Below, piece by piece: positions 1 to 64,000 of a DNA stretch of 64,000 nucleotides. Position 1 is the first letter of the stretch. The number at the start of each line of letters is the position of its first letter. The stretch is taken from the NCBI RefSeq assembly GCF_035083965.1, contig NC_089738.1:17369734-17433733 (forward strand). The letters run 5' to 3'. The position numbers were made by a program, and so were the translations under genes. Under the pieces are notes generated by a model. The model ran no database searches and was not told where the DNA came from. It saw nothing but the letters and a program-made list of their open reading frames with translations. The DNA is from Branchiostoma lanceolatum (lineage: Eukaryota > Chordata > Leptocardii > Amphioxiformes > Branchiostomatidae).

Positions 1-593
1 GGACACATGTAATGTTGATTGAAACCTTATTTGCATGATTGATGACCTACAATCAAACACAACAAATTTTGAATATTTCACGGAGGTGTGAGATCTTCAA
101 ACTTCTGTTTATGATAGACTCAAATATTCGCCACCATGGTGATTTGATCAGGTAATGCCAACCTGACTAAATTATATTCTTCATTTTTACTGAAATTTTT
201 AGCTTTCTCTCAATAACAAATTGCTAAAGTTCCCTTGAACTCTGGAAATCACCAAGGCCGAATAATACAACGCTATGTCTACATGCATTTTAGTGAAGGT
301 AAAATAAAGGAAGAAAAAAGTTTGTGCCAAAAGGACACCCCAGCAGAAAGGTTAGCCAAGTGTAAATTTAAAATGCATGTAACTGCATAATGACTGAATT
401 ACACTATCATATATTCAAGTTCAAAAGGATTCACTTCAATTGCCTAAGTCTGTGACAGCATTTTTGACATTGCCTATTCATATTTACAGAATACAAAATG
501 TGACGTCATTGTCTGTAGAAACATGTTAGAAACCTGTGATGTGTTTACAAATTGACTTTGTTTTCGTCAGGAGTACTGGGATAGTCCAATGAA

Positions 594-1075
594 TTATGTC
601 ATTGACTCCTTGTTGTCTTTTGGCAATAAACATTTGAAATGTGGCAAAATGACGAAAAATACTTTAAGCTTATAAATTTGACAATCATGCAAAATTTTGT
701 TGCCTGAATCTGAATTGGTCAACCAGTATAGCCACCAATCGGTATAATACATCAGCATTTTTTCGACAAGTGCAATGTACAGTGGACCACGGCTGAATAT
801 CCCATCCTTAGGATCCGGACTGCAACCCTTTTCAGTAGCGTGCATACATGTCGGGTGAGTGACACAGCCAGGATTTGAACTCACGACCTCTTGGCCCAAC
901 CACTGGTCTACGCACTTCAAGGTTTGACTGTCCTAATTTTAAATCATGGGACCGACAACTTCACATCCGATCCAAGGACTCCAACAAAAGTACCAGAAGC
1001 ATGCAAATTAGGATCTGGAAGCAGGCTTTCTAACCACTACACCATCGAGCACCCATTCGAAACGGAGGAGTGAAG
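594..1075 (-). repeat. Dimeric tRNA-derived SINE, copy 1
   Basis: On the minus strand this contains two tRNA-like heads. The first is near 1035-1050 (GTGTAGTGGTTAGAAAG) and the second near 880-920 has a B-box GAGTTCAAATCC. A non-tRNA body ending TTGACCAATTCAGATTC follows. A second copy with the same order lies at 39940-40440 on the plus strand, and single-head relatives lie at 33265-33440 and elsewhere. Pol III box similarity supports SINE origin; the family name is not known to me. Confidence 0.7.
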
Positions 1076-1279
1076 TTGTCTCTGTTCTGCACCTGAAAGC
1101 ACCAACTGATATGATTACTGGTAAAAAGACATTGAAAGGCATGCACTGGATTGTAAAAATCTACTCAGTGCAATTCTGTACTAGTGCCCACCAAGATGCT
1201 AGCTTAACCATTTACATTCTGATTTCAGACATACAACACGCAGCATCTTTGACTGAGCTATGCTAAGCCAAGACATGCT

Positions 1280-1500
1280 CTAAATGAACCTGTCTCAAAA
1301 ACCCACTCGTGCACTTCCAGGGCATTCCTACCAGTTTCAAATCCTTCTACAGCAACAACTTCTTTCCACTGACTGCCAAACTATGGAACTCTCCCAATGA
1401 CAATGGTTGAAACGTTCCCTCCCATATACAACCTGCAAGACTTCAAAACCAATGTCTACCACTATTTCCCAGCATAATCATCTCCATCTTACTTCAATTT
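1280..1500 (+). mobile_element. LINE ORF2 C-terminal remnant
   Basis: Translating around 1330-1480 gives the typical end of a non-LTR retrotransposon polyprotein: an N-N-F-F-P-L-T-A-K-L-W-N-S block, then a one-base frameshift, then L-P and a D-F-K-T-N-V tail. The usual family pattern is N-S-F-F-P-R-T-x-x-x-W-N-x-L-P followed by F-K. It is frameshifted and 5' truncated, so it is dead. The rest of 1080-3100 shows no gene. Confidence 0.6.
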
Positions 1501-3106
1501 AAGTTCAATGCCTAGAAGTGGTGGACTGTGGCCTTGCATTGAACAAACCCATTTAAAGAAGTACGTACATGCAACAATCTGTAGCGACATTGATCAAGCT
1601 GGTGTGTTATGACAAAAGAGGGCTGTACTGGTTACCAATGCAGATTCAGATGAGAAATTATGAGATGACAGAAAAAATCAGACAATTTCATTGCTGACAA
1701 ATACTGTGCAATTGAAGTATGCTCTTCTTGCTACTAATACAATATGTAACTCATCATTGTAAGTTGCCATATATTATGATAATTTTGAAGCAAATGTATT
1801 GTACAAATGGTACCAAAAATACATGTAAAACATGTGGTAATATCAGTGAAAGGTGTTAGTTGTATTTTTATGAAGTGAAAGAAAATCATGCTGAATATTA
1901 CAATTATTTCAATAGCTCAAATTAGCATCAATTTGGTAAAGGCTTCATAACCCACCCTGAGGTCTTTCAAGTGTACATTAATGGCAATAATAAGAATGCA
2001 GGTCCACATATAATAGCCTGGCTGTATGACAACGTGTCATAACTATATGTGATCTAGGCAACACAAATGTGAAATCTCTGTAGACATTACGCAACTACTG
2101 ATTACAATGGTAACTAAAATGTATGTAATTGAACTTACATGTGATAGAGACAACACAACATGCTTAGGATGTTCTCTTACTAGCTAGAGTATGTACATTT
2201 TACTGTCACATAGTAGTAGTAGGTTTTGTGTGAGGATTTTGAGTTATGAAAAAAAGATCACTGCTGGATGCAAAACCACTGGCAACAGATAGAAGGCCAT
2301 TGTCAGGATTATGAAAGCTTGATAAATGTTATTGCACTAGTTGTTATTCACATTGAGAAAAGTACTTGACAAACAGGCAAGAAAGAAATTGATGCCACAG
2401 CATAACTTGTGAATATACGAGTGATGTAATAAAGTTTTGGTGTTGTGTAAACCCCACAGTGTAGGTCTGACTTTTTGAGTATTTTCTTAACAGGTAACAT
2501 AGGAGAAGAAAGATTTTAACTTTGAGCCTAATCATCTGAAGGAGGAGAATAGGACCATTAGGAGAAATTGTGCCCCCCATTTCATGAATATGAACCTTAA
2601 GTTAGAGAGAGCTACAACTGGCACTATGGGACTGGTCTGATCTTAAACATGGCTTGAACTGAACAGGAAATTACAGCTTGAAATACAATCTTGCAGGTAA
2701 AAGATTCCCAAGGTGGTATGAATCTTTAGAAAACAATAAATTCAAATCCCAACATTAAACCAGGACTGGTGTCACAAGTTTTTTAACTTCAAGATACTGA
2801 AATGCCAGTGTCTCAAATGAGCATAGAACGGTACCATGACCTAAATTCCAGCAGGTAAACACTATACAGGTAACTTACCTTGCAGGTAAATAGATTTGCT
2901 CATGAATAATTAATGAGCTATGACGCAGTGAAACTTCTTTGTACCTTGACCTTTGGTCTAGCCGCCATTGAATTCTGAAACTGTAAAGGTGTACACAGAA
3001 GCAAATATGGTGTGCGAGGTTCTCAACTTTTGGGGGCATTTTAGCTAGTTTTAGGTATACTGCTTCCACCTTGTGCTGTCTGACAGTCTCTACACCTCTT
3101 GGCAAC

Positions 3107-6100
3107 ATGAAACACCTTGACCAGGAGCCAACAAGGTCTGTTTGGCTGGCAAACCTGCCCCGAGTGTCCGGATCTCAAGTTTCACAGCTGAAGACCGAGA
3201 TATGTGATGTTCTCACTGAAGGTAAGGTTTACTTTGATTTATCCTGAATCAATTCAATCTCTTAAATCAAATTAAATACTCGACAGGTACATGTACTACG
3301 TAAGAAGTATGGAGGGCATAAATATTTCGACCCTCTTGCCAGGTTGAACACAAAGGGAAAAGCAAACACTTTTGGCGGGCTAGAAAGAAAATGGACGTCA
3401 AGGATGACACATTGGTTTCAGTGTACATTTCGCAATAATTATAATGGAATGTGTTGTAGAAGGTGTAGAATGTCATGAGTGTTTGGGACACCTCAGGCAT
3501 ACCAGTTAAATGTTGTGGCTTTTTCAATGTGTAGACTTAAACCTAACATTCAAGGTATGTTGTTAGGTCATTTTGCAGCTAATACACACTAAGTGTGAGA
3601 CGACTGACAATATATACACAGGGGTACTGTCAGTGTCACCAAAATCACATTGCTTAGTAACACAGCTGCTCATAAAACTGAAACTTGACCACTTACATAT
3701 GAAGCACCAGTTGGAGGGATAAACCTAACAAGTGTACCCTAGCATTAGGAGCAAACTTGAAGACCAGAGTGACATTGTATTCAACTATTGATAAAATTGT
3801 TTAGCCCATACTATTGAAGGTAACATATCATTTATCTTTTAATCACAGCAACTTCAGGGAGGGTAACAAACATCAGGTATAGCCGTCCAAAGGTATGTTT
3901 GATTTTTTATGTACTAATAGAATAATTGATTGACAAATGTATTTTGCTATGTACTTCCTACCAATCCCTGTAAAGCCCTTATGATAAACAAGTGCATCTC
4001 ATGTCTTCATTTCTAAAAAAATGCTGAGACATTTTAAATGAGGATAACTGGTAATATGGGTGTACCCTTTTCTTCTTATTTGTGCTTTGAAGTGATTTCT
4101 GCCAAATTATAGGACAAAAATAAATACTTCAGTCACAGTTCAGTGTAGAAAAACAACATTTGGAATAGCCAACCTCCTCCATACATTGTATATGCACATT
4201 ATTTCCCCCTGTAGCATTAGATTTCCTCTTCTGATTTAATAGTTACTGTAGTACATTCAGAAAAGATGGGAAGTACTATAAATGGATTTAAGTTCATGTG
4301 GTTTTTATTTTGCGCTAAGGAAAAAATAGAGTGTTCGCAGTGGTTTTTAAGTTTGCGTTGAAATAGTTGTCGCGAAAACTGCGAACATAAAACCACTGTG
4401 AACATTTCTGCATTTACAGGATTCTGCATTTACAAAAAGTGTTAGTTTGGTAAATAATAGATTGTATTGATTGCAGGCATGTGCTGTTGTGACATTTTCC
4501 AAGGGGATGTCAGTGGTGAAGGCCCTGCAAAAAGGCAGACAGGTGGGTCTACAATATTATTGCAAATCAAGGACATGTAATTAAACACTGCACCCATGGC
4601 CAACCATCCGCCGAATGGCCAAAAGTCAATGGAAAGAGGATGTTAAGAATCATAGCAAATTGCACCTTATTCAAAACAGATAACTCTGAATTTACTTTTG
4701 TTACATTCCATACAATTCATGTTAAGCCATAATGATTATAATTCACCATTAAATTGTCAAATTTGCTTTCAGGGTTGGATTTTTGTCCGTGGTACCAGAG
4801 TGAAGTTGTTCAGGACACCAGATCCTGTCCTCACGCAAGCTAAGGAGAATAGGCAACACTTGTACTCAGAACCACACAACACCTGGCTGGAAAGGACTGA
4901 GTCCAGTCTGCGTCTCCATAATGATGACCCTCCAGCAATTGACAGCTACATGTACCTCCCATTCCACAAGCATCCCTACAGAACACAGCACATCTCAGAA
5001 GACATCTGTTCAAAAATAGTCGTGGCAAAGTCACAGAGGTCAAACAGAAAGAGGAAGAAGCTTGTCCATTCTACAAACTTTAAGGTGAAACCAAAATGTT
5101 ACTCATCAGACAAAAAACAGTTCAGAATCTGCAAGAAGACAGCAAAACGAAACAAGAAAGGACCAAAGAAAGCTGCTGCTGCTACAATTCCAAGGAGGTA
5201 AGAAATAGAGTACAATATTTGAACAAGGTCGGAAAAGTTCGTGTCTTGTTTTCAATGGAAGGCTGGACTGTGACACATGTCTCACTTGTAAATTATTAAT
5301 GAACTGTGACGCACTGAAACTGGAGTTTGTATACCTGGCCCAATGAGCCAGTAAATATTTCTACAGGTCTGGAGTAATCTGACTCGTTGTTGTTATGAAC
5401 AACAATGCAGTACAATGAAATGTTGGTATAATTTTGTTAAAAGAAAACGGCTCAATGTTTCGCGGCATCTCATTTTTATGAAAAAATGTTTTTTTTTGCA
5501 AACAAGGTGCATACCTATCACATGTAACGTTATATAAACTAACATAAATTGTCTTGAGTCTCAGTTGTGCAGTACAATGAAATATCAGTCATTCAAGAAT
5601 ACAGATCAGTTTCTTCTTCTGACTAGTATGTCATAATCCTATTCTCACAATGCTGAAGATGCAATGTGACGTTAATTTTGGCGGAATTCTTCATTTTCCA
5701 CAGGTACACCATTTATGTCCAAGGATTGACGACCCTGATTCCAATCCAAGTGAAGAGCAATGACACCATTGCAGTTCTGAAAGCAGCCATAAAACAAAAG
5801 GAGGGAATCAAATTGCCGGCTAGGGCATCTCTGTGGTGCAAGGGATATAAGGTAGTTTGATAAACCTTTGAACATTTGATTTTATTGGAATCGCAACAGG
5901 GCAATACACATGGGACACAGGCAGCTATTGCTGATGTCGTGACCCACACACATAATATAGCCGTTTTTTACACTTGGCTGGAGTGGGGAAAGTCGTGTTA
6001 AGTGCCTTTTTCCCAAGGGCACAGATTGGTGTCGTCAGGGGATTCGAACCAGGGACCTTTGGGTTCTGGGCCGAAAACCCTGCCGTTATGCCACACTGCT

Positions 6101-9100
6101 GATGCCAACTTTTAAACCTTCACAAATGACCAAGTGGAAAGTAATTAAGCATGGCTGCTACATGTAGTTACACCCCCCATTCCACTAGGACGGTGCTCTG
6201 ACCGAATCTTATTGATCTTCTTATGCTTTGAGTGTTCTTTTGTAATTTCTGTCATAATTTTACATTGTGCATGATATTCCAATTATGAAACTATGTGTTA
6301 CACGTAGTCAATGTAGGTCACAGTGAGAGCACAGCACTAGTGGAATGAGGGCCTTATACAAAGAATGTTCACACAACAGTTACTGGAATACTCGTCTGGA
6401 AACATTACCACTCATCATCAGATGATTGTACTTAATATCTAATGTTGCTATTGATACCACTATTGAATACTGCAATTATGACCACCAAGCTAATGTTTTT
6501 GATCTCAAACTCAATCTTTCTTTTTCTTAATCATTCTCATCAAAGTTGGTGGACCTTCTAACCTTGGATGACCAGTTGGTTGGACCTGAAAGCAACGTGG
6601 TGCTGCACATGGGCCTCCAAGGAGGATCTGACAAGGGTAAACTTTCTATCTGTACAAAAAGTATTGAGCTTCTAGATAATATTGAGCTTCTAGACATTTG
6701 CGCTTGTATTTACATGCTTTAAACATTTTCCCACCTGTTGTTGTAGTAATATGTATGTGTAGCATATACAATATCAATGTCCATGTAATTTTTCAGTAGG
6801 CAAATTCCTGCAATTTTCATGTTTGGCTTTTGATTAAATGTATTTTTTTTTAATTCATTCTTTCATATTTCAGATGGATCATCACCAGGTCCTAACAAGG
6901 GTGGTAGAGTTTCCTTAAGACCCAAAACTAAAGAGCTACCAGGAAGATCTAAAGACACTGGTATGCACATTCTTCTAACATCTGAAAATATTTACAGTAT
7001 GGCAATTTAATATCATCGTCAATTAAGTCCACACTAACAATTGGTATCATGATTTCGCAGGTTGACATTTTCTGCATTGGCACTTGTACGCAATGCATGC
7101 ATTTCAAAGTACAAAAAGTCACATCATGATTTATACTAACTAGCCTAGTTAAATCATGCTAACAGCCCTTCCACTGGTTAGGTGCCCATGAAGAGGAGGA
7201 TTCCATAGAGCCTGGACAGTGAGTTCATGTTACACAGAAATATGACTTCCTTTTTTTAAACAGATTTGGTTACAGAATTAGAGCTACTGTACCTGGCCAG
7301 GAACATTGGAGTGGAATGGGAGAGTCTGACCATTGCTCTGGGCATGACCAAGGCTGATGTGTACAAGTTCAAGGCTGACAACCCTCACAACACAGAGCAG
7401 GCTATACTTGCCATGCTGGTTAACTGGAAGAGGATGCAAGGGCCACATGCCACAAAACAACACTTGAAGGAAATGTTGACTAGAGAAGGCATAGATGAAG
7501 AATGTTTCGGTAGGTTGTAGGTTGACTTTTAAGCTGAAGAAATCAATTGGCCCTCCAGACAATTTCATACAGTTATTAATTTCACACACTAAAAAGAATA
7601 AAACAGTAATTAGTATTCTAGGGTGGCACCAACTGAATCTGCAAAACAGGCTTACCAACAACATCTACTTTGCCCTCAGCAGTACACATGAACATGTACA
7701 TAGAAGTGTTCATACTGCTTTAATATTTGTCAACAATCCTTATAACTGTCTATGATTCTAGTAATTCTTAGTAAAGAATAAGAATACACAACAGTTACTT
7801 CTCTTTTCAGACTTTATCATCAGGGATATGGCTGAGTCTGCTGCTACTCCAAGTTCACATGCCAGTGCCAAACAAGTTTCCTTACAAATGCCTGCAACTA
7901 AAGGTATAGCCAACATACAGGTTATGATAGTCTCTGCATGTCTGAGGTATGTTGTTAGCATCAAAAATTTGAAGTTAAGGTTCTGGGTCGGAGTTCAAAT
8001 CTAACCGGGGTTGGGGTCAGGGCGCGGTAATCTGCCGGAAGTGTGTGGTTGTCACCCTGATTTCTGCCCGCTATTGCTTGGTGATCGTTATAGCTAATAG
8101 TATGCATAAATATTTTGAATCTTCAGAAAAGCCAGTGAGTTGTTAGTAGTATTTTTGGGCGCGGTGCAGCTGATTTGGGCGCGGTGCAGCTGATTTGCCG
8201 TCAAAGCCTTTTTTGTATTAATCCGCCGCAACGGTGATGCATGTTTTTTCGCCTGATGACCCAAATAGCAGCGTTTTTTATGCATTTTCACTGAATTTGC
8301 ATCATTGGAGATTGTGAAAAAGTTATCACATGACTTTTTAATTTTTTTATTTTTCAGAGACAGGAAGTATTGCGCTTTTTCAGCATATATGCCGTTACCC
8401 CAGGAAAAGTCATTTTTGTCATGCAGCTTCGATTGAAAAAGTGTAAAAAAAAACTTAAGACAATTTTCGTATCCAAAATTTACATTTTACTATGGTTTCC
8501 ACCCAAAATAAAGGGGCAACAGACAATACCGAAAATTAGGAAAGTACAAGCTAACTGCTTTTCGCCGGAATCATTAGATTTTCCATCCTACTTTTCTTGG
8601 TGGATTGTAGCCCATCGGCCTGAGGGTGACGGCCTACATATTAAATCGTAAAAGAAACTCCGGTCCAAGACCTTAAATTAACTCAGTTATGATTGTTGTA
8701 GTCATCAGGAAATGTCAGAATGTACTGATCAGTTCAAGTATTGTAATTGAATTACTTCTTTGTCCACAGACTCTGCAAAGCAAGTGAGTCAAGCAGTCTA
8801 CCATCAGTGCAACTTTTACACCATCACAGACAGCAGAAATGTCATAGTTGGGACAGACAATAGCATTCAACCGCAACTACCAGAGGCAACAGGTACAATA
8901 CCACCAACTTATGTAACCTTATAATAGTTATCAAGTTGAAGAAGGTAACTACACAATGTAAGTCACCTGGGATGTTGACTTGTACTTTTATGTCTGTGCA
9001 ACAAAGCATTCTATAGCTAGGCTACATGTACATGTAGCAGTAATTCAGCTACAAATAACCTGTTAGATGTCACATATTTCAGTAAAAGATCTCCAAAGGA

Positions 9101-12100
9101 AATTTAAGTTGTGTGTGTTAGTATAATGTCAAGAGGGTAGAGCTGTTTTAAGACTTTGGTCATTGTATAATTCCCAGAGGACCGATGACGACTTGGACCA
9201 ACTGCTATAGTAACTTTAATTTGATTTTCCTTGAATCAATTAAAAAACAAAAACAAATTCATTACACAGAACGCAAATTTATTCACATGCTGAATTTTTG
9301 TGTTTTTCCAGGCTTCTCTCCTCCTGAGGGAGCAGATCTGGAGGAATGGTTGGTCGACACGCTTCATCACATACTTAACCCTAAGAATGAACCAAGCTGT
9401 AAACCAATGACTTTGAAAGATCTGGGGACAAAATTTGATAAGTTAAACATGAAATTGGGAAAGAAATTTAAGGAGTACAAGTTCGGCAGTATGAAACAAT
9501 TTATTGAAAACCACAAAAAACAGTTTGAGCTGAGAGAGAAGAAGGGAATGGGTTTGATGGTAGTAGGTAAATTTTTGAAAAAAAAGAAGAAAAAAAGACA
9601 ACAGGCTGAAATGCTGCGTCAAAAACAGGAGGAAGCTAGCGTAGCTAAAAGGGAAGAAAACCAGAATCTGGAAGTAGAGGCAAAAAGTCCCTCTCCAACC
9701 GAAAGGACTAATTCAGTATATGATTCTGAAGATGAACAAAAGCCCAACATACATGAAGATACAGAACAGACTACTGAATCAGGTGTATGCTTACTAACAG
9801 ATAAAGATGTCAGGGAGACACTGGAAGAGCATCAACCCAGACAAAATGTGGAGGAAAATGTGCAAAGCCACCCAATACCGGTAACAAACCCAGAGAAAAG
9901 TAACCAAACATTTCCTCAAATACCTCTGAATCAGTTAATTTCTAAACAGGTGGAAATTTGGAGTGTTGATGAGGTGTGTTCTTGGCTACAAACACTTAAT
10001 CTTAACAAAGGCAAACTTACACCATATATCAAGACATTCCAAGAAGAAGACATAACTGGCAAAGCTCTCCTAAACCTGTCTGACTCTGCTAGAAAAGACC
10101 TTGGCATGTCCATTGGTGACTGGACAGAGATTAAGTCTGAAATTGAAAAGCTCAAGAGTCTAACACATAATCAGCTTCAACAACCCGACATCAGTTTCCC
10201 TGTTGATCATGTTCCAAAAATTGAAAGTCAAAAAGGTATTGATGGAAGGTTAAAAAAGCACAGGCACATTTCAGCAGAAAGAATTTGGAATGACTTTCTA
10301 GACAGCGTTGACGACTTTCAATCATCAAGAGCATACTGTTTAATAGTTGACTACACAACGGACAAAGAGCCAGTTGAGCAACTACGAGTTGACAAAGAAC
10401 ATATCGAAAAGAAACCATCTGGTAACCTTCATGCTCTTGCAAACATCAATTGGACAAAGGTTTTTGATTTTGATCCAAACAGTAGGGATTCCGGAATTCT
10501 AACACATTGTGAAGAACCCCTTCGAAATAGGCGTGGACTATACATAACCACATGTCAAGACCATCCTAAAGATCTTTCTGACAAAGCTACAGAGTGGTTC
10601 TTTCCAATACCTGATGCAAAAACATCTCTAACAAAATGGACAAATGCTGTGGGAAAGAAGCTAAATGCTCATTGTGAAAAACTTGCAGAGTTTTGTTACA
10701 GGAAGAGACCCCTTACAGTAGTTGTGTTGTGGTATGGTAAGGGCAATCTCCTGTCTCATTTGCACCAGTTGCTAGTGAAAATTGGAGAAAATGTCAGCAA
10801 ATCATTGAGGATTGTGCTTTGCTTGAAAAATTCTGAGGTAAGGAAGAGTGTTACAACATTATGTCATGACTTCGAGATTGAAGACATATTTGAGATTCCA
10901 CTAGAGTATTTGTGCCTGTGTCTTTCACAACTTGGTAGTTCTAAAACATCCAAATACATACTCCCTCTCTTATCTGACAGAAAAATAATGGAAGTTGAGA
11001 TAGAACCAAAGGATGCAGCATGGTTGGCAGAAGAGCTTGAAGTTTTGTATGTTGGACAAAATCATAAACCTGATGATCTGGATGGAAATGAACTTGGAAA
11101 TGAATTCTACCGTGGTGGGCAAATTTCTTGGTATGAGTTACAGCTTGGAAACATTGATGTCCAAAGGGACCTTGCGCATAAAATAGAGACACGCCTACAT
11201 GAACACATTGGCAACCACAAGTCAGCAAAGCTGACTCTCTATCATGCACCAGGTGGAGGGGGATCAACACTGGCCCGGAGAATAATTTGGAACCTTCATC
11301 TTAACAAAATAGATGCATGTGTTTGTGTTTTTGTCATTAATCTTTCCCTTGAAACTTCACAAAAGATTGTCTGGCTACATAAAAAGACACATCTTCCTGT
11401 GTTGGTTGTGGATGACTGCAGACTGTGGAAGGCTGAATCCCTGTATATTGAACAACTGTTTCTGTTTTGTCATAGAGCAACTCAGCTTGTGATTTTGGAT
11501 GTTCAAAGGTTTTCATCTAGGATTGAGACAGACAGTAAGGGAGATTCTTTCTGGCTTAGGGGTGAGGTGAGTGACGATGAGGCCATAAGGCTGAAGAGAG
11601 CTTTTGCTCATAATTGCCCAACAAGGGAAAAACAGCTTCAGAAGTTGGTCAAAGATGTCAAAAGTGGCAGGCCACATCATGTGTGTGAGTTTGGACTAGC
11701 TGCATATGAATATGACTTTAAGGGAGTCCAGTCATATGTGTCAGGTTACTTGAAGTATGACAGCTCAGGGGACATGTTACCATGGCAACAGGTGGTGAGT
11801 TTTCTTGCATTGGCATACTACTATGGGCATGCTCAGATTCCAGGACAGTTTTTCGCTCGAATATTGCATATAGATGACAGAGATGTTGTAGATTATGATG
11901 ACCTACCCTATGAGGCAAAAAAAGTTGTTTGCACAGATGAGTTAAACAACTGGCGGATCACGCTACATGTTATAGCCAAAGAAATTCTTGAACAAGTTCT
12001 TCGCCCACAACAGCACAGACGAGAACTTGGCATCAGACTAAGCAAAGATGCCCGTAATCATTTGGAGAAACTGGCTTTAAGTTTTGTCAAAGAAGCTGGT

Positions 12101-13894
12101 GCTCAAAAAAGTAGTGGCGACAGAGTTTCCCATGACATTGTGCAAATTATCAGAGCAACTTTCTTCCAGAGACACAACAATGAAATTCTATTGGCTGGAC
12201 AGAAGAAACATCTGTCACCAATACTCTTAGACATACCATCAAAGCACCCTTACACAGAGAGATTGAATATCTTGAAGCTTCTGGCTGAAAGCTTTCCCAG
12301 AAACCCCCACTGCTTAGCCCACCTGGGTCGCTTCTATGCCTATGAAAGGTCTGAATTTGAATTGGCAAAAGAAAATGTTGAGAAGGCACTTCAAATATGT
12401 CAGGAAGAATTTTCAAAACATCATCACCATAGCACAAATGATGACTTTCGGGGAAGCCAGGATTTCAATGAAATGGACAGCCCATATGATAATAATCTAC
12501 TACGCATATATAACATGAAAGGGTGTGTCTATCTTGCTGAAATGTCTAAACTTGTTGGTCGCCTTGGTTCAGTTACGACATATGAAAGAAGCATAGACAT
12601 AGAGGCTATGATAACAGAAGCCTTGTCACTGGCTAGGATAGCCTCTGATGCTTTTGTAAAGTGTAGAGAGTACTATCGAAAAGGGTATGAACAGGAAATT
12701 GGATATGTTCCTGACATTCAACTAAGGCTCATACTACTTGAATTTATTCAGAAAAATCACTACGGTGGCTATCGTCAATACATTGGTTCAAAAAATGCAG
12801 ATATCTTCATTGAGGAAGCACTGGGAACAATAGATACCCTTATCTGTGAGTGTCAAGACAAGGTTCCTACACTAACTAATGCATTCTACAATTGTGTAGA
12901 CTGGTTCTATGTCCTCTTCAAAGATGCAGCAAGTGCCATCAATGATTGGCATGACATTTCCACTGTAAGAGGACGCAGGGGAAAAATTGCAGCATATAGA
13001 ATGAAACACTATAAAAAAGATGTGGCTGCAACAAGAAGTGTTCAATATTGGGATGAAGTGAACCAAAAAGCAGATATCGTTGACATCATTGCTCTGCATG
13101 AACAAAATGTTGATGAAGTGTTCGAGCATGGTCTTGACTATAGTATTGAGGCGGACATGAAAGACTGGCTTCTAGCTATAAGGCATGAATTGATTGATGA
13201 ACCGTACTCAGTAGAAGAAGTTTTAAGGCGAGTCAGACAGTGGTATGAGCGTGCAAAGTCATCACATTCCATCTACTACATGTATGTGCTTACAACTATT
13301 CTTGCTCTTGGGATTGGACCATATTCTGGTTCTCGTGAAAGTTTTGCAGAGGTAAATCGATTAAAGCCACAGCTAAAAAATGCTGCTGCAAGGGTCAGTA
13401 GACCAAAGATCTGCAGAGAATGGCTTGGTTCAAGTCAAAAAGGTATCCAGTGTTTAGTTCACTCACATTGCCTTAGTGACTGGGATCACGAAACTCGCTT
13501 TTGGAGGTACAAAGAAAAATATACACTTCTGACCATGAGAACAGGGACCATTCGAAAAGCAGACAATGAAACAATAGGTACCATTGAGATGGACACAGGG
13601 AAAATAAGAGGAATTGATGGTATACTGGTAGTCTTTGTTCCAATTGTGTCTGGATTTTATGGAAGACGTTTTGTGAACACCCGTGTGGAGTTCTTTCTGG
13701 GATTCAGTTTTGCTCATGGATGTGAAGCTTTCAATGTGACAGAGTTGAAAAGATACCAGTGCAGCAACTGTGGTAGTAAAGTTGAAATCTCCATGCTAGG
13801 GAAACAAGTTGTTTACTGTGAGTGTGGGTACCCAGTGACCAGAAGGAATAAAGCTGCTCTGATGTTAGGATCTACAGAGGAAGATGTGGGCTAA
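3107..13894 (+). CDS. SAMD9-like STAND NTPase with RRM-like, Ubl, death, RHIM-like and LOTUS-like N-terminus
   Basis: Eleven exons join in frame: 3107-3221, 3849-3892, 4477-4542, 4773-5197, 5704-5851, 6546-6636, 6874-6960, 7264-7509, 7811-7903, 8770-8892 and 9312-13894, giving about 2006 aa. In order: an RRM-like fold (SVWLANLP and ACAVVTF strands, aa 10-95); a basic region; a ubiquitin-like domain (aa 218-297, ending LQGG); a death domain (aa 326-407); a RHIM-like VIVGTDNSI (about aa 465); a LOTUS-like helix domain (aa 482-560); SAM (about aa 692-758); a SIR2-like region; a P-loop APGGGGSTLAR near aa 1125 without the Walker lysine, as I recall is usual in SAMD9, with a VLVVDD Walker B; TPR-like helices; and a C-terminal OB-like part with a CxxC...CxC zinc motif. 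SAMD9 proteins are antiviral and growth-restricting cytoplasmic sensors in vertebrates (1589 aa in human). The AlbA_2 effector domain that follows SAM there is not visible here. The start is the first ATG of exon 1, and earlier exons cannot be excluded. A short exon-like stretch at 7184-7221 does not keep the frame. Confidence 0.85.
4275..4419 (-). mobile_element. TA-flanked MITE ('CTGTAAATGCAG' family), copy A
   Basis: A degenerate copy inside the third intron of the SAMD9-like gene, reading CTGTAAATGCAGAAATG on the minus strand and containing the GTTCGCGGTGG-type core seen at 18464 and 22874. It is non-coding. Confidence 0.6.
5950..6110 (-). repeat. SINE fragment
   Basis: On the minus strand it has a tRNA-like B-box (GGTTCGAATCC) followed by the shared body AATCTGTGCCCTTGGGAAAAAGGCACTT-type sequence, also seen at 48150 and 34430. 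It is intronic to the SAMD9-like gene. Confidence 0.6.
6171..6353. mobile_element. Harbinger-like MITE with TTA target duplication
   Basis: Inverted ends (CCCCATTCCACTAG and CTAGTGGAATGAGGG) are flanked by TTA at 6168-6170 and 6354-6356. It is 183 bp and non-coding, in an intron. TTA/TAA duplications are typical of PIF/Harbinger elements. Confidence 0.6.
8159..8200. repeat. 21-bp tandem duplication
   Basis: Two adjacent perfect copies of GGGCGCGGTGCAGCTGATTT lie in the ninth intron of the SAMD9-like gene. The surrounding 7990-8700 is not coding in any frame that joins the gene. Confidence 0.8.
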
Positions 13895-13972
13895 CAAATT
13901 TGGCATATTGAAATATGGTATTTTTTTGTCAAAACAGATATAACTTGTAATACAAAACAAAATTGTGAACAA

Positions 13973-13978
13973 AATAAA
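13973..13978 (+). terminator. Poly(A) signal of the SAMD9-like gene
   Basis: AATAAA lies 79 bases after the TAA stop. From here to 15718 I see no gene: AT-rich sequence, and only a 93-codon open frame at 14042 without a recognisable domain. Confidence 0.6.
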
Positions 13979-15720
13979 AGGGCTGGAAAGAGACAAACAT
14001 TTCTAAGAACATGTCAACCATCCAAACACATCACCCATTACATGCAAAATCCTCTGATGCATAAAAAGGAAGAAAAAAACAAGATCTTGCATGGAAGAAT
14101 TTTAAATCTACATGTACTACGCAATGTTCAAGCATTCCAATGCATTGATTTTCAATACAACACACCACAACAAGGCAAATTGATAACAAATGTTTGCCCA
14201 ACCTTTTTCACTTTCAAAGTACCTGCAGACTATTGCCCAATGTACATTTATAGTGTCTGGGTTGATGTAACCAGCAATTACAGAAGTGAATATAGTATAC
14301 AGGCTTACACTGTCATAATTTAACAGTGATTATGTCATTGTTAGGCTGCCAATTCTTTCGGTACCGGTAATCTGTTGTTTTTTTACTAAATGATAACATT
14401 GTAACCTGCTTTATAACCTCGTGCAAACTTAACAACCGAAATAGGGGAAGTGTGCAGTTTCATTAGTCAATTTCTAAAAGTAATTTTGTAGTATTGTATG
14501 ACACTAGCAATGAACTGAGAAGTAATTGAGTCATGTGAGTGTGAAAATATTCTCTTCTTCTAGGTTTTGTTGCTCACATTCTGTACTATTGGTTTCTCAA
14601 TTGACTACTCCATGAATATGTTTTTCACATTTAAAAGGCCAGTCTCCAGTCATAGCTATAAATTACACTTTATGTTTGTAATTACATTTTGTACCGTCCA
14701 ATACCTCTTGTACATGTAAGATTGATGTCATGGAAAAATAGTACCTGGACTTTGGAAAATGCCAGTAAAATGGTGCAGGTAAAAGTGGAATTCATTGTTC
14801 AAATCACCTGTACTTAATTTATTCTGTTCTTATGTTTGAGATTAAACCAAATACTGTATATTGCTGAAATGCCTAGATTATGTCTTTTCATGCAGACAAA
14901 TGTCTGCTTTGACTGATTACTAGTACCACTTAATTTTCAATAGTTTGAAGATAACTTTGTAAGACTAGTGATATGAGGTAACCTATTTTTTACAGCATTG
15001 ACTAAAATAATTTTTTGAAATCCCATTCAAAAATGGCAGTGGCAACAGAGGCAATTTAGGTTTCTTTAAATATGCAAAGTAACTTTAGATACTAAGATAG
15101 GACAGTCCATGACATGTACATCATGGAGTCACAAGTTCCCTCACAGTCACAACTCTATCAAAAGTATTTTCAAAGACCACAACTTCAGGAATACCAAGTA
15201 CAATAACAATTCCTTTATTTTCTTACCACGTACTGTCAGCAGGACTTTTTAAGTCAATATGCAAGTCGTGGTAAGAGACAACCTGCCAGGGGCAAATTAG
15301 ACATCTTTGGATTAGCTTTCTATCAGCAAAAATGCATCATGAATTAGCCCAAACCATTCCCTGCCTTAAATTTAAGTGCTTGATGAAGATTAAGATACAT
15401 CATCATCATCAGTCGATGTTCTTACACACCACCAGGGTTAAGATACGAATATGGAAAATATCTAAGATATCTGAAAGGTTTTCAATTATGCCTGCATACC
15501 TTTGAAGGTCATTATTTCCCAGATGTTATGTTATTCTCAGGAAGAAATCACACATTTGTGTCGCTTACCAAGATACCTGTTCCTCTTAATTAAAAGCTAT
15601 CAAAAAATGAATGTGACTTTCATTGCAGCATCACGTAAAGAAAACTGCAATAAGGAAATTTGTATAAAAAGTAATATGTGAAATGAAAACATTTATCTAC
15701 AAGTACTACTTGTAGTACTA

Positions 15721-16943
15721 AACTACGCACAAAAAGTTCGGAAACTTAACTTTGGTCGATCATATCTCCGTTGTTTCTTGATCAATTTCAATGATTTAAA
15801 TATCATTGAAAAGCTTTTGTAATTGTCTTTCCCATGATACTTAACTTATTATTGTTGTAAATTAATACAATGAGCACCAGACCTGCTTATGCGAGCGAGT
15901 CTCATAAAAAACGTGCCCAAATTACCCTACTAATGTAAAACGCTCAATTCAGTATTTTGTCTTCTGCTGGTAGCAAGTGGCTTTTGTACGAGGGTGATGT
16001 GAAACTTGAACCAACAAAACACATTAATATGAAAGCCAAGGGTAGTCTTCATCCAAAAAAAAATGCGTAAAGGAGCCTCAGTTATGATGAGGGTGGCTTA
16101 ATACTGACTACACAGCCCGGCACATCCTCCTCATGCTTGTGACCAGTTTTGGTACGCGGCCCCTGGCTATTCTTCCACAAGGAGTCGTCGCAGGTCGACC
16201 AGTGTTGTTCTGTTGATCACAACTGCATGCACAGCTCGCCCAAGCTGATCAGTGATCACAGAGTCTGAGACTGTGTTCAATTGTTGTTGAGATCTGGGCT
16301 ACAAGAGGGCCATTCTATCCTCTGTATTCCTGCATAGGTACTGGAGGTGGTCTGAAATGACTCTCACAGACTCATAATCATATTGCAGAGATAAGAATCT
16401 TGGATATGTGACTGGATGGAGAAAGGTGTCTCTATATCGACACATCGAAGTTGCTTAGGATGATTAGCCTGTTTTTTTTTCCGCTGGCAGTTTGCGTTGT
16501 ACTGCCTCACACTATAACACTGACCCCAACAAATAGTCAGTCTATCTGTGTAACAGTCAGCATAGGGTTCTCCTCGCCGCCCCAACACTTTAATTTACCC
16601 ATCCAACAGTCGAAATAAACCTTCTCTTATCTGTAGCTGTGAACATAACATTCCACCACACACTGTTCCATTCACGATTTGGACGACACCACCACTAATG
16701 GGTTTGGCGCTGCGCTATAGGTGTTTGACACTATTATGGAAATTTGGGCACTTTTTTTCTACAACCCACTCGCGTAAGCAGGCCTGGTGCTCGCTCCATT
16801 AGATTGCAATTATAATGAGTAGGGTATCATAGGAAAGGAAATTACACAGGCTTTCTAACGATATATAACACATTGAAATTGATAAAAAAACAATGGAAAT
16901 ATGATCAATCAAAGTAAAGTTTCCAAACTTTTTGTGCGTAGTT
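15721..16943 (-). mobile_element. Tc1-like DNA transposon, decayed
   Basis: Imperfect terminal inverted repeats of about 220 bp start AACTACGCACAAAAAGTT at both ends, and TA duplications sit at 15719-15720 and 16944-16945. On the minus strand, broken pieces of a Tc1 transposase can be read: R-R-G-E-P-Y-A-D-C-Y (about 16540-16575), a decayed P-D-L-N stretch (about 16300), and D-Q-L-G-R-A-V then L-V-E-E (about 16165-16250). They occur in the order of the Tc1 DDE region. Frameshifts and stops make it inactive. Its right end lies on the LAMTOR4 stop codon. Confidence 0.85.
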
Positions 16944-19790
16944 TAGACAGTAATGGGCTCATGGTGCTCATTTGTTCTCTTGCTAACATAAATTTTCTGG
17001 TTGGAAATGGTGACCATGTACATGTGCTCATCATAGATAACTGGAAAATAAAAGAGAGATTGTTATTAGTAAACAAAGTGATAGCTAATATAACTCATTA
17101 CAATAACATCATTAAGATTACAATTCTACACATGCACTTGACTGCAGAAGCAGAATGCTACATGTACATACTGCCTGCTGCAGCATGCTGCTATAGATGC
17201 GTGCACTGAAGCTCAGACATCTTTGTATTTCATAAATTCATTATTTCAAGAAACTGTTTCATACTGTAGAATGCGAATTATTTTATCATCAACTACCATT
17301 AAGGCCACTTTAGGCCACACCATGTTAATTTGTCGGTTCTTGGAATCGCCAGTTTCTCTTTTTCCAATTTGTAAAAAATTCATCACCTTGTACCTGATAA
17401 AATAAAGTCAGGCAGGTTATGTCAAAGTGTCCTCCAATTTGGAATTTCCTCTGTCCAGAAATTGCTAGAGTTTACTAAGTTCCTTATAATCATACCTGAT
17501 AATCGTTTGAATGGTTCCTGTTTGTCTGTGCCAGTCTGTAGTCTGAGTGCCACGTCCACCATCTTCATAATCACTCCTGCTGCGGCCTCATCATTCTCCA
17601 GCTCTCCTGACGACTGGAACAATAATCAGTACAATGTTAGCCTGGTTAGGACAACAAATACTGGAACACAACATTCAGTATTATGTTAGACTGGTTACAG
17701 GACAACACACACATGTTAGCCTGTTAATGATACAGAGGACAACAAACAAACACACACACTGCCACATCATTCTCCAGCTCTGATGACTGAAGCAGTTACA
17801 ATCTAGTATAATGTTAACCATCATCTTAAGTTTTGTCCAAAAAGGATATCTGAAATTTTGGATTTTTTCGTAAATTAATAAAGAATCAGTAACATTAGAG
17901 TCTGGGGAAAAACTGAGCCAAGTTAGTTAGTTACTAGTAGTTCAAGGACTTATGTTAGTCCAAGGAGGTATATAACCTCCTTGGTTAGTCCAGGTGGTTT
18001 CAAGGCAATTTTCAAGAAGATGTCAATTCTGAAAGTTGACAAATAAAAAAAAGTGTAAGATGAGAACTCACAGCCATGACAGCTCCGTCCTCAGTCATGA
18101 CGAGGTACCCGACCTGGTCCGGCACCCGGTCCAGACTCGCGGTGATAGGACTGGTGGTCTGGAATAAAACAAATATGTTTATTATTTTCGTTTTAATATG
18201 ATTATGAAGGTTAGACAATAGACATCCAGGTAAACAATATTAAAAGACAATTCAATCTTAACAACTGGGTAAGATTTGGAGATTACTTCCGGACGTTTCG
18301 AGCGACTTTAATTTGTTTATTTGCTTGTTTGAATTGCACTCCTACGTGTAGTTAGTCATCTCATCATGACATTTCACACAAAATGTACAAGCCGCCTATC
18401 GGGACTACAAGATTAATTTGACCCAATCACAATAGCATATCATTATGCCTATGTAAATAAGTAACTGTAAATGCAGAAATGTTCGCGGTGGTTTTATGTT
18501 AGCGGTTTTCGCGGTGACCGTTTCACCGCAAACTTAGAACCACCCCAAACATTTTTGTCCAATACTGTAGCAGTATGTGACTATAACGCTGCCACAAATT
18601 TAAAACCACCGCGAACATCCAATTTTCGCATTAGCGCTAAGACCCCGTTCATACTAAATCGCGTAAATCGCGAAATCGCGTAAATCGCGATAATGTGGCT
18701 TAGTATGAACGCTCCAAATCGCATTTGAAATCGCCCGAAATCGCTTTCCGCGAAACCACCTCCGGAGGTGGTTTACTCGCGATTTGCCTGCATTGCGACT
18801 TAGTATGAACGCTCGAAATCGCCTTGATGCGCGTTGGGCGCTTTACTTTGCATATTGACCCGGTCATGGGTCAAGGGGTCATCTGCAAATTCAGTCTTTC
18901 CGCTCATTATATGATGTTCATCTACCTCCAGCTTGTTGGAATATTACGCCGAATGCGGCGGAAATATGTCAGAATCGGGCGGCGATTTTGGCGTATGGAA
19001 TGACGAAAACGCATGTACTGATGGCCATCTTCGGGGATGTGGGGATTCAGAAGAAACTCAAGGGATCCCACCGAAACCGGAGCGTGTACGCTGAAGTGGC
19101 GACTGCCTGAGTTGGCCAAATATGCGAAAACATGGAAGTAATGCCGCACTATCAAAGGTAAAAAAACTCAAGATGAAGTACAAGAAGGTCATTGAACACA
19201 ATAGTAAGAGTGTTGACAATCGAATAACGCGTCCGCCGTTGATCAAGCTGTTGGACGCGATTTTACAACTCGCGCTCGTTCGACCCCTGGTGTGAAGGAC
19301 TGCGACTCAGGGCGATTTCGCGATTTGCGCGATTTAGTATGAACGGGGTCTAAAATAAAAACTATGCAAACTTAAATGCATTTACAGTATCCGTGGTGAA
19401 GTGGGGACTTCAAAAAGTTCAGCGTATCGGCACCTTCATTTTTCTTGGAAATTACTGTACTTCCACATTTCTTAAAGTTAATCTTTGCAATTTTATACTT
19501 TGTGACGCGTGACGGTTGAAACTTCGTCAACATTCGATAAAAAACAACACATTCTTACCATTTACGACAAAGACATTCTGCTAAACAATAAATGAGACTG
19601 GATAAGCTGGATATGAAAACGGTCAGTAAATCATTTAGCAACTCTAGAACAATCTTCCTCTGGGGAAAAATATCCTAAGCTTTGCCCCCCTCCCACAAAC
19701 CATAACTAGTGTTCACGTAGAACACGTAGTTTCTGGTTCATTTCCAAACAATGTGGTTGTCATCAATAATCAGCACTGCTTTCTTACCAT
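16943..19790 (-). CDS. LAMTOR4: Ragulator complex subunit LAMTOR4
   Basis: Four coding exons on the minus strand: 19790-19788 (only the ATG, then GTAAGA), 18158-18072, 17613-17496 and 17040-16943, giving 101 aa against 99 in human. The product has the family's L-x-R-V-P-D-Q-V-G-Y-L-V start, S-S-G-E-L-E-N-D-E in the middle, P-F-K-R-L-S, and a V-T-I-S-N-Q-K-I-Y-V end. LAMTOR4 forms a roadblock-fold dimer with LAMTOR5 inside Ragulator, which tethers Rag GTPases and mTORC1 to lysosomes. Every junction keeps the frame. The stop TAA uses TA from the target duplication and the first base of the adjoining transposon. It lies head to head with UVRAG. Confidence 0.93.
17941..17990. repeat. Short inverted repeat in LAMTOR4 intron 2
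   Basis: CCAAGGAGGTATATAACCTCCTTGG is a near-perfect palindrome at about 17960-17984, capable of a hairpin. No function can be assigned. Confidence 0.5.
18464..19389. mobile_element. TA-flanked MITE copy B, split by a nested element
   Basis: Outer ends are ACTGTAAATGCAG at 18464 and GCATTTACAGT at 19389. The core (TTCGCGGTGGTTTTATG, ACTGTAGCAGTATGTGACTA) matches the intact copy at 22874-23087. The outer element is interrupted at 18641-19350 by another transposon. Confidence 0.75.
18641..19350 (+). mobile_element. PIF/Harbinger-like element with a Myb/SANT-like domain remnant
   Basis: Perfect inverted ends (GACCCCGTTCATACTAAATC, continuing CGCG) are flanked by TAA at 18638-18640 and 19351-19353. 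Inside on the plus strand (about 19005-19265), with frameshifts, is a Myb/SANT-like DNA-binding domain: T-H-V-L-M-A-I-F-G-D, then R-N-R-S-V-Y-A-E-V-A, then K-V-K-K-L-K-M-K-Y-K-K-V-I-E-H-N. Such a domain is the second protein of PIF/Harbinger transposons. No transposase is present, so the copy is non-autonomous. Confidence 0.75.
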
Positions 19791-20264
19791 TTTGAGCAGA
19801 CTTTTCCGATCTGTTAGGCAAAGAACAGTCTGTAAGACTCGCACCACGCATGCACACAGCTCAGCTCTGTAGTCACAAGTGCAGTGACCTCGGGGTCAAT
19901 CACAAGATGCATCCGTCACACGCAACTCTCGCCAAACACGAGATTTCGTTTCAGCGACGTTTTCACATGATTCTGCACAGTTTTCTAATCCAATTTTGAC
20001 CTAGATAGATAACAGAAATACATTATTTGACTTTGGTTTAGTTTTATTAGCACCATAACCTTGACAATTGGAGAAAACTGCTCGGATATTTTTCATAATC
20101 TTGCGAGATTTGGCTTCACGCATGCTCACTCCAGCCAACCAAGATGGCGGCGGTGCGATGAAAAAATAGATCGGAAGGAAACAGCGGTCCGATCACGGTT
20201 TTCTCACTAATCCTCGCCGGTTTGCCGAGTTTTCTGGACTCCTCTGGAAGGATATTGATTGAGA
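19791..20264. promoter_or_regulatory. Bidirectional promoter region LAMTOR4/UVRAG
   Basis: The two start codons face away from each other across 474 bp. The segment is locally richer in CpG and contains CAAGATGGCGGC at 20140-20151, the consensus YY1 site that usually lies just downstream of TATA-less starts. No TATA box or CACGTG (CLEAR-type) site was seen. Confidence 0.65.
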
Positions 20265-23200
20265 ATGGCGACGAGGGACGCTAGATACCGTGTCACGCAT
20301 CCAGATCACAGCTTACAGCAGGTAAAATCCGTCGTTTTCTGCAAAGATTCTACCCAGGAAGAGCCGTAAGATTTCCCTTCTTCGATGACAAAATCTTTCC
20401 AGCATTCAGTAATCGATGACATTATGAAGTTAAGGAAACGTTTAAAGGTTGTCATTGAAAGGCACACGACACAAACAAATCTGTTTCAATTGCAGTAAGC
20501 CATATAAGCTGTATGTTTTTATGCTAATTGAATTTGGCCACTCTTGTCTGCCTGACCAAATTAGTCAAGGCTCCACCCCTTTCCATGTCGCGATATTATG
20601 TCAGACCGGATAATGCTTCTGTTTACATTTCATGCTCGGGTATGTTGCTCTAAACTTCACAATGTTGACGCTGTCTTCAGGTTGCAAACCTTTTGTCGTA
20701 CTAATCTGCCCTATATATAGCTACCACCACTGCTAACATTCGATTGTTAGAATGTACACAAAATTACCATTGTGGTATGGACACAGACAACATTTACGTG
20801 GCCAGTTTGGTTTAACTACTTGCTCGTATCATTAGGTTTCATTAGCTCAAAGCATAGTCTTTAAATGCAACGCAGTAAAAGATTAGAGCTTGCATTTCCA
20901 CCACTTGCAGTGCCAGATATGCAAAATTACCAGCACTAGTGAAACAGGTGGTTGCCTTTATCTGCAACTGCCGCTTGTTTATCTTTTGGTGGAACAAGCA
21001 TAACATGATTTAAACATATCAGTTGGCAAGTACAGATTGTATTTGATAATGGTTAGGTTTTGGTCAGGAAAAAAAAGACTGCAAACCAGTATCTTTGACC
21101 CACATGTGACATCTATACTGAGTGATGTGAAGGCAAGCTGTACTTCATTATTTCGGAATTTACCTGAAAATCAAAGTCCATTCAGGTCATTCAGTTTCTG
21201 ACAAAAAAAAACTACAAGCCCTATGATACCAGTAGCCTACCTACTACTAGCGGTATCATTTTCTGCAAGAGGTGATTTTATTATTGAATGGCGGATCATG
21301 ACCTTCAATGGCTTCATATTCAAATCAAAGTCCAGGCGGGTCAAAGTCCTAAGCTTATAGTGCAAACGGTTATTTGCACTTTATCTTGAAGTTCAATATC
21401 ATTACATAATCACATACACCTCATTGATTCATTCATTCATTGCTTGATTAATCAATTAGTTGATTGATTGATTGATTGGTTTTGTACAGAGGAGACTGAG
21501 ACACTTGCGGAGTGTGTCAGCCAGGAACATCGTCGCTCCGCCTCAGTCCGACCAGCAGTGGCGGGGATGTCTGTTAGACACATATTTCACCCTGTGCACC
21601 ACCTGCGACCAGGGACCCAACAGTAGAGGTAATGTACCACACTCTTCATCTCCAAGCAGATGTTTGGGAGAGGCTAAATTGTTACCTTTTCGTAGCTTTT
21701 CTGTTTCAAAATGCTTACCGAAATGGGCAGCGAGGACAATTTTGTCTCTTCCAACATCTGCTTGGAAATAACCACACTAGTACTGTCACTTGCAGGGCTT
21801 AAATTTTAAAATCCTTTGTTGTCTCCAAAATCATACTGGTGCTGGTAACATCCAAAATCACCTGTTAACTGGTGCAAAAAGTGGGTCAAGGGTTATTTGA
21901 CAGAGAGCCGTTGTATAACTCTCCTTTTTGCCATGACTGAAGTTTAATTTTCTGTCCTAAGTTCTAATTATCTTTCTTAAGCAGATTCCAACAATTTTTT
22001 TTCTTAATATGAAAAGGAAATTCTCCAAACAAGTATGGTATATTTAGAGGTTGACATACCTACTAGTAGTAGACCAAGACCTGTCTACTTGTATGTTTGC
22101 TCTGAAACTAAGACTGGCCTCGAGACTTTGTTAACTGTGGGCTGGCCTTTTATCTTTTCACATTCATGTGTAAATACCATAGACATGATGGTTCCTGTCT
22201 TGCTAGCAAAGGTTTCATGATGTTCTTTTCAGACAATGGTAGAATATGGTAACACTGTATTATGTAAACTTTCGAAGTATTTCTGTTTATTAGATAAGCA
22301 GTCCAAGATTATAACTATCCATGAAGGCCACTGTTTGTTTGTTTTTCAGAATTTTATAGAAGTGAAGTTATAAGAAAATCTTTGGTAAGTCAATGCTTTA
22401 TTTACTTCTCTTTGCATTAGCAATTTGCAACATACAATTGCAAATGTTTGTACATCATCATTTCTTTAGAACTTTGAAATTTGCCTTTGAATTTTTTTGG
22501 GGGGGGATTCCGAAATTGTTTTATTGGATATGTTAATAGGCTATAAAGGGGGAAATGAACAGTATTCTTATAAACCCCTTTAATAGATTTCTAAATGGAA
22601 TATAATAATAATCCTTGATTGTGTCGTAATATTGATAATGTGTGATTTCTACTTCAGAATCCCATCTGGAAAAGTTTTGAGCTGAGAAGTCTACAAGATG
22701 GAATCGATACATCCATAACTTGTATCCTTTTTCTTACTGACATTGTGATGTTCTTAATGCCTACTTGCATGTCTCAGTCCTGTATTTTAGGCAAAATGCA
22801 TTTTGCATCAAAAACTCTACTAAACAATGGATTGAGGTCTAGTTTTAAAATGTTTGGCCTCACAATAGATACTACTGTAAATGCAGAAATGTTCGCGGTG
22901 GTTTTATGTTCGCGGTTTTTGCGGCGACCGTCTCACCGCGATACTTAAAACCACCGCGAACATGTTTCTCCAATACTGTAGCAGTATGTGACTATAGCGC
23001 TGCCGCGAACTTAAAATCACCGCGGAAACTCCATTTTCGCCTTAGCGCGAAATGAAAACCACGCGAACTTAAAATACATTTACAGTATATGACCAACTAA
23101 GAGTGCTCTTCAGTACATTTTGAGTCCCTATTTGTTACAGTTTATGAGTCATGCACTCAAGTTCAAATTGAGATACATGTTAAATGTACTTTTATGAGTC

Positions 23201-26200
23201 TTTGACCACCTCTCCAGCCTTTATAGTACAGCTCTGGGGAGGTACAGAGGAGAAGTACAGCCTGCTGATCGAGTGGAAAGTTAACCTAGGCGGTCTCAGG
23301 TACATCGGGCCTCATGTAAGTACAGTACATCTTCATGTAAGTACTAGTACTGGCACTTCATCTTTTGATACTGAGTTTATCACTTCTGCCAAGAAGGTTT
23401 TGCTTCACTAAAACATGTGTTTGTTGCCTTAGTATGAAAACAGAACGTCTTGAAAGTGTAAGAATAGATTTTTGTATTGTTGTAGAATTTATGAGAAAAA
23501 AATGTCTAGAAATAGAGGGAATTCTTCTGAATTTTGTAAAATAAAACTATAAGTCTTGGCCTAGTCTATATGTTGATCTTAACTGACTTAAGACTGTGTG
23601 GTTACATTTGAATTTGCATGGCTACTTTAAACTTGTATTTGTGTTGACAGGTTACCCAGGATGGTCATGGCCAGTCTCCCAACACCATCATTTTTGGCAT
23701 GTTTGAAGGCTACTACACAGCACCAGACCATAACACGGTAAAAAAAATACAATCTTATTTTACCCGTTATGTACTAATTGTAGTGTACTTATAGAATAAG
23801 TTGAAAATTGATGCTTGAGAGATATTTTTAGTGTAGGGAAAAAAGGAAGAACAACACATGTGGTTTATTTGCTGGCAACATTTTTTGAAGATTAACAAAT
23901 TAGACAGTAGTGAAATGGAGGTATAAATCAAAATTTATGTAGTTCTTGATACAGTTGTCATTTCTTGGCAATAATGCTACTTTTGCATTTTATATATTAA
24001 CATGAGAGATATTGTGCCATAACTTAGATGTGCATGTACTATCTTACAGCTATACTGTACTTACAAGCACTCTAGAATACCATACATTTTAGTCTACTGT
24101 ATTTCATTGGTGCTCCTTTCCTTACTCAGGAGAGAAGCCATGAGAACCAGGCCAACACGTCCCGCCAGAGGGCGCTCCAACAGGACCATCTGTCCCCGCG
24201 GCAGTCGTACAACGGGTTCTCCCTGCTCCGGGTCCACACGACTCAGCGCGCCATCAAGCAGACTCAGATGGCCGTCAGTCGGATACAGGAGGCCATCGAT
24301 GATAGGATGGAGCAACAGAGGATCAAGGCTCGACTGGTCAGTTTATTTATTCATTGAGATTTAACACATGTAGAAGGATTGATATAACAGGTGACTATTG
24401 CCTCTTAAAGATGTCAACTTGGCCCAGACTGTAAGGTTTGCTCCACTCACACTGGGAAGGACCTATACTCTTTGATAAGTGTGGTAGGTACGTTTACACC
24501 GCCCAACACAAAAGAGTCTTAGGCTCTTACTTCATGCCATGTATCATGGTATATCTATATATTCCTCTGTCTTAAAGATGGGTGCACGTGGTGTCTTATC
24601 TTTTTATGAACTGATTGCCAAGGTGCCTCAACACAATTACACAATGACAGATGCTTGAGTAATGCTTTCTTGAATTCTTTTAGATTAAAGAGCCTGCCAA
24701 ACCCTCTGCTTGTGTTCAAATAAAGTTCATTCTTTTAGTTGCTCTTTATGGATCTCGCATACATATCTTTTCAATGTCTTTTGATTATTCTGACTACAAT
24801 GTAAAGTTCAGTCCGGTATGATTTCATTTCTTTCTTTTCTTTACAAAATCCTGATTTCTGCCTCTCCTGAACTGTGTTGGGCCTGGCTCACAGGATCCAC
24901 AGGTGGTAGGTTGCTGTAGCTGCTTCTCAGCTTTTCTTTTTCCTTGCTTTCCCTTGGCTCCCTAGCATCCCAGCATCCTAGTTTCTTTTTCTATGACATT
25001 TCTGAATTCTACATCAGATTTTTGTAATTTCTGTGATCCGTTTGTCATCCTCCCCTTGCCACATATGAAGTTGAGAAGATACACTGATGTGTTGTTGTTG
25101 ACATGTCATTTTTTCGGAAAAAATATGTTTTTGTGATTGACATGTTTTGTGTGTAGGGTAGTGTATGAACTTGGATATCAATCAGTATTTTGGCTACAGG
25201 GCAAATGTAAAGTGTAAGCCTGTGTTCCTGGTTTAGAAAAAAACTCTGAAAAGTGGTAATTTGGATGAGTATGCATCCAAGGTGAGAACTTGAAAGCACA
25301 AATAACCAAAGAAAGAAATTCAACAACACACAGGTATCTAAGCATGACACCCAAATTATGTTTTGATCACACTGCACCAGCCACACCTACATAAAGCTAC
25401 AGTGTGAAATAGAGCCAGTTAGTATTTTCCAGGGGATTCAATAGGTGACATACGGTCACCGAACCATCAGCACATGATTATTTACTTGCTGTGTATAAAG
25501 AAGTGTGTTACCCATGACAACGTCCAGGTATCTGAGCGTGAGACGCTGCGCCTGCGGGTCGCCCTGCTGCACGAGGAGCTGCGGAAACAGACGACCAGTC
25601 TGCAGATGGCGCAGGAGACGTGCAAGAACGAGAGGAAAACACGCCAGCAGAGAGGTGAGAAATATGTTCAAGGTTTTGAGATGTTAGTTATTTAAAATCC
25701 TCCCACACCATAAGGCGTATAGGGCGGTGCCCATCCCCGTTTCGTAGCCCTGGGCCACACTGTGGTGCAATCACTGCAGCAGGGGGCTAGTCCACTGGCA
25801 GTGGAGTGTGTTTAACTCCCATACTGTTTCAGAAGTATGTACTATTTTTATGAAGTCTTTGGTATGACTCAATGCGCCTCTTGTCCAGAGGTGTCCTAAC
25901 CATGCAGGGCTTCTGGTCCAAGTAATTTGAACCAGATATATGGCTAGTAACAGAAGCGCAAACCACTACACCACAGGGACACCCCCAGAGTCTAAACAAA
26001 AGCACACAAGCTAAAGGAGACATAGTTAAAGAGTTGAGAATCTTTCCGAGTGAAAAGAGGCTATAGAGCCAAGAGGTGAGAAATTAAGATACAGGGGTCT
26101 AGAAGGAGTGTTCGAAGAACGACTTCATCAAGTTTGATTGTACATAGAGTATTGCATGTAGGTCAGAAACTTCCATTTTTGCACCATTTTTCCTTGTTAT

Positions 26201-29200
26201 ATTTTCCTGGAAAGTTTTTGGTGATTAGAAATATATTGTATGTGAAGAAAAATCGAGAAGAATTGACGTTGAAATACAGGACAAGACAATTAGGAATAGC
26301 TTATGGTGATACACTTCAACAAATTTGTAAGTCTTGTTACTTGCCCATTCTCAGAAAGGGTGTATTGTTTTCAGCAAATATTAGGATGTTACTGAATGTA
26401 ACTTGCTTCTTGTTGTCTGTTCCTACAGAATCAGAGCTGGAGATGAAGAGAGAAGGTCTGGCTCAGGCCAAACTGGACCTGGGGGAGAGGATGAAGGGAC
26501 ACATAGAGAAGAGGTGAGGAGGGAAACTTAAAGGGCTGAGGAGGGGATGTGATTATGTAAAAATTAAGATAAAACCTTGGACACAAAAAGCCAAACAACT
26601 AAGGAAAAATACACAGTCGATGAGAAAAATGCTTCTACATTGTAGTTTATAGTATGCTCCTTTGATCCTTTCAGAGCATCAGACCCTGGGTTGGATTGTT
26701 AATAGGAATAATATGTGGATTTCATTTTCATGATTTCGCTTTTTTGTTTGTTGTAGGGAGACGCTGGTAAAGTCCAAAGCGCAGTTGGCAGTGAGAAGAC
26801 GTCAGCTAATCGCAGAACTGGCAGAAATCTACCCCATTGCACAGGTCAGCTAGGATGAGTTTCACGATTGCTCAATCATTTTGTGTGACAGAATTTCCTT
26901 TTTTTACATATTACTTAAAAAATATCCGCCAGGTAACATTAATTTTGCGCTTTGAAAAATATCATGGCTGAGAGATCTCTAGTGCAGTGCCCCCAGGTAT
27001 GCACAGTTTAGATATACAGGAGTGCATTAAACTGAGGAATGTTGGGTTGGAGATCTGATTGGACGTATCTTTTCAAGGTGGCGGAATTATATACCCTGGT
27101 AGAATTATCATTTAGTAGATGTTATATACCATGGTCTAGATCTGTGGTAAATATGTACACATAGGTGTGGAAGAAATTCCATTCCCACATTGCAATATAT
27201 GTGACTGTTAAAAACTTGTTCTTGTTTCATCCCATTGACAGCTGCCCAATGGAAGGCATACTATCTGTGGGGTTTGGCTGCCGAATGCAGAGGAGTTACA
27301 AGGTAGGAAATCATTGTGCTGTTATCAATTTCTGCCCACCAAACTAGCGTGCATGGACCAGTGGTTGATTAGAAGCACTTTACAAGTAGACTAAAAAGGT
27401 AGAGAGTTTAAATCTTGACTGTTTATGTGGATGCTGCAAGAAGGGGTTTCAGTACTTTAACCTTTGGCACACTGAAGAAGCCATTTGCCTAACAATTATT
27501 TTGATGAGTATTCTCAGTATATCAAATCATGTGCATACATTATAAGTGCCCGTCATTCTTTCCACAACCAATGGATGCACTTCAGGAAGCCAACCTGGAT
27601 CGAGATAAGTTTATTTATGTACTTCCATACATTGTTATCAACTTTCTCCTGTAGGTAAAGATGACAACATGGTGGAAGCAGGGCTGGGCTACATGTATGC
27701 TGCCCACCTGCTGATGATGATTGCCCATAAAGCCAGTTTCTCCAGCTATTGTCTACAGACTCTACACCTATAGCTACAGTCTATTACTAGATGTGAGACA
27801 TCCTTCCTTCTTCCTGCAGGTAAAGATGACAACATGGTAGAAGCAGGGCTGGGTTATGCTGCCCACCTGCTGATGATGATCGCCCAGTTCCTCCAGCTTC
27901 CCCTGCAGTACCCCATCATCTACATCTGATGTGTACATCTAACATTTAACCTACATTATTTTCTCTTCCTGCAGGTAAAGATGACAACATGGTAGAAGCA
28001 GGCCTGGGTTATGCTGCCCACCTGTTGATGATGATCGCCCAGTTCCTCCAGCTTCCCTTACAGTACCCCATCATCTACAGAGGCTCCAAGTCCAAGATCA
28101 GAGACCCCATCACCGCCAAACTGGCCGACAGGGACAGAGAGTAAGAAGTCCTCTGTTTGTTAAAACACCATCTTTCTAGAGATGACTATACTATTATTGA
28201 AAACTTAGACTTTTACCCACCAAATTTTTTGTGAAGACCTGATGTGATCTTGGAATAAGATTTAAGAAGTGTTGTTTTTCTGTTTTTACTTCATCATCGT
28301 CGTCATCATTTTTCTTCATCTTGGAGTAGTTTTTTATCTTATCTCAGATGTTTTACACTTACGAAGACCAAAAGAAACTGACTTATAATGAAATGTCCCA
28401 TTTTGTAGGTTCCCCCTGTATTCCAAGGGCAAGGAAAGATTCCAGTTCAGCTATGCTGTGTTTCTACTCAACAAGAACATTGCTCAGGTTAGTCGCCTGT
28501 CTTACATACTGCTTTCTACATTCACGGTATTTTGTTTCAGATCTGTAATGCCATCAAACAGATATCAACTATTATTATAGGGTCTTTCTATGTTCAAAGT
28601 AAACAGTGTTTCTGAAGTTTACAGTTATACAGTTGAGGTACTGCTGCAACCTAGACAAACAGAGAGTTAAAGTGATTCCAAAGAAAGTAAACAGTGTTTC
28701 TTAAGTTTACAATCATACTGTTTTCCCCTGTACCCCAGCTGAGATACTACTGTGGCCTGGGCACCAGTGACCTGCGGCTGACCCTGCCCAATCTGAAGAG
28801 TCTGCTGGAACAGAGGCTGGGAGTCAGGTTGTGAGTAGACTTCTTTTCATTTTTCAGTTGATTTGTTAACTGTAACTTGATTTTAGCTGATTTAACGATC
28901 ACTGGTCAACCTTTAAAATTTCATCATCACGAATATTTGATCCCTACTATTTGAGACAGTAACGTATATTCAAACCATTAAAATTAAGTGACGTGACTTA
29001 CTCCATTTTCCCAAAACTGCTATATTTTGCTGCCGCTATCTTTAAGTGATTTACAGTAGTTATATATTGGCTTCTTTCCATTCTAAAATCAACTTAACAT
29101 TTTGCTTCAGCATAATTATCAAGAGGTATTGAAAAGATGGAATCCCTAAAAGTAAATTAGACAAACAGTCCTAAATTGTACCTTGTTTTTACAGAATCTG

Positions 29201-30422
29201 ATGATCTAATGAAGTGTAGATGTACATTTTACATGACATGTAGTAATTTGTAGTTTGAAAATTGACCGGCTAATGTGTATCAATGTAAGTAAATGTTAAA
29301 TGTTAAGAGGTGCACATTTCTTGTTACAGTGAGGCGACACTACCCTGTGCATTACCACAGAGGCCCCTCCCTGCCCCCCCACCCCAGCCACCTGCCCAGC
29401 CTGCTGCCCAGCAGAACTCTGTACCCGTTCCTGTTTCCAACAAGGACACCACAGACAGCCCTGCGTCTCTGCCAAACACCTCCAACGTAAACCCCAAACC
29501 CTACCCTGTACAAGTGCAATCTGGACTCGGCAATCCAGTCGTGAACACCAGGACTACCAACGGAAGTTTTCCGGAAAAAGTTGAACCGATTCCGACACGC
29601 GCCAACTTTCCTGCCACGTCCAACGGCGCTCTGCCAAAGGAAAAGCACGAACAATCCATAGCAGAAGTTCCAAGTGTTCCGCCCGTAATAAGAACACAAA
29701 CGTCTCCGCAGACTCTTCCACAGACAAGTCAGGAGACGATACGGGCAGATACGGGTAGAAGTGACGTAACAGTCTTGCCACAAACTGCAATGCAAAATGC
29801 CCAGGTGTTAACCTCGCAATTACCTGTAGAAACAACAGCTGACTCTAAGAAGGAAGATGCAGGGAACTCAAGTCCAGGTGTGCATAGAGACCTTCTGACT
29901 CTGCAAGGTCGGACCTCGAGGAAGTCCAGCGTAGGGGACTCGGACGGAAACAATTCTCACGATAACGATTCCGACGTCAACCAGGATTACGTAGAACAGT
30001 TCAAGCGTATTTCCCTCACCGAGGATGTTATAGACGCGATGCAAAGTCAAGAAGCCACAAATCCAGAGAACGTTGCAAACGTAGACGGACTGCAACCAAA
30101 TTCCGACAACGGAGTGCAGCCAACGACAACCAAGCCATCATCCAGTCCGAGCTCAAATCCTGTCAGCTCAGCAGAAGTACGTATAACGGTCGACATTAAA
30201 CCTAAAGCGAACGTTCCAATCTCCAATCCTACAGGGCACCAGTCTGATCCTGGTGTGGAGAACCCTGGAGAAGATGTGGACGTTCCGTTGAGTATAGAGG
30301 ATGCAATAAGAAACGCTCAGATAGGGGGACTTTCCGACGACATCACATCTCGAGCTGCCGCCCTCTCGGCTCAGCCCAAAAGCTTTAAGAAAGTCAGCTC
30401 CTCCATGGCTGGGAAGACATAG
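20265..30422 (+). CDS. UVRAG: UV radiation resistance-associated protein (Vps38-like)
   Basis: Exons: 20265-20321, 21490-21628, 22350-22384, 22658-22721, 23218-23315, 23651-23737, 24130-24336, 25528-25654, 26429-26513, 26757-26844, 27242-27302, 27975-28140, 28409-28487, 28739-28830 and 29330-30422. All junctions keep the frame, giving about 825 aa (699 in human). Matching hallmarks: R-R-L-R-H-L-R, a C2 domain (L-L-D-T-Y-F-T-L, E-F-Y-R-S-E-V-I, L-W-G-G, L-L-I-E-W-K-V), a coiled coil (aa 185-330), and the Vps38/BARA part (P-N-A-E-E-L, Y-A-A-H-L, F-P-L-Y-S-K-G, L-L-N-K-N-I-A-Q-L-R-Y). UVRAG is the Beclin-1 partner in VPS34 complex II, acting in endosome maturation and autophagy. The last exon encodes a 360-residue Pro/Ser/Asn-rich tail that is longer than, and unlike, the vertebrate one. 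A 9-nt in-frame microexon at 24894-24902 is possible. Confidence 0.93.
22874..23087. mobile_element. TA-flanked MITE copy C (intact)
   Basis: Ends are ACTGTAAATGCAGAAATG and ACATTTACAGTA, with palindromic GCGGTGG/CCACCGC interior blocks. It lies in UVRAG intron 4 and is 214 bp with no coding capacity. It is the reference copy for the split one at 18464. Confidence 0.75.
25829..25985 (-). repeat. tRNA-derived SINE head, degenerate
   Basis: On the minus strand it starts GTCCCTGTGGTGTAGTGGTTTGCG, a tRNA-Glu/Asp-like 5' end with an A-box. The B-box region is eroded. It is in a UVRAG intron. Confidence 0.5.
26935..27115. mobile_element. 'CCGCCAGGTAAC' MITE, copy 1
   Basis: Imperfect inverted ends (CCGCCAGGTAACATTAATTT and the complement of GGTGGCGGAATTATATACCC) enclose GAGAGATCTCTAGTGCAG...GGTTGGAGATCTG. 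The same element occurs at 55540-55690 and, inverted, at 62668-62880. It is intronic to UVRAG. Confidence 0.65.
27655..28140 (+). repeat. Triplicated UVRAG exon start
   Basis: Three tandem copies of a 3' splice site plus the following coding stretch begin at 27655, 27820 and 27975, each with a pyrimidine tract, AG and GTAAAGATGACAACATGG. Only the third continues into the full exon and a donor. Read as exons, copies 1 and 2 reach stops at 27771 and 27927. Confidence 0.9.
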
Positions 30423-32274
30423 CAAATGTAGACGACGTAGAAAAACTCTCAGAAAATCCAGTGCTTCCCTGATGTAGTGCATGTCACAGTACAATCATCA
30501 CAGATGGATTTGCTGTTTGCATTGCTTGCTTGTGGATACATGAATATTTTCCTTGGTTCTTCACTATCTTAAAGTAAAAATAACAGGTCAAGATGAAAGT
30601 AGAGGGCTAGGAACTGTACCATGTACATTCCCTGGAAGTGCATACTAGACATTGAAGTATGGGATTTCACCATAAATGCTGATTTTGTTGATCTTCCAGT
30701 TCAGTGTTTCTATTTTAAACCCCAGAACCAAGGAGGTTGTCTATATAATCTCCTTGCCAGAACCAACATGTTAGATTGGTGTGGCACTATTGGTTGAATC
30801 TGAAGAATCTTTGGCAATTTGGTTTCCAGTGCAAAGTCAAAATCCACATATTCAGCTCATATTGATAAAAAATGGTATTATGGTCAAGAGCCTTTCTCAT
30901 GTATGTTATGTATAATCAAACTGGATGGGCAATAATTCTTTAGAATGAATCTGCAACAGCAATTTAACTTCTCTATCCGAGCGTGTCTTCAGCTTCAAAG
31001 GCATGTATTTCTTTGTTCATTCAGACCTACATAGGGCGGCCAGTTTCCTTGCTGTTTCAGTAGCAGGGTATATTTTTACAGGGAGGGGTTGCTTGCCCTT
31101 CAACATGCTCTAGGCAACTCCTGGAAGTCCCTTGGAAAAGACAGGTACAACTCCAACTGAGATGTCCATCCCAGGATTGAACCAGGGTCTCCCAGTTACC
31201 AATTAGTTGTAATAAGGAGCGTCTGCGAGCCGCTACTAGGCATCCAGCCACAGCCAGTTATATCGCACTGAAACCATTCATATCTAACTTAAACTTTGCC
31301 TTTTGAGAGTCTCTAGTTTTGCTTAGTCCTTCCTCATGTTGAACATTATTCAGTCTTCTGATTTTTTGGTGACAGTCGATATTGCAAGGTTTCATTAGTC
31401 AGTAAATAGTTGAATTGTAGAATGATGGCTGGACACTTCCAGAAATATAGCAAAATGTAGCATCACTTAATGCGCAGAAAGGTCCAGGACAGTAAATTTC
31501 TGTAGGAGATAGCTGAGACTACATTTACAAATACAAGTGTTACAGCTGTTTTGATCACTTTCTATCAAACTTAGATTGACCAAACGTTGATACTACACAG
31601 CAAAGACTCTAAATACTTTATTCTATTTTCTGCTCTAAGTGATTCCAAATACTGGCCCTATATTGTTTTTGCTTGCCAAAGTGCAAATGGTAGATATTTT
31701 CTCTGCTCAAGAATTTGTTTTTTCAAATCATAGGTTACAGGCAGGTATTTCAAGCCCTGAAAGTAGAACTGAGCAAGATAGTTGTAGTTTAAAAGTTTTC
31801 TGCCTTTCATTTTCATGCCTTGCATGTCTCTGTATTTCTTGACTATACACATTTAACCCCCTTTACTTTTACTTAGCCAGTGCTCATTCAAAAGAAACGA
31901 AATGTAGTAATGAAGAAAGAAAGTGTACAGAGTTGAGGTCATATCATTTATTGTGGATGCAAAAGAATCTAGTCTGTAAATACACCAATGAAGTGTGCTC
32001 TGCAGGATGTGTATATTTTATAAGTAAGTATTTATGCAAGACATGTTGTGTACTCAGTTCTTGTGGGTAAACCACAAAAAAGTGACTGGTGCAAAGTACA
32101 GAAATCTGTTCTACAATGTGTATAAAGTATGCAAGTTAAAGTGAGTACTAAGTTTAAGATGATGCTATGATTCCGTTTCTGTAATTTTATGGTGCACAGA
32201 AGACATTGAGTTTATGTATCAAAGATTGTTCCAGATATTGTAAATGAAAAATCGCTTTGTTCCAGTGGAATAAA
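30423..32274 (+). other. UVRAG: UVRAG 3' untranslated region
   Basis: There is no coding sequence. AATAAA at 32269-32274 is the best candidate end. A SINE-like block on the minus strand at 31040-31260 carries a B-box GGTTCAATCC. Confidence 0.6.
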
Positions 32275-32942
32275 CTATCAGACCGTGTCAGTTTGGTTTC
32301 TTTGATTCTCACAGCTTACGTGTTAACTGGAAGGTTAGCTTGTACGATGCGGCCGGGAGTGGGACTGCAGTTTGGGCCCTTACAATGGGATATTTATCCT
32401 GACTTCAAAGATTGAATGATCAGAGCCCTCATCATAACATAGCAAAACGTGTTATTTTCGCTCTTCCAAAGTGAAATCAATGCTTGTTTTACCTTCTTAC
32501 TTTTCTGAGCGACAGGACTGATTTTCCGGATTTAATGGTAACCGCATATGTCTTCCACATCAACCTATTTGGCAGAAACAACACATCTTAACTACCATGA
32601 TTTGAGGTTGAAAAAGCGGAAACTTGTAGCGGTGGCTGTCATCTCTTGATTGCAGTTGCTAACATACACTACTTGTGTCAACAAGGCAGAACATAGAAAC
32701 AAACCAGGGCGTCTGTCCCTCACAAAAACGCGTCACCACAAAGGTCGACTTGTTCTAGAACGCACTGTCCCTTATGATTATGATAGAACAATGTGGACCG
32801 ATTTGTTGATCATTCTGCACTGGAACAATGGGGGAACCAACGTGAGCCAGTGCATTTTGGTCACCGGGCCCCGAAGATAGTTGACTTAAAGACAAAGTAG
32901 CATTGGAATCTCCTTGGCACTTAAGAAGACGTTGCTAAGAAA

Positions 32943-37904
<4,962 letters not shown>

Positions 37905-37934
<30 letters not shown>

Positions 37935-38200
37935 ACCGATATATTGAGTAGTTACAGTACAACAATCGACTTTTGCACAGTGCCGCAGCATCCAGAAAAG
38001 AGCAAAAAGTAGACCAAATTTAACTATGATCAGTACAATTAACTTTTGCACAGAGTAGTCATTTTTGAAAGCCGTCATACGAAAATATGAAGCCGCAGCA
38101 TCCAGAAAAGAGCAAAAAGTAGACAGATGATTTAACTTCAATACAATCGGCTTTTGCACAGTGTAGTCATTTTCGAAAGCCGTCATCCGAAAATGTACGG
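37905..38200 (+). repeat. Tandem copies of the TSSK terminal coding segment in its 3' UTR
   Basis: CCAGAAAAGAGCAAGAAGTAG, which ends the coding sequence at 37934, recurs at about 37990 and 38100 as CCAGAAAAGAGCAAAAAGTAG. Shared flanks are GCCGCAGCAT and CTTTTGCACAG. The poly(A) signal AATAAA is at 38406-38411. Confidence 0.85.
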
Positions 38201-39261
38201 TGATTATACCACATATCAAACCATAGTATAGTCATATTTGAACGTTTCTGGGGGGACATATTTGAAAGAATGGTGTGATCTTTTTGGGACATATATTGTA
38301 ATCTTTAAACTTTCAGGTCGTTATCTTGCCGTGCGTTATCATACGTTTCTGTTGTATAATGCATGAATGATTTCTTGTCAATGTTCTCATGTTGATGTTC
38401 AATGGAATAAAAAGTACATGTTACACGTTTTGAGCTGTCTGAAACTCGAAATCTTATTGAATGCTCTCCAAAGTCAGGCTGACGTGCCTTTTCTTCTTTG
38501 AGCTTCTTGAGGTGTTTACAGTGTCATAAGGCATTGTCTGTTCTTATAAGTATCGAATAAATCATCGATGAGTGAGCGAAACGAACGAGGTGGTTTGTGA
38601 GGAGGTTATAGGAACCGGCCACACATTATGACATAGTATATACCGAGGGAAAACGGGCCATTAACGTTATCACAACATAGCTATCATCATACATCAAACT
38701 GACACATAAGTGAGACAAGCCCTGTATAACTAGTCTCTACCAGACTGACAGCGTCGGCTATAGAGAGAACATTTGCCGGGGGACTTTGGCCATGGAGGAT
38801 AACATTTCCATCCGTATATTTGACCCTCTCTCCGTAGCCTACTCCCTTCATACAATTGACTCTATTTGGCCAATTTCTACTATTTTCCCAGCGACCCGCA
38901 GAGACTGGTGGAGGCTACTGTATAACATCTAAACCTTTTAATCTTACAAAAGTTTGTGAAGCATTTGTCAAATCAAAGTTAAAGTTGAAAGTAACACTCC
39001 CACTCGTAGAACATCCAGATCTTTAAAAAAATCCATAACAAATACAATTGAAATCAATGTAGGTAAATTCTATAAATGATAACATTATTCATCATTACTT
39101 TTTTACTTGCATCCCCCTCCCTCAAACTATATACAGACGCAGCAAAAAGTACAACATCTTTTGTGAGGTCAATTGCAAACTACAAGATATAGATACGAGT
39201 ATTAAAGTATTAAAATTCTACTAACTTGGGCTAACATGAGGAAATCCCAAGTATCATGTTA

Positions 39262-39283
39262 CGTGTCATCATCATCGTCGTCG

Positions 39284-39374
<91 letters not shown>
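39262..39374 (+). repeat. (ATC)n microsatellite
   Basis: About 35 tandem ATC units after a short GTC/GTC start. The rest of 38450-39940 shows no gene; 38830-38930 holds a copy of the TGGTGGAGGCTA repeat also seen at 61190 and 63170. Confidence 0.97.
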
Positions 39375-39939
39375 ACATGAATTGATTGTAACACTTGAAT
39401 ACATCTACTTCAAAATAATTATATATATAACAACCAAGAAATATACGCTACGTATATTGTATGCTCACAAGAAAGGGAACAGTATTTGTCATTTGTGAAA
39501 TCGTCTTTTTCTTGAATTTTTCTCTATGATCTTATATTTTATTATCTGAATATGGATTGGTCAACCAGTACACCACCATTTGGCATAACACACAAGCTTG
39601 ATCACTGTTCTATCCCTATTACCAAACATTTTCCTATGCAGACTTGCAACCACCGTGCATTAGACCTGCAAGTCATAATAGGTAGCTATCTTGCCTGCAC
39701 GTGTCCCTGGTACAGCTTAGAGTAGATTCGCATCACATTTTCATGCACATTTGCATGTAAGCGGCGGAGGTAGCGTCGTGTTGAAGTCTGCTGGGAACTG
39801 GTACGGAATTCAGCAGACCTTGCGTTGAGTAGATGATAATTTATCAATCCAGTGCATGTTCGTCAATATCTCTTTAAATGGTAGACGTATCGGCAGGTGC
39901 TTTCAGGTGCTGAACAGTCAAAAGTCTGCTCCTGTGTTT

Positions 39940-40440
39940 CTAATAAGTGTTCTGTGGTGTAGCGACTAGAAAGTCTGCTTCCAGCAAATCACAAGGTCGC
40001 AGATCATCCTGGTGTTTTGGACCCAATACGTAGTTTGCTTCTGGGACTTTTGTTGGTCCAGGAGTTCTTTGAATCGGTTGTGAAGCCATCTGAGTCCCAT
40101 GCATATGATTGAGGATAGTCACACCTTGGGCACTTTAAACCTTAAGTTTGAAGACCAGTGGATAGTAGTGCGCGGCCTTTGGAGAGAGAGGTCATGAGTT
40201 CAAATCCCGGCTCCACCGACATAAACACTACTGGAAAGGGTCGCAGGTCTTGGGATGGGATATTAAACCGTGGTCCACTGTTCCGTTGAACTTGTCGAAA
40301 AAGATGGTGTGTTATGCCAAATTGTGGTTATACCGGTTGACCAATTCAGATTCAGACTACAAAATTCTGCGTAGTGTTTCAATTCATAAGAACTTCTTAA
40401 ATTCATTGTATATGTATCACATTTCAATTGTTTAGCAATG
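39940..40440 (+). repeat. Dimeric tRNA-derived SINE, copy 2
   Basis: First head TGTGGTGTAGCGACTAGAAAG, second head with B-box GAGTTCAAATCCC near 40195, body through ACTGGAAAGGGTCGCAG to TTGACCAATTCAGATTCAG. The order is the same as the copy at 594-1075. The following 40450-42050 has no recognisable gene. Confidence 0.7.
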
Positions 40441-42052
40441 GCCAAAAGTCAACAAGGACACTTTTCATTGAACTATCCCCGTACTCCGGACCATGACAGC
40501 CGATTTGTAAGCAAATCCCAGGTCTTAAGCATGTCCGTACATCATATTTTGTACATTTTACCATTTTTAAATATGAATAGTCAATGTGATGTATAATAAA
40601 CTTAGATTCTACTTATCATGTAAAGAAATGAACAAAATTAAACAGCCTGACATAAGGAAAAAACTTAACACTTTTGTTTCCACATGATTTTTATCCAGCC
40701 TACATTGTTAGAAAAATGAAAACAAAATGTACAAGGTGACATTTGATTCACAGTATCCGAGCAGTCACAATAAAATATTTTACAACTACCCAATCCCGTC
40801 CCCATCCTAATTTCTTTTGTAAACAATGTCTATTAGATTTAGACACTACTCATATTATATACAGGTTAGAAGTGCTGTCACAGACTTAAGCAATTGAAGC
40901 AAATCCTTTTGAGAAAATCTTTTTCACCCTGCACATATGACACACTAAGGGAAATTCAGTAATTTGGCAGTCAATGTGAAAATTGCTTTGGTTAATCTTC
41001 CTATTGAAGTTATATTTGACACACGATTTTTGTCAGTTGCGTTTTGGTATTGCGAGAAAGCTTAAATTTTCAGCAAATATTAAAAAATACAGCCAAATCG
41101 AGTTGGTATTACTTGATCAAATCACCATGGTGATGAGGGCATAAGATATAAATTATGCAATTTCAAGGTATCATTCCATTCTGAATTATAAAAAGTTTAC
41201 ACAATCACATCTGTAACACTACAATTAACCAACACCATGCCTACACTCACAAATATTTTCAAATGAACTTTGCCAGCTATATTACAATTCATGTCAAATG
41301 ATATCAACCCAAACAAGTAATTTGCATAATTTGTAGACGTATAATGTATATTTCATGTATGCTTGTTATGTAAATAAGCTCCTCATTTGCAACATCTATA
41401 GTCATGATTTCCTCTAACCTAAAAGGAAATCGTAAGTATGAGAGCCCTGTCGGAAGACAGCGGATGCTGTCTGAAACGTCTGTTTCAAAATTTTATCCAG
41501 CTGCCTTTTTGAGTAACTGTTTTTTGGCGTATTTTATTACCTGGATATCTAACCATCATCAACGTATCATAGTATTCGTCATTAACTATGCAAATACAGC
41601 AGGGTTTTTTGCATAGTCTACATTTAATGATGTTAGACCCGATGTACGGTTTTGCAGAGAATGTGTCTTTCTCCATCTGCAGCGAAGTCTTCATATCGGA
41701 AATTTACACCGAATACATTGTACATTGTACCATGCCCAGAAAGTTTTATATATATATATAAGATAGTGTATTATATAATGCATCATTGGAAAGTATACAA
41801 AAATTGCTTTTGATGAAACTTTTTGACAAGGCTGTTGCCTCTGGCTTCGTTAACAATTTCCTTCCTTCCTGACAAAATGATAATTGCCCTCAATCCCATT
41901 ATAACTGAGCTGAATCCGCGTCGTAGAAACTCCTTACATTCTTTTTGTTCCTACAACGCGGATTAAGCTCTGCTGTATTAGAGAAGATTGATTGCTCTCG
42001 GCTATATATAGGTCTACTGGAAACTGTTAGATGATGGTATTGTAGCGTCTGT

Positions 42053-42058
42053 TTTATT
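42053..42058 (-). terminator. Possible poly(A) signal of the LRR gene
   Basis: AATAAA on the minus strand, the first good signal after the repeat array. Confidence 0.4.
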
Positions 42059-42173
42059 GAAGAAGAACAGTCCATTTGAAAATGAGGGTATGGAAGTTTG
42101 GTCAATTTACTTTCGGCAGTCGGTATTTTGCCCGAGGGTTGGTAGTTTGGAGAGGGACGCACACCGTGGCGTG

Positions 42174-43881
42174 TTGCGGGTTCCCTCCCCTGGGATCTCC
42201 CATGGCCAGTAGGTGTTAGGAAGTGGGACGAAGGGGAAGGACTGTCGTCGTGATGTGTTACGGGTTCCCTCCCCTAGGATCTCCCATGGCCAGTAGGTGT
42301 TAGGCAGTGTGACGAATCGGAAGGACTGTCGTCGTGATGTGTTACGGGTCCCCTCCCCTGGGATCTCCCATGGCCAGTAGGTGTTAGGTAGTGTGGAGAG
42401 GGACGCACGTCGTCGAGAGTTATGGATTTCGTCCCCTGGGATCTCCCATGGCCAGTAGGTGTTAGGTAGTGTGACGAAGGGGAAGGACTTTCGTCGTGAT
42501 GTGTTATGGGTTCCCTCCCCTGGTATCTCCCATGGCCAGGAGGTATTAGGTAGTGTGGCGAGGGACGCACGTCGTCGAGAGTTAAAGGTTTCGTCCCCTG
42601 GGATCTCCCATGGCCAGTAGGTGTTCGGAAGTGTGACGAAGGGGAAGGACTGTCGTCCTGATGTGTTACGGGTTGCCTCCCCTGGGATCTCACATGGCCA
42701 GTAGGTGTTAGGTATTGTGGAGAGGGACGCACGTCGTGGTGTGATACTGGTTTCATTCCCCGGGATCTCCCATGGCCAGTAGGTGTTAGGCAGTGTGACG
42801 GGGGGTAAGGACTGTCGTCGTGATGTGTTACGGGTTCCCTCCCCTGGTATCTCCCATGGCCAGTAGGTGTTAGGTATTGTGACGAAGGGGAAGGACTGCC
42901 GTCGTGATGTGTTACGGGTTCCCTCCCCTTGTATCTCCCATGGCCAGTAGGTGTTAGGCAGTGTGACGGGGGGTAAGGACTGCCGTCGTGATGTGTTACG
43001 GGTTCCCTCTCCTGGTATCTCCCATGGCCAGTAGGTGTTAGGTATTGTGACGAAGGGGAAGGACTGCCTTCGTGATGTGTTACGGGTTCCCTCCCCTTGT
43101 ATCTCCCATGGCCAGTAGGTGTTAGGCAGTGTGACGGGGGGTAAGGACTGCCGTCGTGATGTGTTACGGGTTCCCTCTCCTGGTATCTCCCATGGCCAGT
43201 AGGTGTTAGGCAGTGTGGAGAGGGACGCACGCCGTCGAGAGTTATGAGTTTCGTCCCCTGGTATCTCCCATGGCCAGTAGGTGTTAGGAAGTGTGACGAA
43301 GGGGAAGGACTGTCGTCGTGATGTGTTACGGGTTCCCTCCCCTGGGATCTCCCATGGCCAGTAGGTGTTAGGAAGTGTGACGAAGGGGATGGACTGTCGT
43401 CGTGATGTGTTACGGGTTCCCTCCCCTGGGATCTCCCATGGCCAGTAGGTGTTAGGCAGTGTGACGGGGGGTAAGGACTGCCGTCGTGATGTGTTACGGG
43501 TTCCCTCCCCTTGTATCTCCCATGGCCAGTAGGTGTTAGGTATTGTGACGAAGGGGAAGGACTGCCGTCGTGATGTGTTACGGGTTCCCTCCCCTTATAT
43601 CTCCCATGGCCAGTAGGTGTTAGGCAGTGTGACGGGGGGTAAGGACTGCCGTCGTGATGTGTTACGGGTTCCCTCCCCTTGTATCTCCCATGGCCAGTAG
43701 GTGTTAGGTATTGTGACGAAGGGGAGGGACTGCCGTCGTGATGTGTTACGGGTTCCCTCCCCTGGTATCTCCCATGGCCAGTAGGTGTTAGGTAGTGTGG
43801 AGAGGGACGCACGTCGTCGAGGGTTATCGGTTTCGTCCCATGGGATCTCCCATGGCCAGTAGGTGTTAGGGAGGGACCCAT
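42174..43881 (-). repeat. 84-bp coding minisatellite, about 20 units
   Basis: Tandem units of 84 bp, with some 78-bp variants, all carry CCTACTGGCCATGGGAGAT on the minus strand. Two unit classes alternate: one with CGTAACACATCACGACGG, one with ATAACTCTCGACGACG. Because lengths are multiples of three, reading frames persist. One minus frame stays open from 43881 to 42274 (535 codons), and the frame of the LRR protein enters the array and stops at 43595. Confidence 0.95.
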
Positions 43882-46009
43882 GCCTTTGACCTTGGATCAC
43901 TAACGGCAGAAACGTTTGCTCATTCCCATATGTTCCAACATTACGGTACCTGTTTTCCGCAGCTGACCTCACAACACCATGGATATCGTTGCACGGAATC
44001 TCCAATTGCAAAGGTTGGAGGGCAGGAGGAGGACGTTGTGCAACAGCTACATGATCTGGGATCTCTGTGTAGGTGTGTGGGAGTACCGGCAGAGGTCGTT
44101 GTGCAAGAGCTATATGATCTGGGATCTCTGCATAGGTGTGCTGGAGGGCAGAAGGGCCTTTATCAGCAGCTACATGATCTGGGATCTCTGCATAGGTGTG
44201 TTGGAGGGCGGAAGGATCCTGATCAGTAGCTACGTCATCTGGGTCTTCTCTGTAAGAGCACTGAATAGGACAGATGGAACTGTTCTTTCGTAAAGTTGGC
44301 CGGAACTTCTTCGGCAGAAACCCCAAAAGGAGCATCAAGATCAGAAAGGCCGCAATTGGGACAACAACTGGGATGACTGGAAACTTTGGGGCTGGTGTTG
44401 ATTGGTCAAGAGTAGTTTGTTGGGTGCCTAGCAGCAGTGTGGATGACAATGTCATCGTGGTCTGGTCTGTAGGAGTCAGAGATCTGTACGCCTCTGTTGT
44501 TTGAGATGTAGTTTGAAGCTTGAGTGTGGGTGTCTGAAAGCTTGTCCGGTCATTGTCACTTTTGTGTACAGGGCATGCTTTGTGGAGCCTCTTTGGGACT
44601 GAGTGGATATCTAAGAATAATGGGACTGAATTGTGTCTTGAGAGGAGGATACATGTTAGATTTAGGTTATTTGTGTGGTTGCCTGCTTTGGTTCCTTTCT
44701 GGGTTTCGTTTCGATAGTTTACTGACTCTATGGTGCTGACTATCTTTGTGTCCGGTGTGTCGTCAACTAGTATCGCAACATCTGCCTTCAAGTTGGTTGT
44801 GTTTCCTACACCCAGGGAAACCAGCTGTAAGGTTGAGTCACCCTTTAAAGCCACTGTAACGCCCAGGTTGTGTTCCCACACCTGTCTGCACTTCTCTTTG
44901 TACATGTGATAGCTAGGGTCATCTTTTTCTGGGTAGCCATTGGTAGCAATGACAACAAAACGTGTCAGACTGTTGAGGTTTGGTGGAGATGCACCTAGAT
45001 CTAACTCATCACATAAGGTAGATACATCTACGTGTTTTGATTCACTATGAGGTGCAACGTCTTTTGAGTCGAACCCCCACGAAAATGCCTTCATGTTTCT
45101 TCCCGGGTAATGCTTGAGGCAGAAATAGAAATTGGGCACCCGAACATGAATGATTTGCTTGTGTACTGAAACGACCCATTCCAATCTGTGTGGCATTTCA
45201 TCGTACACCGTGGCCAAGTTGTTACTACTGGCATAGAAGGTTTCCAGATGCTCCTGCCCCCTCAATACCCCCCAGTCCAGACAGGACAGAGCACTTTTCT
45301 GCAGGTATATTTCAAATATCATCATGTTCTTAAATGTGCTTGGAGGAATAGTCTTAATGCCATTCCCCCCCAAGTACAAGTAAGACAGCGGGCTTTTGCC
45401 TAGGAACCAGGCAGGGTCTACGACCTGCAACAAGTTGTTTTCCAGGTTCAGCCAGATAAGCCAAGGTATGTTACTGAAGCACCGTGGATCAATCTGTGTT
45501 ATTCTGTTATTGGATAAGGTGATCATGCCGAGCTTCTCTAAGCCGGTGAACCAGCCCTGTTTGACATGTGTCAGCCTGTTGAAATCTAGACACAAAAATG
45601 CCAAATGTGAAAAGCCGGTCAACGTATTTTCTTCCAAATCTGTGATTTCATCCTCAATCAGAACCAACGCGTCGATTGATGACCGCTCGAAGGACGGCAG
45701 TTTCTTTCTTGACAGTACACCGAATGGATTGCCCCTGATAGCTAGTGATATTGGCCTCCCTAGCAAGCAGGGTGTAGTACCATTATGGATGAGAGTATTA
45801 CTGACAGGGATAGCACTCTGTTCCTGGTGCTTGCATAAGATGCACGTACCCGAAGAGTGCGACAGCGCTCCAGGCATAGCGTCATATAAACATTCAGACC
45901 AGCTAGCATTGACACAGAAAGGGAAGCAGAAACTCGCCGAGGCTGTTCCGACTGCCATTAAGGCCAGAGAAAATAGCACGAAAATGTGTGTTTTAGTTCT
46001 AAGAGCCAT
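43595..46009 (-). CDS. LRR transmembrane receptor-like protein with Y-x-E-I-P tail repeats
   Basis: A single coding exon of 804 aa. Residues 1-27 form a signal peptide (M-A-L-R-T-K then a hydrophobic core). Leucine-rich repeats span about aa 100-240 (L-x-x-L-x-L-x-x-N-x-I/L-x-x-I spacing), followed by an unassigned extracellular part, a Thr/Ser-rich stalk, and a transmembrane helix at about aa 546-568 with a K-K stop-transfer. The cytoplasmic tail has about 20-residue repeats containing YAEIPDH (twice) and YTEIPDH plus degenerate copies, then four N-T-Y-W-P-W-E-I units from the minisatellite. The start is chosen for the signal peptide; the frame is open further upstream only through a CTTT repeat that looks like an intron end. 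Ligand and exact family are unknown; an immune or adhesion receptor is an inference. Confidence 0.85.
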   Translation of the reverse strand: MALRTKTHIFVLFSLALMAVGTASASFCFPFCVNASWSECLYDAMPGALSHSSGTCILCKHQEQSAIPVSNTLIHNGTTPCLLGRPISLAIRGNPFGVLSRKKLPSFERSSIDALVLIEDEITDLEENTLTGFSHLAFLCLDFNRLTHVKQGWFTGLEKLGMITLSNNRITQIDPRCFSNIPWLIWLNLENNLLQVVDPAWFLGKSPLSYLYLGGNGIKTIPPSTFKNMMIFEIYLQKSALSCLDWGVLRGQEHLETFYASSNNLATVYDEMPHRLEWVVSVHKQIIHVRVPNFYFCLKHYPGRNMKAFSWGFDSKDVAPHSESKHVDVSTLCDELDLGASPPNLNSLTRFVVIATNGYPEKDDPSYHMYKEKCRQVWEHNLGVTVALKGDSTLQLVSLGVGNTTNLKADVAILVDDTPDTKIVSTIESVNYRNETQKGTKAGNHTNNLNLTCILLSRHNSVPLFLDIHSVPKRLHKACPVHKSDNDRTSFQTPTLKLQTTSQTTEAYRSLTPTDQTTMTLSSTLLLGTQQTTLDQSTPAPKFPVIPVVVPIAAFLILMLLLGFLPKKFRPTLRKNSSICPIQCSYREDPDDVATDQDPSALQHTYAEIPDHVAADKGPSALQHTYAEIPDHIALAQRPLPVLPHTYTEIPDHVAVAQRPPPALQPLQLEIPCNDIHGVVRSAAENRYRNVGTYGNEQTFLPLVIQGQRHGSLPNTYWPWEIPWDETDNPRRRASLSTLPNTYWPWEIPGEGTRNTSRRQSLPFVTIPNTYWPWEIQGEGTRNTSRRQSLPPVTLPNTYWPWEI

Positions 46010-46028
46010 TATGTATGTCTCCTTGAGC

Positions 46029-46114
46029 TGAAAGAAAGAAGGAAAGAAAGAAAGAAAAAGAAAGAAAGAAAGAAAGAAGGAAAGAAGGAAAGAAGGAAAG
46101 AAAGAAAGAAAGAC

Positions 46115-46145
<31 letters not shown>

Positions 46146-46190
46146 AGAAGAAGAAGAAAGACAAAGAAAGAAAAAGAAAGAATTTCAAAG
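46029..46190 (-). repeat. (CTTT)n tract acting as a likely 3' splice site pyrimidine tract
   Basis: On the minus strand it reads CTTTCTTTCTTTCAG and then CTCAAGGAG, 20 bases before the ATG of the LRR gene. It fits an acceptor for a 5' UTR intron; the upstream exon was not identified. Confidence 0.6.
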
Positions 46191-46379
46191 AAAAAAGTTA
46201 CGGCACTTATCTGGTTAGCTTGTCGGCAATGGATAAGCCAATTCTCCGTGGACAGAGGATGTCTTTGTCGTTCTTGCGAGGACGTCGTGGCACCTTTTGA
46301 TGCGACAGTGCTTTTTCTGCTCGTCCTGTAGACGATGTCCAGGCGCTTAAAAGCACTTCGCGCAGGAATATTGATGAGG

Positions 46380-48040
46380 CAAACGGAAGGATGTTTTTGA
46401 TGAAGAGTTGCTGACAAGATTTGTGCCCCCGGGCAACGGAAAGAGCATCTTCCCGATGGTCAGACTGATTTCTAGTCTGTATCTGGGTCGCTGGACTCAT
46501 GATCCGTCAACCTTAGTGCATCTTTAGATAGTGAGCTTACTTTTCATTTGCGGACTTAATAGCAGTATCCTCAAATACATTTATGTGGATAGATGGGTAG
46601 ATAGATAGATAGATAGATAGCGGGCAGCGGAAAAGACTCCGTCCTGTTGTTCGTATCAATCTCTACCAGATCTTTTGGGTTGCTGGACTCATGGGCGGTC
46701 AACCTTAGTACACTTCTAGGTGGTGAGCTTTCTTTTCATGTCAAAAATTATATCGTTATCCCAAAGTATATCTATGTGCATGGATGGATAGATAGATACA
46801 GATATCATAAACCACTGGCTCTACATCAGTCGTCGGTCATGTATTTATGTATTTAGTACATGTATACATATATGTATTTAGTACAGTAATATTGAAGCAT
46901 ACAGAAGGACGCTGTTGATAAAAATCTGCTTACAAGATCTGTGCCTCCGGGGCAACGGAAAAGGCTCCTTCCTGTTGTTCGGAACTAATCTCCACCATTT
47001 TTTTTGGGTCACTGGATTCATTGAAAGTTAACCTTAGTATACTTTAAGATAGCGTGCTTTATCTTTTCATGTATGGCAAGTATCGTTGTCACCAAATCCA
47101 TGTAGGCGGATAGATGAATACAGATATCATAAACCACTGGCTCTACATCATTAGTCGTCGGTCATGTATTTATGTATTTAGTACATGTATACATATATGT
47201 ATTTAGTACAGAATTGTTGAAGCATACAGAAGGATCTGCCAGATTTGTGCCTCCAGGGAAACGGAACACCCTCCTCCCTTAAAGTTAGAACAATTTCCAC
47301 TGGTCTCTGCCCTGCGGTAAAAAGTCAGAATATGACATGGCGACTACTGGTTTGTTGATGAGTGACAGTGGTTTTTGTTTCTAATCTCATTAAAAGTTTA
47401 GTGAGAAATGCTGTGAAAATATAAGCAATGTTCCCCAAAGAAAACAGAAGTTTAGATGTTAAGTGAAGTCGTGGCACCTTTAGATGGGGCAATGCTTCCT
47501 ATGCTGACCATGCATTAAAATATCCAGATGTTTAAATGCACGTATTTCTTGTAGTAATATTGATGAGACACACAGAACAACCTCCTGACAGGATATGTGC
47601 CTCCAGTGCAGCGGAAAACACTGTTTCCTTAAAGTTAGACTAATTTCCACTGGTCTCTGCCCTGCGATAAAAAGTCAAAATATGACATGGCGACTACTGG
47701 TTTGTTGATGAGTTACAGTAGTTTTTTTTTTTTCAAATTTCATTATACCTTTTGTGAGAAATGCTGTGAAAATTTACGCAGTGTTCACTAATGATAACAG
47801 TAGTGCAGAAATTACGTGGAACCTTCATATGTGGCAATGCTTCCTATGCTGGTCATGCATTACAATATCCAGATGTTTAAATGCATGTATTTCTTGTAGT
47901 AATATTGATGAGACACACAAAACAACCTCCTGACAGGATATGTGCCTCCAAGGCAGCGGAAAACACTGCTTCCTAAAAGTTAGACTAATTTGCACTGGTC
48001 CTGCGGCAAAAGGTCAGAAGATAGGATGATCGGGTTTCTG
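46380..48040. repeat. Degenerate tandem duplication upstream of the LRR gene
   Basis: Five diverged copies of a segment marked by TGTGCCTCC(A/G)GGGCAACGGAAA are at about 46420, 46940, 47245, 47595 and 47945. The later ones share CCACTGGTCTCTGCCCTGCG and ATGACATGGCGACTACTGG. No gene is visible here. Confidence 0.8.
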
Positions 48041-48081
48041 ATTTATTACTCCGTGATGTAGGTGAGATATACTATACCTGT

Positions 48082-48450
48082 GGGGTTGTGTGGCGCAACG
48101 GCAGAGCGTTCGACTCAGAACCAAGAGGTCCCGAGTTCGAATCCTGTCATGTCACCGATCTTGTGCCCTTGGGAAAGGAACTTTACACGACTTTCTTCAC
48201 TCCACCCAGGTGTAAATGGGGACCTGACTTCGGTTGGGGATAGTCGTATTGAGGTCGTATTGGTGGCGCCGAATGGCAGCCGCCCAGACCCTTGCGACAG
48301 TTCCACAACATGCAAGTATGGATAAGATATCATATATGTTGTGTAGTGTGTGAAACCTGTAATACCCTGCATCAATTCAGCGCTAAAAAGGCTGCCACTG
48401 CGGGTAATTTATGACCAATAAAAACCATTATTATTATCATTATCATTATT
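48082..48450 (+). repeat. Complete tRNA-derived SINE
   Basis: A-box TGGCGCAACGG at about 48091, B-box GAGTTCGAATCC at about 48134, body with CTTGTGCCCTTGGGAAAGG and TCACTCCACCCAGGTGTAAA, and an ATT-repeat tail ending near 48450. The best-preserved member in the window. 48460-49280 contains no recognised gene. Confidence 0.8.
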
Positions 48451-49416
48451 CAGGGTTAGTGTCCCCGACGTGCTTTGTTATAATGTGGAAACCACTTGTC
48501 AATGAACTCTACTGTATAAACACAAACTACGGACACACATACAAAGAAACAGACAAACTAAAAACAAAACCTCTGTACATGGAGGTTGAAAAAGACAGAC
48601 ACTGCCAAATGTTTTATCCTGGCTTGTCGTTAGGCCAAGAAAATTTGCTTTACTGGTCAGCAGAACCATCTGTTTTACATAATTCTCCACAATTCCGGTG
48701 TAAATCCCAGACAACAGTTTTTATAGTTATCAGTCCTGTACCTTGTGTAAGAGCTACAAATCTGATATCAAAATGCAGTTATGAAAAGCATTGACATAGA
48801 TATCCTTTATAATCAGGATAAACTGGGCTATCATAAGTACACACGTACACTATCATAAGCAATCAGCTATAACAATATGCATTGTATGGTTGGAAATATC
48901 CATAATGATAGTTTGAACATTTGACCTGTGCATGAAGCATACTTGAACTGGGATAATTGAACATCATGACTACAAGATGCATGTTATCAAAAACGTTATT
49001 AGAGTACACATCAGGGTACCAAGGCTCGAGGTTAATATATGGACTAAATGACCTCCTTGAGGGTACTAACAGCAGTTGTTTACCTTATTCCTCTACTTAT
49101 AAATACTAAATACTGTGCTAGCTTGAATCCTAGCAAAAACTGTTACAAATAGAGGTAGCTTCACTCTGTAGAGTGTGTTGTTGTTGAATCGGCAATTTGG
49201 TTGATACAATCGAATAATCTGAGACTGATTAGACTTGCAAATGTGATTCTGAATTCAAAATTACATAATACATGTATACATATACAGCCAGATCAAATAA
49301 GAATCAGGTTTATTTTGCCTCATGCAGAGCAATACATTGGGTTAGTATAATGACAATAAATCCAGTTCAATCCAAATTACAGTGTACAGAGTTTAATGAC
49401 AGCTTGAGCCAGATCA

Positions 49417-50065
49417 ATTCAAATCAATCTCATTAATTCAAGATCTCAGTCACTGTAGATAGATCCTGATGTTTGAGCTGGATCGACCTAGATCAAAATC
49501 CCAATAAGTTCAGTTCTAGATCAAGAACTGTAGATAAGTTCCAATGATCTAGTTCAAGCTGGATCACTCTAGATGAAAATTCTGATCAGTCCAGATCTAA
49601 ATCATTGTAGGTGCATGTAGATCCTGATGATCTAATTTGAGTTGGATCAATCTAACTCAATCCAGGTCATAATCACAGTGGGTAGATAATAGATCTTGTC
49701 AAACTAGACTGAGCCAGATCAACCTAGACCGTGCACTGTAGATGGATTCCAATGATCTAGTTCAAGCTGGATCACTCTAGTTGAAAATCTGATTTGAGTT
49801 GGATCAATCTCCATCAAACCTGGTAATAATCACAGTGGGAAAATTAGATCCTTTTCAACTAGACTGAGCCAGATCAACCTAGATCAATCCAGATCATAAT
49901 CAAAGTACATTTATTAGATAGATAGCAGATCCTGTTTAACTAGACTGAGCCAGATCAACCTAAACCAATTCAGAGATCATAATCACAGTGGTTAGATAGT
50001 AGATCCTGTTGAACTAGACTAAGCTAGATCAAGCTGGACCACAATCTAGATTAATCCAGATCTAG
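49417..50065. repeat. Degenerate 60-80 bp tandem array
   Basis: Repeated TAGATCCTGTTGAACTAGAC, TGAGCCAGATCAACCTAGA and CAGATCATAATCACAGTGG blocks directly follow the steroid receptor's last exon, so they form its 3' UTR or flank. Confidence 0.85.
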
Positions 50066-53000
50066 GATCTCGATGCCCATCTGATCAGCCATGGCTTTTA
50101 CGTCGGCGATTGTCGTTGCGTCACCCTCCATGACTTCCTTTAGCTCAGCGGCAAACTCCGCAGCCTCTGCTTCTGCTTCGGCGGAATTCTCCATAGTTTC
50201 TGAGGTAGAAAAACACATTCCTTTGGCTGAAAAGTTGTCCATACAATGGTATTCTTAACCAACGCCTCCACTAAAAACTGCACGTTGTCAAGTATATAGT
50301 CTCATCCTGTATACTTGACAATGTAGATATAGACCTATATAGACTACATAGTAGAAACTTCTATTGTTTTAACTTCATGTGTAATTGGGATTTGAACTTG
50401 TTTTGATTGTGGTGGGGTACAAAATGTACTTTATAAAACAAGGCGCAATTCAGCCTCTGGCTGCGAGATTCTTGTTTTTGTTGACAATAAAAAACATTTG
50501 ATTGATTGATTGATAATCTTTTGTAGAGTAGATAACTAAGGTTTCTGAGAAGTTTTGTACAAGTTAACACAATTATATTACAATTTACATACAGTTGTTA
50601 AGCAATAAAGATGTTTTTCAACCTAAGTTTCTTATTCTATCACAAAGCTACCCCCAAACTACATATCAAATAAAATGTAACCTCATTTGGCCTTTAAAAA
50701 GAAAGAATGATGCCTTAAATTCTAGTGAAGTGTTGGGTCAAAATGCCAAGAGAAAAACAAACAAACAAGCAAACAAACAGAAGAGCCAAGAAACATCAAT
50801 ATGAAAAATGGTACATCTCTGAGTTTCTCAATAGATATAGAATACAACACGGGGTACTCCGTATCACCTCAGGTTCCAGCCTGACCGCGGGTCGGATCCG
50901 ACTCGCGGGAGGGCTCAGGGACTGAGGGTGATGCGGAATACACCGTGTTGTATTTTATTTATGTCATACCCTCTCGAGAAAACACACATTTCAATGCAGA
51001 ATGCTCAAGAAGTTGAGGGAGTTTTGTGTCCTCAAATAGAAAACTGTAACAACATTGATTCCAACCTCCGAATCGGGCATTTGAATTTTCAACGGCGGTG
51101 CAAACCGGTGCGCTTGAAATGCATTCTAGATATTCTATGGAAGCCTGTGTGATACAACTAAGAACCCCGTGTGATACGGAAAATTATCACACGGTCCGGA
51201 ACACTTCTCATCACAGCCGTGTTATCTACCCACCATCTTGTGAGGTAGATGCGGCACATGCTGTGTTCCCTGCAGACGCAGACGCTGTCTTGTTCCCCTT
51301 ATCAGGCTCAGACAGGTCTTCAAAGGTGATCTCTGTGATCCTCGGAGGCTCGTCAACAATTTCCCTCAGCAAGCCTGGAGGAAGGCAAGTTCAAGAGCAG
51401 ATTTTAAACATTCATCTATTAAATTATCATTATCATTAAGTCTGTCTATACCAGAATTTTTTTTAGAATTAAATTTCTTAAAAAAGCACCCTCTCAGGTA
51501 ATAGCAACGCTACAAACAATTTGACCAATGGGAACCTAGAAATAAGTGATCAGTATATGGGATATAAAATGACCTGGGTTATGGGGGGAATGGACCCTTC
51601 TGATTGGCCAACATCATTTGGTTAATATCAAGAGTGGGACGTCCCTTAGCCTGGCCGAAAGGCTGACTGATGGACCTGTGACAGGATCATCATGAGACAT
51701 GTACGACAAAACAAACAAATAAACAAACACCAACCTTGCACAGCAACAGTTTCAGCCCCCCTTAGCCTGTTCAGATGATCGATTCCCAGTGAGCTCAGCT
51801 GACGGACTTGTGACACGATCATCATGAGACGGGCGATGTTCCCTGGAGAGAAACCGAAGGCGCTCGTGCAGGCCTCGGCTAGAGCCTCGTTTATCTCATG
51901 CTGTAGCTGCTGCACCTGCCTGTAGTCATGCAGTCTGCTCACAGCTGGGGAACGCATAATATCATGTGATGATAAGCCAAAAGTATTGAGTCTCAGCATG
52001 ACAGAATAAAATTTTCTTGGCTTTGTACGATGTTCAACAAACAACCAGTTACATACAATTTGCCAGCCAGTACTCAACATGACGCAATACCAGACATGGG
52101 CTTCTCGTTTTGAATTGAATGACTTTATCACATCTCAGCCAGGTATATTCAGTGTTGTTTATAGCTACAATTGTATTAAGAAAGGGAGGTTTCTTTGAGT
52201 TCCTCTCTACATCTATGAGCAACTCAACCTTCAACAACCTAAATTCTGGGTTCATAACACTTTGTCCTGAATGTCTCTTACAGTCTTCTTTTTCTGGGAT
52301 GATAGAAAGCTTACCTGTAGTATATAAAGTGAGTGCCTTCAGACACACATACACCTCCTGGGACACTTTCCTCACCTGTTGTGTAAAGAGTGAGGGCCTT
52401 CAGACACACATACACCTCCTGGGACACCTGCAGATCAGCAAACTGTCGGGCGAACTCCAGCATGGGTGTGCAGATGTACTCCATTCCGGACAGTCTGCAC
52501 AGAGATCTGTAGGAACAAAACAAAAACAATTCAGAAAAAATTTCACACAATTTTATAGAGATAATTATGTTAAGATTAGTAGAAAGCTAAGACATACAAT
52601 TGTTAACATTGCTATTCCAAACAAGAAAACAAACCTTCACATTCAGCACAGTACTGTAGTGTTAGCAGCTTTTGCACTGTCATGCACTCATCAACTCATA
52701 CTCATCAACTCAAAGGGAGTGATCTGTATATAGGGTATCTTGTTCAGCTGGTATTGCTGCTGATCTTTATACATTATGCACAAGCTTTTCAGCCATGCAG
52801 TGGCAGCTGCTTGGATCACAGTCCAAACAACGATAGCATATGGAAGTTCAGAAACAGATTCCAGTCACCTGTCCATGAGCAGGTCAGGAGCGAACACCAG
52901 CCACTCCCCGCGATGCTCCATGGACCTCCATACCAGCCCCAACATCAACAGGTCCAACCAGACAGTACGGATCAGGTTGACCTGGTCGTCCATCGGTAGC

Positions 53001-56000
53001 ATGCCGTAACCTGCAGAGACAAACGATAGAAAAAGAAAAAAAATGATCAAGCGCATTGTAAAATATTCATCTGCTTTACTTTGGTCTGGTTTTCTCTAGG
53101 GAAATAAATTTGGAAGTGACTTAGGTTTTTTCATTTGGAAATAGCAGCATCAGTATGCTATATTTAATACAGATAATGAATTGTCATAGTATAGGATAGT
53201 GCCTGTAACCTTTTGTACTGGGACCTGCACAAATCACATACTAATCATGTTATCCATGTTATCAACTACATGGTCAAATCTTTATCCTGGCTATATGCAT
53301 CTGTATCTGTATAGCCGTTAAGACCACCTTTTGGCGTCACACATGCCTATCCTCACATGCAACAATGATGAGATGTCGTAACATACCATGCAACGGTACT
53401 TGAAAATCTTGCAGCCCAGTCCCTATTGCAGCATATCTTGGCTAACAATTGGCACACAAACAATCCTATACATACCTGCCAGCCTAGCGGCTCAGTCCCT
53501 ACGGCAGAATAGTATTACGTATTTTGACAAATAAACAGAACCAACTATCATATACATACCTGGCAGCCTAGCAGCCCAGTCCACCAGTCCCTCTATCTCC
53601 CTATTAGCCAGATCGGTGACCAGCGCCATGATGTATCCCTCAGTCGGGGTGCACTGGGGGTTGTACCCTGTCAGGATGGGGTTCGGCTCGATACTGACTA
53701 CATGAAGAAGAAGAATGTCAGTAGATATGGACATTATCAGACATAAATCATGCAAATGAGGGCCTCATTTACATACTTTATGAGGAGATGCTACAATAGC
53801 TTTCTTTGCTAAGATAAGAATCTCATCACAACTTATTTGGGTAAGGAAGATCATCTGACATGATTTATGCAAATTAGGTCCTTATTTGCATAATAAATGG
53901 TAAACATTTATGATATGCCTCTCGATCAGTCGGTGAAGGTATGGGTCGTGGAACTCTAGTTACTAATACAATAAGGGCTAGCATAAGTCTTTGAAATTGT
54001 ATTACAACCCAGTGGAGTTAATCATTAGTTTTGGTATTTTTACTAATGACAAAGCAGTCTTTTATAGAAGAACTTTATTGCACGACAATTGTACATGGTA
54101 CAATGTATGGCAACAGCTATCATACATGTATTGGACAAAATAGGTTTTATATATTTACCTAAATGTGAGATGAGGGGCACTGTGGGGTTATACATGGGGA
54201 CTGGGGGGTTCACGATGACTTGTTCAGGGGGTGTTTCTTGTGCAGGGGATTCTTGGTGTGATCTTTTGGCCTTCTTGGGGGATCTTCTGGTCTTGGATTT
54301 CTTCTTGGTTGCTCTGTTAGGTACAGCATGTTCTGTAGAATGGACAAGAAAAAGGAACCACATCATCTCATCATTGTTACTTAATAATATAAATGTAACT
54401 TTAATACAATACTTTACGTTTGGGACTGCATTGCTAACAGTAACACCTAGCTTCAGTGCACCGTGAACCAGTCAGTATTGCCCTGATGAAGATGGCAGAT
54501 AGTCATCGAAATGCCAGCTCGCGAAAATACTTGGTTGTGAATAAAAGAACTTTGCTATTCAACAAAAAGTTGAAGGTAGTCAAGGAATGCCCTTAAAGTA
54601 ATCTTGAAAATAGCAAGAATCATCTACTTCTTAATCTATTCATATAGTGTATACCAAATTGTTGATTTAGTGAACTTGATCTACAGAGTCTGTATTTCAT
54701 TATGTTTATGATGTTACAAATGTGCAATAAACTTATTGAAAAAAGGAAATAAGTGTCTTTAAAGAACATGTTGTTCGGTGCTGTTCAATCACCATAACAG
54801 TTTTTTGTTTGTTTTATCAAGATCTCAATTAGTGCTACATGAAATATAAATAACAAAAACGTATCAACACCAGTCGACTGTGTAATTCATATGTTACTGC
54901 TCTCATCTGAGTCTGAGATTGAAAAGAGGTCTATTCTAGCCGACATAGTTCTTCCCCTACCTTCATAAGACATGCCCAAAGCCAGGCACTTCTTCAACCG
55001 GCAGGCCGGACAGTTCTTCTTCAGCCTGCGGTCGATCACACAGTTGCTGTTGGCAGGACACACATAGGGATGGGCTGGGGTGTGGAAGAATAGTTCAGTT
55101 TTGCAAACAACATCCTCATCCTTCTTAAACCTTTAGCAATAGGTTAGTAGCCGTTTGGCACCCAATGCTCTATTGGTTACAGAGTTAGGCAGCAGGGAGA
55201 AGGTTTCAAGAATGAGCAGTAAAAAGAGCTGATATTTGCTTCAACCACATTGCTCGTAACATATACACATGTACAGTTTACAGCTTACAAAATTTCCCAT
55301 ATAATATTCCAAGAACAACAAATCCTATTAGTTTGTTGTGCATATCAGCATTTAGAACCATGACTGCCATCCCAGCATATGAATTGCTAATCATTGCATT
55401 TCTTAAGCAAGATTGCTAACGTTTGGTACTGGACCACGGCTTCCTATGTATATATGTGCAGAAAGTTTACTGAATGTCTAAAACTACATCAATTAACATC
55501 TGTCCCCTGGGTTACATAAATCAGCCACTTTCAAAAACAGTATGTTTGAGAGATCTCTAGTGCAGCACAACCCCTGGTATGAACAGTATAGATACAGTTC
55601 ATTATTCTGGGGGACGTTGGGTTGGAGATCTGTTTGGACGTAACTTTTCAGGGTGGCAGAATTATGTACCCTGGTGGAATTATGTCAACTACTTCCTCTT
55701 CCTCAATGTACGTTTCAAAAAATATGGAATGTCTCCTAAGTAAATTATAACTGTTCCTACCTCTTTTATGAGCCCTGTGGAAGAAGGACTTGCACCCTTC
55801 GCAGGCGTACACTCCGTAGTGCAGCCCTGTGGACGGGCAGTGGCAGACCGCACAGGGGGGCTGGCAGGACAGGAAACAAGTGAGATCACGATATTGATAT
55901 AGGATATCAAGGGATGAGAATAAGAGAGTTATTTGAGAATGTAGCCTTCAAATCAAAGACTTAGTGGCCAATCCTGTTTTCCCAAAAAATACTGCTTGAT

Positions 56001-56924
56001 GTCAGTGCTGTAAGAAACACAATCTTTTTTGGATACTTTATCTATTGTTAACTGACATTTTCAAACAGCTGGGTAGCCCCAGCCAGCTCTGACGAACACA
56101 ACAAAAGTACAGCAACTTTCATAAGGTAGACTATAACATTTCATACAAACAAACTGGTGGATGCAAATGACTTAACCTACACACAAGTGTATGCTGGATA
56201 AATCAACACTTTAGATTTAACGTATTGTTTACACTACTAAAATTCTAAGATCTAAACATTCTATTCGGCCCTTGCATGAGTTACCTCTGGGTTCCTAGAT
56301 CTAATCTGCCAGATTTCTGAGAAAAGGGTCATGACACCTATAGGATTTAATCTGTAAGCCCACCTTGTGCCCTGACCCAGGGGAGGCAGCCCCGCCATTA
56401 GCTGCCTGTTTTGTCTGCTGGTTAGCTGTCCATGGTGCTGATTCCTCGGTGCCTGTCCCTCCCTGCCGGGGTTCTTCGTACACTGGCTGCTGCATTCTAC
56501 ATGCATTCCAAGTGCCTGCCTGGGGGTCTGCCATTGCTGTCCGTACCCCGATGTTCTGTTCTGTATAATTCCTGACATAAGGCATGCTAGCCGGTGCCAG
56601 AGGTCTTTGCGGACTATAATACGGCCTTACAACTTGGAATGGATTCGGATAGTATTGCGGTGCAACCAACGCAGTGGAAGTGCTGTTATTCCTCTGTACG
56701 GCATAGTTGTTACCTCTAGGCTGCATCATCTGAGCTTGTGTTACGTTGTGGATGGGATAGTTGTTTGGAATCACTGGAAGTTGTGGCTGCACAGGGCTTG
56801 GCAGTCTGTATGGTTGCACAGGTTGCAGCTGGGGTTGCACTATGTAACCTTGCTGATAGGCTAAGGGCTGAAGCCCCTGAGTGGCCATAGGATTGGTGGC
56901 ACCTGTATTGGTTTGGTTGTCCAT
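50051..56924 (-). CDS. NR3-class steroid receptor (ER/SR type)
   Basis: Minus-strand exons: 56924-56364, 55860-55761, 55074-54961, 54332-54159, 53697-53560, 53010-52869, 52506-52376, 51944-51735, 51374-51234 and 50199-50051. All are in frame, giving about 619 aa. A Gln/Pro-rich N-terminus (aa 1-188) precedes a two-finger DNA-binding domain (aa 190-258) with P-box CEGCKSFF and all eight cysteines. A basic hinge and a ligand-binding domain (about 318-535) follow, with [15 protein letters not shown] and activation helix L-L-R-E-I-V. Equivalents of human ER-alpha E353, R394 and H524 are present (A-N-R-E, V-W-R-S, G-I-D-H-L). The second finger [11 protein letters not shown] is like the SR branch (AR, PR, GR, MR), while the ligand domain is like ER. 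A ligand-gated nuclear transcription factor; probably the lancelet SR, less likely ER. The acidic C-tail is unlike vertebrate F domains. Confidence 0.92.
50841..50954. repeat. Foldback repeat in receptor intron
   Basis: AATACAACACGG at 50841 pairs with CCGTGTTGTATT at 50954, and inner ACTCCGTATCACCTCAG pairs with CTGAGGGTGATGCGG. It makes a long hairpin. A related CCGTGTGATACGG block follows at about 51150, ending next to the donor of the 51234-51374 exon. Confidence 0.7.
52309..52375 (-). repeat. Tandem duplicate of a receptor exon 3' half with splice donor
   Basis: The last 60 bases of the 52376-52506 exon ([13 protein letters not shown]) and its donor are repeated immediately downstream on the minus strand, nearly identical, ending in another GTAAGC donor. 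Confidence 0.85.
53945..54120 (+). repeat. Dispersed repeat, permuted relative to 34806
   Basis: ACAATAAGGGCTAGCATAAG precedes GAAGAACTTTATTGCACGAC here, but follows it at 34806-34990. Receptor intron. Confidence 0.6.
55540..55690. mobile_element. 'CCGCCAGGTAAC' MITE, copy 2
   Basis: GAGAGATCTCTAGTGCAGCA, GGGGGACGTTGGGTTGGAG and GGTGGCAGAATTATGTACCC match the copies at 26935 and 62668. Receptor intron. Confidence 0.65.
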
Positions 56925-58777
56925 TCTGATATTTGGTATTTGAGGTGGTGGCAGGTTGCAGTACTGAGAAGGATCACCAGGTGGGGTAAGTGAGCTGTGA
57001 AGATTCTGCTATTGTTCCACTGTTGAGTTGAATGTTCAAGAGGGTGGGGTCACTGGAAGTTGGAGATTAAAGTCTCCCTTTCAGTCAAACCTACAGTGGA
57101 AAGGTAACATGAGCTACTGTTAGTTAAGAAAAGAAAAGCTATTTAAAGAAATTAACAAAATGCACCACAATTTTCAAATGTCTACAAAAACTACAATATT
57201 GTTGACACAACCGATGAATTGTATAGTTGATGTACATTCTTTAACTCTTATATATGACTAATGTAAGTTTTATCAAATAACAGCGTCAAGACCTTACAAA
57301 GTCTGGGCCACACAGCAAAAAAGAGGAAATACTGAAAGCACCACAGATAACATCATTTTTGGTCATTTCAAACCAAACACTGAACAAACTTGAAAATGCC
57401 TGCTACGTTTCAAGCATAAATGTTGATCAACAGGAAAAAAAGCAACAACAGTAAGGATATAACACTGAAATATTCCAGTACCCAAACTCCGCAACTCATT
57501 GCAAGTTTTCAGTGAAAAGTATGATATGTGCCCATTCTCACTTGACTGCTACAATATCAGAATTCAGATTGATATTTTCCAATCAGATGTTTCGGTCAAG
57601 AGGGCTAGGAGTGGCCACAATCTTTAGCAGAAAGAATTAAAAATGTTAGAAATTGCGGCCACCCCTGGACCTCTTCACCAAAACCTCTGCTTGGAGAATA
57701 TCAGATTGCTACAAATTTGGTGTCAATATTGAATGAAAGATGTTCCAAGAAATTAAGCTGTCAAGACCCTTAGCAAAGAAAATAACAGTTTCCAAGCTGT
57801 TGTAAGTGTATCTGGGCACCATCAGCTGAATGTTGACATATGTAAACACATGTTGCTGGCATTTGGCCCGAACACCAGGCCCACATTTTTGTCCCCCTGC
57901 CAAATTACATCTTTCCAGTGAGGTCACATTTTCAGTGACAGCTAAACAACAAATAAGCTGTACAAATAAGTCGACTGGAGCAGAATATACATCAAATAGT
58001 AGTGGAAATATGTTTAGAAATGTTGAGAAAAAGAAGAAATTGTATTATCTTCTTTTTCATCTTAGGCGATAGAACAAGAACAGCAGCTTAAGAACGCCCC
58101 CTATCGGAGTAAGCAAATATTATGGACAACACCGTTTGGAGGTTTTAAACCATCTGGACAATATTTCCCGTCATTTTGACTAATGTATAACTTGTTACAA
58201 CATCATGAAGCCTGCATACCTTTCCCTTAGAGAGATCGCTGTTTGTTGTTGTTCTCAGCTGGCAGCAAAACAAGCAAGTGTCATTCAACACTAAGTCCCC
58301 ATATGTAATTACGATGTTCGCCCTTCACGCTTGACGATTGCCATCTGTTATGATTCTGTCGTTTGGCATGTCTGCCGCCCACTTCAACCCTTACCTACTA
58401 ACCTCTGCTGCTCTTGGCAATCGTCTCTGAAAGCTAAGTGGCTCAAGGAAGAAGACTAAATGATTTTTTTGGACGTCTGACAGCAACTGTTGAGAACCTG
58501 CCCCCCTCCCACTTTGGAAATCGTATTTCACGGATACATAGCGTGCGGCATGGCCATATTAAGTAAATTCGCTATTTACAAGTCTTCCTCAAAGGGTAGG
58601 AAATTTTGAAGTGACGAGGAGTTTTTTCTAGTGAAGCTCGATTGAATTCTTTTGTACCAGCTAACGACACCGTTACCATGACAACGTTCGTACACGTAGA
58701 AACTGACAGGACTATTGCACGGCAACGCCACGGTTGCCAAGCACACCAAAACCCCCCGAAAGTTTTGCACAACTTAC

Positions 58778-58924
58778 CTGAACTTTCCCGCACGCCAGTT
58801 CTTTCCTTATGAAATCGAGCCTTTCTGGTGTCACAATACAAATCATAGCCTTTATAAACTCGAAATAATCATCTTTGTGACCAGGAACCAGCGACGTAAC
58901 AACGAAGTTGATCTTGCCGGGCAT
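58778..58924 (-). CDS. Possible first coding exon upstream of the steroid receptor
   Basis: On the minus strand an ATG opens 49 codons (M-P-G-K-I-N-F-V-V-T-S-L) that end at a strong donor CAG|GTAAGT in phase 0. A phase-0 acceptor CTTCTCAG lies just before 56963, and the frame from there runs without a stop into the receptor's first ATG, so the two could be joined to extend the receptor to about 681 aa. The 49 residues show no known nuclear-receptor motif, so it may belong to another transcript. 57000-58770 otherwise shows no exon. Confidence 0.4.
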
Positions 58925-58942
58925 AGTTGAGCATGTTGACTG

Positions 58943-58950
58943 TGACGTCA
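58943..58950. promoter_or_regulatory. Perfect cAMP-response element
   Basis: TGACGTCA, 19 bases upstream of the minus-strand ATG at 58924, in a locally CpG-bearing segment. A plausible promoter element for the 58.9 kb exon. Confidence 0.5.
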
Positions 58951-59769
58951 CAAAGAGCGCATGCAAACAGAAAGGTCACTCCAGGTTAAGTTCAAAGTGG
59001 AGGCGTTTCCAATAGAAAAAGCCGTAAGTGTTCTATAGTGGTGTAGAAATTGACATTTGTGTGTAACATGGCTTCATCTTTACTGCTTAGATCATAATGC
59101 AGTTAATAACAGGGAGCTTTAGCTGTAAAAATACAGAAATAGCATATGTTTCCTGCCATCTTCTTTGTATTAGATGGCGGTGGTAACATTTTAAAATAAT
59201 TGTGCTGTCTTAGCTTGTGACTAGAAAATTGATGCTTTCCACGTGAACCCACTCGACGCTTTCTTTTCAGCTCATTGTCAGCCACAAATTGAATATGAAT
59301 TTTGGAAGACGCCGGGAAATTGGATCAGACCTAAGGTTTCGTCCACCGTTGCATGCCAAAGATTAAATTCTCTTCAAACTTTTAGAATGCTCAGAACATC
59401 ATGGGTGACGTAATTTTCATCTTCACCTTCCTATTTCTTTTCTAGAATTTTCTACACTTGACCCAACAAGCTAAAATTAACTATACATTAGGCTGTGATA
59501 ATGCTCTACTTCGTACACATAGGAAAATATATAAAAGAGTGCATTCATTATAAAAAAAACAGCTCTAAAGATGACAGTAGATCTTGTAAAACGTTAGCAC
59601 CATTAATATCGATGTAGATTTGGTAGCTGCGTCAAGTCTAGATCTTCTTTTACATTAGTATGATTGTGTTAAACCTGATGAAACTGGGGACCTCCATCTA
59701 ACGTTGTATGTACCGCCCGAGAAGACATCCCTATAGCCTAATCGACGCTAGGTACTTATTTTTACCTGA

Positions 59770-60060
59770 GTGAAGTGATGAAATTCGTGTTAAGTGCCTT
59801 TCCCCAGCCTGAATGTCATCCTGTTTCAATTCCAGGAAGGCTGTTTCAATTCCAGGAAGGTAGAGCCTGTTCCAGGAAGGTAGAGCCTGTTCCAGGAAGG
59901 TAGAGCCTGGAACTGAAACAGGATGTCACTCAGGCTAGCCTTTCCCCAACTTGGGTCACAGCATTGGCTGATTGGGAACTGTCAGGGTTCGAAATCCAGA
60001 AACGCTCGATTCTTGGGCAAGCACTGAGCCACATGATGCCACAACAACGTTTGGATCACG
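59770..60060. repeat. SINE fragment split by a foldback element
   Basis: GTGTTAAGTGCCTTTCCCCA and CAGGGTTCGAAATCCAG-type B-box parts are the same body and head seen in the other SINEs. The piece is interrupted at 59807-59937. Confidence 0.55.
59807..59937. mobile_element. Foldback element with 11-bp target duplication
   Basis: Inverted arms (GCCTGAATGTCATCCTGTTT and the complement of AAACAGGATGTCACTCAGGC) enclose three tandem 20-bp TTCCAGGAAGGTAGAGCCTG units. GCCTTTCCCCA flanks both sides (59796-59806, 59938-59948). A long duplication of this size suggests a Mutator-like mover. Confidence 0.7.
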
Positions 60061-60394
60061 TGTTGTCTGTAGAACTGCATGTGATGACTTTGACTAGTAC
60101 TAGTCTTCCTGGACGTCTTATCAACATACACACTGTAACAATCAATACATACAGTAACGATGACAACATAACGAAAAACCATCAAATATGTACATTAATT
60201 ACAGGTAGTAGCATGTCAGTAGAATTACCGTCTAGTTGTCGTACGTGTTTACTGAAAATAATTGAAATTATAGTTCATAGTCCTACTTGAAATTCCATAC
60301 GATTTGCTTGAAATTAGAGGCACATCATTAACGATAATTGAATAAAATTATTTACAATACAATTTCCAATGACACTTCACTTCAGTTCTATACC

Positions 60395-60600
60395 TTATAA
60401 TAACAGCTCACAGAGTCTAGCTTTAAAAGTTCGTGCAGAAAGGGTGGTCTGTAGTTCTACCGGGAGCTGATTCCATGTTGATACAGCTCTGTAACGTTAC
60501 ATAAAGGTCTTCTTCAAGGCATTTGTCCTAGGTTTGTCTAGTCTAAAGGTTGACTTGGAAGTAAACCGTGTTCTGTGCTTATGCTGTTTGTTGACAGAAA
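60395..60600 (-). mobile_element. LINE ORF2 C-terminal remnant
   Basis: The minus strand reads H-R-T-R-F..., one internal stop, then R-Y-R-A-V-S-T-W-N-Q-L-P-V-E-L and F-K-A-R-L ending at a stop. This is the standard tail of non-LTR retrotransposon reverse transcriptase proteins. 5' truncated and broken. Confidence 0.65.
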
Positions 60601-60994
60601 ACGTCTGCCACTGAGACGCACAGATTCATTAGTGAGAACAATTCTCAATGATAGCCAATGATAGCGATCTTAAGAAAGTCTCAGTTACTTAAAATATTGT
60701 CATGACCATGCAGACAGGATGTACGTGGAAGTATGCGGAAATACTTATTTTCTGCTCAGACGAAATACTTGACTTATCAAACATGTTTTACAGAAAAAAG
60801 GGGGAAAATCGCTAGAAACATAGTAGAAATTGGCTATTAGTTAATAGAGTATCCCTCTCTCCGTAGCCAACTCCCCTATGCCCATGGGCAGTAGGCCTCA
60901 GCTCCGCGGACTCAAAACAATAGCGAGTTTGTCTTCCCCGCTGAGCAGTTGCGTAAGACATCCTACCCCATAGTTATGCAAATACTCCCGACGG

Positions 60995-61110
60995 CCCCCC
61001 GTCGTCCAATGTGACGCGAGGAATTCGCTGGGCGCCTGCGGCGCCATGGGGCGCCCTTCGGGCGCCCACCTACGAGCGCCCTTCGGGCACACTTCGGGCG
61101 AGGTCGGCTT
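60995..61110. repeat. GC-rich hairpin cluster
   Basis: GGGGCGCCCTTCGGGCGCCC and nearby GCGCCCTTCGGGC copies form short perfect stems in an otherwise AT-rich stretch. No gene in 60610-61940. Confidence 0.6.
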
Positions 61111-61552
61111 TCGGGTAAGTTCGGGATCCGCCCAGCCTATCACCCGATATCCCGGTATATATTCGGTAAAAATATAGACTCTCCTTCCGAGGCCTACAGC
61201 CTATGCTATGCCTAGCATACTATTCACTCTAGATAGCGTATTTCTACTATTATTCCAGCGATCCGCAGAGCCTGGTAGAGGCTATGAAAATCCCACCCTA
61301 TCGAATTTGAAGATTTAGTACTTACGTCACGTTTGGCTAACTGCATCACGGACGTCTCCTTTGGACGAAATATCATTACGGCCATGCGTAAGATTACAAT
61401 AAGTAAACGCACTGTAGAAGTAGATAGAAGAAACGATATACATACTAGTACCAACAGCGAGGGTGTGGTAGTTGGGGTCCATCCACTATATAATGTTGCA
61501 TACATGGCGTTTACGCTTGTTTACAATGACAACCTAGCACGCGAGTAACGCT

Positions 61553-61665
61553 ACACGCTTAGCAGACTGTTATTAATATACGAGGATGCGTACAAAGTTC
61601 ATGCTAAGCAGACTGTTATTAATACACTAGGGTGCGTACAAAGTTCATGCAACGCTAAGCCTAAG
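61553..61665 (+). repeat. Two-copy tandem duplication, about 50 bp
   Basis: GCAGACTGTTATTAATA and GCGTACAAAGTTCATGC occur twice in the same order. Confidence 0.8.
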
Positions 61666-61945
61666 GTAGCGTTCCAAATATAGTTGCCTTTTGGCCTACA
61701 TGTACTTCGATCGAGTTTCAATAGGAGTCATTGACACACTGCGTATACTTGTGAACACTCACACGTTTGTAAAATGTATCTAGCTTCACACTGAATGTTT
61801 TTTTCAAGGTAGAAACGAACATAGGTCCGTACTTATTCATTTGAATGCTGCTTTATCTTATGTTAGGTTCATATCTTGATGTTATAGTTAGTAAAAACTG
61901 ATTTCTGTCCGTATAACGTTACAGCGTTTTTGTCTTGAAAACTTA

Positions 61946-62342
61946 GGCCATGTTGATTTGATTATATGGAGCACATCCTCTGTGGACCCCAAAACTGATG
62001 CGAGCGTGCAAATAAAAAAAAGGTTTGGCAAAAAAGTTGCTTTCATTATGAAATCTGCGTGGTCTGGAACTGACAGGAAGGATGAACAAAACTAAACACA
62101 CAGAGTCTGGTAAACCGAAATATAGATTCTTCATTTTTGTTCTTTCAAAACGTCTTCTTCCGCTTTGGAATTGACTTTGGCAGTCTACGACATTAGTATC
62201 CGTTTTCTGAAATATTTCTTACCAATTTACAGGATATATGATCTCATTTTGTAGCTGCTTTTTACGATTTACAGCAAAGCTGAAAACGGACGAAAATTGA
62301 TGCGCGCGCTGATGTCGTCCATATAATCAAATCAACATGACC
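61946..62342. mobile_element. Harbinger-like MITE with TTA target duplication
   Basis: Inverted ends GG(C/T)CATGTTGATTTGATTA, matching over 24 of 25 bases, are flanked by TTA at 61943-61945 and 62343-62345. 397 bp, non-coding, just downstream of the ENPP-like stop codon. Confidence 0.75.
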
Positions 62343-62430
62343 TTACAAACTAAACAAAACACTCAAACGAAAAACAGCAATAAAATCACTCCATTGTAGT
62401 ACTATTATAACAATATTTTCGTCGTAGAAT

Positions 62431-62631
62431 TTAAGTTTGACAACTCAACAAAATGGCAGTTGCTGTTGCCATGGTTACAGCCGCCATGTTGAATTCTAAG
62501 AGATGTCCACTGCTGACGTCATCTCGTAGCATGTTCCCGACCAATGAGAGGGTGCCATTGTTCGGAGCCGGTGCCACGCCCAGCACTCGGCACATGAGCG
62601 GGTAGAGATTAACCGATTCGAACGGCGCCAC
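62431..62631 (-). CDS. Ectonucleotide pyrophosphatase/phosphodiesterase, last exon (ENPP4/5-like)
   Basis: The minus strand has an acceptor CTCCCTAG at 62632, then 66 codons to TAA. The residues F-E-S-V-N-L-Y-P-L-M-C-R-V-L-G and P-x-P-N-N-G-T match the conserved C-terminal end of the ENPP catalytic domain (V-D-I-Y-P-M-M-C-x-x-L-G-L, P-N-N-G-T). A short hydrophobic segment (about the last 18 residues) could be a membrane anchor or GPI signal. ENPPs are metal-dependent extracellular phosphodiesterases. The catalytic exons lie beyond the window or were not found in 62642-64000. Confidence 0.8.
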   Translation of the reverse strand: MAPFESVNLYPLMCRVLGVAPAPNNGTLSLVGNMLRDDVSSGHLLEFNMAAVTMATATAILLSCQT

Positions 62632-62667
62632 CTAGGGAGAAGAAATATTACTGCATGTAACATCTAC

Positions 62668-62880
62668 TAAGATAGTTCCACCGGGGTACATAGCTTATTC
62701 CGCCACCCTGAAAAGATACGTGCAAACAGATCTCCAGCCAAACGTCCCCCAGTATAATGCACTCTTGTATATCTAAACTGTGCATACCTGGGGGGTGCTG
62801 CACTAGAGATCTCTAACACCCACTGTTTCTCAAAGTGGCGGATTTATGTAACCCGGCGGATTAATGTTAATGGAGGTTAA
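62668..62880. mobile_element. 'CCGCCAGGTAAC' MITE, copy 3 (inverted)
   Basis: Outer TTCCACCGGGGTACATA and TAACCCGGCGGATTAATG, inner TAGAGATCTCTAACACCC. It lies in the last intron of the ENPP-like gene. Confidence 0.7.
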
Positions 62881-63164
62881 TCGAAGACTGTAGGAGCATG
62901 CTGCATACCCACTGAAACTAAATAGTGAAAGCATTAATTCGCTAACAGACTGGTAAACTTTGAAGACAGTATAACGGGATTCTGTATATATGTATCTGCA
63001 TCTGTCTCAATAGAAGTTTATACGAATAGAAAATATTACAATCATATATATTACTCTATGTAGCAAGTTGTACATAAAAACGCATGATACCACATGTAGT
63101 TAAACTAGCGGGTTTCATTTACTCCGCGGGGAAAAAATATACCTTACCGTGGACTGATTGTACT

Positions 63165-63620
63165 GGCCAACTATTCCCTTTTTTGCCGAATTCTACGATC
63201 CGTACGCGTGCCCCCGTAGGAAGGTCTGGTGGAGGCTAGGCACACTCGGCCTCAGTGTCTGCATGGGAATCTAATCGCTAATTCTCTAGTAGACTAACTA
63301 CATAATTGTATGTTGGCTATAGGAATAATACTTTTGCCAGAGGAGTTTTGCCGCACTGACTGGCACCGTTGAGTAACAGACTAAGTAGGGGAAAAGACTC
63401 GTACTGTTCCCGTGGAGTCACTCACGAGCTCCTGGCTAATGATTCGCCCTATTTTTGCCGAATCTTACTTTCCACCATCCCATGGCTATAGGAAGGCCTG
63501 GCGGAGGCTACAGCATGCGTGGTACCCTGGTGTGTTAAGCCCCTAGCCTCCACCAGGCCCTCCTATGGGCGTATGAATAGTAGAATTCGGCAGAAAAAGG
63601 AATGATTAGCCTGTAGAGTC
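63165..63620. repeat. Three-arm inverted/direct repeat block
   Basis: TTTTGCCGAATTCTAC...GGTCTGGTGGAGGCTAG at 63178-63240 is repeated directly at 63450-63512 and inverted at 63547-63606. Relatives occur at 38850 and 61230. Non-coding. Confidence 0.7.
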
Positions 63621-63650
63621 AGTCCACAGTTAGTCTGGTAGAGACTATTA

Positions 63651-63888
63651 AGCCCCTCTCTCACTGGACCCGCGGCACGCTGGCGGCGTCGCTGCGGTCG
63701 ATCGAATCTACAAAGCACTCAACGAATTTCATCGACAAAAACGAATCTTTTTAAGCTTTATGTGTTTTGTTGTCTTTTTGGTTATACTTTTTGAAAGATA
63801 TTCCCATTATAAAGTAAAGGGTAACACAGATTCAATTAAGGGCACAGCGACGCCGCCAGCGTGCCGCGAGTCCAGTGAGAGGGGGGCT
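63651..63888. mobile_element. Harbinger-like MITE with TTA target duplication
   Basis: About 43-bp inverted ends (AGCCCCTCTCTCACTGGAC ... GTCCAGTGAGAGGGGGGCT) are flanked by TTA at 63648-63650 and 63889-63891. 238 bp, non-coding. Confidence 0.85.
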
Positions 63889-64000
63889 TTACATGAAGCC
63901 TTCTCCGATGCCCCTCAATCAATAAAATGAATCGGTACCTTGAGGCAGAGGGAGAAGGCAAAGCCGAGGCGAGACCACCCTGGGTCACTGGTACATAGAA

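Follow-up and report, generated by a model that had tools for sequence, protein, structure and literature searches.

A predicted amphioxus SAMD9-family STAND protein without AlbA_2 and with RAIDD-like death and ubiquitin-like domains ahead of its core

How would a SAMD9-family STAND protein act if its AlbA_2 nuclease is missing and a different set of domains stands in front of its core? This question is raised by a predicted gene in the window, that is, the whole 64,000-nucleotide stretch of Branchiostoma lanceolatum DNA analysed here, whose numbering is used throughout. Based on our analysis, we propose that the product is an AlbA_2-less SAMD9-family STAND protein acting as an adaptor-recruiting platform through a front end with RAIDD-like death and ubiquitin-like domains, a reading to which we give a probability of roughly 0.55. 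The features on which the argument draws are as follows.

3107 to 13894, + strand: predicted coding region of 11 exons and 2006 aa, with GT-AG junctions and one open frame
3107-3221, 3849-3892, 4477-4542, 4773-5197, 5704-5851 and 6546-6636, + strand: predicted exons 1-6
6874-6960, 7264-7509, 7811-7903, 8770-8892 and 9312-13894, + strand: predicted exons 7-11
3134 to 4823, + strand: RRM-like segment, aa 10-92, exons 1-4 (suggestive, from weak Pfam and PDB matches)
5025 to 5195, + strand: basic linker by composition, aa 160-216, between the RRM-like and ubiquitin-like parts
5705 to 6629, + strand: ubiquitin-like domain, aa 218-294, exons 5 and 6 (Pfam ubiquitin and PDB ubiquitin matches)
7266 to 7508, + strand: death domain, aa 327-407, in a single 1-1 phase exon (Pfam Death)
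8808 to 8876, + strand: RHIM-like stretch CNFYTITDSRNVIVGTDNSIQPQ, with a V-I-V-G core (aa 463) that lacks the canonical Q
9312 to 9568, + strand: helical segment by AF2 model, earlier called LOTUS-like
9956 to 10156, + strand: SAM domain, aa 695-761 (Pfam SAM_1, 3.9e-7)
10286 to 13738, + strand: SAMD9-family core (SIR2-like, STAND NTPase, TPR and OB), aa 805-1955 (BLASTP and profile)
11240 to 11275, + strand: Walker A motif of SAMD9 type, YHAPGGGGSTLA, aligned with human SAMD9 and bacterial P0001
11399 to 11428, + strand: Walker B-like motif VLVVDDCRLW, from sequence
13739 to 13891, + strand: 51-aa tail, zinc-ribbon-like CxxC-x15-CxC, past the end of the shared core
13973 to 13978, + strand: AATAAA, a possible poly(A) signal, from a sequence scan

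The coding region extends, as given in the preliminary description, from the ATG at 3107 to the TAA that ends at 13894, and an in-frame stop lies upstream at 2984. Instead of the 11 junctions claimed there, we found 10, all of them GT-AG, frame-compatible and stop-free. Ranked against every GT in the region, their donors fall at the 89.7th-99.8th percentile, and against every AG their acceptors fall at the 88.6th-99.5th; the introns measure 230-866 bp. With a codon model trained on exon 11 and 3000 noncoding pieces as control, the summed coding signal of exons 1-10 is +79 bits. Taken alone, exon 2 (-0.5 bits; 564/3000 noncoding pieces equally good) and exon 9 (0.2 bits; 181/3000, with another frame scoring better) are weak, and exon 3 is marginal (112/3000). 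Exons 7-10 have phase 1 at both ends, matching exon 11. The AATAAA at 13973 by itself says little because AATAAA or ATTAAA occurs 9 times within 3107-9311, and an Rfam scan gave no match at gathering scores. Exons 1-11 would probably make up a single transcript.

The assignment of a SAM domain and a STAND core held up. Besides the SAM_1 match, aa 695-761 match SAM domains in the PDB, for example that of aveugle (5.9e-5), and their place N-terminal to the core is a feature of the vertebrate-type SAMD9. The core aligns end to end with residues 174-1227 of P0001, a bacterial SAMD9-like protein (L002:2018-5731) from a Deltaproteobacteria MAG (BLASTP E 2e-65, 24% identity over 1182 alignment columns), and a profile of the core together with P0001 matches human SAMD9, an antiviral protein, at 6.5e-13. 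The score of the latter match comes from the STAND stretch (41.4 bits); the SIR2-like (2.1 bits) and OB (3.0 bits) stretches follow in the same order and are not significant alone. P-loops of the SAMD9 family have Gly instead of the Walker A Lys together with an upstream His (PMC5445408), and in YHAPGGGGSTLA the Gly for Lys, GGST and the upstream His are all kept. Within the core, the TPR array (TPR_10, E 0.036, in a region aligned with P0001) and the Pfam STAND match stay under their cut-offs; PADLOC and NCBIfam searches of exon 11 gave no match, and an AF2 model of the core on a two-row alignment was discarded at a mean pLDDT of 37. The tail matches Pfam Zn_ribbon_RPAB4 (E 0.028, under the cut-off), and the human SAMD9 chain 37id_A stops one residue past its aligned OB part.

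The protein thus resembles vertebrate SAMD9/SAMD9L in having SAM before the SIR2-like/STAND/TPR/OB core, in the Gly-for-Lys P-loop and in one exon that codes for both SAM and core. It differs from them in its zinc-ribbon-like tail, in the RRM-like, ubiquitin-like and death parts placed in ten extra upstream exons, and in being without AlbA_2 (tRNase-SA). This last difference had been noted for the region after SAM in the preliminary description, and our searches agree with it: Pfam reported no AlbA_2 in aa 1-480 or exon 11 at a limit of E 10, under which the HMMER filters still discard most matches above 0.1, and the identical library, as a positive control, found SLFN_AlbA_2 in P0001 at 8.7e-8. 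Since P0001 carries SLFN_AlbA_2 just before the aligned core and only 44 aa separate SAM from the core here, the absence is real. The domain that holds the tRNA-nuclease site of SAMD9/9L (tRNase-SA, E184/E196/E218/D241-type; PMC13245274) is therefore absent. Judged by its sequence, this SAMD9-family protein has either lost the AlbA_2 tRNase effector or never had it.

P0001 shares the collinear SIR2-like/STAND/TPR/OB core, bears SLFN_AlbA_2 at its N-terminus, shows no SAM, death or ubiquitin-like match and ends with the OB part. Another locus, L003, is a broken relative of P0001, and L001 was taken, from its ORF list alone, for a chance match. No homologue was confirmed in viral contigs or in genome contigs with a short alignment, and none was found in phages; one plasmid search returned 6 records with the AlbA part only, and another returned none. 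Among genomes of two phyla, relatives of P0001 (E up to 1e-15) were found in 1/377 and 1/387, in each case the starting genome.

Two domains of the front end were likewise substantiated. The death domain matches Pfam Death (40.8 bits against a cut-off of 22.6), with 2.5e-10 for its exon alone and 7.4e-9 within the 480-aa sequence. In a PDB search its best solved relative, not necessarily its closest relative overall, is RAIDD/CRADD (3.4e-12, 22/70 identical), a CARD-death adaptor (PMC6169973). Of four RAIDD positions discussed in the literature, the domain retains only G128 and has K for R147, L for F164 and M for R170. In the literature on RAIDD, R170 variants lose PIDD binding in vitro, so R170 is needed for this contact there; with M in its place here, and with R147 and F164 changed as well, we do not predict a contact of the PIDD type. 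The ubiquitin-like domain matches Pfam ubiquitin at 2.1e-6 in the spliced 81-aa segment (27.8 bits against a cut-off of 25.4); within the 480-aa sequence the score is 24.6 bits, just under the cut-off, and with exon 5 alone 20.7 bits. Its C-terminal Gly-Gly aligns with Gly75-Gly76 of ubiquitin.

The other named parts fared less well. For aa 10-92, an RRM is suggestive: the best Pfam family is indeed an RRM (RRM_PARP14_3), but at E 0.078, and the sole PDB match, the Rbm22 RRM with an alignment spanning exons 2-4, has E 1. Two of 10 shuffled copies of the segment match other Pfam families below 0.1. A bacterial RRM profile performed no better than shuffles (644/5000 equally good); this profile, from 30 loci of which 5 were caught by pattern, is built on canonical RRMs and is ill-suited to recognising a degenerate RRM. 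Compared with the RNP1/RNP2 consensus, an RNP2-like VWLANL is present, and the RNP1 aromatics are replaced in KACAVVTF. Behind it, aa 100-216 (117 aa) hold 28 K+R versus 10 D+E, and a Pfam search of the basic linker returned no family. The identity of 9312-9568 as LOTUS is at most hinted at. Faint signals come from the LOTUS profile (4.1 bits over a 15-residue stretch; 27/5000 shuffles equally good) and from pairwise comparison (best of 24, 16/1000 shuffles equally good; four canonical LOTUS summed, 128/1000), but there is no LOTUS/OST-HTH match in Pfam (PF12872) or among PDB sequences. An AF2 single-sequence model of 9314-9571 has four helices (mean pLDDT 70.5), and its fold comparison with the PDB gave no significant match.

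We suggest how these parts most likely work together. The SIR2-like/STAND/TPR/OB core would be closed until a trigger is sensed, which may take place at the TPR/OB/zinc-ribbon end and perhaps at the RRM-like end too. The triggered core would oligomerise. Death and SAM domains, once clustered, could seed a complex that includes death-domain adaptors and feeds into caspase or NF-kB signalling; the ubiquitin-like domain may help to bring in ubiquitin-pathway partners. The domains and the missing AlbA_2 are read from the sequence, whereas the oligomerisation, the recruitment of adaptors and the trigger are what we infer from them. Because the effector nuclease is missing and a death fold stands in front, recruitment rather than RNA cutting is the simplest reading. 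Adaptor recruitment is the mode of the other characterised eukaryotic STAND proteins, SAMD9/9L being unusual in having a nuclease of their own (PMC13245274), and a member that has a death domain and no AlbA would fit this mode. Of the signalling mode put forward earlier, death-fold recruitment by a protein that does not itself cut RNA is thus retained, while the amyloid contact is not. RNA sensing, based on the weak RRM and on an OB fold that belongs to the core, and amyloid signalling are both speculation, given an RRM that is suggestive, faint hints of LOTUS at best and a RHIM-like stretch without its Q.

Several other explanations were weighed against the adaptor-recruiting platform. The locus might hold two genes or main isoforms, with exon 11 encoding SAM and the SAMD9 core and exons 1-10 a separate RRM/Ubl/death adaptor; human SAMD9 is a single-exon gene (PMC9433874), and SAM and core here share one 4.6-kb exon. 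The open frame to which exon 11 belongs contains candidate start ATGs at 9185, 9287 and 9407, and the weakest donor, at the 89.7th percentile, is that of exon 10. We nevertheless regard this as unlikely: the acceptor at 9312 is strong and in phase (98.6th percentile), neither intron 9 (866 bp) nor intron 10 (419 bp) is long, exons 7-10, with phase 1 in and out, are compatible with exon 11, and the base at -3 is C, a poor start context, at all three ATGs, compared with A at the 3107 ATG. An effector role for the SIR2-like domain, with NAD or a similar compound as substrate and a purely regulatory death domain, seems to us less likely again. In its favour, this region is preserved in the alignment with P0001, and SIR2 effectors are known from STAND proteins of bacterial defence; yet no Pfam model matches the region at a limit of E 10, no catalytic residues were identified in it, and PMC5445408 describes the domain as a variant one.

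Slightly more improbable still is that the protein, as a SAMD9 relative without an effector, serves as a brake or decoy that would sequester death-domain adaptors or dampen full-length SAMD9 relatives. The changed RAIDD positions R147 and R170 would fit a poor activator, and no known enzyme domain was found besides the variant SIR2-like and STAND parts, but a STAND core kept over about 1150 residues, with its P-loop and Walker B-like motif, argues for regulated activation. As for the earlier idea that a RHIM-type cross-beta contact carries the signal, we hold it to be very improbable. It is true that DSRNVIVGTDNSI, part of the linker that follows the death domain, fits the loose pattern [VI]x[VILC]GxxN (0.12 expected per shuffled protein, 1 seen). 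The tetrad that defines a RHIM, (V/I)-Q-(V/I/L/C)-G (PMC9444067), is nevertheless found nowhere in the 2006-aa protein, the Q being absent from the stretch itself, and Pfam and PDB searches of this stretch gave no match.

Parts of the architecture that we assign to an adaptor-recruiting platform have precedents. Some SAMD9-family proteins were reported in 2017 to have lost AlbA, and other members, from invertebrates and fish, to carry DEATH-superfamily domains (Mekhedov et al. 2017; PMC5445408); in the latter, too, the death-superfamily domain lies in the N-terminal part of a protein with the SAMD9 core. In the portions of that text available, no ubiquitin-like or RRM part is named for SAMD9-family proteins; the former is present and the latter suggested here. 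Among the matches listed from the open-licence literature, no SAMD9-core protein with ubiquitin-like or RRM parts was found. Amphioxus is known for shuffled immune genes, and direct-connection hybrids, death-NACHT and TIR-SAM among them, have been described in it (PMC2575513; Zhang et al. 2008). The main text of that study contains none of the words SAMD9, ubiquitin or RRM.

More tentatively, and with considerable doubt, the locus may represent a natural effector swap within one immune receptor family, in which a SAMD9-type core that is linked to AlbA_2 in bacteria and vertebrates would act here through a RAIDD-like death domain, next to which the receptor would carry a Gly-Gly ubiquitin-like part of its own as a recruiter or cleavable piece. 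If the death domain does replace the nuclease, it could be tested whether either outcome can be driven by one and the same core for sensing and assembly. An AlbA_2-less relative also lets one ask which of the two, recruitment of adaptors or the nuclease, is the older in animals. The predicted protein would add a combination of SAM, death and ubiquitin-like domains to a family in which SAM has been described as limited to vertebrates (PMC5445408).

Our alignments place the core of the predicted 2006-aa protein in the SAMD9 family, as the preliminary description held. Residues 325-1475 of exon 11 (9312-13894) aligned with residues 174-1227 of P0001, a bacterial SAMD9-like protein, at E 2e-65 (24% identity, 1182 columns), and a profile of the two cores matched human SAMD9 at 6.5e-13; the score of this match comes from the STAND stretch, with the SIR2-like and OB parts in the same order and individually non-significant. 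Used as single queries, P0001 and exon 11 found human SAMD9 at 6.9e-9 and 1.6e-5, respectively. The P-loop keeps both features described for the family (PMC5445408), a Gly in place of Lys and an upstream His. Past the OB part, 51 residues (13739-13891) carry a zinc-ribbon-like CxxC...CxC pattern (E 0.028, under the cut-off), a tail lying past the points where the aligned bacterial and human SAMD9 cores stop.

Bacterial genomes were scanned for DNA fitting a SAMD9-type P-loop pattern, and three places emerged, two of them encoding relatives: P0001 (L002:2018-5731, a Deltaproteobacteria MAG), which is complete, has AlbA_2 and is 1238 aa long from the chosen ATG (open frame, 1286 aa), and a broken relative, L003, from a Blastochloris MAG. 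Two bacterial phyla were sampled with P0001 at E up to 1e-15, and among the 377 genomes of one and the 387 of the other a single genome matched, each time the starting one. Among bacterial holders of SAMD9-like proteins, Mekhedov and colleagues name actinomycetes in particular (PMC5445408). The AlbA_2 part of P0001 is also matched by the PADLOC model PDC-S50 (1.7e-9).

The AlbA_2 domain is indeed missing from the predicted protein. None was reported in aa 1-480 plus exon 11 at a limit of E 10 (filters discard most matches above 0.1), and the positive control, P0001, gave SLFN_AlbA_2 at residues 14-142 (8.7e-8). Because the alignment covers P0001 174-1227, the homology starts just behind AlbA_2 and ends at the OB part; in the window protein, only 44 aa separate SAM (3.9e-7, also as described) from its start.

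Exon 8 (7264-7509) matches Pfam Death at 2.5e-10, which bears out the proposed death domain. Its best PDB relative is RAIDD/CRADD (3.4e-12; 22 of 70 residues identical), followed by ankyrin-2 (1.7e-6). At four RAIDD positions discussed in PMC4977500 and PMC6169973, G128 is kept, while R147 is replaced by Lys, F164 by Leu and R170 by Met. Since R170 variants lost PIDD binding in vitro in these reports, a PIDD contact would not be predicted. The ubiquitin-like domain of exons 5 and 6 likewise holds: the spliced segment scores 27.8 bits against the Pfam cut-off of 25.4, and 24.6 bits, just under it, when scanned in a 480-aa context. Its Gly-Gly (exon 6, 6546-6636), with Ser as the next residue, aligns with Gly75-Gly76 of ubiquitin; it could be a site of processing or mimicry.

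Other parts of the proposed N-terminal cassette fared less well. The RRM-like segment drew an RRM as its top Pfam family (E 0.078) and an RRM as its sole PDB hit (E 1), which is no more than suggestive; two of ten shuffled copies of the segment score 0.017 and 0.031 against other families. No signal came from a small profile built on 5 bacterial RRM sequences (644 of 5000 shuffles did as well). The LOTUS-like part retains faint hints from a profile (27 of 5000 shuffles as good; 15 residues in an odd register) and from the top-scoring one among 24 pairwise comparisons (16 of 1000), but Pfam and PDB sequence searches found nothing, no fold match was significant, and for four canonical LOTUS sequences summed 128 of 1000 shuffles did as well. 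The RHIM proposal fails: the core tetrad requires Q at its second place (PMC9444067), the core here is V-I-V-G, and the whole protein contains no tetrad.

The gene model itself survives as a predicted single open frame from ATG 3107 to the stop codon ending at 13894, but with 10 junctions rather than the 11 claimed. Ten canonical GT-AG introns (230-866 bp) join 11 exons in a single frame, with donors at the 89.7-99.8 and acceptors at the 88.6-99.5 percentile. The ATG has A at -3 and an in-frame stop upstream at 2984; AATAAA lies at 13973, and AATAAA or ATTAAA also occurs nine times within 3107-9311. With codon usage taken from exon 11, exons 1-10 sum to 79 bits of coding signal. Against the model stand the near-zero signals of exon 2 (44 bp; -0.5 bits, 564 of 3000 noncoding pieces equally high) and exon 9 (0.2 bits, 181 of 3000), the better score of another frame in exon 9, and the marginal exon 3 (112 of 3000). 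Single junctions are supported because domains span them: the ubiquitin score rises from 20.7 to 27.8 bits once exon 6 is added, and the weak RRM alignment spans exons 2, 3 and 4. Exons 7-10 are each of 1-1 phase, the kind capable of shuffling, and exons 9 and 10 share the hexapeptide SAKQVS. Intron 9 contains a 20-bp perfect tandem duplication (8154-8197), TTTGGGCGCGGTGCAGCTGA.

Elsewhere the window holds the following features:
33472-33867, +, weaker protein kinase exon (Pkinase 5.5e-4)
35737-36123, +, protein kinase exon (Pkinase 3.2e-20)
42171-43870, -, 84-bp tandem array, encoding a 28-aa repeat some 20 times
43595-46459, -, LRR-protein frame (LRR_8 2e-28)
The 28-aa repeats, with the motif NTYWPWEI(P/Q)GEGTRNTSRRQS, come behind the LRR-protein frame and in frame with it, with one stop between (42107-46459, -), and are possibly its repeat-rich tail, severed by that stop.

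Parts of this architecture have precedents. Mekhedov and colleagues described SAMD9-family members that have lost AlbA and others that carry death-superfamily domains, and regarded SAM as limited to vertebrates (PMC5445408); Zhang and colleagues reported many death/NACHT/TIR/SAM hybrids in amphioxus (PMC2575513), and Kaur and colleagues an expansion of death-like/TRADD-N proteins in Branchiostoma (PMC8195603). The present combination was unseen among the matches listed from searches of the main text of open-licence papers.

The human SAMD9 gene consists of a single exon (PMC9433874), and here SAM and core likewise lie in one exon. Because they share it, with SAM directly before the core, we infer that an ancestral SAM-AlbA-core gene may have lost AlbA and gained upstream exons. 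The AlbA region of human SAMD9/9L is described as a tRNA nuclease, and all the remaining eukaryotic STAND proteins characterised so far as recruiters of adaptors (PMC13245274). Lacking the nuclease and carrying a death domain ahead of the core, the window protein would join the recruiting mode, with a putative adaptor and trigger and putative roles for its ubiquitin-like and RRM-like parts; a STAND receptor that signals by recruitment is the most economical reading of this SAMD9-like protein.
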